Below are positions 1 through 47,450 of a stretch of DNA of 47,450 nt, piece by piece. The notes beneath the pieces were generated by a model that saw nothing but the letters and a program-made list of their open reading frames with translations, had not been told where the DNA came from and made no database searches. The translations under genes and the position numbers were made by a program. Source of the DNA: Anaerolineales bacterium (lineage in GTDB: Bacteria; Chloroflexota; Anaerolineae; Anaerolineales; RBG-16-64-43). The stretch covers positions 1 to 47,450 of the forward strand of contig JAFGCU010000112.1 in assembly GCA_016932475.1 (NCBI GenBank). The letters are read 5' to 3'. Every line of letters starts with the position of its first letter. Position 1 is the stretch's first letter.

Positions 1-612
1 AGCCCGAAGTTCTTCGCGGTGCGGATGATGCACATCATCCACAGCGAACTGATCCGGCTCGGCCGGGAATTCGCCGCCGCGGGCGAGCTGGCGCGGGAGG
101 ATGATTTCTTCTTCCTGACCATCGCCGAGATTCACGCCTTGGCTGCGCGCGAGGCGCGGGATTGGCGCGCCCTCATCGCGGACCGCCGGCGCGCGTACGA
201 CCGCGAACTGCGGCGCCGGCAGATCCCGCGCCTGCTCCTCTCAGACGGACGCGCGTTCTATGAAGGCATCGCCGCCGTGGAAGGGGATTCCGAAAATCGG
301 ATCTCCGGCAGCCCGGTCTCGCCGGGCGTGGCCGAAGGAACCGTGCACGTCGTTCTCGATCCGCGCCGGGCGAACCTGCTGCCGGGGGAAATCCTCGTTT
401 GCCCCGGGACGGATCCCTCCTGGACCCCGCTGTTCCTTTCGGCCGGCGCGCTGGTGATGGAAACGGGCGGGATGATGACCCACGGATCGGTCGTCGCGCG
501 GGAGTACGGCATCCCAGGCGTGGTCGGCGTGCACGCGGCGACCACCCGCCTGAAAACCGGCCAGCGCGTGCGGGTGGACGGGTCGAAGGGAGTGGTGGAG
601 GTGCTGGAATAG
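1..612 (+). CDS. PEP-utilising enzyme, C-terminal part (PEP synthase / rifampicin phosphotransferase-like), 5' truncated by window
   Basis: The frame is open from base 1, so the N-terminus lies outside the window; the first internal ATG (19) is not a convincing start. The last ~110 residues form the phosphohistidine swivel domain: an SPGVAEG segment, then TDPSWTP, then TGGMMTHGSVVARE with the phospho-accepting His at visible residue 161, then YGIPGVVGV. In this family the His shuttles phosphate between a PEP-binding domain and an ATP-binding domain. The THG form of the motif and the long helical region before it resemble rifampicin phosphotransferase and related PEP synthase-like proteins more than pyruvate phosphate dikinase. 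Without the ATP-grasp and other N-terminal domains the substrate cannot be named. A repeat cluster starts right after the stop codon. Confidence 0.85.
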   Translation, partial: SPKFFAVRMMHIIHSELIRLGREFAAAGELAREDDFFFLTIAEIHALAAREARDWRALIADRRRAYDRELRRRQIPRLLLSDGRAFYEGIAAVEGDSENRISGSPVSPGVAEGTVHVVLDPRRANLLPGEILVCPGTDPSWTPLFLSAGALVMETGGMMTHGSVVAREYGIPGVVGVHAATTRLKTGQRVRVDGSKGVVEVLE

Positions 613-755
613 ACCATCGACGATCGACGATGGACCATCGAAAAAAACGACCATGGACGATAAACCAGGGATCACGGGAAAACCGACCATCGACCATCGA
701 TAAAACCTGACGATGGACAACGGACAATGGACGATGGAAAAACCGAAAGTCGATT
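612..755. repeat. Degenerate GACGATGGACCATCGA-type repeat cluster 1
   Basis: Immediately after the preceding stop codon the sequence becomes an irregular run of short units such as GACCATCGACGATCG, GGACGATGGAAAA and AACCGACCATCGACC, each separated by A-rich or AAACC spacers. Many units are near-palindromic (CCATCG against CGATGG), so the block reads similarly on both strands. It has no credible coding content. Related blocks occur at 4080-4300, 4369-4405, 5318-5390, 7688-7790 and 7958-7995. Confidence 0.8.
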
Positions 756-826
756 ATGGACGATCGGCCATAATGTGATTAATGAAATCGCCTCATTACC
801 CCGAAGGAGCCTGCCCCCGCGAAGTA

Positions 827-857
827 TCCCTGCTCGAATATGCTACACGAGCAGGGA
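827..857. repeat. 10-bp perfect inverted repeat upstream of tetR
   Basis: TCCCTGCTCG at 827-836 and CGAGCAGGGA at 848-857 form a perfect 10-bp stem with an 11-nt loop. No T-run follows, so a simple intrinsic terminator is unlikely. Apart from this hairpin I see nothing in 756-1010 that looks coding. Confidence 0.55.
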
Positions 858-1020
858 CGATTACGAAGCGAGGGTGCTAATAGCAGGGGCATCGTATACC
901 AGAGCGGGCATTCATGCCTGCGGTGCAGGGCGGATGTCCTGGGACCAAATCGGGATCCGAGACGTGAACTGCCTTCTTCAAGGACAGCGCGGGGATAATC
1001 CCCAGCACTGACCCCCCCCC

Positions 1021-1048
1021 TTGACAATTTCTCAACCATTATTACAAT
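1021..1048 (+). promoter_or_regulatory. Sigma-70-type promoter of the tetR gene
   Basis: A consensus -35 TTGACA (1021-1026) and a near-consensus -10 TACAAT (1043-1048) are separated by 16 bp. The -35 box is directly preceded by a run of nine C (1012-1020). The predicted start site is about 1055, inside the palindrome at 1050-1072, which gives a ~40-nt leader ending in the AGGAGG of the regulator gene. Confidence 0.8.
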
Positions 1049-1049
1049 A

Positions 1050-1072
1050 TGACTGAATAAATTATATAGTCA
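1050..1072. promoter_or_regulatory. Likely TetR operator (23-bp imperfect palindrome)
   Basis: The half-sites TGACTGAATAA and TTATATAGTCA flank a central A. Comparing the left arm with the reverse complement of the right arm gives 9 of 11 matching positions, with outer TGACT/AGTCA perfect. It starts 2 bp after the -10 box and covers the expected transcription start, the usual position for autorepression by a TetR-family dimer. The regulator gene begins 23 bp downstream. Confidence 0.7.
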
Positions 1073-1094
1073 CAGAACCACAGGAGGTCGAATT

Positions 1095-1694
1095 ATGCCA
1101 AAAGCCTTCTCCGCCGAGGAAAAGGAGCGTATCCGGTCCCTACTTCTGGAAAAGGCAAGCGAACTCTTTACGCGCTACGGGCTGCGTAAAACCAACATCG
1201 AAGACCTGACAGACGCGGCGGGCATTTCCAAGGGCGCCTTCTATCTTTTCTTCCCGTCGAAAGAGGCGCTCTTCCTGGCGCTTTTGCGGCAGGTGGAAAG
1301 CGCCCAACGGAAACAGATATCCGAGTTCGCGCTGGACCCGCAGCTTTCCCCCGCGGAGAATCTTAAAGCGGTTTTGCGGTTTGCCTTCCGGTATTGGGAA
1401 GGCAACAACATGCTGAGCCGGTTCTCCAAGGAAGATTATGCGTACCTTTTACGCAAGCTTCCCGCCGGCGCCATGGCGGAAAACCTGCATGCGGATGAAT
1501 CGTTCATCGCCGGAATGATAGACGAGTGGAAACGGGCGGGGCTGCCGCTCGCGCGGGATGTGGAAACCACGATGGGGCTGATGTACGCGCTGTTTTTCCT
1601 GAGCCTGCACCGCGCCGACCTGCGCGCGGACCTGCACGAACGGACGATGGAGACAATGCTGGATATCGTTGCGGAGTATCTTGTCGGCAAATAA
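1095..1694 (+). CDS. TetR/AcrR-family transcriptional repressor
   Basis: A 199-residue protein of typical TetR length. The N-terminal HTH domain (about residues 12-58) reads KASELFTRYGLRKTN, then DLTDAAGISKGAFYLFFPSKEALF, the classic helix 2 to helix 4 pattern of the family. The rest is a helical ligand-binding and dimerisation domain with no recognisable specificity. The start is set by AGGAGG at 1082-1087, 7 nt before the ATG. It lies 61 bp before an ABC exporter operon on the same strand and has a palindrome over its own promoter. By analogy with the family, it probably represses itself and the exporter until a small toxic ligand binds. The ligand cannot be told from sequence. Confidence 0.93.
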   Translation: MPKAFSAEEKERIRSLLLEKASELFTRYGLRKTNIEDLTDAAGISKGAFYLFFPSKEALFLALLRQVESAQRKQISEFALDPQLSPAENLKAVLRFAFRYWEGNNMLSRFSKEDYAYLLRKLPAGAMAENLHADESFIAGMIDEWKRAGLPLARDVETTMGLMYALFFLSLHRADLRADLHERTMETMLDIVAEYLVGK

Positions 1695-1755
1695 TGTGCG
1701 CCGCGCGGGCGGATAGAAATATCCCGCTGCCCGCACCCAGGAAAGGGAAAAAACC

Positions 1756-2625
1756 ATGCTTGCGGTAAACCAACTCACCTATTCGTATTCCGGCCGCGAC
1801 CGGCCGGCGATCGAAGCGCTGGATTTCGAAATCCGGCGCGGCGAAATTTTCGGCTTCCTCGGGCCGAGCGGCGCCGGAAAATCGACCACCCAGAAGATCC
1901 TGATCGGGCTGCTGCCGGGATTCTCCGGCTCGGTGACGGTGTTCGGCCGGCCGCTGCAGACTCTCGGATCCGGCTATTACGAACGGATCGGCGTTTCCTT
2001 CGAGCTGCCCAATCATTTCCTCAAGCTAACGGCGCTCGAGAACCTGCGCTACTTCGCGGCGCTGTATGCCCGGCCCGCGCTCGCGCCGCAGGCGATGCTC
2101 GAATCGGTCGGCCTGGGCGCCGACGGCGACACGCCCGTGGCGCAGTTTTCGAAGGGCATGAAGAACCGGCTGAACGTGGCCCGGGCGCTGATGCACGACC
2201 CCGAACTCCTGTTCCTCGACGAACCCACGACCGGGTTGGACCCGGTGAACGCGCGCAATATCATGGACCTCATCCGCGCGCAGCAGCAAGCCGGCAAAAC
2301 CGTGTTCCTCACCACCCACACCATGACGGTGGCGGACGAGCTGTGCGACCGGGTGGCGTTCCTGGTCGACGGGCGCATCCGGCTGATCGACGCGCCGCGC
2401 GAACTGAAACTGCGCTACGGCCGCCGGCTGGTGCGGGTGGAATACCGCGCCGACGGGCGCGCGGGGCGCGAGGATTTCCCGCTCGAGACGCTCGGCCGCG
2501 ACGAGGCCTTCCTGCGGCGGATCCGCGAATCCGAGGTCCAGACGATACACACCCAGGAAGCCACGCTGGATGAGATCTTCCTCAAAGTGACGGGCGCCGC
2601 GCTCGGGCGCGGGGAGGCGGCATGA
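1756..2625 (+). CDS. ABC-2 exporter ATP-binding protein
   Basis: A 289-residue ABC ATPase. Walker A is GPSGAGKST (36-44), the signature region is FSKGMKNRLNVARAL, Walker B is LLFLDEPTTGLDP, and the H-loop lies in TTHTM. The signature reads SKGMK rather than LSGGQ, a variant common in ABC-2 drug and lipid exporters. The C-terminal ~80 residues are an accessory segment that ends with TLDEIFLKVTG, a typical ending for this group. AGGAAAGGG lies upstream of the ATG. The stop overlaps the first permease start by 4 bp (ATGA), indicating translational coupling. It energises the two membrane proteins that follow; fluoroquinolone-type or other drug export is likely but not shown. Confidence 0.93.
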   Translation: MLAVNQLTYSYSGRDRPAIEALDFEIRRGEIFGFLGPSGAGKSTTQKILIGLLPGFSGSVTVFGRPLQTLGSGYYERIGVSFELPNHFLKLTALENLRYFAALYARPALAPQAMLESVGLGADGDTPVAQFSKGMKNRLNVARALMHDPELLFLDEPTTGLDPVNARNIMDLIRAQQQAGKTVFLTTHTMTVADELCDRVAFLVDGRIRLIDAPRELKLRYGRRLVRVEYRADGRAGREDFPLETLGRDEAFLRRIRESEVQTIHTQEATLDEIFLKVTGAALGRGEAA

Positions 2626-3329
2626 AACGGCTTGCAGCCACTCTGCTGTGCGACGTTCGGTTGCAGGTGCGCAACGGCTTCTACGCCGCCAGCGTTTTCA
2701 TTGTGGCGGTCTGGGGGGCGCTGTTCACACGGATCCCGAACGTCGACGTCACCGCGGTCTGGGGCGGGATGATCGCCGCCAACCTGATGATCACGACGTT
2801 CTACTTCATCGGCGGGCTGGTGCTCTTGGAGCGCGACGAGGGTTCGCTGGCGGCGCGCTCGGTCACCCCGCTGCGGACGGGGGAGTACCTCGGGTCGAAG
2901 GTGCTGACGCTGACCGGCCTGGCCGTGATCGAGAACACGCTGCTCACCCTGCTGCTGGCCGGATTGGGTTTCTTCAGGATCGGGGCCGGCTTCCCGCTGC
3001 TGATCCTCGGCGCCGTGTTGATCTCCGTCCTGTATTGCCTGGCGGGCTTTGCGGCCGTCGCCCGCTACCGCTCGATCAACGAATTCCTGATGCCTTCCAT
3101 TCTGTACACCTTTGGCTTGGGATTGCCGCTCGTCGATTACTTCGGTCTGTGGCGCAGCCCGCTGTTCTACCTGCATCCGCTGCAGGCGGCGCTGGGGTTG
3201 ATGCGCGGGGGCGGGGAACTCCCCTCGCTGGGCGCCGCAGCCTACGGCCTGCTGTATCCGGCCGCCGCGATCATCGTGTTCGCCGTATTGGCGCGCCGGG
3301 CGTACCGCCGGCTGATCCTTTCGGTATAG
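2622..3329 (+). CDS. ABC-2 exporter permease, first subunit
   Basis: A 235-residue integral membrane protein with about six hydrophobic segments: 23-40, 48-70, 93-115, 122-147, 158-172 and 205-223. The cytoplasmic loop LLERDEGSLAARSVTPL is the coupling-type motif seen in ABC-2 permeases of the fluoroquinolone-exporter type. It starts within the stop of the ATPase gene (ATGA overlap) and is followed 12 bp later by a second permease. The two permeases probably form a heterodimer in the inner membrane. Confidence 0.88.
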   Translation: MKRLAATLLCDVRLQVRNGFYAASVFIVAVWGALFTRIPNVDVTAVWGGMIAANLMITTFYFIGGLVLLERDEGSLAARSVTPLRTGEYLGSKVLTLTGLAVIENTLLTLLLAGLGFFRIGAGFPLLILGAVLISVLYCLAGFAAVARYRSINEFLMPSILYTFGLGLPLVDYFGLWRSPLFYLHPLQAALGLMRGGGELPSLGAAAYGLLYPAAAIIVFAVLARRAYRRLILSV

Positions 3330-3341
3330 GTGGAGGATGTC

Positions 3342-4079
3342 ATGAAGGTCATCCGCGCATTCCGCGCGCTCGGTCCGGTCGACGCCCGCAGCATCGGACG
3401 CGACAGCCTGCTGCCGTACATCGTGGCGGTTCCGCTGGTCATGGGATTGGGCGTGCGCTTTCTGATCCCCTACATCGGCGGGTTGATCCTGCAAACCTCC
3501 GGATTCGACCTGGTGCCGTACTATCCGCTGCTCATCAGCCTGCTGGCGATGGCCATGCCGCTCGTGGCCGGGACGGTGATCGGCTTCCTGCTCCTGGACC
3601 AGCGCGACGACCGCACGCTTGCGGCGATCCGGGTCACGCCGCTCGGGCTGGACGGCTACCTGGCCTACCGCCTCTCGCTCCCGCTTGCGCTCAGCGTCCT
3701 GTTCACCGCTGTGATGATCCCGCTGACCGGACTGACGGAACTGGGCTGGATGGAGATCCTGCTGATCGCGCTTTCCGCCGCGCCGCTGGCGCCGATCATG
3801 GCGCTGTTCCTCGCCCTGTTCGCGGAGAACAAGGTGCAGGGATTCGCGCTCACCAAGGCGATGGGCGTGGTCGTCCTCCCGCCGATGGCGGCGTATTTTG
3901 TGTCCGGGTTCTGGCATTGGGCGTTCGGCGTCGTGCCGACCTTTTGGCCGGCGAAATTCAGCTGGGCGTTGCTCCCGGGAGACGGTTCGGCGGTATGGAT
4001 TTTCACCATCGGCTGGGTTTATATGGCGGCGCTGCTGGCGATCCTCACCATCCGCTTCCGGCGCATGCCGCAGAAATGA
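3342..4079 (+). CDS. ABC-2 exporter permease, second subunit
   Basis: A 245-residue membrane protein with about six hydrophobic segments. It carries LLLDQRDDRTLAAIRVTPL, parallel to the LLERDEGSLAARSVTPL loop of the first permease, so the two are diverged paralogues. I chose ATG 3342 because GGAGG (3332-3336) sits 5 nt before it; a GTG at 3330 overlaps that site and is less likely. It completes the tetR-controlled exporter. A repeat cluster begins straight after the stop. Confidence 0.88.
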   Translation: MKVIRAFRALGPVDARSIGRDSLLPYIVAVPLVMGLGVRFLIPYIGGLILQTSGFDLVPYYPLLISLLAMAMPLVAGTVIGFLLLDQRDDRTLAAIRVTPLGLDGYLAYRLSLPLALSVLFTAVMIPLTGLTELGWMEILLIALSAAPLAPIMALFLALFAENKVQGFALTKAMGVVVLPPMAAYFVSGFWHWAFGVVPTFWPAKFSWALLPGDGSAVWIFTIGWVYMAALLAILTIRFRRMPQK

Positions 4080-4300
4080 GGAATCGACAATCGACAGTCG
4101 ACCATCGAAAAAAAATCCGACCTTGGACGATAGACGATGGACCATCGATAAAATCTGACGGTGGACGATAGACGATGGACGATGGAAAAACCGGCGATCG
4201 ACGATTGACAATCGACCATCGAATATCGTAATAAAACCGACCTTCGACGATAGACCATCGGAAAATCTGACGATGGACGATAGTTGACGGTGGATTCAAA
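4080..4300. repeat. Degenerate GACGATGGACCATCGA-type repeat cluster 2
   Basis: About 220 bp of units such as GGACGATAGACGATGG, ACCATCGATAAAATCTGACG and GACAATCGACCATCG, with A-rich spacers, beginning one base after the permease stop. It continues on the far side of the hairpin element at 4302-4368 as GATCGTCGATGGTCGAACGTCGATGGTCGG (4370-4400), so the hairpin element looks nested in the repeat. The repeat supplies an ATG at 4392 that falsely extends the next gene. Confidence 0.82.
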
Positions 4301-4301
4301 A

Positions 4302-4368
4302 CCCCTCCCTCATCCGGCCTTCGGCCACCTTCTCCCAGCATCCGCTGGGAGAAGGGTAGGATGAGGGG
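4302..4368. repeat. Palindromic hairpin element, copy A
   Basis: The inner stem is CCTTCTCCCAGC (4328-4339) paired perfectly with GCTGGGAGAAGG (4344-4355) across a 4-nt loop. The outer arms CCCTCATCC (4307-4315) and GGATGAGGG (4359-4367) also pair perfectly, and GGCCTTCGGCC (4316-4326) forms a third small palindrome, so the element could fold as a three-way structure. A second copy with the identical 12-bp inner stem lies at 7797-7915. It resembles small non-coding palindromic elements dispersed in many genomes. Confidence 0.75.
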
Positions 4369-4424
4369 CGATCGTCGATGGTCGAACGTCGATGGTCGGA
4401 TATCCCGCCTCGGAGGGTGCTCAT

Positions 4425-5303
4425 ATGAAATCCATTTACCGTTCCCCGGAAAGCCAGGCCGCAATCGAGGCGATGTACGACCGGCAGGTTGCGAAGCTGC
4501 CGTTTCCTGTGGAGGACCGTAGGGTCGATACGCGCTTCGGGCGGACTCACCTGCTCCTGGCCGGTCCCAAGGACGCGCCGCCGCTGGTGGTTTTCCATGG
4601 CGGCAATGACACCAATCCGTCTACCCTGGGATGGATCGCGCCGCTGGCGCGGGAGTTCCGGATCATCGCGCCGGATACGATCGGCCATCCGGGAAAAAGC
4701 GCGCCGGTGCGCCTGCCGCCCGGCGGTCTCAGCTACGGAATGTGGGTATCCGACCTGATGGAGGAGTTGAAACTAAAAAGCGCCGCGATGATGGGCGGAT
4801 CTTACGGGGCGGGGATTCTCCTCAATGCGATGGTTTGCATCCCGGACCGCATCGCAAAGGCGGTGCTGTTTATCCCGTCCGGATTTGTCTCGATGCCAGC
4901 GCGGGTGATGTGGGGCGGATTTATTCTGCCGCTCATTCGGTACACCCTCGCGCCGAGTGACCGCAACCTGGAATTGCTACTGGGCCCGGTTTTTGGAAAG
5001 TATCCCGCTGATCCGGAGGCGGTCGAATCCAGCCGGATGACTTTCCGGCACGTGCGGATCGAGCCCAACATGCCCAAAAACGTTTCCCGCAGGGAGCTCG
5101 AGGGCCGCCGCGCGCCGGTCCTGGTCCTGCCCGGCGAACACGACCTGCTGTTCCCGGCGCTGGCTGTCATCCGGCGCGCCCGCGAGGTCATTCCGAACCT
5201 GACGGCTGTAGAGACCATTCCCGATACCCCACATTACCTGACTCCGAAGGCACGGGAGTGGCTGTGTGCGCGGGCAAGGAGATTCCTTATCGGCGGCGGA
5301 TAG
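4425..5303 (+). CDS. Alpha/beta hydrolase
   Basis: A 292-residue single-domain alpha/beta hydrolase. It has the oxyanion strand VVFHGG (55-60), the PDTIGHPGKS segment where such enzymes carry DxxGHGxS, and the nucleophile elbow GGSYGAG with Ser126. The likely acid is Asp in PGEHDLLF, and the likely catalytic His is in DTPHYLTP near the C-terminus, so the triad looks complete. ATG 4425 has GGAGG 7 nt upstream (4412-4416); an ATG at 4392 lies in the repeat and is rejected. It stands alone between repeat blocks. The substrate is unknown. Confidence 0.9.
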   Translation: MKSIYRSPESQAAIEAMYDRQVAKLPFPVEDRRVDTRFGRTHLLLAGPKDAPPLVVFHGGNDTNPSTLGWIAPLAREFRIIAPDTIGHPGKSAPVRLPPGGLSYGMWVSDLMEELKLKSAAMMGGSYGAGILLNAMVCIPDRIAKAVLFIPSGFVSMPARVMWGGFILPLIRYTLAPSDRNLELLLGPVFGKYPADPEAVESSRMTFRHVRIEPNMPKNVSRRELEGRRAPVLVLPGEHDLLFPALAVIRRAREVIPNLTAVETIPDTPHYLTPKAREWLCARARRFLIGGG

Positions 5304-5317
5304 ATCTCGAAAAGAAA

Positions 5318-5390
5318 CCGATCTCGGGCGATAACCGATGGGCGATGGAAAAAATTTTCGATCGATTTTCGGCCATCGACCATCGTTTAC
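5318..5390. repeat. Degenerate repeat cluster 3
   Basis: Units GGGCGATAACCGATGGGCGATGG, GATCGATTTTCGG and CCATCGACCATCG follow the hydrolase stop. They are looser copies of the same unit as in clusters 1 and 2, and again sit directly behind a gene end. Confidence 0.6.
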
Positions 5391-5436
5391 AAAAAGCCCG
5401 ATGGGTGTGCTCCTATGGGATAAAAAACGATGCGAG

Positions 5437-5462
5437 AAAAAGCCCGCTTTCGCGGGCTTTTT
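5437..5462. terminator. Bidirectional intrinsic terminator
   Basis: AAAAA, then GCCCGC (5442-5447), loop TTTC, GCGGGC (5452-5457), then TTTTT (5458-5462). The A-run and T-run on either side allow termination in both directions. It sits between the plus-strand hydrolase (end 5303) and the minus-strand lipoprotein pair (end 5546), exactly where convergent transcripts need one. Confidence 0.9.
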
Positions 5463-5545
5463 GTGCCAGTGGCATGCTTCCTTGCGGCAAAAGCTTATTC
5501 CATCGCATGGCCGAAGGTCGGACTTCCCTTCGGCATGGTTCTGAC

Positions 5546-6526
5546 CTAGGTGATGGGCGTGTAGATCCCGGCCATGGCCGGTCCGATATACGTCCAGGGT
5601 GTCCCAAAGACAAGCGAATCGTCCCCGCAGCGGTACATATCGAACATATACAACCCGGCCAGCATGGTGAAATAAACCCGATCGCCGTGCCCGATGACAC
5701 CATCCGCCGGTTTATGCAATTCATAGGTTTCATCGATCCGAAGGGCGTTCACCCGGCAGATGTTAGTGGACGAATTATTTTGGTAGAAGAATCGGACTTG
5801 GGTCGCGACCGTGGTTTGGCTGGAGGAAGGGTCCGACCCGATGGCGACATTCTCCGCTGCATAGAGAACCCCGGAATGGGAATCCTGAATCAGAACATCG
5901 TAGAATCCGGCGGTGAAGGAAATACTGAAGGTCCCTCCAACGTCGATCTGGCCGCTCCCAAGGCGGTTGGCGCCCCAGGCGGTGTCATCCTTCCCGCGGA
6001 TGAAAACGGTTTTGATTTCGAAACGGACGCCGTTCTTGATGACATAGGTCACCGTCGGCAGCGGCGGCGCTTCCCGCACTGGAAGGGTGGAGGGATCGCC
6101 GTGGATCGTCGAACTGGCCCCGAAAGCCCAACATTCCTTCCCGTCGGTCGTGCGGGCGTAGAAGTAATCCGGCCATTCCGGGGTGGAGCGGGCGGTCAGG
6201 ACGACGGTCTCGCCCTCCTCGATCGCGGCCACCCACTCGTAGAGGATCCAGTGCGGTCCCTTCACGCAGCTCAGCCGCTGCCCGGCGGTCAGCGTCACTT
6301 GCGCGATCGTCGCGGTGTGCGTAAGCTCCGGGCTGAGGGTCAGGGTCCAGGTCGGTGCGGTTCCCGAATCCGGCGTCTGCAACGAGGGATCCGCAACCGC
6401 GCCATCGGGGGTGGCTGTCACCACGACGATTTGCGTCGTCGGTGCGGCCGTCTCCAGGATACAGGCGCTGCCGATAAGAGCCGCGGCGAGGGAAACGATA
6501 CATCGGACGATTCCAGCATTTGTCAT
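5546..6526 (-). CDS. SH3-like lipoprotein, family member 1
   Basis: A 326-residue secreted protein. The signal peptide ends ALIGSACILE, a probable lipobox with Gly at -3 and lipid-modified Cys around residue 22. A Thr/Pro-rich linker (about 25-70) follows. Next is an SH3b-like domain: LSCVKGPHWILYEWV, EEGETVVLTA, ECWAFGASSTI and LPVREAPPLP, with a conserved Cys pair. Then come two beta-rich segments, the first with FIRGKDDTAWGANRLG and TAGFYDVLI. The protein ends YIGPAMAGIYTPIT. The start is fixed by GAGGAGG a few bases before the ATG. It lies 40 bp downstream of member 2, so the two are probably co-transcribed and end at the 5437-5462 terminator. Function unknown; likely a surface protein. 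Confidence 0.85.
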   Translation of the reverse strand: MTNAGIVRCIVSLAAALIGSACILETAAPTTQIVVVTATPDGAVADPSLQTPDSGTAPTWTLTLSPELTHTATIAQVTLTAGQRLSCVKGPHWILYEWVAAIEEGETVVLTARSTPEWPDYFYARTTDGKECWAFGASSTIHGDPSTLPVREAPPLPTVTYVIKNGVRFEIKTVFIRGKDDTAWGANRLGSGQIDVGGTFSISFTAGFYDVLIQDSHSGVLYAAENVAIGSDPSSSQTTVATQVRFFYQNNSSTNICRVNALRIDETYELHKPADGVIGHGDRVYFTMLAGLYMFDMYRCGDDSLVFGTPWTYIGPAMAGIYTPIT

Positions 6527-6574
6527 AACTCACCTCCTCGTTCTTCGGATATCAACATTGGTCAAGGATAGGTT

Positions 6575-7567
6575 TTACGCCCACGTGAACCCGCCCACAC
6601 CCGGACGGACATAGAGAATGGTCAGGGGAAGGACGGCGTCCGTGCAGCGTGTGATTCGCACATCGTAGAATCCCGCCCGTAGGGTGAAGTTCTTGCGTGT
6701 GCCGACGGCGAACGAGCCGCCGCTATCATGGTTGTAGAGATCCTGCCAGGCCGGCAAGGCCGCCGTGCGGGTCTGGATGCGGCAGATGCTGTACGGCAGG
6801 TTGTTTTGGATGTAGAAATCCACGTCGATGGCGATCAACTGGTAGCTGTATGTCGGATCGGGACCGATCGCCCGGTCGTGACCTTCGTACAACACGGTCG
6901 GAGCGCAATCCATGATCTGGACGTCGTAATACCCGGCGGTGAGGGTAATGCCAAAAGAGGCACTTACGAGGATCGGCGCGCTCAATCGATTCGCGCCCCA
7001 GACGGTCTCATCCTTCCCGCGGATGTATACAACGCACAACGGGATTTGGACCTTGTTATCGATCACAAAGGTGACCTGCGGCAGGGGCGGAGTTTCGCGC
7101 ACCGGAAGGGAGGAGGTGGGGCCGCTGATGGTCGAGGAACCGCCGAAGACCCAGCACTCCTGCCCGCCGCCGGTGCGCGCGACGAAATAATCCGGGATTT
7201 CCGGGACGGCGCGTGCCACCAGGGTGACGGTCTCGCCCTCGGCGATCCCGGCTACCCATTCATAGAGCTTCCAATCCGGCCCCTTCACGCAGCTGAGCGC
7301 CTGCCCGGCGGTCATCGTTACCTGGGCAATCGTGTTCGTGGGGGTTAAGGTCGCCGTCAGGATCTGGGTCAGCTCCAGGGTCAGTGACGGCAAGGCCTGC
7401 GCATCCGGCGTCTGGGTTGACGACCCCGGAGCACCCGCCTCCTGGGTGGTTGTTACCACGACGATCTGAGCCGCGGGTGAGGCCGTCTGCAGGATGCAGG
7501 CGCTCCCGGTAAGCGCCGCGCCAAGGATTATGATCAGCCGCATGGATCCGAACATTTTGTTTTTCAC
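6575..7567 (-). CDS. SH3-like lipoprotein, family member 2
   Basis: A paralogue of the downstream gene with the same order: signal ending LTGSACILQ, a Thr-rich linker, an SH3b-like domain (LSCVKGPDWKLYEWV, EGETVTLVA, ECWVFGGSSTI, LPVRETPPLP), then the IRGKDETVWGANRL / TAGYYDVQI segment and a second related segment ending RAGFYDVRI. The three amino-terminal choices are TTG 7588, GTG 7567 and ATG 7555. I took GTG 7567 because AGGCGG lies ahead of it. It ends FTWA and lacks the YIGPAM ending of the other three copies, so its tail has diverged. It is first in a two-gene operon. Function unknown. Confidence 0.82.
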   Translation of the reverse strand: MKNKMFGSMRLIIILGAALTGSACILQTASPAAQIVVVTTTQEAGAPGSSTQTPDAQALPSLTLELTQILTATLTPTNTIAQVTMTAGQALSCVKGPDWKLYEWVAGIAEGETVTLVARAVPEIPDYFVARTGGGQECWVFGGSSTISGPTSSLPVRETPPLPQVTFVIDNKVQIPLCVVYIRGKDETVWGANRLSAPILVSASFGITLTAGYYDVQIMDCAPTVLYEGHDRAIGPDPTYSYQLIAIDVDFYIQNNLPYSICRIQTRTAALPAWQDLYNHDSGGSFAVGTRKNFTLRAGFYDVRITRCTDAVLPLTILYVRPGVGGFTWA

Positions 7568-7687
7568 AGCCGCCTGCCTTTTCTTCAATTACCGGAAGAA
7601 TTGCTATTATTATTGCGGATTTTCAATCCCGTGTCCACAATCCGCGGGTAGATTCGATGTACGGTGGAGGTTTTTTGGAGGTAATGA

Positions 7688-7790
7688 GGAAAACCGGCCA
7701 TCGACGATCGTAAATGCGGCCATCGTCGTTCGGCCATCGACCATCGATAAACCCTGACAATTGACGATGGACGATAGAAATGGACGATGG
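7688..7790. repeat. Degenerate GACGATGGACCATCGA-type repeat cluster 4
   Basis: Units AACCGGCCATCGACGATCG, GGCCATCGACCATCGATAAACC, GACAATTGACGATGG and GATAGAAATGGACGATGG upstream of the lipoprotein pair. The element at 7797-7915 follows, and more units (CGATGGTCGACAGTCGACGGTCGG) occur at 7961-7990, so the same repeat / hairpin / repeat sandwich as at 4.1-4.4 kb is present. Confidence 0.78.
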
Positions 7791-7796
7791 AAAACT

Positions 7797-7915
7797 CTCC
7801 CTCATCCCCCTCGCATAACCGTTCCGCCGGACGGGAACCGGCTTCACATGCTTAGGGGACCGGTCCGGCCTTCGGCCACCTTCTCCCAGCTGATGCTGGG
7901 AGAAGGATGTGATAC
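7797..7915. repeat. Palindromic hairpin element, copy B (expanded)
   Basis: It contains CCTTCTCCCAGC (7879-7890), loop TGAT, GCTGGGAGAAGG (7895-7906), the same 12-bp stem as copy A. GGCCTTCGGCC also precedes the stem. Relative to copy A, about 50 bp including GTTCCGCCGGACGGGAAC (itself palindromic) is inserted between the outer CCCTCATCC arm and GGCCTTCGGCC. The outer right arm is decayed to GGATGTGATACGGGGG. Confidence 0.68.
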
Positions 7916-7994
7916 GGGGGATATTCATCCCGGTTTGTCAATCGTCCGTGGTCTGGTTTTACAATCTTCGATGGTCGACAGTCGACGGTCGGCC

Positions 7995-9623
7995 TCACTC
8001 CATCTTCCTCACGCTTCCGTCCTTAACTTCCCATACCTCGGTCGCGATCCGGCCGATGAAGTAGCGGTCGTGGACGACCGCCAGGACGGTGCCTTCGAAG
8101 GCCGCCAGCGCCTGCTCGAACCGGTCGCGCGAGGGGATATCCAGATGATTGACCGGCTCGTCGAGCAGCAGGAAGTTGCAGCCGCGCGATACCAGCAGCG
8201 CAAGCTGCAGCCGGGCGCGTTCGCCGTAGGAAAGCGATCCGACGGGGGTGAACACATCGTCGCCGGAGAACAGGAAGCAGTGCAGGAAGCGGCGCGCGTC
8301 GGTTTCATCGGAGGCGATTTCGGCTTGGACGGTTTGCAGCGCGTTTTTGGAAAGGTCGAGCGTTTCCTGCTCCTGGGCCATGAACCCGAGTTTGATATTT
8401 GCGCCGAGGCGCATGCGGCCGGCGAGCGGCGGGAGCGTTCCGGCGATGGTCCGTAAAAGAGTCGTCTTCCCGCTGCCGTTGGGGCCGGTGAGCACCGCAC
8501 GCGCGCCCCGGCGCAGATACATGTCTACGTTCTCGAGTATGACGGTCCCGGCATAACCCCCAGAGAGCCTCTCGAGAGAAAGAACATCGTTCCCGGCGGC
8601 GGAAGGCTCGAACTCGAGCTTCATCCCCCATTCCCAGCCGGGCTTTTCCACACGGTCCTCGGTCAGGAGCTTTTCGATCCGGCGTTCGATATTCTTGGCC
8701 CGCTTTACCGTTCCCGCGCCGCGGTTGGCGAAGAACCCCTTCGCGAAGCCGTCTTTCGTATCCGCCTTGCCGCCCTTGCGGAAGCGCGCGATCCCGCGCA
8801 GGTGCCCGGCCGCGCTGCGTAGTGCCGCAATCTCCATCTGCTGATCCGAATACGCCTGCTCCCGGCGCGCGCGCTCCTCCGCTTTGGCTTCGCGGTAGGC
8901 CGTATAGGATCCGGCGTACTGCCGGATTGCATGCGTGCGCGGATCGAGTTCGAGGATGCGCGTGACGGTCCGGTCGAGGAAGGTGCGGTCGTGGGAAACC
9001 ACCATTGCGCCGCCGCGGAACCCGGTCAGCCAGCCCTCGAGCCATTCGAGCATCGGCAGGTCGAGGTGGTTGGTCGGTTCGTCGAGGAGCAACAGCTGCG
9101 GGTGGGTCAGGAGTACTCCGGCGAGAGCGAGGCGAGTCTTCTGGCCGCCGGAAAGCGTGGAGATCGGCGCATCCGGCGGGACGCGATCCAGCCCGAGTAT
9201 GGCGAGCGCGGCGGCGGAGGAGCCGGTTCCGTTCGAGGCGGAGGCGAGCCGGTCGAGCGCTTCGTCGTACGTCGCGTGAAGCGATTTGTCGGCGGGAGAT
9301 CCGGCGAGCGCCGCGGCCAGGCGTTCGACCTCAGCCGTGAGCCGTGGAAGATCGCCCTGTGCGCGATCGAGGCAGGCGGCGAGGGTCTCGCCTTCCGGAA
9401 GGATGAGCCCCTGCGGCAGGTAGCCGATCCGTAAAGCATGCGGCTTCTGGACCGAGCCGGAATCAGGCTTGTCGATCCCGGCCAGGATCCGCAGCAGGGT
9501 TGTCTTGCCGCAGCCGTTGGGGCCGACCAGGCCTGCGCGCTCGCCCGGATTGAGGTTGAAGGAGACGCCCGCCAGGATGGCGTTATCCCCGAAGGATTTA
9601 TGGATTTGGTTGGCGGTAAGCAT
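7995..9623 (-). CDS. ABC-F family ATPase (ribosome-associated, antibiotic-resistance-type)
   Basis: A soluble 542-residue protein with two fused ABC domains and no membrane segments. Domain 1 has GPNGCGKTT, LSGGQKTRLALAG and LLLLDEPTNHLDL. Domain 2 has GPNGSGKTT, LSYGERARLQLAL and LLLDEPVNHLDIP. A charged helical linker between them (EAKAEERARREQAYSDQQ) matches the P-site tRNA interaction region of ABC-F proteins. ABC-F members act on the ribosome: some rescue stalled translation, others dislodge antibiotics. Which one this is cannot be decided by eye. ATG 9623 begins LTANQIHKSFGD, the usual first strand; a longer frame up to 9659 adds a non-homologous-looking leader. It is a single gene. Confidence 0.9.
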   Translation of the reverse strand: MLTANQIHKSFGDNAILAGVSFNLNPGERAGLVGPNGCGKTTLLRILAGIDKPDSGSVQKPHALRIGYLPQGLILPEGETLAACLDRAQGDLPRLTAEVERLAAALAGSPADKSLHATYDEALDRLASASNGTGSSAAALAILGLDRVPPDAPISTLSGGQKTRLALAGVLLTHPQLLLLDEPTNHLDLPMLEWLEGWLTGFRGGAMVVSHDRTFLDRTVTRILELDPRTHAIRQYAGSYTAYREAKAEERARREQAYSDQQMEIAALRSAAGHLRGIARFRKGGKADTKDGFAKGFFANRGAGTVKRAKNIERRIEKLLTEDRVEKPGWEWGMKLEFEPSAAGNDVLSLERLSGGYAGTVILENVDMYLRRGARAVLTGPNGSGKTTLLRTIAGTLPPLAGRMRLGANIKLGFMAQEQETLDLSKNALQTVQAEIASDETDARRFLHCFLFSGDDVFTPVGSLSYGERARLQLALLVSRGCNFLLLDEPVNHLDIPSRDRFEQALAAFEGTVLAVVHDRYFIGRIATEVWEVKDGSVRKME

Positions 9624-10230
9624 ATGCGACCTGTGTGGGAAAACAAAAACCGTGGGCAACGCTCCACGGCCGGGGCGCCGCGCGCGGAATCACCGTGCGC
9701 GGCGAGGGGGAGTGCCCGAAAAAAACGATTTACAGGTCGCGGTCAGTCATGGGAGGAGATCCCTTTCCGTGATGCGAACTGAAGTATATCAGATGTTCCC
9801 GCCGCTAACCGCTCGGATGCAGATATTTACGTCCTCTTTGAAAATTGGAAAGAGAGAAGAGCGGTGAACGTCTCCGCGCTTCAGGAGGCGATTGCCGAAA
9901 AATTTTCTTTTCCCTTACGCTCATCAAGTGCGGCGGGGATATTGATGGGGGCCGGCAATCTTTGGCCGGAATTTCCATATTATCCATCCACGGCGCGGGC
10001 GGGCTTTATATTCTTCCAGCGGTATTGTCATTTGCTGGATTCATTCTTTCCAACAAAGGGGAAAAAATTAAAAATTAACTACCCAACCCTGCGTCGAGAC
10101 CGGCCTGATTTCCGGTTGTGGGTCTTGGAAGGCGCGCGATGGAGGTGTTTCAGGTAAAATGAAGCAATCGCCATCGTTGGCCAGGAGGTTTGGGGTTTCC
10201 CTGCAAACGCAGCAGTCGGAGTGAAAAGCC
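9624..10230. other. Intergenic stretch with a possible decayed membrane ORF
   Basis: I see no intact gene here. Around 9940-10078 one frame reads like a hydrophobic C-terminus (GGLYILPAVLSFAGFILSNKG) in front of a stop codon, without a credible start. It may be the end of a decayed membrane protein. No terminator with a clear T-run was found. Confidence 0.4.
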
Positions 10231-11094
10231 TTGAACAGTATTCCCGGAAATCGAAAAAGCATTATTTCCATGGCTCTGATCGGCGCCATGGTTATTATAA
10301 TCGCCATAAGCGACTATTTTACAGGGTCGGATTTGGAATTTGGATTGTTTTACCTGATACCTATTCTTTTTTCCGCCACCATCCATAGAACATACGCACT
10401 TATCCTTGTCTTTGTGAGCGCATCCCTGTCGTTCCTCACCGATGTGGCCATAGCCGGGTACTCTTCCATCGGATACGGTGCTCTATGGGATTTTCTTTCG
10501 CACATCGCGATTTTTTCTCTTGTGGCTCTGTTGCGCTCGAACCTGATCCAATCCAATCAAATGGAACGGCAACAGGCGCGAACTGACTCTCTAACAGGCG
10601 CCGCGAATATACGCGCCTTTCATGAAATCGCCAATGCCGAAATCCACCGCTCCATCCGATACAAACACCCGCTTACCATCGCCTTTCTTGATATTGATAA
10701 TTTTAAGTCCGTCAACGACACGCTCGGACATATCACGGGTGATAAATTGCTTTCCACCATGGTCGCGGTATTGCAAGCCCGCTTAAGGGATACGGATACG
10801 GTTGCTCGACTTGGCGGCGATGAATTCGCGATACTCCTCCCGGAAACCGGGCAGGAAGATGCCCGGCCAGTCATAAGCCATACTATTACTCAGCTCACGG
10901 ACGAACTCCAGAAGCACAATTGGAATGTAACCTTCAGCATTGGGGTGCTAACCTGCGTTGACATACCGCCAACCGTGGAAAAAATGATGAAGACCGTGGA
11001 TGCCTTGATGTATGATGTAAAACACGGCGGCAAAGACGCAGTCCGTTACTCCGTGTATTCGCCGCGCCCTGGCGAAACCGAGTCTGAAAACTGA
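10231..11094 (+). CDS. Membrane-bound diguanylate cyclase (GGDEF)
   Basis: A 287-residue protein. About four hydrophobic segments (12-30, 38-52, 57-78, 90-107) form an uncharacterised membrane sensor module. The GGDEF domain starts at DSLTGAANIRAF and includes FLDIDNFKSVNDTLGH, with the intact active-site GGDEF at 195-199. RDTD lies five residues before GGDEF and is an RxxD inhibitory site, so product inhibition by c-di-GMP is likely. The reaction is 2 GTP to c-di-GMP. The start is TTG 10231 behind GGAG (10218-10221); an ATG 13 codons later is the alternative. It is a single gene, and no phosphodiesterase is near. Confidence 0.92.
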   Translation: MNSIPGNRKSIISMALIGAMVIIIAISDYFTGSDLEFGLFYLIPILFSATIHRTYALILVFVSASLSFLTDVAIAGYSSIGYGALWDFLSHIAIFSLVALLRSNLIQSNQMERQQARTDSLTGAANIRAFHEIANAEIHRSIRYKHPLTIAFLDIDNFKSVNDTLGHITGDKLLSTMVAVLQARLRDTDTVARLGGDEFAILLPETGQEDARPVISHTITQLTDELQKHNWNVTFSIGVLTCVDIPPTVEKMMKTVDALMYDVKHGGKDAVRYSVYSPRPGETESEN

Positions 11095-11432
11095 AAATAT
11101 TCCGGCGAGGCGTATGGAATCTTGCCGGGAGTCTGCACGGCATACAGTAATAATCCGCACCCGGAAAAAATATATGTTCGCTGACGGGATTCACACCCCT
11201 CCCCGGGATGTGAAATACTTGGCATTTTTTATTAACGCAGAATGCTGAAGGGCCGAATGGGAAGCCGGAACAACCAAATAATGGTTTCAGATCTCTGCAT
11301 AAAAAAGCATTCATTATTAGGATCCCAACCCGCCCCCTGACCGGAATTGACCTTTGGATTGGCGCCGTCATTGGCGGCGTCCCGAGCGGCGGGATAACGA
11401 TCGCGGCCGCGCCGCCCAGCACCTGGTTGGAT

Positions 11433-11491
11433 CCGCCGACGCGCGCAAGGCGCGCGCGTGAGCATAATGGTCGTCGAAGCATGTATCGCGG
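11433..11491. repeat. 59-bp direct repeat, copy 1
   Basis: It matches 13320-13378 at 54 of 59 positions. It contains a GC palindrome, ACGCGCGC-AAGG-CGCGCGCGT, followed by a conserved tail GTCGTCGAAGCATGTATCGCGG. On the minus strand both copies can be read as a peptide with DDH-HARALRAS, a by-product of the repeat rather than a gene. The copies bracket 1.83 kb that includes one orphan gene. Confidence 0.7.
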
Positions 11492-11782
11492 GCCTTCGAA
11501 ACCTCGTGCCGAGCGAATGGAGTGCGAGCAGCGCGCTCCGCAGGAGCGAGAACGCCTGGCCGATCCAGATAATTTGGAAGGAGCGGGGGATAACGTTTTG
11601 TAAGGAATTGTCTGCCATGGGGATGAATTATGCAAAACAAACTTCGGCGCGGGCAGTCCGGAAGATGGGATTTGGGACAGGAAAAAGAGGATGATGGAAA
11701 AGACGGATGGGCCCTTTCGAGCGGCGGTTGAAATCCCGGCAATATGGGTAAAAAAGATCAATAAAAAGCCGATGAGCTTAAG

Positions 11783-12166
11783 ATGATTAAGAATCTGGAA
11801 AATAGTATATACTGTCTTTGCCTGAACATAAGCTCAGATGCATTTACAATCCAATTGGATGTTGGCAGGGCTCTCGCATATCGGCCGAAGCAGAAGGACC
11901 GCAGGAATCCCTCGCCGATGCAAGGATGGCAGCCAAAAGGAAAAATCGAGCTTAAACAGGACGGTTGAAGATCTCAAGGCGAAGAGTGTGACGGTAAAGA
12001 AGAAAGCGGGACCCCTTGGATTGCTCTTCCCGAACCATGGTTTGTGGGCGGAGAACGCTATCGGGTAGACCTTGTCTTTGGGAATTCGGCAGGAAAGATC
12101 TCGTGGCCTGATGGGCAGTATCGCAAGGATAATTGGGATATCCGTGTGGTGGCAATGGGTTTTTAA
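11783..12166 (+). pseudogene. Possible gene remnant with an in-frame stop
   Basis: From 11969 to the TAA at 12164-12166 one frame reads like real protein (TPWIALPEPWFVGGERY, then RVDLVFGNSAGKISWPDG and DNWDIRVVAMGF) but has no start codon. The same frame continues upstream through a TGA at 11966-11968 to an ATG at 11783, though that upstream part is less protein-like. I read it as a decayed gene with a stop, or the 3' piece of one. No homologous family was recognised. The rest of 11095-12579 has no intact gene and is visibly more AT-rich than its surroundings. Confidence 0.35.
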
Positions 12167-12579
12167 ATCGGTCCGCAGAAATATCAGGAGAAAATAAAGC
12201 TCGTTTTTATACGAATTCCAACTACAGCACCGAGGTTACGGGCACGAAATATCAAACCTCCTTCTACTTCGAGCATTCAGAAACCGTATATGCGGATTCG
12301 CTATTGACGGCGTATTTCATGCTGGCATCGAGCGTCACACAGAGACCGCTTACATTGTTTCGCTGGAATATTGGAATTTACGCGAGTGTTAGGGACCGGG
12401 TCTGGCGTAAACCGTTCTCAAAGGTGTGATTATCGCATGAAGCAGCGTAACCCTGATGGGACGGCTGACAGCTTTCATTACTCTGACCGGAGAACCCGAT
12501 CTCCCCCACGTTGCCCAACCATGGGCTGTCGCAACTATTGTGGTAAATCCGTTTCGACACTTAAACAGAGGAGGCAAAC

Positions 12580-13311
12580 ATGGCCATTTCCAATGTCACC
12601 ATTCTAATACCTGCGCAATTCACGGATGCGGAAAGCACTGCTTTGGCGAACAGCCTCAAGAAGCAGGGGCTTGTCGTACTTGGAAAAAACAGGCTTTGCG
12701 TGGCCGTTAAAAAGAACGAAAAGTTAATTCGCGCGATTGCCACTTCGAAGGTCGTTGTAAAAGATTTATGGCTGGAAAAGCTGCCGGAGAAAAGGGCCAA
12801 GGCGCTTCCGGAAGAGGTGAAGCGGTTAGCCATCTTCTGGAATGTTTTCTGCGACCAGGGGGATAAAGGCGTTGAACAAGCGGCTGTCTCGCGCACTTTA
12901 AAGCGGGCGCAACTTGCCGTTAGGAACGACAGGATATACGATCTTGCCGCAAAGAAATTCGTGGGCTCCAAGATCGTCCGGAAATCGGGGAAAAAGAGCG
13001 TCGGTAATTGGACCCTGACGCAGCTCTGGAATTGGTTCCCGATTCCCATTTTTGGCCCGTTCGGCATCCCGATAGGGCATTACGCTTTCATTAACCTTAC
13101 GGGCAAGGCATCCGTGGCGTGCGACTATCTGGAAGGGAAAATCCAAGGCCCCCACCATTACAACTACTTGAAATTAAAAAAAGTAAAATCCGTGTCCGTA
13201 GCGGCTTCGGGTTTCATCCCATTCTGGGAGGTCGTAAACCAAGTTGTACTGACCAGCAAGGGTTCTTACCAGGGGATCACAAAATCTATCCGCACCACAT
13301 TGACGGTTTAA
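12580..13311 (+). CDS. Hypothetical protein, unrecognised family
   Basis: A 243-residue protein with a strong ribosome binding site (GAGGAGG 5 nt before ATG 12580). The N-terminal third, starting SNVTILIPAQFTDAES, is Lys-rich and alternates strand and helix. It includes KKQGLVVLGKNRLCVAVKKNEK and RAIATSKVVVKDLWLEKL. The C-terminal half carries NWFPIPIFGPFGIPIGHYAF, a Pro/Gly-rich hydrophobic stretch too broken for a normal membrane helix. No signal peptide is evident. Codon use and base composition are more AT-rich than those of its neighbours. It sits alone between two 59-bp direct repeats and ends 8 bp before the second, a context that suggests gain by transfer. Function unknown. Confidence 0.72.
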   Translation: MAISNVTILIPAQFTDAESTALANSLKKQGLVVLGKNRLCVAVKKNEKLIRAIATSKVVVKDLWLEKLPEKRAKALPEEVKRLAIFWNVFCDQGDKGVEQAAVSRTLKRAQLAVRNDRIYDLAAKKFVGSKIVRKSGKKSVGNWTLTQLWNWFPIPIFGPFGIPIGHYAFINLTGKASVACDYLEGKIQGPHHYNYLKLKKVKSVSVAASGFIPFWEVVNQVVLTSKGSYQGITKSIRTTLTV

Positions 13312-13319
13312 TTGCTTCG

Positions 13320-13378
13320 CCGCCGACGCGCGCAAAGCGCGCGCGTGAGGATCATGGTCGTCGAAGTCTGTATCGCGG
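13320..13378. repeat. 59-bp direct repeat, copy 2
   Basis: The partner of 11433-11491 (54/59 identical) in the same orientation. It starts 8 bp after the stop of the orphan gene. The GC palindrome here is GCGCGCAAAGCGCGC. Confidence 0.7.
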
Positions 13379-13423
13379 ACCCCGATCACGGCCGTCGCCG
13401 CGATAGCCGCGATCCATGGCGAA

Positions 13424-13834
13424 GTGATTCTGCCGGGCCTGTTCTTTTTTATGAGCAATTCCGGCGGACCGGAACGGGAATACATCGTCATCGACCCGGC
13501 GGCCTATGCGAAGAAAAGCGGCGGGCGGTCATCGCCGCGGATTGACCAGAGTAGGATGCTCGCGAACTTCGTCGACCGCCTCGACATGGAGACGACGGCG
13601 ACGTCAGGCAGGGGTCCGGAGGATGTGACCGGCACGCCCGCTCTCGCCTATACATTCACCTACACCAACACCGTGAACGGGGCGCTAATAACCAACCATG
13701 ACAAGATCAGGGTGGGCGCGGCCAGCGGCCTGCCGGTGAAGCAGGTGGTGGACGGTGAGACAAGCGGGACCGCCTATCATTCGGAGCAGGTGATCGAACA
13801 CGACTCCACCATCACCATCGAAGCGCCAATTTGA
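13424..13834 (+). CDS. Hypothetical protein, probably the C-terminal part of a LolA-like periplasmic protein
   Basis: At most 136 residues from GTG 13424, with no clear ribosome binding site. Upstream the same frame reads TAVAAIAAIHGEVILPGLFFF, a possible signal or membrane segment that runs into the 59-bp repeat. The C-terminal half reads IRVGAASGLPVKQVVDGETSG, then a Tyr/His segment, then TITIEAPI. That pattern resembles the last strands of LolA/LppX-type lipoprotein-binding folds. The N-terminus may have been lost to the repeat. The gene is followed 32 bp later by a good terminator, which supports a transcribed unit here. Confidence 0.45.
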   Translation: MILPGLFFFMSNSGGPEREYIVIDPAAYAKKSGGRSSPRIDQSRMLANFVDRLDMETTATSGRGPEDVTGTPALAYTFTYTNTVNGALITNHDKIRVGAASGLPVKQVVDGETSGTAYHSEQVIEHDSTITIEAPI

Positions 13835-13866
13835 AAAAGCCAAGGCATTAAGTTCCGGGAATAAAG

Positions 13867-13900
13867 AAAGCGCCTCCGGTATCCGATCGGAGGCGCTTTT
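13867..13900 (+). terminator. Intrinsic terminator
   Basis: GCGCCTCCG (13870-13878) and CGGAGGCGC (13888-13896) form a perfect 9-bp stem with a 9-nt loop, preceded by AAA and followed by TTTT. Confidence 0.85.
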
Positions 13901-13987
13901 CGGTTAATGCATACAATCAAAGGTGAGATTTCCGAACGCAATCGTTCTCGGATTGGTTCCAGTCCGGTGAACGATCCCAAATGCGAT

Positions 13988-14064
13988 CGTCATCCCGGCG
14001 TGTTCGGGGTGTTCGTCATCCCGGCGCGTCACCCCGGCGTGCTCTTCGCCGGGGCGGCATGACG
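13988..14064. repeat. CGTCATCCCGGCG short repeat array
   Basis: CGTCATCCCGGCG occurs at 13988-14000 and 14014-14026, a variant CGTCACCCCGGCG at 14027-14039, and an inverted form (CGCCGGGG...CATGACG) at 14047-14064. The third and inverted copies form a hairpin (CCCCGGCG against CGCCGGGG). This is a dispersed palindromic element type; I see no coding function. Nothing else was recognised between 14065 and 14330. Confidence 0.65.
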
Positions 14065-14347
14065 GACAAACATGGCGCGAGGGCGAACTTCGGCGGGAGT
14101 TGTCGTTGGTACATTATCCAAAACCGGCCGGGCGCCTGAGCGCCGGGTGGTTGAGTTGCCCAATATTTTTTTATTTTATTTCTACGTTATTGGGTTCCGG
14201 ATTTCCTTTCATGCTCTCGGGGTAATCCGATGCAAAAAATCGTTCCATGCAACATGGAATCGACAGGATGCTGATTTGGGGTTATCCTTCCCCCCTTCAT
14301 AAATCCATTTGCCTTATTCATTCCGATTTTTGTCCGGAGGTAATTCC

Positions 14348-15361
14348 GTGAACGTCATCGAAACGAAGGGACTGTGCAAATCCTTTCGAAGCCCCCTGAA
14401 AAAACCGGGCGTGCTCGGAGCCGTGCGGCACCTGTTCCGGCCGGAGCACCGGGAGATCGTGGCCGTGACGGAGGTCGACCTGGCCATCGCGGCCGGCGAA
14501 TCCGTCGCCTATGTGGGCCCGAACGGGGCGGGAAAATCCACGACGATCAAGATGCTCACCGGAATCCTCCTGCCCACCGGCGGCGAGGTCCGCGTGAACG
14601 GACTCCACCCGTACCACCAGCGGATGCGCAACTCGAAGAACATCGGCGTCGTGTTCGGCCAGCGGACCCAGCTGTGGTGGGATATCCCGGTGATCGAATC
14701 GTTCACGCTCCTGCGCGACATCTACGAGGTGCCCGAAAAAACCTACGCCGAGAACCTCGCCTACTTCACCGGGATGCTCGGCCTCGCGGAGTTGCTCCAC
14801 CAGTCGGCGCGCCGGCTTTCGCTCGGCCAGCGGATGCGCTGCGACCTGGCCGTGGCGCTGATGCACAACCCGGCGATCGTCTTCCTCGATGAACCCACGA
14901 TCGGCCTGGATGTGGCCGTGAAGGAGCGCATCCGCGAGTTCCTCAAGACGGTCAACCGCGAGCGGGGTGTGACGATCATGCTCACCTCGCACGACCTCGG
15001 CGACATCGAGGACGTCTGCCGGCGGCTGATCATCATTGATGCCGGCCGGATCATTTACGACGGCAGCATCCAGGGCCTGCTGGATAGGTACGTCAAGCAG
15101 CGCAGCATCCGGATTATCGCCAGCGCGAGAATCGATCAGCCCTCCGCGGCCAGGGCGATGCCGGCCGGGGTCGAAATTGTCCATGCGGACGAACGGGAGA
15201 TGACGGTCGAGTTCGACCGCTTCCGCTACACGGCCAAGGACGTGCTCGAAATCATCATGACGGCCGCCGAGGTCGTGGATTTCCAACTCGAGGAGCCGGA
15301 TATCGAACGGGTCGTGAAGAACGTGTACGAGGGCCGGCTCGAACTGGAGCAGGGGGCTTGA
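14348..15361 (+). CDS. ABC-2 exporter ATP-binding protein (COG4586-like)
   Basis: A 337-residue ABC ATPase. An N-terminal extension SFRSPLKKPGVLGAVRHLF comes before the core, a hallmark of the COG4586 group. Walker A is GPNGAGKSTT, the signature region RLSLGQRMRCDLAVAL, Walker B IVFLDEPTIGLD, and the H-loop TSHD. The C-terminal ~80 residues are an accessory domain. GTG 14348 is chosen because GGAGG (14336-14340) sits 7 nt before it. It is the first gene of a three-gene operon with two permeases. Substrates of this exporter class are not established. Confidence 0.92.
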   Translation: MNVIETKGLCKSFRSPLKKPGVLGAVRHLFRPEHREIVAVTEVDLAIAAGESVAYVGPNGAGKSTTIKMLTGILLPTGGEVRVNGLHPYHQRMRNSKNIGVVFGQRTQLWWDIPVIESFTLLRDIYEVPEKTYAENLAYFTGMLGLAELLHQSARRLSLGQRMRCDLAVALMHNPAIVFLDEPTIGLDVAVKERIREFLKTVNRERGVTIMLTSHDLGDIEDVCRRLIIIDAGRIIYDGSIQGLLDRYVKQRSIRIIASARIDQPSAARAMPAGVEIVHADEREMTVEFDRFRYTAKDVLEIIMTAAEVVDFQLEEPDIERVVKNVYEGRLELEQGA

Positions 15362-15371
15362 GGAGGCGCGC

Positions 15372-16172
15372 ATGCTGACGTTCCAAAAATACCTCCGGCA
15401 CGTCCTGTGCGCGATCCAGGAGACGACCGCCTACCGCGCCTCGTACTTCATCAACATCGTCTCGCAGTTCGTTTCGTACATCGCGATCTTCTTTCTCTGG
15501 AGGGCGGTCTACACCGGGAACTCCGTGATCGGCGGCATGGATTGGAACGACATGCAGGGCTACCTGCTCATCTCGCTTTTCACCTCCGCGCTCATCTCGG
15601 GCTCCTCGGAATTCCGCGTCTCGCGCTCGATCTGGACCGGCAACATCGCGGTCGAGCTCGTCCGGCCGGTGGATTACCAGAAGGCGAATTTCTCGATCAC
15701 GGTCGGGAACGGGATCGCCGAGGGAGTTCTGGTCGCGGCGATCGGGATCCTCTTTGCCCTGCTGATCGGGTTCGCCGTTCCCCCGGCCAGTCCCGCGGCC
15801 TGGCTGTGCTTCCTGCTCGCGGTCGCCTTTTCGTTCATCACCAAGTTCCTGATCGTCTACATCTTCGGGCTCTTCACGTTCTGGACGACGGGCGGGATGG
15901 GGCTCAGCTGGCTCCGGCGCGGGCTCACGGATTTCTTCTCGGGCGCGATCATCCCGCTCAGCTTCTTCCCCGGCTGGCTCAAGGCGGCAGCCGACGTGCT
16001 GCCCTTCCGCGGGATCGTCAGCGTCCCCGCGACGATCTTCATCGGGCGGTTGCCCCCCTCGCAGATCCTCGCCACCTTCGCGGTCGAGGCGGCCTGGATC
16101 GCGGCGCTTTGGTGGCTCGCGCGGCTGATCTGGCATTTCGCGATGCGGAAAGTCACCATCCACGGAGGCTGA
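15372..16172 (+). CDS. ABC-2 exporter permease (COG4587-like)
   Basis: A 266-residue membrane protein with about six hydrophobic segments. Cytoplasmic-loop residues EFRVSRSIWTGNIAVELVRPVDY match the region that in this family contacts the ATPase. GGAGG lies just ahead of the ATG, and the gap to the ATPase stop is 10 bp. The next gene begins 2 bp after its stop. With its partner it forms the membrane pore of the exporter. Confidence 0.9.
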   Translation: MLTFQKYLRHVLCAIQETTAYRASYFINIVSQFVSYIAIFFLWRAVYTGNSVIGGMDWNDMQGYLLISLFTSALISGSSEFRVSRSIWTGNIAVELVRPVDYQKANFSITVGNGIAEGVLVAAIGILFALLIGFAVPPASPAAWLCFLLAVAFSFITKFLIVYIFGLFTFWTTGGMGLSWLRRGLTDFFSGAIIPLSFFPGWLKAAADVLPFRGIVSVPATIFIGRLPPSQILATFAVEAAWIAALWWLARLIWHFAMRKVTIHGG

Positions 16173-16174
16173 CG

Positions 16175-16972
16175 GTGAGACTGAGCCGGACGGTTTTCCT
16201 GTTCTCGCGCTTCCTCGCGCAGAACATCAAAATCAAGCTGGAATACAAGGCGGATTTCATCATCATGCTGTTTTCCGGATCCGTCCTCCAGCTGCTCGGG
16301 GTGATGTTCCTCGGCGTGCTGTATTCGCGCATCCCGCCGATCCAGGGCTGGACGATGTGGGAGATCGTTCTGATCCTCGCCTCGATCTTCTTCACCGAAG
16401 GCGTGGTTTCCTTCGCGTTCGAGGGGATGTGGCGGATCGTCCGGCTGATCAACCTGGGGGATATGGACCGGTTCCTCCTGCGCCCGGTCTCGCCCATCCT
16501 CCAAATCCTCACGTATGATATCGGCGCCCACGGGATCGGCAACATGATCACCGGCGTCATCCTGTGCGTGATCGCGTTGAGCCGGACCGAGATCCTCTGG
16601 ACGTGGGACCGGATCCTCTACCTGCCGGTGCTGATCGTCAGCGCCGCCGCGATCCGCACCGCGATCTCCTTCGCGGCCAACTGCTCGGGCTTCTGGCTGA
16701 CCTCGTTTTACAATGCGTTTCCGCTGATGGTTCACCAGATGGCGGACTTCGCGAAATATCCGACGACGCTGTTCACGGAACCGATCCAGTTTTTCATCAC
16801 CGTCGTGCTGCCCTACGCGTTCATCGGCTACATCCCCGCCGTCTACCTGTTCCATAAGCAGCCGTGGGGGGCGGCGGCCTGGCTGGCGCCGCTCGTCGCG
16901 GTCTGGTGTGTCCTCATCGCCCGCGCCGTGTTCTACCGCGGCCTGCGGCGGTATGATTCGCCTGGGAATTAG
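16175..16972 (+). CDS. ABC-2 exporter permease (COG3694-like)
   Basis: A 265-residue membrane protein with six or so hydrophobic segments. It carries INLGDMDRFLLRPVSPILQ, parallel to NIAVELVRPVDYQ in the preceding permease. GTG 16175 has GGAGG (16164-16168) 6 nt upstream, inside the end of the previous gene. The frame is open far upstream, but those codons are the shadow of the previous permease. It ends the operon; no clear terminator is visible after it. Confidence 0.9.
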   Translation: MRLSRTVFLFSRFLAQNIKIKLEYKADFIIMLFSGSVLQLLGVMFLGVLYSRIPPIQGWTMWEIVLILASIFFTEGVVSFAFEGMWRIVRLINLGDMDRFLLRPVSPILQILTYDIGAHGIGNMITGVILCVIALSRTEILWTWDRILYLPVLIVSAAAIRTAISFAANCSGFWLTSFYNAFPLMVHQMADFAKYPTTLFTEPIQFFITVVLPYAFIGYIPAVYLFHKQPWGAAAWLAPLVAVWCVLIARAVFYRGLRRYDSPGN

Positions 16973-17080
16973 GCGGAGAGGGATTTGCCCGCTGATCCGC
17001 AAGCCGCCGGGCTTCGTATTCCCAAAGGCAGTATTCCCTTGATGAATTAACTTGTCCTTGAAAATAAAAGGTTTTCACAA

Positions 17081-17580
17081 ATGAAAGAAGCCGTATGGAT
17101 CGCCATGGACGGCGTGGGTGGGGATAACAACTCTGGTAAATATACAATCCGGGAAAATTTTACTTCATGCAGTGTCGTCCAATTGGACGACGTTTATTCT
17201 CCGGCCCTGAAGGCCGCCGATATTGTACGATTGAAGGAACAGGTATTTTTACCCCTGGATGCGAAACGGGAAGCCAAGTATCAATATTCGATTGGAGGAC
17301 GGAAACCTTATCGGACCGGCATTTACTTTTACCCAAAGGAATATTTTTTTTGAACGCGTATATGCTCTCGATAAGGACCTCCGCAAGCATTATAACGCGA
17401 GGATGCGGATGGAATATCCCCCCGCGTTGGGATTAAAACGCGGCGTGGAAAGAGATATCCTCGGGGACGGCGTCGATAATTCGGAAATAAGGATAAGGGA
17501 TTGGATGCCATTGGAGGCGAAATATATTTCAGAACAGAATCCTGGAGGGGCGGCCGATTGTATTGTGGATGGCGGATGCA
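17081..17580 (+). pseudogene. Uridine kinase-like P-loop kinase, frameshifted
   Basis: The first part (from ATG 17081) reads VWIAMDGVGGDNNSGKYT, then VQLDDVYSP and RLKEQVFLPLDAKREAKYQ. This is the start of a uridine kinase-like protein, but the P-loop GGSGKST is distorted to GGDNNSGKYT. Near 17270-17340 the reading moves to another frame: FFERVYALDKDLRKHYNARM, LKRGVERD, DWMPLEAKYISEQNPGGAADCIVDGG. That is the matching C-terminal half (EGVYAL, RRGxERD and DWMPxExxY patterns in intact relatives). A P-loop lesion plus at least one frameshift means it is not functional as a kinase. It lies 108 bp after the exporter operon. Confidence 0.75.
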
Positions 17581-17966
17581 TCCCGCGGGACGGGAGCGGA
17601 TCGGCCGGGCGCGGAGGCGGGATTTCCAATACAATGGACCCATTCCTGGAGGCCGATGCATGCTATCGCGATCCCTGGTTCCACCGGCAATTCTCCCCGC
17701 GCTGCGTCGGGCTTTTCCCGCACTTGCGCTCTGACCGCCGCGGGCGGGGGGAAATGCCGGGGAGAGTACCAGACCGGAGAGTTTGGAGACGGCACCCGGA
17801 TCAACCGGTCGGCGCCGGCCGCGGGAAAGGGGCTTGCGGGCGGGGAGTTTTGGTGCCGGGAGACAAATGAGCACGGGGAACTCGTCGATGGGGCCAGCTC
17901 CATCCGCTGGCGGGCATTGACCCGGAAGCCGAAAGCCGTTGAGCGGAATGCCATGGGAGTTTTGTC
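17581..17966. other. Gap with an unconvincing overlapping ORF
   Basis: A frame open from 17563 to 17970 ends in a TGA that overlaps the ATG of the next gene (ATGA). It reads through the pseudogene tail and has an odd composition (many Arg, Ala and Gly), so I do not call it. The last ~80 codons (GEYQTGEFGDGTRINRS onward) could be the 3' end of a lost gene. Confidence 0.35.
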
Positions 17967-18389
17967 ATGAGAAGAGTATTTCTTGATCCGGACGGCACCA
18001 ACAAAGAGTTCTTTGGCGTGATTATTCAGCATGCTTCAGGCGTCCGCTATTCCCAGCAATGCGGGTGCACGGCAACGGCGCTGCGCGAGACGGAGGGGTA
18101 TTACGTTCCCCTGAAAAGTCAGAAAACCATTATCCGCAATGAGGCTACATTTATCACGGAATTGCGGAATGTGTTTCATAATAAGAACAATAATGCCGAT
18201 TACGGTTTTTCTGAAGATCAAATGATGCGATTGGCGGCCATTATTGAAAGCATCCCATGGTGGAACGAAAGTGAACGGCTTTCGCATCTCCGGTTGGATG
18301 AAAAACGAAAACATGAAATTACAGAAGCCTGGGTGCCGATCTTCACCCCCGACGGACCGGGAATTCTCATATGGCCAAATTGCGATTAG
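17967..18389 (+). CDS. DUF6210-like hypothetical protein
   Basis: A 140-residue soluble protein. It opens RRVFLDPDGTNKEFFGVII, then QHASGVRYSQQCGC and EGYYVPL, the pattern I associate with the DUF6210 family (function unknown). A Trp-rich middle (SIPWWNESERLSHLRLDEK) and the ending EAWVPIFTPDGPGILIWPNCD are consistent with that small fold. GGGAG lies 6 nt before the ATG. No partner gene is apparent, and the flanks are decayed sequence. Family assignment is from memory of the motif pattern only. Confidence 0.65.
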   Translation: MRRVFLDPDGTNKEFFGVIIQHASGVRYSQQCGCTATALRETEGYYVPLKSQKTIIRNEATFITELRNVFHNKNNNADYGFSEDQMMRLAAIIESIPWWNESERLSHLRLDEKRKHEITEAWVPIFTPDGPGILIWPNCD

Positions 18390-18612
18390 GAATAACGCGG
18401 CCCGCCCCGCGGCCGGGATCGGGATTGCGCCACGGGCGGGGCGGACAACGTGTCCCGTCTGAAAAGATGCGGTGCGGCGGGGGAGATAGCCGGAAAAGAG
18501 GCGCCGGTCAGCGCCGAGTCCGCTCGGCATAACAGCTCGGAAACGAATCCCGCCGCTGGAACCGAACCGGCGCAACCGGACACGAACGGCATCCGTCGGA
18601 TTACGAATTCGG

Positions 18613-18641
18613 TTGCGATAACCCCCCAGTTACGGTACGAT
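18613..18641 (+). promoter_or_regulatory. Promoter of the patatin/transporter operon, leaderless type
   Basis: A -35 TTGCGA (18613-18618), 17-bp spacer and -10 TACGAT (18636-18641). The GTG start codon is at 18649, only 7 nt after the -10 box, and no Shine-Dalgarno sequence precedes it. Transcription would start at or within a base or two of the GTG. Confidence 0.6.
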
Positions 18642-18648
18642 TCCGCGC

Positions 18649-20583
18649 GTGAAAACCCCCGCCCAAGGCTTGGCATCTCCCGCCACGATCGTCTTCCAAT
18701 CCGCCAAGCTGGGTGACCTACCTTGGATTCTCAAAGAATTGGAGTGGGCGGAACAACTGCTCGGCGACGGCACGCCGGTCGGGCGGATCTTCGGCGTGAG
18801 CGGGGGGAATCTCGCGGCGCTGGCCTTCTCCCTGGCGCTGGCGGCCCAAAAATCCCCGAGCATCTGGGGCAAAGCGGCCAACGCACCAGCGGATTTCATG
18901 CGCTTCCTCGGCCGGGCGCGCAGCCGTGACCTGCGAAAGCTGAAATTAAACCCCACTTACGGTTTCCACACCCTGGCGCCCCTTCGGCGCTGGGCGGCCT
19001 CGCGCCTGCGAGCCTACACCGGCCGCGAAGATTGGCGGCTCTCCGAACTGGGCGTGCCGGTGTACTTGTGCACGGTGGATCACGACGCCATATTCTGCAT
19101 GTGCGGACCGCCGGATGACAGCCTGCAATGCGATTATCCTTTCATCCATATTCCACCGCCGCAGGACGCGCCGCTCCTGGATGCGCTGATAGCAGGCCTT
19201 AGCACCCGTCTTTCCACCGATGCCCAAATGGTGAACGGAGCCTGGCGCTGCGACTGCCGCCCGTCGATCGTGGACGCCGGGGCGATCGTGGCCGACCTGG
19301 AAGCCGGCGATCCGCGGCCCATATTGCGCGTGCGGCCTCAGGCCGCCGTCCGCCAATGGCCGGTCAACTGGTTCACCTCCTCCTTCATCATGCACTCATC
19401 CCACGAGCGCAACCAGCCGCTTCTGGCGGAGAGCTACCTGGATTTGCTGGGGCGTCAGCGTGAATTAAAGGAAGCGCTCGCGCAAGCGCCAGGCCTTACG
19501 CACCCCGCGCTCCCTCCGCTTCATCCGGTGGTTGGCCACGTGGATCTGCCCTATATCGGCAGCACCGAAGCCGCCACCAACATGCGCCAATCGGTGGAGA
19601 ACCGCGCCGCCCTGACGGCCCGCTTCCGGGAGATCCTCGATGGGCAGCTGGACGCGTTCCCCTTCGACCAGCCGGCCAACGTCATTTACGGGGCGGGCGG
19701 CTTCTCCGGTATCCTGGCCGGGATGGCCGCCACGCGCGCGGTGGATGAGGGCTTTGCGCGCGGGGGCGGCGAGGTCCGCCAGATTTACGGCGTTTCGGCC
19801 GGGGTGCTGAACGGATTCTTCCATGCTGTTCAGCTCGCCGCCGCGCGCCACCCGGATATATATGCCCCGGCGGCGCGCCGGGCCCTGGACGATCTCGAAA
19901 CCTTCATGGCGCACTGCGAGGCGGGCAAAATCGTCTCGGTCAACCTCAATCCGCTCAAATTCTGGACCGGTTGGGCTAACCTGAGGCCGCTCGAGGGGTT
20001 CTTATTGGAGAAGCTGGCGGCCTACACCGGTTCCCGGCATCCCGACAAAATCACATTCGACGACATCGCCCTGCCGCTGACGGTGACGGCCGCACGCACC
20101 GACGGATTCACCGAATTTTTCGGGATGACCAAGCCCGCCCGCGGCTTCGCCTGGAGCGGGCGTGCCTGGGAGATCGTGCCCGCCCCGGTGGTGCGGGCGC
20201 TGCTCGCCGGCTGGAGCATGAACACCTACACCATTCCGATTGTGATGAACGGCCAACAGTACATGGACGGCGGCGGGACTTTTTACGACCCGGGGATTCT
20301 TGTGGCCTGCCTGGACCCGCAGCTGGCCAACCTGCTGAACATTCACCTGGACGAGCCCGACGGGCATTCCTACAACCTTCCGCCGCGCATGAACCTGGTG
20401 AACATCCTTTTCGACACGCACAACCTCACGTTCCCCGAGCAGCGGCGGCGGATGCGCGCGCTCACCAATCTGCTGTACGAGCACTTCCGGCTCCGCGCGC
20501 AGGCGCAGGCGGCGGGCGTCGCGCTTCCGCCCGACTTCCGAACGAATTGGACGATCAAGCATTCGAAATCCATCGACCTGTAG
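18649..20583 (+). CDS. Tandem double-patatin phospholipase-like protein
   Basis: A 644-residue soluble protein made of two patatin-like halves. Half 1 (about 10-240) has GVSGG with Ser51, but its oxyanion loop is not glycine-rich (QSAKLGD) and its DGG/A motif reads DAG (209-211), so it looks weakened or inactive. Half 2 (about 340-620) is complete: GAGGFSG (348-354), GVSAG with Ser383 and DGG at 540-542. The halves align over LNPxxxxxxLxPLRxxxxxxLxAYTG, then VPVYLCTVDHD / LPLTVTAARTD. Patatins use a Ser-Asp dyad to cut acyl chains from lipids. No signal peptide is visible. A GPH-type transporter gene follows 7 bp later, pointing to lipid turnover coupled to transport. Confidence 0.85.
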   Translation: MKTPAQGLASPATIVFQSAKLGDLPWILKELEWAEQLLGDGTPVGRIFGVSGGNLAALAFSLALAAQKSPSIWGKAANAPADFMRFLGRARSRDLRKLKLNPTYGFHTLAPLRRWAASRLRAYTGREDWRLSELGVPVYLCTVDHDAIFCMCGPPDDSLQCDYPFIHIPPPQDAPLLDALIAGLSTRLSTDAQMVNGAWRCDCRPSIVDAGAIVADLEAGDPRPILRVRPQAAVRQWPVNWFTSSFIMHSSHERNQPLLAESYLDLLGRQRELKEALAQAPGLTHPALPPLHPVVGHVDLPYIGSTEAATNMRQSVENRAALTARFREILDGQLDAFPFDQPANVIYGAGGFSGILAGMAATRAVDEGFARGGGEVRQIYGVSAGVLNGFFHAVQLAAARHPDIYAPAARRALDDLETFMAHCEAGKIVSVNLNPLKFWTGWANLRPLEGFLLEKLAAYTGSRHPDKITFDDIALPLTVTAARTDGFTEFFGMTKPARGFAWSGRAWEIVPAPVVRALLAGWSMNTYTIPIVMNGQQYMDGGGTFYDPGILVACLDPQLANLLNIHLDEPDGHSYNLPPRMNLVNILFDTHNLTFPEQRRRMRALTNLLYEHFRLRAQAQAAGVALPPDFRTNWTIKHSKSIDL

Positions 20584-20590
20584 AGGTGCA

Positions 20591-21970
20591 ATGAAAACCG
20601 AGAGACTCTCCCGCACGACGAAGCTCGCGTACGGCGCCGGCGACCTGGGGGCGGCGATCGTCACCGCCATCAACGGATTCTTCCTGCTCAACTTCCTGAT
20701 CAACGTCGCCGGGCTGCGCCCGGGGATGGCCGGCAACATCTTCCTCATCGTGAAGATCTGGGATGCGGTCAACGATCCCATCATCGGATGGCTGACCGAT
20801 CACACCGTGAGCCGGATGGGGCGCCGCCGCCCCTGGCTGCTGATCGCGGCCATTCCGTTCGCGCTCATGTTCTTCCTGCAATGGATCGTGCCGCCCTTCG
20901 ACGAAGCGGGCAAGTTTGTATATTACCTGATCGTGGCCGTCTTCCTGGATTTTGCCTTCACGGCGGTCAATGTGCCGTACGCGGCCCTGACCGCGGAGCT
21001 TACCCAGGATTACGACGAACGCACGCGCCTTTCCTCCGTGCGCATGAGCTTCTCGATCATCGGCGGGGTGCTGGCGGCTTTTTTCCACGGCATCATCGTC
21101 AGCCAATTTCCGGATAACCCCAACCTCGGCTACATGACCAGCGCCGCCATCTGGGCGTTTGCCATCGCCATTCCTTGTTTCATCACCTTCTTCGGAACCC
21201 GGGAACCGGATTTTGCGATCCTTGCCAGGCCGGCCGCAAGCGGGCCGGGATTTTTCGAAGGGCTGCGGATCGCCTTCCGCAACAAAGCCTTTATCCTGGT
21301 CACGGTGATCTACATGCTTTCATGGCTGGCTATCCAGTTCGCCCAAAACAACCTGCAGATCTACACCAAGGACTGGATCAAAATGGATATGGCCATGTTC
21401 AGCTTCTTGCTGCTGGCGATCCAGTTCTCCTCGTTCGTCTGGGTGTTGATCTGGGCCAGGGTCAGCGAGCGGATCGGCAAAAAGAACGTCTACTACCTGG
21501 GCGCGCTCTTCTTCGTGCTGGCCCTGATGGGGCTGTTCTTTCTCCAGCCCGGCGATGTGGTGCCGACTTTCCTCCTGGCGGCCATGGCGGGGGTCGGCAT
21601 CTCGGTCGGATACCTGGTGCCGTGGAGCATGGTGCCGGATGTGGTGGAACTGGACGAATTGGAGACCGGCCAGCGGCGGGAGGGCGTTTTCTACGGGTTC
21701 TTCGTTTTTCTGCAAAAGATGGGCCTGGCGGTGGGGCTGTTCGTCTCCGGTTGGGCGCTCGAACTTTCCGGGTATATAAACGCCACGACGGCGAATCCCG
21801 ATCCGGTCCAGCCCGCTTCGGCGCTTCTGGCGATGCGCGTGCTCATCGGCCCGGTCAGCGCGGCGGTTCTGCTGCTCAGTTTCCTGGCGGTGCGCGCCTA
21901 CCCGATCACGCGCGAGAAGCACGCCGAGATGCGCGCGGAACTGGCGCGGAGGAAAGCGGCCAGGGCTTAA
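20591..21970 (+). CDS. GPH (MelB-like) cation-coupled MFS transporter
   Basis: A 459-residue, 12-helix major facilitator of the glycoside-pentoside-hexuronide:cation group. The N-terminus KLAYGAGDLG and the helix II motif WDAVNDPIIGWLTD retain both acidic residues of the MelB cation site (Asp58 and Asp62 here). The loop RMGRRRPWLL and the later MVPDVVELDELETGQRREGVFYG are also family hallmarks. MelB moves sugars with Na+ or H+; the animal relative Mfsd2a moves lysophosphatidylcholine using the same fold and cation site. The gene starts 7 bp after the patatin stop, with AGAGG inside that junction, so the two are co-expressed. Sugar or lysolipid as substrate is open; the neighbour favours a lipid. 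Confidence 0.9.
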   Translation: MKTERLSRTTKLAYGAGDLGAAIVTAINGFFLLNFLINVAGLRPGMAGNIFLIVKIWDAVNDPIIGWLTDHTVSRMGRRRPWLLIAAIPFALMFFLQWIVPPFDEAGKFVYYLIVAVFLDFAFTAVNVPYAALTAELTQDYDERTRLSSVRMSFSIIGGVLAAFFHGIIVSQFPDNPNLGYMTSAAIWAFAIAIPCFITFFGTREPDFAILARPAASGPGFFEGLRIAFRNKAFILVTVIYMLSWLAIQFAQNNLQIYTKDWIKMDMAMFSFLLLAIQFSSFVWVLIWARVSERIGKKNVYYLGALFFVLALMGLFFLQPGDVVPTFLLAAMAGVGISVGYLVPWSMVPDVVELDELETGQRREGVFYGFFVFLQKMGLAVGLFVSGWALELSGYINATTANPDPVQPASALLAMRVLIGPVSAAVLLLSFLAVRAYPITREKHAEMRAELARRKAARA

Positions 21971-22050
21971 CCGGCCAGGAAGGCTATTCGGAGATGGAGA
22001 ATGCTGACCGGATAATTTCTTGCGTGCGGATCTTCCGGGCCTAAAAACGC

Positions 22051-22807
22051 CAAAACGATCGTTGTCCTGCAGGGAGGGGGAGCCGGCGCCTGGATGTGGC
22101 GGACGGTTTTGCAATGTTTTGCCGGATTGCCACTGCCTGGTTCCGGATCAGCCCGAACACGGTCGCAGCCGGCGGATCGCGCCTTTCGGCATGGATTTGG
22201 CCGCGAAGAAGACGGCGGACCTGATCCTTCCACAGGCGAATGGAGGAAAGGCGCGCAGATCGCGGTGCAATAGCTGGCAACCGTGCCGGAACGGGTGGAG
22301 AAGGCGATCATTTCCGGCACACTGCTGCGGCCCATCCCGGGAATGAGCTGGCTTGACTCGCAAGCTCTGCTGACTTGGCCCTGCCGCATCTCGATTCCCT
22401 CCTTCAGAAACATGGATTGGTGGATCCGGCTGAACATGGAATACGCGGCCGGGATCACTGACGAATTCCATTCCTGCATCAAGCAGGATTTCCAAGACGT
22501 GGCCGGATCAGAATGGGTGAACCTGATGTCGGCCGATCAGGTATTCCGACTGCCGGTCCGCCTGGAGAAGGCCGCCGCTCCCGTCCCGGTGATCGCCGGT
22601 CCCAGGGAATAAGGCGCCATGAAGGATCCGGTGCGGGACCTGGTGAAGGCGCTGCCGCATGCCCGAGGAGGGTTCACCCATCTCGTGAAAAATTCGTCCA
22701 TGGCATATGAGCACGGTTGGGCGCTTGCGGCCCCGGAGTTGTTCTCCCAAACCGTGCGGGCCTGGATCGAAGAGATACCGCTCCCCGGGGAAATTGAGTT
22801 GGAGTAA
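22051..22807 (+). pseudogene. Alpha/beta hydrolase pseudogene
   Basis: Three frames together spell a hydrolase. From 22051: KTIVVLQGGGAGAWMWRTVLQ (oxyanion strand). In a second frame around 22130-22230: CLVPDQPEHGRSRRIAPFG. In a third frame from about 22255: AQIAVQ, then an in-frame TAG, LATVPERVEKAIISGTLLRP, MDWWIRLNMEYAAG, AAAPVPVIAG, an in-frame TAA at 22610-22612, then MKDPVRDLVKALPHA and SMAYEHGWALAAPELF. The nucleophile elbow expected before LATVPERVEK is missing. So there are at least two frameshifts, two stops and a loss at the active site. It is not the same subfamily as the intact hydrolase at 4425. Confidence 0.75.
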
Positions 22808-22881
22808 ATAATTCTTCTCCGGCCGGCCTTCGGAAGGGGATGCGCTGCGGATCCAGCCAGTAAGCGATTGCTCTGGAATTA

Positions 22882-22908
22882 AAACCGCCGGAATTTCCGG
22901 CGTTTTTT
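22882..22908 (+). terminator. Intrinsic terminator
   Basis: CGCCGGAA (22886-22893) and TTCCGGCG (22895-22902) form a perfect 8-bp arm around a single T (the real loop is smaller-stemmed), followed by TTTTTT. It sits 75 bp after the hydrolase pseudogene, probably its original terminator. Confidence 0.8.
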
Positions 22909-23185
22909 GACGGTGAAAACAAATTTTCTTTACCTCGTGCCGCCCTTTCTGATACGGCGGCGGGATTCCAATTCCTGCCCAACCGCGCCGCCTGGACGTT
23001 GTAGACATCCGGGATTTCCCGCTTTCCGGCAGCGCGTACATCTCGCCTGCGCCGGCCCGGTCCTGAAAAAATGCCGCGCTGCGGGATCAGATCGAATCGC
23101 TTCAGACGCCAATCCCCCCAAACCGTCTCCCGATACTCCGGGATCTGCAGCACGAGCCAGGCCGGCTTCCGGCCGGAAAACAGAT

Positions 23186-23638
23186 TCACCGCGGGTTCCA
23201 TTCCATGCGCAGGCACATCGGATCTTCGGAGACGGGCTTGAACCCCAAACGGGAATACAGCCGGGCGGCCGGATTATTTTTCAACACGGACAGATTTACT
23301 TTTTTCCCTTCCCTCTGGAGCCCGCGTAAAATCGCGGTGCCGATCCCCGCGCGGCGGGCTTCCGCCAGAAGGGCCAGATCCACCAGGTGGATCGCCTCCG
23401 CGGTTTTGGAGGTGATCATCGTTCCCACGGGAACGTTATCGCGGAGGATGATCTTCCATTCGGCGTCCGGATACTCGGAGCGGTACTGCCGCTCGCGCAG
23501 ATCGAACTGCGTCCGCAGGAAGGATTCCTCCTCCCCCGGGGCCCAGTCCACCGGGGCCATCTCCTCCAAGCGGGCGCCGGCGTACACTGTAAAGGAAAAG
23601 GCTTGGTCGCCGGCCTGCATCGGGCGCAAGGACAACAT
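23186..23638 (-). CDS. GNAT-family N-acetyltransferase
   Basis: A 150-residue single GNAT domain. It begins LSLRPMQAGDQAFSFTVYAGARLEE, has the beta-4 strand EAIHLVDLALLAEARRAGIG with the acetyl-CoA pyrophosphate loop in the form RRAGIG (consensus Q/RxxGxG/A), and ends VLKNNPAARLYSRLGFKPV, the typical motif B and end of the fold. The acceptor substrate is unknown. GAGGCG lies about 7 nt before ATG 23638. It is downstream of a small ORF on the same strand with which it may once have formed a unit. Confidence 0.88.
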   Translation of the reverse strand: MLSLRPMQAGDQAFSFTVYAGARLEEMAPVDWAPGEEESFLRTQFDLRERQYRSEYPDAEWKIILRDNVPVGTMITSKTAEAIHLVDLALLAEARRAGIGTAILRGLQREGKKVNLSVLKNNPAARLYSRLGFKPVSEDPMCLRMEWNPR

Positions 23639-23647
23639 GGCGGCGCC

Positions 23648-23965
23648 TCAACCGGTCTTGCGCCAAACGGCCCTATCCACGGAGGCTGGTTCGAAAGCGC
23701 CGCCCGGGATAGCGATTTTGGCCAACGGCCTGCCGCAGGATGCGGATAGACCGCATACCCGGCGGCCTTCCCCCAAAAAGGCGCTGCGGTGCCGGTTCCG
23801 CCCGCTGCCCGCCGTTCCTTTACAGAGCTTCCTGTCCGGGCTGAAAATTAATTCCCCGGACGAGGCATCGCCGGGGATCAGGAAAGGCAGTTTCCGCAGT
23901 AATGGATCCGTGAAGGCGGCGACGGAGACCGGCGATGCCGGCTTCAAGAAGTTGAGTCTGTTCAT
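23648..23965 (-). pseudogene. Small remnant with a Tat-like leader
   Basis: From ATG 23965 (GAAGGGATGGAC just ahead) the protein opens NRLNFLKPASPVSVAAFTD, which looks like a twin-arginine leader (RRxFLK) whose second Arg has become Leu. A short region GELIFSPDRKLCKGTAG follows. After that the composition turns Arg-rich and stops looking like a folded protein, suggesting a frameshift around 23830. I read it as a decayed exported protein of unknown family. Nothing else was recognised between 23966 and 24330. Confidence 0.4.
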
Positions 23966-24330
23966 GTCCATCCCTTCAGTCCAATGGCTTGAACTCGCGG
24001 TCCGCATTTCGGACGTGATGGCGTTCGCGGAGCCGGATCGGTATAAACCCCGTCGGATCGCGCTTGCGGCGTATACGAACAAAGATAATAAATTCTAGTA
24101 CCAATGGGTTTCCCCGGCAAGCGTTTTATAAAAATTTTCCCTAATAAAGCGCATTCCCAGCAAGCCCGTTCGATGGCGTTGGATGTCGGCTTTCATGATC
24201 GTGGACAGGGAGGGCTATGATTTCCGAAGGAAGAGGTAAATTTCCATTTCGACTAAAATACCCTTAGCCGGACGCCGGCAATCCTGGTCAGGCGCCGGCC
24301 GCACCCGGGAAGGCAAAGTCGGGATTTCAC

Positions 24331-25530
24331 ATGACCGGCATTAAGCGCATCCTCATCCTCACCGCCGACGCGGGCTACGGCCACCGCAGCTCCGCGATCG
24401 CTGTGGCCGCGGCGCTGCAGGAGACGCACCCGGAGGAATGCGCGGTCGAGATCGTCAATCCGCTGGAGGATAAGCGCGTCCCGGCGCCCCTGCGCCGGAG
24501 CGGCTCGAGCTACGATTGGATCGTCCGCAAAATCCCGCAGCTGTACAAATTAAATTACGAAGTTTCCGATTCGGGGCCGACCACCGCGGTAATCCACAAC
24601 GCACTGGCAGCGGTCCTGTTCCAGGTGATGGGAGACCTAGTCCGGCGCGTGAACCCGGATGCGATCGTCACGACCTACCCGGTCTACCAGGCTCCGCTCA
24701 CCGCCGTGTTCGCGCTCAACCGTTGCGAGGTCCCGCTGCTAAATGTGGTGACGGATTACGCTCCGGTGCACCGGATCTATTTTCACCGGGCGGCGGACTG
24801 GTGCTGTGTTTCGATTCCGGCGGCGCGCGACGATGCGATCGCGAGCGGCCTGAAGCCGGAGAAGGTCGTAGTGACGGGAATCCCGGTCCATCCGAATCTG
24901 GCGAAGGAAGCGCGGCCGCCGGACGCCGTCCGGGCCGAACTGGGCTGGCGGCCTGAACTCCGGACCGCGCTCGTCGTCGGTGGAAGGCGGGTGAAGAACC
25001 TGAACGGCATCCTGCGCGCCTTGAACCATTCCGGATTGCCGCTGCAGCTGACCATCGTCGCCGGGGGAGACGAGGCGCAGTACCGCGAATTCCAGACCGT
25101 CGAATGGCACCTTCCGGCCCGTGTGCTTAATTTCGTCGAGAACATGCCGGATCTCATGCATGCCTCGGATTTCATCGTTTGCAAGGCGGGCGGGCTGATC
25201 GTCACCGAATCCCTTGCCTGCGGCCTGCCGATCCTGCTTACGGATTACATCGAAGGGCAGGAGACGGGCAATGTCCGCTATGTGGTGGAAGGGGGCGCGG
25301 GGGAGTTGGCGCGCAACCCGCTCGACGCGCTGGAGGCGGTCCATCACTGGCTGGCGCACGGGGGCGAGATGCTGGCCCGCCGCGGGCGCAACGCGCGCAG
25401 CCTCGGGTACCCGCGCGCGGCTTACGACGTGGCAAGGCTGGCGTGGGATGCGGCGCTTCGCGGTCCGCAGCCGCGGCCTGTGATTAACCTGCCCGATCAG
25501 ATCGAAAAAATGGTGAAGCGCATGCAATGA
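24331..25530 (+). CDS. MGDG synthase-like glycosyltransferase (GT28 type)
   Basis: A 399-residue GT-B glycosyltransferase. The N-terminal domain starts RILILTADAGYGHRSSAIAVAAAL, the MGDG synthase/UgtP pattern (GxGHxxAA). The middle has VVTDYAPVHRIYFHRAADWCCV and VVTGIPVHP. The C-terminal nucleotide-sugar domain has VAGGDEAQYREF, FVENMPDLMHASDFIVCKAGG and TESLACGLPILL, ending the donor site with Gln and Glu in EGQETGN. Relatives transfer galactose or glucose from UDP-sugar to diacylglycerol at the cytoplasmic membrane face. No signal or transmembrane segment is seen. It is a single gene with no clear Shine-Dalgarno sequence. Confidence 0.88.
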   Translation: MTGIKRILILTADAGYGHRSSAIAVAAALQETHPEECAVEIVNPLEDKRVPAPLRRSGSSYDWIVRKIPQLYKLNYEVSDSGPTTAVIHNALAAVLFQVMGDLVRRVNPDAIVTTYPVYQAPLTAVFALNRCEVPLLNVVTDYAPVHRIYFHRAADWCCVSIPAARDDAIASGLKPEKVVVTGIPVHPNLAKEARPPDAVRAELGWRPELRTALVVGGRRVKNLNGILRALNHSGLPLQLTIVAGGDEAQYREFQTVEWHLPARVLNFVENMPDLMHASDFIVCKAGGLIVTESLACGLPILLTDYIEGQETGNVRYVVEGGAGELARNPLDALEAVHHWLAHGGEMLARRGRNARSLGYPRAAYDVARLAWDAALRGPQPRPVINLPDQIEKMVKRMQ

Positions 25531-25769
25531 ACGCCATGCCCGGCGCGCGTTCGCAGAGCGGGCGTTCTGCCGGGCGCGCCCCGGAGACGAATGGGACGTC
25601 CGCCTTGCCCGGGCGATTTTTCACGAAGGCGCGGCTGCCTGCTCCGGAATGGGCCGGATCCACGTTGGCCGTATGAAGACCGGATGCGCCGATGCCCTCG
25701 CAACGGGGGGCCAATGCGGGAGGCGCGTGCAGTAAGGATCGGCGATTTTTTTGCCACCAGGAGTGAACC

Positions 25770-26372
25770 ATGATCTGGCTATTCAAAAAATTTCCCGCGG
25801 TGATGGGAGCCTTGTGCCTGCTCCTTTCCATGTCCTTCCTGTATTTGGCCCTGCAACAATTCCAATTGTCGAAGGATCTACCCGGGGCGCCGGAAAGACT
25901 GACGATGGCGGAAATCCGGCGGCGGTTGACGGACAACCCGGCGGACATTTGGGCCGAGGTGCTGGACGGGCACGTGGATTGCAATTCGCTTGAAAACTGG
26001 AAAGCCACGACAAATTATTTTTTCGTCGACAAATATACGTCGCTTCTGATCGCCAATTTCGACGGGACGATCGTCCTGCGGGGAAGCGTCAAGGAGTGGC
26101 CGGCCTGCGAAGCGATCCTCTCCCGGCCGCTCGTCGGCATCGTTTCGAGGGACACGGCTCCGATCGCGACCGAGGTATGGGAAAAGAACATGAACAACAT
26201 CCGGCAGTATCCGCGGGCTTATGTGATGAGCTTCTGCAACGGATGCACCCCATTTAAAAAGTTTGAAGTTGTCTGGATCGGGATCGGCTTGAGCGCCGTC
26301 TTCTTTATCATCTTTGGCGCCGGCATGTACATGGAAGTGGACCGGTGTAAGAAACGGACCGCGGCGGTGTAG
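25770..26372 (+). CDS. Hypothetical two-helix membrane protein
   Basis: A 200-residue protein with one N-terminal membrane segment (MGALCLLLSMSFLYLALQQF, about 12-31) and one near the C-terminus (VVWIGIGLSAVFFIIFGAGMYM, about 168-189). Between them is an extracytoplasmic domain of about 135 residues with the Cys pair CNS and CEA, and SFCNGCTPF just before the second helix. It ends in a basic tail RCKKRTAAV. ATG 25770 follows AGGAG. I do not recognise a family. The neighbours are functionally unrelated. Nothing was recognised in 25531-25769. Confidence 0.75.
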   Translation: MIWLFKKFPAVMGALCLLLSMSFLYLALQQFQLSKDLPGAPERLTMAEIRRRLTDNPADIWAEVLDGHVDCNSLENWKATTNYFFVDKYTSLLIANFDGTIVLRGSVKEWPACEAILSRPLVGIVSRDTAPIATEVWEKNMNNIRQYPRAYVMSFCNGCTPFKKFEVVWIGIGLSAVFFIIFGAGMYMEVDRCKKRTAAV

Positions 26373-26513
26373 GATATCAGACGGGGGGCTTTTACGGCCG
26401 CGCGACTGCGGGCGGAGCGGCATGCCCGGGATAAACTTCGGGTTTTCATCACAAGCCAGGTCCGCGGTCCCTGCCGGGAACCCGGGGGAGCGGGAGTTCA
26501 CCATCTGATTCAG

Positions 26514-26519
26514 TATAAT
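26514..26519 (+). promoter_or_regulatory. Possible -10 box of the fluoride operon
   Basis: A consensus TATAAT at 26514-26519, about 78 nt before the riboswitch. No good -35 is visible at 16-18 bp spacing, so this is tentative. Confidence 0.4.
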
Positions 26520-26596
26520 AATGCCTGCCCGGCTCCCAAGAACGTGCGTCTGAATCCCGGGCGTCGGCTACGGGCCGTCCAAAAAAATAATTTTTA

Positions 26597-26650
26597 GGGA
26601 AAGCGATGGAGTCCGCCATACTCGCTGAAAAGCTGATGACTCCTACATTT
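26597..26650 (+). ncRNA. Fluoride (crcB-motif) riboswitch
   Basis: The segment reads AGCGATGGAGTCCGCCAT, then a short linker, CTCGCTGAAAAGCTGATGA and CTCCTAC. This matches the fluoride riboswitch layout: GCGATGGAG...CGCC with an AT-containing loop, a small second hairpin, then CTGATG-x-CTCCTAC. GGAG (26608-26611) can pair with CTCC (26641-26644) in the pseudoknotted aptamer. It lies 19 nt before the crcB start, so fluoride binding probably controls translation or transcription of crcB and the gene after it. Confidence 0.9.
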
Positions 26651-26669
26651 CAACTGAAGGAGTCTCGTC

Positions 26670-27053
26670 GTGGAGAAACTATGGATTATCGGGGTTGGCG
26701 GAGGCATTGGTTCCATCGTCCGGTTTTTACTAAGCACATACGTACAGGAGAAACTGAACAACGCGACCTTTCCATTCGGAACCATCGTGGTGAATATCGC
26801 CGGCTGCCTGTTCATCGGAATGCTCTCTTATCTGTCCGATGTCAAAGGGGTCATCGGCAGCGACGCGAGGGCTTTTCTGTTCATCGGGTTGCTGGGGGGT
26901 TTTACGACATTTTCCACCTTCGGCAATGAAACCGTAAATCTGATTCGGGGCGGCGAATATCTTCAGGGAATGCTCAACATCGCATGCCAGCTCGGTATCG
27001 GGATCGCCGCGGTTATCGCCGGACGGATTCTCGCTCAGGCAATCTGGAGGTAG
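26670..27053 (+). CDS. crcB: Fluoride channel CrcB (Fluc)
   Basis: A 127-residue, four-helix membrane protein of normal CrcB length. It has IIGVGGGIGSIVRFLLSTY in helix 1, GTIVVNIAGCLFIG in helix 2 with the conserved Asn, and GGFTTFSTFGNE in helix 3, the Phe/Thr/Ser box of fluoride channels. CrcB forms a dual-topology dimer that lets toxic fluoride out of the cell. The start is GTG 26670 with AAGGAG (26657-26662) 7 nt before it. The riboswitch directly upstream and DUF190 directly downstream support the assignment. Confidence 0.96.
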   Translation: MEKLWIIGVGGGIGSIVRFLLSTYVQEKLNNATFPFGTIVVNIAGCLFIGMLSYLSDVKGVIGSDARAFLFIGLLGGFTTFSTFGNETVNLIRGGEYLQGMLNIACQLGIGIAAVIAGRILAQAIWR

Positions 27054-27055
27054 CG

Positions 27056-27394
27056 ATGTCTTTGAAAAAGGAAGGATATCTCCTGCGCCTGTTCATCGGG
27101 GAGGATGAAAAGCACGACGGAAGGCCGTTGTTCGAATGGATTGTTTATCAGGCCAGCAAGGCGGACCTGGCGGGAGCGACGGTGTTCCGCGGCGTGATGG
27201 GATATGGCGCCAGCAGCCGGTCGATCCGGACGCAAAAAATCGAGGTGCTGGCCGAAGGGCTCCCGGTCGTCGTGGAGATCGTCGACGAAAAAGAAAAACT
27301 GGAAGCGTTTATGGAATTCATCGACGATAAAATCAACGCGGGATTGGCGACCTTTGAAAAAGCGGAAATCAGAATTTACCGCGGCAAGGGATAA
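27056..27394 (+). CDS. DUF190 protein, CrcB partner
   Basis: A 112-residue soluble protein. It reads GYLLRLFIGEDEKHDGRPLFEWIVYQA, then GATVFRGVMGYGASSRS and LPVVVEIVDEKEKLEAF, the DUF190 pattern, a PII-like ferredoxin fold. It starts 2 bp after the crcB stop, with GGAGG inside the crcB end, so it is under the same riboswitch. DUF190 genes often accompany crcB; the biochemical role is not established. Confidence 0.92.
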   Translation: MSLKKEGYLLRLFIGEDEKHDGRPLFEWIVYQASKADLAGATVFRGVMGYGASSRSIRTQKIEVLAEGLPVVVEIVDEKEKLEAFMEFIDDKINAGLATFEKAEIRIYRGKG

Positions 27395-27552
27395 GGCCGA
27401 TCCGCCGCCGCAGCCGCGGACGCGGGAGATGGGTTTGGCGATGTGCGCTGGAATAGGCTAATTCCGGATGAAACGTTTCTTTTGGCAAGCCGGCCGGACT
27501 GCCGGGCCGGACACAAATACCCGGAACTATATTGAAAGAAAGGAAAAATCCC

Positions 27553-27852
27553 ATGCCCGAATTTGGATCGCCGTTTTCAGGATTGGCAAACGACCGGAAA
27601 ATATCCAAGCATGAACTCGTCAGGGCGATACGGTTCATGGTGGCCGCGGAGTACGAAGCGGTCCAGATGTACATGCAGCTCGCCGAGTCGACCGACAACA
27701 AGCTTGCGGCGGAGGTGTTGACCGAGATCGCCGACGAGGAGCGCGTTCACGCCGGCGAGTTCCTGCGGCTGCTGTACGAACTGGCTCCGGATGAGCAGAA
27801 GTTCTACGCCGAAGGGGCGGCCGAGGTGGAAGCAGAGATCAAGAAGATGTAG
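27553..27852 (+). CDS. Ferritin-like di-iron protein of the encapsulin-cargo type
   Basis: A 99-residue helical protein. Its helices read ELVRAIRFMVAAEYEAVQMYMQL and KLAAEVLTEIADEERVHAGEFLRLL, giving the ferritin-like ligands E, E and ExxH. The tail EGAAEVEAEIKKM is acidic and basic mixed. This short rubrerythrin-like family is often encoded next to, or fused with, an encapsulin shell, but no encapsulin gene is in the window. ATG 27553 follows AAAGGA; an in-frame TTG at 27532 would overlap that site. Confidence 0.85.
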   Translation: MPEFGSPFSGLANDRKISKHELVRAIRFMVAAEYEAVQMYMQLAESTDNKLAAEVLTEIADEERVHAGEFLRLLYELAPDEQKFYAEGAAEVEAEIKKM

Positions 27853-28044
27853 GAGCGTACCATCCCGTCCCGTCCTTCCTTGCCTCCTCCCTTTCCGTAT
27901 TGCCGATAGGGAGGATCGGGATTGCGCGCGCTCTTCGCGAGTGCGGAATCGATGGAGGAGGAGGGATGGGATTCTTTTTTTACCCTCCCTTATGGAAGTG
28001 GAATTGAAAGTAGAGTTAATTATCCTTCGATTAAGCTTGATCTT

Positions 28045-29304
28045 ATGAATCCCATCCCCCTCTCCAAATCCGCCGCGCGCAGGATCGTCCTGAATGCGCA
28101 AATGCTGAACGGGCAGGGCGGTCTTCCGTCGGGAAAGGCCGGGGTGCGGCGGATTTTCGACCGCCTCGGGTACATCCAGATCGACACGATCCATATCATC
28201 GAACGTTCCCACCATCACACCCTCCGGACCCGCCTGCCCGGGTATGCCCAATCGATGCTCCATGATCTTCAGGCGGTGGACCGGTCGGTGTTCGAGTACT
28301 GGGCGCACGCGATGGCGTACCTGCCTATGGCGGATTACCGGTTCTTTCTGTATAAGATGAAGCAGTTCCGGGATCCCGCGCATCCCTGGCTGAAGTATCA
28401 CGCCACCCCGGGCGAGCTTCCGCTGAAAAGCGTACTGGAACGGATCCGCGCGGAAGGGCCGCTGACCGCCAGGGATTTCATCCGGCCGGATGACCGCAAA
28501 CGCGGACCCTGGTGGGATTGGGGGCCGGCAAAATCCGCTCTCGAGCTGCTGTTCTGGCGCGGGGAGCTGATGATTTCCGAGCGGCGGAATTTCCAGAAGG
28601 TGTATGACCTGAGCGAACGGGTGCTGCCACGGGGGATCGATACCTCCGTCCCGACCGACCGGGAAATGGCGGAACATCTGGTCCGGCAGGCGCTTGCGGC
28701 GATGGGCGTCGCCCGTGTGAAGGAGCTCTTCGCCTTCCTGCAGTCCACGTCCGTCCGTGATTCCAAATTCCGGGCGGTGAGCTGGGACAGGATGACCCGG
28801 ACGATCGACGAAATGGCGGAAGCCAAGACGATCATTCCCGCGGTGGTCCAGGGCGATACGGAGGAAAGTTATTTTCTGCTGGGCGGGGCGGCGAACGCGG
28901 ATCCGGATATCCCGAAATCCAAAAAAACCGTCCGTTTCCTTTCGCCCTTCGATAACCTGATCATCCAGCGGGATCGCACGCGGCGGATGTTCGATTTCAC
29001 GTACACGCTGGAGTGCTACCTGCCGGCGTCGAAGAGGGTGCACGGGTATTTCGTCCTGCCCCTCCTGTACGGCGATTCCTTCGCGGGCCGGATCGACCCC
29101 CAGGCCGACCGCAAAACCGGAACGATGATCCTGCACAGCGCGGCTTTGGAGAAGGAATTCAAGCCAAGCGAGGCTTTTTACGGGAAGTTATCCGACGCCA
29201 TCGCCGGGTTCGCCGAATTCAACGGATGCCGCCGCGTCGTAATCGAAAAAACCACTCCGGCCAAATTGAAATCGATATTACAACCCAGACTTCCGCGCGG
29301 GTAA
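28045..29304 (+). CDS. AlkZ/YcaQ-family DNA glycosylase (QxD type)
   Basis: A 419-residue protein of the winged-helix HTH_42 family. It has RLGYIQIDTIHIIERSHHHTLRTR near the N-terminus, VFEYWAHAMAYLP, WWDWGPAKSALELLFWRGEL and FLSPFDNLIIQRDRTRRMF, all family landmarks. E. coli AlkZ unhooks DNA interstrand crosslinks using a QxQ motif; here the site reads QID (Gln45, Asp47), the QxD form. ATG 28045 is the likely start; a longer frame to 27922 crosses non-conserved sequence. No strong ribosome binding site is seen. Exonuclease III lies 161 bp downstream on the same strand, suggesting a base-excision repair neighbourhood. Confidence 0.88.
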   Translation: MNPIPLSKSAARRIVLNAQMLNGQGGLPSGKAGVRRIFDRLGYIQIDTIHIIERSHHHTLRTRLPGYAQSMLHDLQAVDRSVFEYWAHAMAYLPMADYRFFLYKMKQFRDPAHPWLKYHATPGELPLKSVLERIRAEGPLTARDFIRPDDRKRGPWWDWGPAKSALELLFWRGELMISERRNFQKVYDLSERVLPRGIDTSVPTDREMAEHLVRQALAAMGVARVKELFAFLQSTSVRDSKFRAVSWDRMTRTIDEMAEAKTIIPAVVQGDTEESYFLLGGAANADPDIPKSKKTVRFLSPFDNLIIQRDRTRRMFDFTYTLECYLPASKRVHGYFVLPLLYGDSFAGRIDPQADRKTGTMILHSAALEKEFKPSEAFYGKLSDAIAGFAEFNGCRRVVIEKTTPAKLKSILQPRLPRG

Positions 29305-29465
29305 GGTTGGGTGCGCGGATATCGCAGAGAATTCGGAATGCGCGGATGAAAGGCGTTGGAAGAAGACAATCGCAATGAGTATCTCGGCGAAATCCGCGCG
29401 CAGGTTTTTCCGTTATGAAGGGCAAGCGCAACATCCCATGACGGCTTCATGAAAGGAATGAGGAT

Positions 29466-30239
29466 ATGAAGATCGCCACCTTCAACGCCAATTCCGTCCG
29501 CATCCGGATCGCGCAGATCGTGCGCTGGCTCAAGCGCGAATCGCCGGATATCCTGTGCCTTCAGGAGACCAAGGTCCAGGACGCCGATTTCCCGGCCGAG
29601 GCCTTTCGCAAGGCCGGCTACCATGTCGTATTCCGCGGGCAGAAGGCGTACGCCGGTGTGGCGATCGCCACCCGGGAGGAGCCCCGGCGGATCTTTTTCG
29701 GAATCGATGACGGGAAAGAGCCGGACGAAGCCAGGCTGATCCGGCTCGAGGCGGCGGGTGTAACGGTGATCAACACCTATGTTCCCCAGGGGCGCGCCAT
29801 CGATACCGAACACTTCCAATACAAACTGGATTGGCTGGCCCGGTTCCGGCAGATGCTGGAACGGCATTACACGCCGGAAGACCCGCTCGTCTGGTGCGGG
29901 GATCTTAACGTGGCCCCCGAGCCGATCGACATACACGACCCGAAGGCGAACAAAGAGCATGTGGATTTCCACCCGCGGGCGCGCGCCGCGCTGGAAGCGG
30001 TGCGCGCATGGGGCCTGGTGGACGTGTTCCGCATACTGCATCCGGGCGAGCCCGGGCAGTATACGTATTGGGATTACCGCGTCGCGGATGCCGTCAAACG
30101 CAAAATCGGGTGGCGCGTGGACCATATCTTCGCCACGCGCGCGGTCGCCGGGAAGGCAACCAAGTCGTGGATCGACGTCGCCGCGCGCAAGGTGAAGCGC
30201 CCTTCCGATCACACCTTCCTCGTCGCGGAATTCGAATAG
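29466..30239 (+). CDS. xth: Exodeoxyribonuclease III
   Basis: A 257-residue exonuclease III/AP endonuclease of usual size. It starts MKIATFNANSVRIR, then ILCLQETKVQD with the metal-binding Glu, RLEAAGVTVINTYVPQG, CGDLNVAPEPIDIHDP with the catalytic Asp and Asn, YTYWDYR, GWRVDHIFAT and the closing SDHTFLVAEF with the catalytic Asp-His. The family cuts the DNA backbone 5' to abasic sites and degrades 3' ends. The start lies close behind GAGG. It follows a DNA glycosylase gene, so the product of one enzyme may be the substrate of the other. Confidence 0.96.
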   Translation: MKIATFNANSVRIRIAQIVRWLKRESPDILCLQETKVQDADFPAEAFRKAGYHVVFRGQKAYAGVAIATREEPRRIFFGIDDGKEPDEARLIRLEAAGVTVINTYVPQGRAIDTEHFQYKLDWLARFRQMLERHYTPEDPLVWCGDLNVAPEPIDIHDPKANKEHVDFHPRARAALEAVRAWGLVDVFRILHPGEPGQYTYWDYRVADAVKRKIGWRVDHIFATRAVAGKATKSWIDVAARKVKRPSDHTFLVAEFE

Positions 30240-30437
30240 GATTTTTATTCGGCCGAAACGTTCGCCCCGCCTCCGACCGGATTTGGCCTCGTTTTTTACT
30301 TTATAATGGATTGGTAATCTCGGACAATCGGCATCCGGCTGCTGCTGTCCGGCATTCATCACCGCTTGTGGGAGAGAGGGAAAGGATGCGGTCTCCTTAA
30401 AGGCCGCCGGGAACGCCCGTAACCGCGAAGGAGCATT

Positions 30438-31520
30438 ATGAGAACAGACCCATGTCGAAAGGCCATTCTTTGGATCGCTCTGGCGGCGCTCACCCTGAGC
30501 TGCAGCCAATTGGGTGGCGTCATTCCGGCCGCCCCGACAAGCAATCTGCTCACGCCGGAGCAGATCGCGGGGGTTAATTTGGAGCAACAGCTTTTCCTCC
30601 CCGGCGACCTGCCGGATAGGTTCGCCGTCGGGAAGCCGGGACCCGCGGTCCCCGAACGTTTCAAGGATTTTCCGCCGGCGCAATACCAGGTTAGCGTCGA
30701 ACTGACGGAGCACGGATCGTGGGCGGGGAATGCGACCGTGTTCCTCTACAGCAATGCCGACGATATCGAAAAGGCCTTCAACCCGACAGGGGCGGAGTAT
30801 GATGAAGCTCTGGCGCTGGCTGGCCTGGGGGAGAAATCCTCCGTCCTGGAATTATCGATGCCCTACGGGACCGGCGCGACGACCATCGACATGGTGAATG
30901 CCCAATGGACGCGTTGCAGCGCGGTGGTTGAGGTCCGGTTGATCACCAAGAACAGCCAGGAGGCCAAGGGCTACGCCTTGGCGCTCGACCGGCGGATTAC
31001 GCCGCTGGTGTGCAACAATGGGCAGGCGCCGGCGGCGGGGGATGCCGCCGCGGTGGAGCCGACCGTGGAAACAGCCGCCGAAGCGACCGCGACCAAGACC
31101 AGCAAGCCGTCCCCCCGCTGTCCGTACCAGGCCGACACGGACCTGGCGACGATTACCGCCATCATCGAAGCGGAGGCGACCGCGGCGAATACCGAAGACA
31201 TTTCCATCATCGCGGCAATCTTCGCCCCCAATGCGCTGCTCGTCTTCGAGCAGGACGGGACCGAATGGCACGATCCGATCTCGCGCTATACGGATCTGTT
31301 TGATACCGCCGACATTGTCGACTCCACGCACTTTGGGATCCAGCCCGCCGGGGACGGCATCACCGCGAACAAGGCCTGGTTCATCAGCGGAAGCTCCGGC
31401 ACATACATTCCCAATGACGGCGAGCCGCTCGAATATTACAACGAGCCCGGCAAGGACCAATGGGTGTTGCAGCGTAATTTTTACGGGTGCTGGGTGATTA
31501 CGGAGTTCCGGTTCTTCTAA
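30438..31520 (+). CDS. Lipoprotein with C-terminal NTF2/SnoaL-like domain
   Basis: A 360-residue protein. The signal peptide ends LAALTLSCSQ, a good lipobox with Cys22. A region of about 150 residues (DLPDRFAVGKPG, VELTEHGSWAGNATVFLYSNADDIEKAF, WTRCSAVVEVRL) resembles an exported sensor-like alpha+beta domain of unknown family. An Ala/Thr/Glu-rich linker follows (about 193-225). The last ~130 residues (TITAIIEAEATAANTEDISIIAAIFAPNALL, DPISRYTDLF, FYGCWVITEFRFF) look like an NTF2/SnoaL fold. AGGAG precedes the ATG. Function unknown. Confidence 0.8.
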   Translation: MRTDPCRKAILWIALAALTLSCSQLGGVIPAAPTSNLLTPEQIAGVNLEQQLFLPGDLPDRFAVGKPGPAVPERFKDFPPAQYQVSVELTEHGSWAGNATVFLYSNADDIEKAFNPTGAEYDEALALAGLGEKSSVLELSMPYGTGATTIDMVNAQWTRCSAVVEVRLITKNSQEAKGYALALDRRITPLVCNNGQAPAAGDAAAVEPTVETAAEATATKTSKPSPRCPYQADTDLATITAIIEAEATAANTEDISIIAAIFAPNALLVFEQDGTEWHDPISRYTDLFDTADIVDSTHFGIQPAGDGITANKAWFISGSSGTYIPNDGEPLEYYNEPGKDQWVLQRNFYGCWVITEFRFF

Positions 31521-31546
31521 CCGGGAAACGGAAACCGGATCTTCGA

Positions 31547-31582
31547 ACGCAGGCCGCCGGAGACGGCAGCCTGCGTTTTTTT
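31547..31582 (+). terminator. Intrinsic terminator
   Basis: ACGCAGGC (31547-31554) pairs with GCCTGCGT (31569-31576), with an inner CCG/CGG pair, followed by TTTTTTT. It lies 26 bp after the lipoprotein stop. Confidence 0.85.
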
Positions 31583-31795
31583 ATGCCGGGAAAAGGGACA
31601 TATCCGAGGAGCAGTACAATGGAGGTAATAGGTTGGGCGACGGATAGGTCATTGTAGATGCGCGCGCGCAAAGCAGGAAATGGCCGCATCCGCCATCCTG
31701 GCTGCGGATTTTCCTCCGCCCCCATTCCTGCGGCGCATGATCCGCCCGCCGAAAATACCGCCGGATCTTTTTTGCAAACGAGAGGACGGATACTT

Positions 31796-32779
31796 ATGGA
31801 ATATAAATACATCGGACGGACCGGCGTGAAAGTCTCCGCCCTGTGCTTCGGAACGATGTCTTTCGGCGGGGACGCCGATCAGGCCACCTCCAAAGCCCTC
31901 TTCGCCCGCTGCCGGGAGGCCGGAATCAATTTCTTCGATTGCGCGGATATGTACCAGGCGGGCGGCGCGGAGGAAATCCTGGGCGAGCTTGTCGCGGGGT
32001 GCCGGAACGAACTGATCCTGACCAGCAAGGTCTATTTTCCGCAGGGCGAGGATGTCAACGCGCGGGGCGCGTCGCGCCGGCACATAACGGCCGCCGTCGA
32101 AGCCAGCCTCAGGCGCCTGAAAACCGACAGACTCGATTTTTATTTCATCCACCGGTTCGATCGGCACACGCCGCTGGAGGAAACGCTCCGCGCGCTGGAC
32201 GACCTGGTGCGGCGGGGGAAGATCCTTTACCCGGCCGCGAGCAATTTCGCCGCCTGGCAGGTCGCCAAGGGGCTGGGTATCTCCGCCCGGGAAGGCTGGA
32301 CCCGGTTGGAATGCATCCAGCCGATGTACAACCTTGTCAAGCGCCAGGCGGAGGTGGAAATCCTGCCGATGGCGGAGTCGGAGCAGCTCGGCGTAATCAC
32401 CTACAGTCCATTGGGAGGCGGAATCCTGACCGGCAAGTATGAAAAATCCCAGCCGCCGGCATCCGGACGGTTGATCCAGAGCGAACGCTACCGGATGCGC
32501 TATGCGGAAAAATCGGCGCACGACTCCGCCCGGCGCTTTTCCGAGTTTGCGGCGTCGCACGGATACTCGCCCGCCAGCCTGGCGGTGGCTTGGGTTGGCG
32601 CGCATCCGGCGGTGACGGCGCCGATCATCGGCGCCCGTAATTTGACCCAGCTCGAGGATTCGCTCAAGTCCCTCGAGATTAAAATGACGCCGGAGCTGCG
32701 GGCGGAAATTTCCACGCTCTCGCCCGAGCCGCCCCCCGCGACCGACCGCGCGGAGGAGCGGATGGAGGATGGGCGTTAA
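31796..32779 (+). CDS. Aldo/keto reductase
   Basis: A 327-residue TIM-barrel oxidoreductase. It has GRTGVKVSALCFGTMSFGG at the start, FFDCADMYQAGGAEEILG (catalytic Asp and Tyr), LILTSKVYFPQG (Lys), DFYFIHRFDRHTPLEET (His), YPAASNFAAWQ, GVITYSPLGGGILTGKY and PIIGARNLTQLEDSL (NADPH pocket). The catalytic tetrad Asp/Tyr/Lys/His is intact. It reduces aldehydes or ketones with NADPH; the physiological substrate is unknown. ATG 31796 begins the conserved sequence; the frame stays open to 31658 without homology-like content. It is a single gene. Confidence 0.94.
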   Translation: MEYKYIGRTGVKVSALCFGTMSFGGDADQATSKALFARCREAGINFFDCADMYQAGGAEEILGELVAGCRNELILTSKVYFPQGEDVNARGASRRHITAAVEASLRRLKTDRLDFYFIHRFDRHTPLEETLRALDDLVRRGKILYPAASNFAAWQVAKGLGISAREGWTRLECIQPMYNLVKRQAEVEILPMAESEQLGVITYSPLGGGILTGKYEKSQPPASGRLIQSERYRMRYAEKSAHDSARRFSEFAASHGYSPASLAVAWVGAHPAVTAPIIGARNLTQLEDSLKSLEIKMTPELRAEISTLSPEPPPATDRAEERMEDGR

Positions 32780-32921
32780 CCGCTGCGCGTCACCCGGAGG
32801 TATTGCCAACGGATTCCTGCCGCGCCGGCCGGGTGCGCAAGCCACGGGGCGCCGGTCTGCGGAGGGAAAATAAGCCGGAGCGTTTTATTATGACGGAAAG
32901 GAAGGCACGGGAAGGATTCGA

Positions 32922-33278
32922 ATGAATATCGAACAAATCCTGTCGTTCTTGCTGGGAACGATTATTATCGGCGGGGCCGTTCTCCTGTTTATGGGCATGA
33001 TTCTGGCGCCAAAGACACATTCTGAATGGAAAACCCGACTCAATATTAACACCCTGCTGATGGATATTGCGTTCGGCCTGATAATTCTCTTCCACGCTTT
33101 TGAAAAAATGCCCTTCATCCTTATTGCGGTACCTGCGTTAATCATTACACATCTTTTCCGGGAATTCGAATATTTCAAGAAAGACAGGAAAAGCAGGTTC
33201 ATTTTCAATTCATGGCTGTTGGCTCTGAATACCATCAAACTTCTCGGCCTTTTGGCGTTGCTAATCAGTATTCTATAA
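32922..33278 (+). CDS. Small hypothetical membrane protein
   Basis: A 118-residue protein with about four hydrophobic segments (8-28, 44-59, 62-78, 95-117) and a central polar stretch (LFREFEYFKKDRKSRF). GGAAGG lies ahead of ATG 32922. It is AT-richer than its neighbours. The family was not recognised. Confidence 0.75.
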   Translation: MNIEQILSFLLGTIIIGGAVLLFMGMILAPKTHSEWKTRLNINTLLMDIAFGLIILFHAFEKMPFILIAVPALIITHLFREFEYFKKDRKSRFIFNSWLLALNTIKLLGLLALLISIL

Positions 33279-33409
33279 GGCGCCCGATGCGCGGCGGCGG
33301 GCACGGGGTTACGTTGGCATGGAGTTTCGTGTAGACTGTGCCGAGTTGCGCGCGGGGGGGATCGCGCCACTCAGCCGAATTCGCGATGCAGGCCAAGGGC
33401 ATAAACCGT

Positions 33410-34252
33410 ATGCTGATCGATTGTCATGTTCATTCCACCATCTCGTCCGACGCCAGAAGCCCGATCGCGGAAATGTGCCGGGCCGCAATCCGGAAGGGCG
33501 GAGGCATCGTCTGCTTCACCGAGCACCTGGATCTGAATCCGGCGGATGCCAATTTTGGGTATTACAACCACGAAAAATATGCGGCGGAAATTGCCGGGGC
33601 CAGGGCGGCGTTCGGCGATAAAATCGAGATCCTTCAGGGAATTGAATTTTCAGAGCCGCATGTATACCCGCGCGATTTCGAGCGGATGGTGAAAAAGAAT
33701 TTCGACTTTGTTCTCGGAAGCGTGCATGCCTTCCGGGGCACGTGGGCCGGCGCGGAGGATATCCTGCAAAAATATTCCAACGAGGAAATCTATCACATGC
33801 ATTATTCGGAGACGCTGAAGATGGTCCAATTCGGCGGATTCGATTCGCTGGCTCATATGGATTTCCCCAGGCGTTTTTTGCCGGAGCATAAGGAACCGCC
33901 GGATTTGATTGATCCGATTTTTTCCGCGCTCATCAAGGCGGGGATCGCCCTTGAGCTGAACAGCGCGCCGTTGAATCGGGGCAAGGATTTTTCCCTGCCC
34001 AGCCCGACCCTGCTTCGAAGGTACCAGGATTTGGGGGGCAGGTACGTGACGATGGGTTCGGATGCGCACCATGCCGATGAGATCTGCATGGGGATGGATG
34101 CGCTGACGGCGCAGATAGAATCGCATCGCTTCGAAGCCGTTGTGTACCGCGGGAGGAAGCGGTTTCCCGCCGGCATCGGTGCGGGTGGATTGGAAAAAGG
34201 GGGCAGGGATGCGGCGGGAATCCCGAATGACGGATTTTCACAAGAGCTTTAA
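33410..34252 (+). CDS. PHP-domain phosphatase, histidinol-phosphatase-like
   Basis: A 280-residue PHP metal-dependent phosphoesterase. The four PHP motifs are present: DCHVHSTISSDA, FTEHLD, GSVHAF, and GSDAHHADEI near the end. Also ILQGIEFSEP provides the bridging Glu. This arrangement matches HisJ-type histidinol-phosphatases, which complete histidine synthesis, but no other his gene is nearby, so another phosphate ester is possible. ATG 33410 begins LIDCHVHS; ATG 33386 is an alternative. A nitroreductase gene follows on the same strand. Confidence 0.88.
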   Translation: MLIDCHVHSTISSDARSPIAEMCRAAIRKGGGIVCFTEHLDLNPADANFGYYNHEKYAAEIAGARAAFGDKIEILQGIEFSEPHVYPRDFERMVKKNFDFVLGSVHAFRGTWAGAEDILQKYSNEEIYHMHYSETLKMVQFGGFDSLAHMDFPRRFLPEHKEPPDLIDPIFSALIKAGIALELNSAPLNRGKDFSLPSPTLLRRYQDLGGRYVTMGSDAHHADEICMGMDALTAQIESHRFEAVVYRGRKRFPAGIGAGGLEKGGRDAAGIPNDGFSQEL

Positions 34253-34302
34253 GGACGATTCGTATACAATATTCCCATATTATTCTGTACAAAGGATAAA
34301 TC

Positions 34303-34878
34303 ATGAACACTCTCGAAGCCATCGCCGCGCGCCGCAGCATTCGTAAATTCAAGGATGCTCTCATCGAAGAGGAAAAGTTGCGCGCCATCCTCCTGGCGGC
34401 TGCGCAAGCCCCTTCCGGCAAGAACCGCCAGCCGTGGCGCCTCATCGTCGTCAAGGGGGAAAAGCGTGCCGATATGATCCGGATCATGAAGGAGGGAATC
34501 GCCGCCGCCAAATCCCGCGGGGAGGATACGGGCAGCAGCGATTGGACCGCGAAGGTGATGGAACGGGCACCGGTGACCGTTTTCTTCTTCAACCCGCAGG
34601 GATTGCGTCCCTGGCAGGCCCACACCACCGGGCAGATGTTCGACGATGTGGTCGACATCCAATCCATCGGCGCCTGCATCCAGAATTTGCTGCTCGCAGC
34701 GCAGGATCTTGGAATCGGTTCCCTGTGGATGTGCGACGTCTTCTACGCCTATGAGGAATTGTGCGCGTGGCTCGGAGAGAAAGGCGAGATGATCGCGGCC
34801 GTTGCCCTCGGGTATCCCGCGGAAACACCGCCCGCCCGGCCGCGTAAACCGCTTTCGGAAATCGTTCGAGAGATGTAG
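34303..34878 (+). CDS. Nitroreductase-family flavoprotein
   Basis: A 191-residue FMN-dependent nitroreductase-fold protein. It has AIAARRSIRKFKDALIEEEKL, then AAAQAPSGKNRQPWRLIVV (FMN phosphate and ring contacts), IQSIGACIQNLLLAAQDLGIGSLWM, and AVALGYPAETPPARPRKPLSEIV at the end. Members reduce nitro groups, quinones or enones using NAD(P)H. AAAGGA lies before ATG 34303. It forms a short run with the PHP gene but with a 50-bp gap. Confidence 0.93.
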   Translation: MNTLEAIAARRSIRKFKDALIEEEKLRAILLAAAQAPSGKNRQPWRLIVVKGEKRADMIRIMKEGIAAAKSRGEDTGSSDWTAKVMERAPVTVFFFNPQGLRPWQAHTTGQMFDDVVDIQSIGACIQNLLLAAQDLGIGSLWMCDVFYAYEELCAWLGEKGEMIAAVALGYPAETPPARPRKPLSEIVREM

Positions 34879-34915
34879 ATCCTCCCTCGCCCAAATCCAT
34901 AATCCCCAATCCCAC

Positions 34916-34946
34916 CCCCTCTCCTGGAGTTGCTCCAGGAGAGGGG
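34916..34946. repeat. Hairpin element, 14-bp perfect stem
   Basis: CCCCTCTCCTGGAG (34916-34929) and CTCCAGGAGAGGGG (34933-34946) around the loop TTG, flanked by CCCAATCCCA on the left and ATGGGGTGAGG on the right. It is related in design to the elements at 4302 and 7797 but has a different stem. The remainder of 34879-35189 holds no gene; an open frame from 34995 is rejected as the start of the next gene. Confidence 0.72.
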
Positions 34947-35189
34947 ATGGGGTGAGGCCTCCGCTAACATTCCATTAATTGAATCCCGGATAGGATGAAA
35001 GCGCAGGCGCAATCGGCCGGTTCACCGGCCGGCGCCGCCGCATCAAGAGGATTCCCATGCCTGCGTCCCCATTTCGTTGAGGACGATTTCGGAATATGCT
35101 CCTGTGAGCGGAGGGGAATCCGGCGCATTCGGGTAGAATTGAATAAGCATCGGCTGCATCAAACGGTCCGCGGAGAGGATCAGGAATTC

Positions 35190-36134
35190 ATGGCCATATT
35201 TTGGATATTGGGCATTGGGATCGCGCTCCTGGTTGTCTCCCCGCCTATCGCGGGGTATATCTTTTCAAGCCTTACCTTGTACTCGCACCGCCAGCCGATC
35301 GTCCGTACCCCGAAGGAGTACGGGATGGCGTACGAGGACGTATCCTTCCCGAGCATCGACGGTATCCGCCTCGCGGGATGGTTCATCCCGGTGCGGGGTG
35401 TGGCCGATAAGGCGGTCATCCTCACCCACCCGTTCCCCTTTAACCGCCACGGTTTCCTCGCGCGCCACCAGGGTTTTCCGCCGCTGTGCGGAATCGACGT
35501 CGATTTGCTGACCACCGCCCGGGCGTTGCACCAGGCTGGATACCCGGTGCTGATGTTCGATTTCCGCAACCACGGCGAGAGCGGCGCCGGGCGGACCGGC
35601 ATCGGATTGAACGAGTACCAGGACGTGCTCGGCGCGGTCGATTATCTGCGCGGACGGCCGGATTTGGAGAAACCGGAGATCGGCTTTGTGAGCTTTTGCA
35701 TGGGCGCGAATGCGACGCTGATCGCGCTGGCCAAGGGCGCGGAACGGGTCGCGCCGGTCCGTTTTGTCGTCGCGATCCAGCCCGTTTCCGCGGGCGTGTT
35801 CGTGCGCGAATATTTGCGCGCGGTGTACACCCCGTTGAGCGTCCCGCTGGCGGGCATCGTCGATTGGTTCCTGCAACGACGCGGAGGATACCCGCTCGCG
35901 GCGATGACGCCGCTGCCCTGCCTCAAGGATGTGAAGGCGCCGGTCTTATACATCCAGGCCCCCGGCGACCGCTGGACGACGGTTGCGGATACGCAGAGCT
36001 TTTACGACGGAACGCCGGGCGAAAAGGAGATTTGGTGGATTGAAGGGATCACCCGCCGGTTTGATACCTACAACTACGTGGGCGAACACCCGGAGCGGAT
36101 CATCGCCTTCGTCAAAGGGCGCTTTTCCCGCTGA
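35190..36134 (+). CDS. Membrane-anchored alpha/beta hydrolase with Cys nucleophile
   Basis: A 314-residue protein with an N-terminal membrane segment (IFWILGIGIALLVVSPPIAGYIF). The hydrolase domain has ADKAVILTHPF at the oxyanion strand and MFDFRNHGESGAG. The nucleophile elbow reads SFCMGAN, with Cys170 where most family members have Ser. The candidate acid is Asp in APGDRWT. At the usual His position the sequence reads GITRRFDTYNYVGEHPERI, so the His may be displaced (HPER) or absent. ATG 35190 has CAGGA close before it. A Cys nucleophile is known from dienelactone hydrolases. The substrate is unknown. Confidence 0.82.
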   Translation: MAIFWILGIGIALLVVSPPIAGYIFSSLTLYSHRQPIVRTPKEYGMAYEDVSFPSIDGIRLAGWFIPVRGVADKAVILTHPFPFNRHGFLARHQGFPPLCGIDVDLLTTARALHQAGYPVLMFDFRNHGESGAGRTGIGLNEYQDVLGAVDYLRGRPDLEKPEIGFVSFCMGANATLIALAKGAERVAPVRFVVAIQPVSAGVFVREYLRAVYTPLSVPLAGIVDWFLQRRGGYPLAAMTPLPCLKDVKAPVLYIQAPGDRWTTVADTQSFYDGTPGEKEIWWIEGITRRFDTYNYVGEHPERIIAFVKGRFSR

Positions 36135-36196
36135 TCGAATCCCCGGCGCCGGAGAAAATGTACGGATCCGATCGAGTATCAGACCGGAGGAAGAAA

Positions 36197-36400
36197 ATGA
36201 AATGCAAACAAGCAAAAAACCTCGAACGCTGCAACTGTACGTATGCCTCATGCAGCCGCAAGGGGATGTGCTGCGAATGCCTAACGTATCACCTTCAAAG
36301 CTGGGAACTGCCCGGATGCTGCTTCCCGAAGGACGCCGAAGCGACCTACGACCGGTCGTTCGAACACTTTGCCAGGCTGGTTTCCGAAAACCGCGTCTGA
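36197..36400 (+). CDS. DUF6485-type small cysteine-rich protein
   Basis: A 67-residue protein with eight Cys in a tight pattern: KCKQAKNLERCNCTYASC, then KGMCCECL and ELPGCCFP, followed by TYDRSFEHF. This matches the DUF6485 pattern as I remember it. The Cys spacing suggests metal (zinc or Fe-S) binding. The start has GGAGG just upstream of ATG 36197. The function is unknown and neighbours give no clue. Confidence 0.78.
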   Translation: MKCKQAKNLERCNCTYASCSRKGMCCECLTYHLQSWELPGCCFPKDAEATYDRSFEHFARLVSENRV

Positions 36401-36692
36401 ACATGAAGGAATCCGGTTTGGTGAAATCCCGGGTCCGCCCCGGGGGATTTTCCCTTCACGCTAGGGGGATCTGTACATATGCCATGATGCTGGATCTGCG
36501 GCAGACCGGCGCCGTTTTCCCGGCCGGGTTTCTTCCTGTTCGGTCCGGGCCGCTTGGTGTTTCCGGTAGGCAGGTTGAGCTGCGGATGGGCATGGTTTTT
36601 ACAAGATTCGATTATTATTAATCCCCAAAGGAAAATCCGCGCGGATCGTCAGGGACGACCGCCGGGATGGGAACCTTCCGGGAGGCGCGAAT

Positions 36693-39383
36693 ATGAAAGA
36701 CTTGCTGGAACGCCATTGGCATCATCTGCCCGCGGAAGAGGTGCTTGAGATCCTGGACACGGATCGCGACCGCGGGTTGGATCTCTTCGAGATCCGGCAC
36801 CGGCGCGAGCGGATGGGACCCAACCGGCTGACGCCGCGCAAAGGGAAAAGCCCGCTCCTTAAATTCCTCCTGCAGTTCAACAATCCGCTGGTGCTGATCC
36901 TGCTCGCATCGAGCGCGCTGACCGCGCTGCTGAAGGACCCGGTGGATGCGGGTGTGATCTTCGGCGTAGTGCTGGTGAATGCGGTCATCGGCTATGTGCA
37001 GGAAGCGCGGGCGGAGGAATCCATCGCCGCCCTGGCGAAGGTGATGACCGCCGAGGCGGAGGTGGTGCGCGGCGGGAAGACGCTGCGCATCCCGGCCGAG
37101 GAGCTGGTCCCGGGTGACATCGTCCTGCTGCAGGCCGGGATGCGGGTGCCGGCCGACCTGAGACTCCTGGCGACGCGCGACATGCAGGTGGCCGAGGCCG
37201 CGTTGACCGGCGAATCCGTGCCGGTGGAAAAAGACGCCGCGGCCGCCTGCCCACCCGAATCGGTTCTGGCCGAACGCACGACCATGGCGTATGCCTCGAC
37301 CCTGGTCACCTCCGGGACGGGCCGCGGCGCCGTCGCGGCGACCGGCGACGATACGGAGATCGGCCGCATCTCGCAGTTGATTTCCTCAGCGGCCGAACTT
37401 CAGACCCCCTTGACCCGCAAACTCGAGCGGTTCAGCCGGATTTTGCTGGTGGTGATCCTGGCGCTGGCCGCCGCGACCTTTGCGCTCGGCGTGGTGCGCG
37501 GGCAATCCGTCGTGGAAACGCTGATGGCGGCGATTGCGCTGGCGGTCGGGGCGATTCCCGAGGGATTGCCCGCCGCGGTGACCGTCACCCTCGCCATTGG
37601 CGTCTCCCGAATGGCCCGCCGGCGCGCGATTATCCGCAATCTCCCGGCCGTGGAAACGCTCGGCTCGACGACGGTGATCTGTTCCGACAAAACCGGAACA
37701 CTGACCCAGAACCAGATGACGGTAAAGGAAATCCGAACGCTCGGCGGTTCCTGCGTCGTCGAGGGTACGGGCTATTCGCCCGAAGGCGGGATCGGCGGCG
37801 GTTGGGAAGCCGACGCCGCCGTGCGGGAGACTCTGCTGGCCGGGCTGCTGTGCAACGACAGCCGCCTGGAACGCGGGGGGGATAGCTGGGCGGTGTTCGG
37901 CGATCCGACCGAGGGCGCGTTGCTGGCGGCGGCCGCCAAGGCCGGCCTGAGCCTGGATCCCGAAGCCCATCCGCGGAGATTGGATTCACTCCCGTTCGAT
38001 TCGCAGCACCAATATATGGCCACACTGCACGAAACCGGCGCGGTCTATGTGAAGGGCGCGACAGAACGCCTGCTCGAACGTTGCGCGCGGGTACTCGCCC
38101 CGGATGGTTCGACCCGGGGATGCGGGACGGATCACTTCCGGGAGGAATCGGAGCGGATGGCGGCCGCCGGATTGCGCGTGCTGGCTTTCGCGCGAATGGA
38201 TCTTCCCGGCCGCCAAACCATCCGGCCAGAGGATATCGGCGGGTTGACCCTCCTGGGCCTGCAGGGGATGATCGATCCGCCCCGCCCGGAGGCGGTGGCC
38301 GCTGTGGCGGCATGCAAACGGGCGGGGATCGCGGTGAAGATGATCACTGGCGACCACGCCCTCACCGCCGCGGCGATCGGCGCACAGATCGGCCTGTGCG
38401 CCGCCGACTGCGGCGAGGTGCTCACCGGCGCGCAGCTGGCGAAGCTTTCCGATACGGAATTGATCGACCGGTCGGGGAAGACGAACGTCTTCGCCCGCGT
38501 CGCCCCCGAGCAGAAGCTGCGACTGGTCGAGGCGCTGCAGTCGCGCGGGAATGTGGTGGCGATGACCGGCGACGGTGTAAATGACGCGCCAGCGCTCAAG
38601 CAATCCAACATCGGCGTGGCGATGGGGATCACCGGCACCGACGTAGCCAAGGAAGCCGCCGACATGATCCTCACCGACGACAATTTCGCCTCGATCGAGG
38701 CCGCCGTGGAGGAAGGCCGCGGCGTGTTCGACAACCTGACCAAATTCATCGCCTGGACCCTGCCGACCAACCTGGGCGAGGGCTTGATCCTGCTCGCGGC
38801 GATCCTCCTTGGCGTCACGCTGCCGATCCTTCCGATCCAGATCCTCTGGATCAACATGATCACCACCGCCGTGCTGGGGCTGACGCTCGCGCTCGAGCCC
38901 AAGGAGCGGGATATCATGCAGCGCCCGCCGCGCAACCCGGACGCGCCGATCCTGGATGGCGTGCTCGTCGGGCGGATCCTCCTGGTCAGCATCCTCATGC
39001 TGGCGGGCGCGTTCGGCTTGTTCGAATACGAGCTGGCGCGGGGAGCGTCGCTCGCGGAGGCGCGCACGGTGGCGGTAAACGTGATCATTTTCGTCGAGAC
39101 GCTCTACCTGTTCAACGCGCGCTCGCGGACGCGGTCCGTATTCCAGCTCGGCCTGCACACCAATCCCTGGGCGCTGGGCGGCGCGCTGCTGATGGCCGCG
39201 ATCCAGATCGGTTTCACCTATCTCCCATTTATGCAGAGGCTGTTTGGAAGCGCGGAGATCCCGTTCGCCCTTTGGCTGGATGTGATCGGGGTCAGCCTGG
39301 CGGCCTACCTGGTGGTCGAAGCGGAGAAATGGCTGCGAAGAAAATTCGCGCGGGCTTCCTCCAATCCCTCGCCCGATTTATGA
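36693..39383 (+). CDS. P-type (type II, Ca2+-ATPase-like) cation-transporting ATPase
   Basis: An 896-residue membrane pump of normal length. It has the N-terminal cation ATPase domain (RMGPNRLTP), the TGES actuator motif in AALTGESVPVEKD, helix 4 VGAIPEGLPAAVTV, the phosphorylation site DKTGTLTQNQM with Asp332, KGATERLLERC in the nucleotide domain, and TGDGVNDAPALKQSNIGVAMG in the hinge. The C-terminal four-helix domain LPILPIQILWINMITTAVLGLTLALEPKE is complete. PEGLP and the WINMIT loop point to the Ca2+/Mn2+ or Na+ groups. The exported cation is not certain. GGGAGG is 8 nt before the ATG. It stands alone. Confidence 0.94.
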   Translation: MKDLLERHWHHLPAEEVLEILDTDRDRGLDLFEIRHRRERMGPNRLTPRKGKSPLLKFLLQFNNPLVLILLASSALTALLKDPVDAGVIFGVVLVNAVIGYVQEARAEESIAALAKVMTAEAEVVRGGKTLRIPAEELVPGDIVLLQAGMRVPADLRLLATRDMQVAEAALTGESVPVEKDAAAACPPESVLAERTTMAYASTLVTSGTGRGAVAATGDDTEIGRISQLISSAAELQTPLTRKLERFSRILLVVILALAAATFALGVVRGQSVVETLMAAIALAVGAIPEGLPAAVTVTLAIGVSRMARRRAIIRNLPAVETLGSTTVICSDKTGTLTQNQMTVKEIRTLGGSCVVEGTGYSPEGGIGGGWEADAAVRETLLAGLLCNDSRLERGGDSWAVFGDPTEGALLAAAAKAGLSLDPEAHPRRLDSLPFDSQHQYMATLHETGAVYVKGATERLLERCARVLAPDGSTRGCGTDHFREESERMAAAGLRVLAFARMDLPGRQTIRPEDIGGLTLLGLQGMIDPPRPEAVAAVAACKRAGIAVKMITGDHALTAAAIGAQIGLCAADCGEVLTGAQLAKLSDTELIDRSGKTNVFARVAPEQKLRLVEALQSRGNVVAMTGDGVNDAPALKQSNIGVAMGITGTDVAKEAADMILTDDNFASIEAAVEEGRGVFDNLTKFIAWTLPTNLGEGLILLAAILLGVTLPILPIQILWINMITTAVLGLTLALEPKERDIMQRPPRNPDAPILDGVLVGRILLVSILMLAGAFGLFEYELARGASLAEARTVAVNVIIFVETLYLFNARSRTRSVFQLGLHTNPWALGGALLMAAIQIGFTYLPFMQRLFGSAEIPFALWLDVIGVSLAAYLVVEAEKWLRRKFARASSNPSPDL

Positions 39384-39571
39384 AATCGGCGATGCGGCGG
39401 CGCATCTCGGACCCCCGGGGAATATTCCTTCGCGGGCGTCGTTTTTTTCTCGCTTGATTCGGAGGGAGCCCATAATCCCGCCGACTGTGAGGCTTCCTGC
39501 AAGACGATGGAATTCTTTGAGACAATTTCCCCGTCCTGCCCCGGGTGAAGCCGCCTTCGCAAGGCCGCCGG

Positions 39572-39600
39572 AAAAAACGGGGAAGGCAAAATGCCTTCCT
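39572..39600 (-). terminator. Intrinsic terminator for the CPBP gene
   Basis: Read on the minus strand: GGAAGGCA, loop TTT, TGCCTTCC, then CGG-complement and a run of six T. The plus-strand arms are 39581-39588 and 39592-39599, with the A-run at 39572-39577. It lies 43 bp after the CPBP stop. Confidence 0.6.
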
Positions 39601-39642
39601 CAACGAAACCACCGAAAACCAGCCGCGCACTTTTATCCGTGA

Positions 39643-40482
39643 TTACGGTTTCCCCGTTTCCGGCGCAACCCCCGCGACATCCGCCGGCGTCACCTTCCGC
39701 AAGATGAACAAACCGTATAGGGCAAGCGGCAAGGTGATCAGGATGGTCACTAGGGCGTTCCCCGCTGTGAGCGGCGCCACGGCGGTGTGCAATCCGCCTC
39801 CGATGGCGATTTCTTCAAGGTTGGCTCCCCAGTCAACGGCCGCGTGCAGGAATATCATCGGCCAGATTGTCCGGTTCCTGAGCATGCAGGCGGCGAATAT
39901 GATTCCAAAGAATACGGCGAAAATTATTTGGGTCAGGGTGTTGATCAGAGGAAGGCGGCCCGCCAGAAAGTTCATCAGGTGCAGGATGCCGAAAATAACT
40001 CCCGAAACCAGCACCGCCAGGTAAATTCCGGCGCGGGTCCTGCCCCACTTATACAGGAGGGGCACCAGGACAATCCCCCGGCCGAGGATTTCCTCAATCC
40101 ATCCCGTCGAAAGAGCTGCCAGCAGATTGAGCAGAAGGAGCAGGGGTTTGGCCGTATCCACGGTCTGGATCCCCTCGAGGAAATCCGAAAGGTTCAATAA
40201 GGTGAACACAAGCAACGGCCATCCGAGCCAAAGGGCGCGCCATTTCTTGGGCTGGGTAAATCCCGCCGCTTCCAGCCAGCCGAAGCGGGCCAGGAGCATC
40301 AAGAGCAGCAACCCCGTCAGGCCCTGCTCGAGGATGATCATTGTGTAAAAGGCGGCCTTGTCGCCCAGAGAAGGCGCCAGAAGGTTTTGCAGGGGGATCT
40401 CGGTGAGGACGGCCGCCAGCAGGATCACCGGGATGGAAAACAGGATCGGTTTTTGCAGCGCGAAGGATTTTATTTTTTCCAT
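39643..40482 (-). CDS. CPBP-family intramembrane metalloprotease
   Basis: A 279-residue protein with about eight hydrophobic segments. CPBP motif 1 is GWIEEILGRG (Glu130-Glu131 and Arg135: EExxxR), motif 2 is FGILHLMN (His168), and motif 3 is FLHAAVDW (His213, Asp217), the metal site of Rce1-type proteases. ATG 40482 is chosen because GGAGG lies 8 nt upstream; an ATG 15 bp earlier contains that site. It sits 128 bp downstream of a histidine kinase on the same strand, so it may belong to the two-component operon or be its target. Confidence 0.9.
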   Translation of the reverse strand: MEKIKSFALQKPILFSIPVILLAAVLTEIPLQNLLAPSLGDKAAFYTMIILEQGLTGLLLLMLLARFGWLEAAGFTQPKKWRALWLGWPLLVFTLLNLSDFLEGIQTVDTAKPLLLLLNLLAALSTGWIEEILGRGIVLVPLLYKWGRTRAGIYLAVLVSGVIFGILHLMNFLAGRLPLINTLTQIIFAVFFGIIFAACMLRNRTIWPMIFLHAAVDWGANLEEIAIGGGLHTAVAPLTAGNALVTILITLPLALYGLFILRKVTPADVAGVAPETGKP

Positions 40483-40610
40483 GAGAAATTCCTCCATGTA
40501 AAGTTATCGATGATGGAAGAATCCTATCCGGCGGCTGTCGCGGATTGATCGTGGATATGTTGCAAATTTGTCGCAGAAAAAATGAGAGGAGTGTTTGGGG
40601 CGCGGGAGGC

Positions 40611-42188
40611 TTATTCCGATACCGGCCGAACAACCGGGAGCCGGATGGTGAAGCAACTTCCCCGGCCCAGGATGCTTTCGACGGCTACGCTTCCTCCCAT
40701 GGCCTCGATCAATTCCTTCGACAACGCCAGTCCCAGGCCGGCCCCGCCGGAATCGGCGTTCCTTCCGCGGTAGAACCGCTCCCAGATGCGCGGCAGATCG
40801 GACGGGTCAATTCCTTCGCCGGTATCGCGGATTTCGATCCGCACCGTTTCGCCTTCATCCCCGGCCAGGATCGCAACCACGCCGCCGGGAGGGGTGTGGG
40901 TGACGGCATTGCGCAGCAGGTTCAGGAGCACCTGCTGCAATCGACGCGCATCCGCCGAAACCCGCGGGAGTATTTCCGGGAGGCTTGCCGCCACTTCGAT
41001 CCGTCCGGTCTTCCAGGCCAGGGGCGCAAAAGTCTCCACCACCCGGTGGATCAACGCGGCGGAAGAGAGCGGAGCACATTCCATCGGCAGGTTGCCGACA
41101 TCCGCCTGGGAGAGGGTGAACAGATCGTCGATCAATCCGGAGAGGCGCCGGATTTCGCTTTGCATTACGCTCATCCGTTCGCGGATTTTCTCCGGCGGGG
41201 AGAATTCCCAGCCGTCCAGCGCGGAGTCGACGGCGGCTTGCAGAGTGGCGACCGGGGTACGCAGTTCGTGGGAGACCCCGGCCACCAGTTCGCGACGGAT
41301 ATGGAGAGCCCGGGCGGTGGTATCCCGTTCGGTTTGAAGTTCCGCCAGCGTGGTTTCCAGCTTTCCGGCCATGGCGTTGAAATCCGATTGCAGCTGGGCG
41401 ATTTCGTCCTCACCAAGGACCGGAACGCGTGCCCGGTAATTTCCGGAGCGCAGGGCGGCGGTCGCCACGGCAAGGGCTTCGAGCCGCTTGGTCGTGGGGC
41501 GCGCCACGAAGAACGAAAAGGCTGCCAACAGCGGAAGCAGGAGGATCAGGATGGCGGCGGTCAATGCCGCGATCGCCATCAGCGCCGGAAAGAAGGTCAC
41601 CAGCAGGCCGGAAACGAACGAACCGATTGGATCCGTGAGCTGCGGCCATAAGGCTTCGGATGCGCCGGCTGAAATCGCAAAGGCGATCAATGCGGAGAGG
41701 AATGCAAACGCCGCCACGACGGTCAGATGGGCGTGGGTCAGCGACCACAACATCCGCCGGCGGCGCAATCCGTCCCAATACAGCCACAACCGCACAAGAC
41801 CCCGCGCCAGGAGATACCCCATGCCGGTGGAGCCAAGTACGAAGTGGATGGAGCCGGGATCCCAATTGGAAAGACGCCAAAGCGCGTCCCATTTTAGGAG
41901 AGAGCCCAAAGGCCGTAAAAAGGCCAGCAGGAGAAGGCTCAGGCCGGCGCCGATCGCCGCTTCCCGCAAGAACTGCCGCAGTCTCGCGGCGCGCGGCATG
42001 CGTATCCGCAGCACCGCCCAAATTCCGCCCGCGCCGCACAGGAAAAAAAGTCCGGTTTGGTACACGGATGGTGCGACGTTGCCTTCCGACACCGATACAA
42101 CGGCCAGGATGCCTAGGCAGATCAAAAAGCTCTCCGCCATCCCGTGCAAGGGATGAACGGCAAGCAGGAGCCGCGGATTTTTTTTCAC
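40611..42188 (-). CDS. Sensor histidine kinase
   Basis: A 525-residue membrane kinase. The N-terminal half has about seven hydrophobic segments with no long extracytoplasmic domain, so it senses through the membrane. A HAMP-like linker (RPTTKRLEALAVATAALRSG) leads to the HisKA domain with VSHELRTP, phospho-His307, then LLNLLRNAVTHTPPGG (N-box), IEIRDTGEGID (G1), RFYRGR and GAGLGLAL (G2). GTG 42188 overlaps the response regulator stop as GTGA, so the two are translationally coupled; the frame stays open far upstream only as a shadow of the regulator. Confidence 0.93.
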   Translation of the reverse strand: MKKNPRLLLAVHPLHGMAESFLICLGILAVVSVSEGNVAPSVYQTGLFFLCGAGGIWAVLRIRMPRAARLRQFLREAAIGAGLSLLLLAFLRPLGSLLKWDALWRLSNWDPGSIHFVLGSTGMGYLLARGLVRLWLYWDGLRRRRMLWSLTHAHLTVVAAFAFLSALIAFAISAGASEALWPQLTDPIGSFVSGLLVTFFPALMAIAALTAAILILLLPLLAAFSFFVARPTTKRLEALAVATAALRSGNYRARVPVLGEDEIAQLQSDFNAMAGKLETTLAELQTERDTTARALHIRRELVAGVSHELRTPVATLQAAVDSALDGWEFSPPEKIRERMSVMQSEIRRLSGLIDDLFTLSQADVGNLPMECAPLSSAALIHRVVETFAPLAWKTGRIEVAASLPEILPRVSADARRLQQVLLNLLRNAVTHTPPGGVVAILAGDEGETVRIEIRDTGEGIDPSDLPRIWERFYRGRNADSGGAGLGLALSKELIEAMGGSVAVESILGRGSCFTIRLPVVRPVSE

Positions 42189-42892
42189 GGGATAGCATCC
42201 GGTTTTGAAAACCGGTACCCGATCCCCCAAACCGTCTCGATCGCGTCCCCCAGCCCCCCGCTTTTTCTCCGGAGGCGGAGGATGGCGTTGTCCACCGAAC
42301 GATCGCCGACGAAGAAGGCCTCGCCCCAGACCGTCTCGAGCAGGTATTTGCGGCTGAACGTGCGACCGGGATTGCGCGCCAGAAGGCAAAGCAGATCGAA
42401 TTCGGTGCGGGTCAGATCGATCGATGCTCCGTTCCATTGGGCCGCGTACGCGCCCGGGTCGAGCTGCAGTGCGCCACAGGAAAACGGTTTTTCCGTGGCG
42501 GTGCGGTCGGCTTCGAGGACGGTTTGGACGCGCTCGATCCGCCGCAGCAGGGCGCGCACGCGCGCCATCAACTCGCGCATTCCGAACGGCTTGGTCAGGT
42601 AATCGTCCGCGCCCACCTCCAACCCGATTACCCGGTCGGCCTCCTCGACGCGGGCGGTCAGCATCAGCACTGGCGCGGCCGAATTCCGTCGAATGTGTCG
42701 CAGCACATCCAGGCCGTCCACTCCGGGCAGCATCCAATCCAAAATCACGAGATTCGGATGCCGGCTGTCGAAAAGTTGAATGCCCGTCGTCCCATCCGCG
42801 GCGTGGATGGTGTCGAAGCCGCACCCGGCCAGCTCCTCAAGCACGATTTTCGCCAACTCCCGGGAGTCTTCAATTAGCAGGATGAGCGTCAT
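42185..42892 (-). CDS. OmpR-family response regulator
   Basis: A 235-residue regulator. The receiver domain has IEDSRE (acidic pair), the phospho-acceptor Asp52 in LVILDWMLP, LMLTA and LTKPF with Lys101. The winged-helix DNA-binding domain reads IDLTRTEFDLLCLLARNPGRTFSRKYLLETVWG, DRSVDNAILRLRRK and ETVWGIGYRF. It is the first gene of a pair with the kinase (GTGA overlap). A consensus -10 box lies 6 nt before the ATG and there is no Shine-Dalgarno sequence, suggesting a leaderless transcript. The signal and regulon are unknown; the CPBP protease downstream is a plausible target. Confidence 0.95.
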   Translation of the reverse strand: MTLILLIEDSRELAKIVLEELAGCGFDTIHAADGTTGIQLFDSRHPNLVILDWMLPGVDGLDVLRHIRRNSAAPVLMLTARVEEADRVIGLEVGADDYLTKPFGMRELMARVRALLRRIERVQTVLEADRTATEKPFSCGALQLDPGAYAAQWNGASIDLTRTEFDLLCLLARNPGRTFSRKYLLETVWGEAFFVGDRSVDNAILRLRRKSGGLGDAIETVWGIGYRFSKPDAIP

Positions 42893-42898
42893 GCGGGT

Positions 42899-42904
42899 AT
42901 TATA
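42899..42904 (-). promoter_or_regulatory. -10 box of the response regulator gene, leaderless position
   Basis: Read on the minus strand: TATAAT, then ACCCGC, then ATG. The consensus hexamer is 6 nt from the start codon. No -35 match was found at 16-18 bp. Transcription would begin at the A of the ATG. Confidence 0.6.
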
Positions 42905-42966
42905 TCCAGTCCGATCAAGGCGGTTTTTATAAGGGGCGGCCGTATGCCGCCCCTCCCCCTCCCAAC

Positions 42967-43056
42967 CCTCCCCCGTTTACCGCTTTCGGATGGCGGGGAA
43001 GGGTTGGGTTTATTTCTTCATTTGCATCAAGTCAGAATTGCGGTAAACGGGGGAGG
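42967..43056. repeat. 16-bp perfect inverted repeat around a 58-bp spacer
   Basis: CCTCCCCCGTTTACCG (42967-42982) and CGGTAAACGGGGGAGG (43041-43056). Outside the arms the left continues with CCCTCCCCCT and the right with GAGGAGGGGG, so weaker pairing extends outwards. It lies between the convergent-in-order minus-strand genes merR and the response regulator, starting 14 bp after the merR stop. It resembles a miniature inverted-repeat element. Confidence 0.72.
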
Positions 43057-43070
43057 AAAGAGGAGGGGGG

Positions 43071-43895
43071 TTACTTCTTCTTTACCGGGAACTGGATCTC
43101 CGTCACCGTTTCAGGATCGTTCTGGTTGGCATGTTCCCCCTCTTCTTGTTTGGGCGAGCGCAGGTAGACCTCGCGCACCGGGCCGATGCATTCGTATCCG
43201 CTGGCTTCGATCCACTTCGCCAGGAACCCGTACGCGTCGCCGATCGTCGTGAACGGGCCGTGATGCACGACGCAGGCCGCCTGTTCCACCGCCGGCAGGG
43301 TGTGGAATTTCACACTCCCCGCGTCCGGATAGTCCCGCGCCACCGGTTCGCACACCTCGGCGTCGATGTCCGGTTCCTCGGAGTAGTACAAGGTCAGGCA
43401 GGCCCCGCTGGTCGGGATCTTCTTCTCCGATAACAACGCCCCGAGTTCGTGCCAGAGCGGGAACTGTTCCGGATACGAGGGAATCTTCCCGCGCACTCCC
43501 GCAACCTTTTGCGGATCCAATTTCTTGAGAACGACTTCGTAGTTCGGCATGATCTGCTCCTCATCCATTTGCCGCAGCCGGGACCGGACCCGTTCCAGGC
43601 GGTGCAACTCCTCGTCGACCCGCTCCTTCAGCTCGATTTCCTTCAATCGCAGCATCCCCATCAGTTGTTCGGTCGAGGGCTCGTTCTGCAGCAGTCGGGC
43701 GATCTCCTCAAGCGTCAGCCCCAGGTCCTTGAGCGCAAGGATCCGGTGCAGTCTGGGAAGCTGGTCGAAGGCGTAGTAGCGGTAGCCGGTGAACCGGTCC
43801 ACCTCGATCGGGTTAAGCAGGCCGAGGTCGTCGTAGTACCGCAGGGTCTGGACCGAGACCCGGGCGATGCGGCTGAAATCTCCTATTCGCAACAT
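43071..43895 (-). CDS. MerR-family regulator with GyrI-like effector domain
   Basis: A 274-residue protein. The N-terminal winged helix reads RIGDFSRIARVSVQTLRYYDDLGLLNP, RFTGYRYYAFDQL and LKDLGLTLEEIARLL. A coiled-coil dimer helix spans about 78-112 (KEIELKERVDEELHRLERVRSRLRQM). The C-terminal ~150 residues form a GyrI/BmrR-type ligand domain (LYYSEEPDIDAEVCEPV, CVVHHGPFTTIGDAYGFLAKW, REVYLRS). BmrR relatives bind drugs and other hydrophobic cations and switch on an exporter. No exporter is next to this gene. GGAG precedes the ATG. Its own promoter has the family layout, so it is probably autoregulated. Confidence 0.93.
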   Translation of the reverse strand: MLRIGDFSRIARVSVQTLRYYDDLGLLNPIEVDRFTGYRYYAFDQLPRLHRILALKDLGLTLEEIARLLQNEPSTEQLMGMLRLKEIELKERVDEELHRLERVRSRLRQMDEEQIMPNYEVVLKKLDPQKVAGVRGKIPSYPEQFPLWHELGALLSEKKIPTSGACLTLYYSEEPDIDAEVCEPVARDYPDAGSVKFHTLPAVEQAACVVHHGPFTTIGDAYGFLAKWIEASGYECIGPVREVYLRSPKQEEGEHANQNDPETVTEIQFPVKKK

Positions 43896-43949
43896 GGTTG
43901 CTCCGTACGGTGGGGCCCATCCGAGGCCCGAGTGAAGATCTTCGGCGAC

Positions 43950-43980
43950 ACTATACTCTCTATGGCAACTATAGAGTCAA
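43950..43980 (-). promoter_or_regulatory. MerR-type promoter with 19-bp spacer and internal dyad
   Basis: On the minus strand: -35 TTGACT (43980-43975), a 19-bp spacer and -10 TATAGT (43955-43950). Within the spacer, CTCTATAG and CCATAGAG form an 8-bp dyad (7 of 8 pairs) around TTG. Long 19-20-bp spacers with a central dyad are the defining feature of MerR-activated promoters, where the bound regulator twists the DNA to align the boxes. The merR start codon is 54 nt downstream of the -10 box. Confidence 0.85.
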
Positions 43981-44044
43981 GCCCCCTCCTTCGTTCTCCC
44001 CCGATAAGCAAACTGCGAATATCGGGGGAGGATGGAGGAGGTGG

Positions 44045-45421
44045 TTATGACAACGGCGGTCCGGGCAACAGAATCATATACATCTCCGTCTCGCCGGTTC
44101 CGGAGCGTCCCCAATTGGTGGTGAACACAATGCGTGAGAAATCCCGGTCGACGCTGGCGTGCGGTTCGGCCCAGTAATCGTGTTCCTGCTCGGGGTCGAC
44201 CGTCGAATGATGGTGCGCCAGGCGTATTGCCCGGCCGCCGGCGCGGAGTTCGACGGCGAAGACCTGATCGTCCATCCAGGTGTAGGAGGCCGGATCGCCG
44301 TCGAAAAAAGACACGAGCGCCCAGCCGGGCCGGCGGAACGCGCGGCCGGAGAAATGCATCCCGCACCCGTCGCAATGGGTGAAGTCGATCGGCTGGGGCG
44401 GGGTGACGGCCCCGCTCGCCAGATCCAATATCGAGATATTATCCGTGTCGATATCCTGATACACGAGTGCCTCGCGGCCTGCGGGATCCAGCACCGTATC
44501 GGCATGGCCGACGATGCGGAGAAGTCCGCGGCCTCCCCGCAGGTTGCGGCCGTAGGCCATCAGGCCGCAGGGATCCTCGTCCGTTCCGGAATGCCCGTTC
44601 GCGCAGGCCTTATCCATGAAGGCCAGGAAGAATTCTCCGAGCGGGCTGATCGTCACACTGTCGATCGCGCGCGCTTCCCCGCTCCAGCCGCGCAGATCGA
44701 GGATGGCCGTGACGGAATCCGTTTGATGATCATAGACAAGGTACGCCACCGCCCTCCATTCCGCATCCTCGGCCATCAAGCCCCACCACCGCCCGTCCGC
44801 CGACGGGCTTCCCTCATAGCGGGTCCAGACCATCGCCGCGCCGTAGCCCGGCAAATCCTCCGCGAACTCATGCACAACGGTCTGTTCGGAGGTGACGATA
44901 TTGTGGGAGATCAACCGCGTCTCCGAGGAAAAGAACAGGAGGTTCGGATCCGTCGCGCTCCAGCGCGGATCGACGTCGAGCGGAAGTTCCCCAAGCGGCA
45001 GGAAGGTGGAGGCGTCGTAGAGGTGCCATGTTGCTTCCGTCCCGCGCACCAGGATCCGGCTGCCGTCGGCGTTGAAGGATTGCACGCGCGAATATTCGTT
45101 TTTCAACCCGATCGAAGAATTACCCGCGGGGAGATCCGCTTGCCGGTCGGTGATGCGCACCTGGCAGGTGCCGAAAACCGGATCGCGGAAGGGGGCGCGC
45201 GCCGGAGGTTCCGCCGTTACCGGGACCCGGCGGACGTCGAGATCGGTGACCCAGGCCGGCTGGACGCCCGGGCAGATGTCGGCGGTGATCGGAGGATCCG
45301 TGCCTGCCGGCATGGTTGCGGCGGCGGCGCCGGGAGTGGTGCGAATCCCGGCCTGCGTGGAACACGCGCACAGAAAAAAGACGAACGCCGGAAAGTGCGG
45401 AAGGCTCCATCGTTTTCTCAT
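44045..45421 (-). CDS. Secreted lipoprotein with a beta-propeller-like domain
   Basis: A 458-residue protein. The signal peptide ends FVFFLCACST, a lipobox-like Cys at about 20. After a short linker comes a repeated pattern of blades: NADGSRILVRGTEATWHLYDAST, WSATDPNLLFFSSETRLISHNI, SADGRWWGLMAEDAEWRAVAYLV, ISPLGEFFLAFMD, PAGREALVYQDI, WTMDDQVFAV-like and DRDFSRIVFTTNW. This resembles TolB or oligogalacturonate-lyase-type propellers. DFTHCDGCGMHFSG has a Cys-rich metal-like patch. The start ATG 45421 has no ribosome binding site but a TACAAT 7 nt upstream. The enzyme activity, if any, is unknown. Confidence 0.8.
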   Translation of the reverse strand: MRKRWSLPHFPAFVFFLCACSTQAGIRTTPGAAAATMPAGTDPPITADICPGVQPAWVTDLDVRRVPVTAEPPARAPFRDPVFGTCQVRITDRQADLPAGNSSIGLKNEYSRVQSFNADGSRILVRGTEATWHLYDASTFLPLGELPLDVDPRWSATDPNLLFFSSETRLISHNIVTSEQTVVHEFAEDLPGYGAAMVWTRYEGSPSADGRWWGLMAEDAEWRAVAYLVYDHQTDSVTAILDLRGWSGEARAIDSVTISPLGEFFLAFMDKACANGHSGTDEDPCGLMAYGRNLRGGRGLLRIVGHADTVLDPAGREALVYQDIDTDNISILDLASGAVTPPQPIDFTHCDGCGMHFSGRAFRRPGWALVSFFDGDPASYTWMDDQVFAVELRAGGRAIRLAHHHSTVDPEQEHDYWAEPHASVDRDFSRIVFTTNWGRSGTGETEMYMILLPGPPLS

Positions 45422-45428
45422 GCGTGCA

Positions 45429-45434
45429 ATTGTA
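45429..45434 (-). promoter_or_regulatory. -10 box of the propeller lipoprotein gene, leaderless position
   Basis: Read on the minus strand: TACAAT, then TGCACGC, then ATG (45421). The hexamer is 7 nt from the start codon and there is no Shine-Dalgarno sequence. No clear -35 box was found. Confidence 0.5.
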
Positions 45435-45642
45435 AGACACTCGAGAAAACCGTTCGGACCGAAAAGAACCCGCCATGGATCTCGCCAGGTCCTTCCCGTG
45501 AGGCATCCTGGCCGGGCGGGATCCTGCCGTCCCCCGGTATCGGTAGATCCGTCTGATGGCCGCTGTCAGCCGATCCCTTCAGGACCCGGCAGAGATCCAC
45601 GTTTGGCTCCGGTGGGTAGCCGAAAACGAAGCTCCCGACCGG

Positions 45643-46635
45643 CTACGGGACGGTAAAACCCTGCATGGCCGGTCCAATATAGTGGTTGGTGAAAGTGGAG
45701 TTCAACAACATGCCATAGCAGTCGTATACCCCCACTTCGTAATTTCCAGGCAGGAGCTCGAGCCAGAGGTCCGCTCCCGACGCGACGGGTCCGTCCGCTG
45801 TGTCATGCAGAACCATCCAATCGCTTCCGCCCTCCACCCGGAAGGAAAATTTGCAGAGTTCGAAAGGACAACCGTTATGTACGTAGAATGGGTGCTTGTG
45901 GTCGAGGATCGTATAGCGATACGCCGGATCGGAACCGATCGCCCGGTCCTGTTCCTCAAATACCGGACGGAAGATCGTATCAATGAATTCCACGTCGTAG
46001 AAACCCGCCGTCAGGGTCAGGTGGGCTTTCCCGCCGGGCGGGATGGGCGCCGAGAGGAGGTTCGCCCCCCAGCTGGTTTCATCCTTCCCGCGGATGGCGA
46101 CCACGCCGATCCCCAGGAAGGTTTTATTCTCGACGGTGTAGACGACCTGCGGCAAGGGCGGCGCTTCGCGGACCGGAAGACCGGCGGCGTTTCCGCTGAT
46201 CGTCGAGCTGCCGCCGAACGCCCAGCAGGAGGCCGGCGTCCCGCTGCGTTTTAGGACGAAATAATATTCCTCCCATTCCGGCGCCGCCTTCGCCAGCAGG
46301 GTGACCACTTCGCCCTCGGCGATCCTGGTTACCCACTCGTACAGGATCCAGTGCGGGCCGGTGACGCAACTGAGGTCCTGGCCGGCGGTCATCGTGACCT
46401 GGTTGATGGTTGCGGTGCCGGTCGGCTGGGCGGTCGGCGTTCCGGTCGGCGTCAGGCTTAGGATCGAATCCGGCGTGGAAGACGGTGTTGTCGGATCCCC
46501 GCCGTCCCCCGGGATCACGATCATCTGCGGGGTGGGCGTCGGTCCCGCAACCGCCTCGAGAATGCAGGCGCTGCCCAGTACACTGGCCGTCAGGAATAAA
46601 ACCCATTGACATGATTTCATGCCTCTTCGGTTCAT
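45643..46635 (-). CDS. SH3-like lipoprotein, family member 3
   Basis: A 330-residue protein with the same architecture as members 1 and 2. The signal ends SVLGSACILE. The linker is Pro/Thr-rich (TPTPQ, PTGTPTAQPTGT). The SH3b-like domain has LSCVTGPHWILYEWV, EGEVVTLLA, SCWAFGGSSTI and LPVREAPPLP. Segment 2 has AIRGKDETSWGANLL and TAGFYDVEFI, and segment 3 has LHDTADGPVASG and PGNYEVGVY. It ends NHYIGPAMQGFTVP. ATG 46635 is chosen because AAGGAAGG lies ahead of it. It follows member 4 by 67 bp and is probably co-transcribed. Function unknown. Confidence 0.85.
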   Translation of the reverse strand: MNRRGMKSCQWVLFLTASVLGSACILEAVAGPTPTPQMIVIPGDGGDPTTPSSTPDSILSLTPTGTPTAQPTGTATINQVTMTAGQDLSCVTGPHWILYEWVTRIAEGEVVTLLAKAAPEWEEYYFVLKRSGTPASCWAFGGSSTISGNAAGLPVREAPPLPQVVYTVENKTFLGIGVVAIRGKDETSWGANLLSAPIPPGGKAHLTLTAGFYDVEFIDTIFRPVFEEQDRAIGSDPAYRYTILDHKHPFYVHNGCPFELCKFSFRVEGGSDWMVLHDTADGPVASGADLWLELLPGNYEVGVYDCYGMLLNSTFTNHYIGPAMQGFTVP

Positions 46636-46702
46636 GGATTTCTTCCTTCCTTCTTCACCGAAAACGGGATTTGCTTTCTGCATCGGGTAGAACCCCGCGT
46701 AC

Positions 46703-47450
46703 TTATGGAACGTTGAAGCCTTCTATGGCCGGTCCGACGTAATGTACGGTAACGGCGCCGGCCATCGGACCGGTGCAACGGTAAACCGCTACGTCATACG
46801 TGCCGGGAACAAGCTTGAACCAGGCCTTGGACCCGGTTGCCACGGGCCCGTCCGCCGCGGAGTGAAGGGTCGTCCAGATGGTGCCGCCGTGCGGCCGGAA
46901 GGAGAACGTGCAAAGGTCGAAGGGATGGTTGTTCTGGACGTAGAACGCGTATTCCTGGTCCAGAACCGTCAGGCGGTAATTCGGTTCGGCGCCGATCGGC
47001 CGGTCGTGTTCTTCGTACAGAGGGAAAAAAGCTTCCTCCAGTATTTTCACATCATAGAAGCCGGCGGTCAGGGTCAGGCTGACCTTTTCGCCGGGATACA
47101 AGATCGCGCCAAGGCGGTTGACGCCCCAGGCGGTTTCGTCCATTCCGCGGATGAACACAACGGGGATTCGCAACCCCGTCTTGTTCTCGATGGTGTATTC
47201 GACTTCCGGCAGCGGCGGCGCTTCCTTCACGGGCAGACTCTGGATGTTGCCGCTGATTGCCGAGCTGCCGCCGAACGCCCAGCATTCCGCCCCATTGGAT
47301 TTCCGGATGTAATAATACTCTTCCCAGTCCGGAGAAGCCTTCGCCAGGAGGGTGACGGTTTCCCCCTCGGTGATCCCGGCCACCCATTCGTACAGGATCC
47401 AATGCGGGCCGGTGACGCAACTGAGGTCCTGGCCGGCGGTCATCGTGACC
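46703..47450 (-). CDS. SH3-like lipoprotein, family member 4, 5' part outside window
   Basis: The frame is open to the window edge (VTMTAGQDL at the visible start, matching the other members just before the SH3b-like domain), so the signal peptide and linker lie beyond 47450. Visible are LSCVTGPHWILYEWV, EGETVTLLA, ECWAFGGSSAI, LPVKEAPPLP, then FIRGMDETAWGVNRLG, LTAGFYDVKIL, LHSAADGPVATG and PGTYDVAVY, ending VHYVGPAIEGFNVP. It is closest to member 3 in its last third. As first gene of the tandem pair it mirrors the member 2/member 1 pair at 5.5-7.6 kb. Confidence 0.82.
   Translation of the reverse strand, partial: VTMTAGQDLSCVTGPHWILYEWVAGITEGETVTLLAKASPDWEEYYYIRKSNGAECWAFGGSSAISGNIQSLPVKEAPPLPEVEYTIENKTGLRIPVVFIRGMDETAWGVNRLGAILYPGEKVSLTLTAGFYDVKILEEAFFPLYEEHDRPIGAEPNYRLTVLDQEYAFYVQNNHPFDLCTFSFRPHGGTIWTTLHSAADGPVATGSKAWFKLVPGTYDVAVYRCTGPMAGAVTVHYVGPAIEGFNVP

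Follow-up and report, generated by a model that had tools for sequence, protein, structure and literature searches.

A conserved gene pair in Chloroflexota joins a double-patatin protein to an MFS_2/GPH symporter, possibly an operon that serves to import and cleave an acylated amphiphile

Why should a gene for a patatin-like acyl hydrolase lie directly upstream of a gene for a cation symporter of the MFS_2/GPH family, and do the two products handle a common substrate? The question is raised by a 47,450-nucleotide stretch of an Anaerolineales genome, which we call the window. On its + strand, a double patatin-like acyl hydrolase gene (18649 to 20583; 644 amino acids, GTG start, no evident signal peptide) is followed by a gene for a 459-amino-acid cation symporter (20591 to 21970, + strand) whose favored placement within the family is on the MFSD2A side. 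An earlier note on this DNA had described genes 7 bp apart, and both open reading frames are indeed present on the same strand, separated by a 7-bp intergenic gap. A Shine-Dalgarno-like AGAGGTG (20582 to 20588, + strand) overlaps TAG, the patatin stop codon (20581 to 20583). The same layout occurs in loci L040 and L054 to L058, and seven loci have a gap of exactly 7 bp, with the Shine-Dalgarno sequence of the transporter overlapping the stop codon of the patatin. Such a layout suggests translational coupling of the two genes, and we infer that they are co-transcribed because the 7-bp gap comes with this conserved overlap. The single promoter claimed in the earlier note was not borne out, since a sigma-70 scan upstream of the pair found no site on the + strand.

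The linkage between patatin and transporter is far beyond chance. Scanning 84,980 species genomes for the patatin, we found 14 loci, which were in Chloroflexota; two of the matches were fragments. Among 13 distinct loci in named genomes, the transporter was directly downstream of the patatin in eight: five in or near the Anaerolineaceae, two in other Anaerolineales or Chloroflexota, and one in Candidatus Aquidulcis. Among the paired loci in or near the Anaerolineaceae are those of the cultured Leptolinea tardivitalis YMTK-2 and of Leptolinea sp. HRD-7, whose genome is complete. No transporter adjoined the patatin in four of the 14 scanned loci, and the patatin-only genomes that were checked had no close transporter copy elsewhere (best identity, 35 to 37%). 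The window's order was sampled by 400 genomes drawn evenly from it. In these, the patatin was directly upstream of all eight transporters with at least 80% identity, and 9 of the 11 patatin-bearing genomes had the pair (Fisher P of about 1e-14, a value that ignores shared ancestry). A neighborhood search of this kind had been proposed in the earlier note, which named the lack of conserved linkage in other genomes as the result that would speak against it; both counts instead revealed conserved linkage. Because the genes flanking the pair vary between genera, the pair itself is the conserved unit.

Upstream of the pair, the window encodes an ABC-2 type exporter (an ATPase and two membrane proteins; 14309 to 16972). 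In a family-mate (L054, 10883 to 13534), homologs of this exporter (85% and 78%) lie downstream of the pair, and therefore one of the two, pair or exporter, has changed position. We considered the pair as a mobile module and rejected this idea, as the patatin had no plasmid match. The window also contains, at 24331 to 25530, a putative glycosyltransferase that, judged by eye from its sequence, resembles the monogalactosyldiacylglycerol synthase type (UDP-sugar diacylglycerol glycosyltransferase); it would be a further lipid-related gene near the pair.

The hydrolase is made of two homologous patatin halves (hhalign, 99%, E = 7e-19), which also cross-matched each other in tblastn. The first spans about residues 8 to 250 (18670 to 19398; approximate boundaries taken from the model), and the second spans about residues 340 to 620 (19666 to 20508); these halves and the motifs described below are all on the + strand. 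A model built from 11 orthologs matched PlpD (Z = 14.4) and potato patatin (Z = 13.7), and plain Foldseek matches were weak. PF01734 was detected in the second half only of the window protein (29.4 bits; cutoff, 27.7); among nine orthologs, it matched the second half in all nine and the first half in four. The full patatin signature, which consists of a glycine-rich oxyanion loop, a GXSXG serine, and a DG[GA] aspartate, is likewise found in the second half only. There, the loop GAGGFSG (19690 to 19710), Ser383 in GVSAG (19795 to 19797), and Asp540 in DGG (20266 to 20268) are invariant in 11 aligned orthologs. The first half has the nucleophile elbow GVSGG with Ser51 (18799 to 18801), which is invariant in the aligned sequences, but QSAKLGD replaces the glycine-rich oxyanion loop and DCRP replaces DGG. 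Across orthologs, Asp202 of this half (19252 to 19254) is followed by Cys or Ala and then by Arg and Pro. We rejected Asp209 (in VDAG) as the catalytic aspartate of the first half, as the profile alignment pairs Asp202 with the catalytic Asp540 instead. Judged by these motifs, the second half is likely the enzyme, and the first half is probably a weakened, inactive, or binding domain.

Hydropathy analysis of the patatin found no evident signal peptide or transmembrane helix, the one marginal segment, at residue 47, falling within the helix of the nucleophile elbow. The protein is therefore probably cytosolic. It has the patatin fold and the Ser-Asp dyad in common with PlpD and potato patatin, but differs from them in having two patatin halves in one chain, in probably not being secreted, and in having no beta-barrel. 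Lipid acyl esters are the usual substrates of patatins, and patatin folds are active on non-lipid esters and thioesters too.

The transporter matched PF13347 (338 bits; cutoff, 27) and TIGR00792 gph (303 bits; cutoff, 231). Among solved structures, its best match in both sequence and fold was MFSD2A, the Na+-dependent lysophosphatidylcholine symporter of vertebrates, to which it is about 30% identical over 461 columns. In phmmer searches, it scored 182 bits with MFSD2A and 107 bits with MelB, and Foldseek placed MFSD2A first and MelB next. The transporter model has a mean pLDDT of 71.7, too low for judging a lateral gap or the lining of a pocket. The corresponding scores of two Escherichia coli controls were 64 and 192 bits for YicJ and 63 and 129 bits for UidB. 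An ortholog without a patatin (212 and 102 bits) and a paralog in the window's own genome (171 and 96 bits) scored like the window transporter, and therefore a broad branch of Chloroflexota carriers, not just the patatin-linked ones, has this MFSD2A-side character. Slow evolution may account for part of the gap between the MFSD2A and MelB bit scores. In a maximum-likelihood tree, which has long branches and includes sugar carriers from E. coli only, the six E. coli sugar-type carriers fell on one side (100/100) and MFSD2A fell on the other side with the Chloroflexota carriers. Nine patatin-linked carriers formed one clade (100/100), and the Aquidulcis carrier was outside it. A tree in which MFSD2A joins the sugar carriers was not rejected by an approximately unbiased (AU) test (P = 0.18). 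From these sequence comparisons, a position on the MFSD2A side of the MFS_2/GPH family is favored but not proven. The earlier note had brought in Mfsd2a as a carrier with the MelB fold and site; a place for the transporter on the MFSD2A side is supported by sequence similarity and by the best fold match.

Both aspartates of the MelB cation site are kept, as had been noted before: Asp58 and Asp62 (20762 to 20776, + strand) align with MelB Asp55 and Asp59 and, together with Lys376 (MelB Lys377), are invariant in all 10 patatin-linked carriers. Asp62 occurs in all aligned MFS_2 carriers and Asp58 in most, sugar carriers included. According to published work, nearly all family members keep the cation site, and only MelB orthologs keep the galactoside ligands (PMC8329300). 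The aspartates had served as an argument for lipid transport; because they are common to sugar carriers, both in our alignment and in that study (PMC8329300), we rejected them as a sign of it. The MelB galactoside ligands Lys18, Asp19, Asp124, and Trp128 correspond to Ala21, Ala22, Asn127, and Ala131 in the transporter, so the conserved sugar-binding residues that the earlier note had named as counterevidence were not found. We also set aside this absence as a sign of a lipid substrate, a weak one given that the ligands are conserved only in MelB orthologs (PMC8329300).

General positions kept in the transporter are Asp58, Asp62, Arg151, Met152, Trp345, Glu364, Tyr368, and Lys376. With MFSD2A it has in common Asp58, Asp62, an acidic position in TM4, the PWS motif, Arg151, Glu364, and Lys376. 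Two of the features found in both proteins are absent from the sugar carriers, namely, the Pro of PWS and the acidic residue at the position of MelB Gly117 (Asp120 in the transporter, at 20948 to 20950 on the + strand; Glu in MFSD2A; Gly or Thr in the six E. coli GPH carriers). The substitution Arg84Lys abolishes transport by Mfsd2a. The transporter has Lys55 at this position, and the other lysophosphatidylcholine ligands of MFSD2A that are replaced are Tyr50 (by Ala21), Gln51 (Ala22), His156 (Asn127), Ser160 (Ala131), Glu184 (Ser155), Glu309 (Gln252), and Thr432 (Gln375) (ligands from PMC10167227). These replaced positions are those of the zwitterion traps of MFSD2A, and Glu312 is replaced too (PMC10167227, PMC10250862). 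Since the ligands are mostly replaced, the head group, if the carrier moves a lipid, is likely to be other than lysophosphatidylcholine.

Relatives of the transporter also occur beside other enzymes. In six genomes of the same order (L042, L044 to L047, and L051), carriers that are 57 to 70% identical and have no patatin adjoin a TIGR03617 F420-dependent luciferase-like oxidoreductase, an enzyme other than a lipase; two of the six are flanked on their other side by a membrane dipeptidase (M19). More distant MFSD2A-side carriers adjoin a GNAT-like protein of about 375 amino acids in nine loci (L053, L077, L078, L080, L082, L083, L086, L089, and L092), which include the paralog in the window's genome (G000:C4). 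No NCBIfam model names this protein, which could be a candidate lipid N-acyltransferase or, conceivably, a ceramide synthase. In two Dehalococcoidia (L061, 2283 to 4659; L065, 8856 to 11381), a conserved ABC transporter for polar amino acids (binding protein, permease, and ATPase) takes the place of the carrier behind the double patatin. Neither gene is therefore tied to the other across its whole family.

How does the pair compare with known systems? GPH symporter genes often adjoin the gene for the hydrolase of the substrate that is brought in, as those of E. coli do in uidA-uidB, yicI-yicJ, melA-melB, and yihO/P-yihQ. In the melA, uidA, and yicI systems, as in the window, a GPH symporter is directly beside a hydrolase and the cation-site Asp and Lys are kept. 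In contrast to these systems, the window hydrolase is of the patatin type, not a glycosidase, and the favored placement of its carrier is on the MFSD2A side. LplT belongs to a different MFS family from the window transporter. In Gram-negative bacteria, it is the lysophospholipid flippase of LplT-Aas, where an MFS lysolipid carrier works with a lipid enzyme (PMC11416262), a plan like the one proposed for the window pair. The enzyme of LplT-Aas is an acyltransferase, whereas that of the window is a hydrolase. The earlier note knew of no described bacterial system of this kind, and our search of open-licence papers agreed: neither a patatin-GPH pair nor, in these bacteria, double patatins turned up in them. 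Both families and the operon plan were known before; their combination in this pair is new.

We tentatively propose, as a reading that is quite possible, that the two genes form an operon for the uptake and cleavage of an acylated amphiphile. The gene pair, the families of its products, and its conservation are observations, from which we infer a joint pathway, its direction, its cation coupling, and the class of its substrate. The symporter, driven by Na+ or H+ via Asp58, Asp62, and Lys376, would import an amphiphilic ester across the single membrane. This substrate would be single chain or otherwise small (a lysolipid, an acylated glycolipid, or similar). The cytosolic patatin would then remove the acyl chain with its second domain (Ser383 and Asp540), and the first patatin domain would have a binding or scaffolding role. 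The logic would be that of melA-melB, uidA-uidB, and yicI-yicJ, with a lipid-type hydrolase standing in for the glycosidase and an MFSD2A-side carrier for the sugar carrier. We prefer uptake before cleavage because the patatin has no evident signal peptide or transmembrane helix; on the same grounds, the order given in the earlier note, release and then transport, is probably reversed. The lipid reading of that note survives in part: the conserved pair and the MFSD2A-side carrier speak for it, but the argument from the aspartates is lost and the lysophosphatidylcholine-binding positions are mostly different. Points against the proposed uptake and cleavage are the loss of most of these ligands, the result of the AU test, the carrier relatives linked to F420-dependent oxidoreductases, the ABC-linked patatins of Dehalococcoidia, and the activity of patatin folds on non-lipid esters and thioesters. 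That the symporter imports lysolipids or acylated amphiphiles for a dedicated cytosolic double patatin, such systems being prokaryotic counterparts of the animal lysolipid carrier, we regard as doubtful.

Nothing lipid-like need cross the membrane if the carrier imports a polar solute, such as an acylated (e.g., acetylated) sugar, a glycoside, or a small ester, which the patatin then deacylates. This explanation would fit TIGR00792 and the characterized bacterial members of the family, which are sugar-type carriers. It would also fit the mostly absent lysophosphatidylcholine-binding residues and Asn127, which is at the position of MelB Asp124, where five of the six E. coli GPH carriers have Asn as well. 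However, scores, fold, and tree set the transporter apart from the sugar carriers, and patatins have their general preference for lipid esters; we consider a polar solute somewhat unlikely, though a serious competitor.

One form of the proposal of the earlier note, in which the patatin trims inner-leaflet lipids and the carrier moves the lysolipid or glycerophosphodiester out or between leaflets, draws on the patatin fold, the conserved pair, the MFSD2A-side carrier, and the flipping of lysolipids by MFSD2A from one leaflet to the other (PMC10167227). Import, with the hydrolase acting on an imported substrate, is instead favored by the cation site and by the family symporters of known direction, and the genes next to the pair included no glycerophosphodiester enzyme. 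On balance, this route is improbable. Still less probable is an old operon with shared regulation and neither a shared substrate nor a joint pathway. Transporter relatives do pair with other enzymes, and some patatin loci, in Dehalococcoidia and elsewhere, lack the transporter, but in the paired lineages both genes stay together while all other neighbors change. The fold matches of the patatin include CapE and CapV, yet an anti-phage effector of their type with an incidental carrier is very improbable, as neither protein matches a PADLOC family at E values up to 1, no cyclase-type partner gene was seen beside the patatin, and its conserved partner is the transporter.

The operon is short, and Leptolinea tardivitalis YMTK-2, which carries it, is in culture; this makes uptake and cleavage of an acylated amphiphile, the reading that we prefer, testable. 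Should the carrier move lipids, a family of sugar carriers would have bacterial lipid members, and the finding would be a caution against labeling all GPH proteins as sugar transporters. The origin of MFSD2A, the lysolipid carrier of the animal brain, would then be open to study in a small operon.
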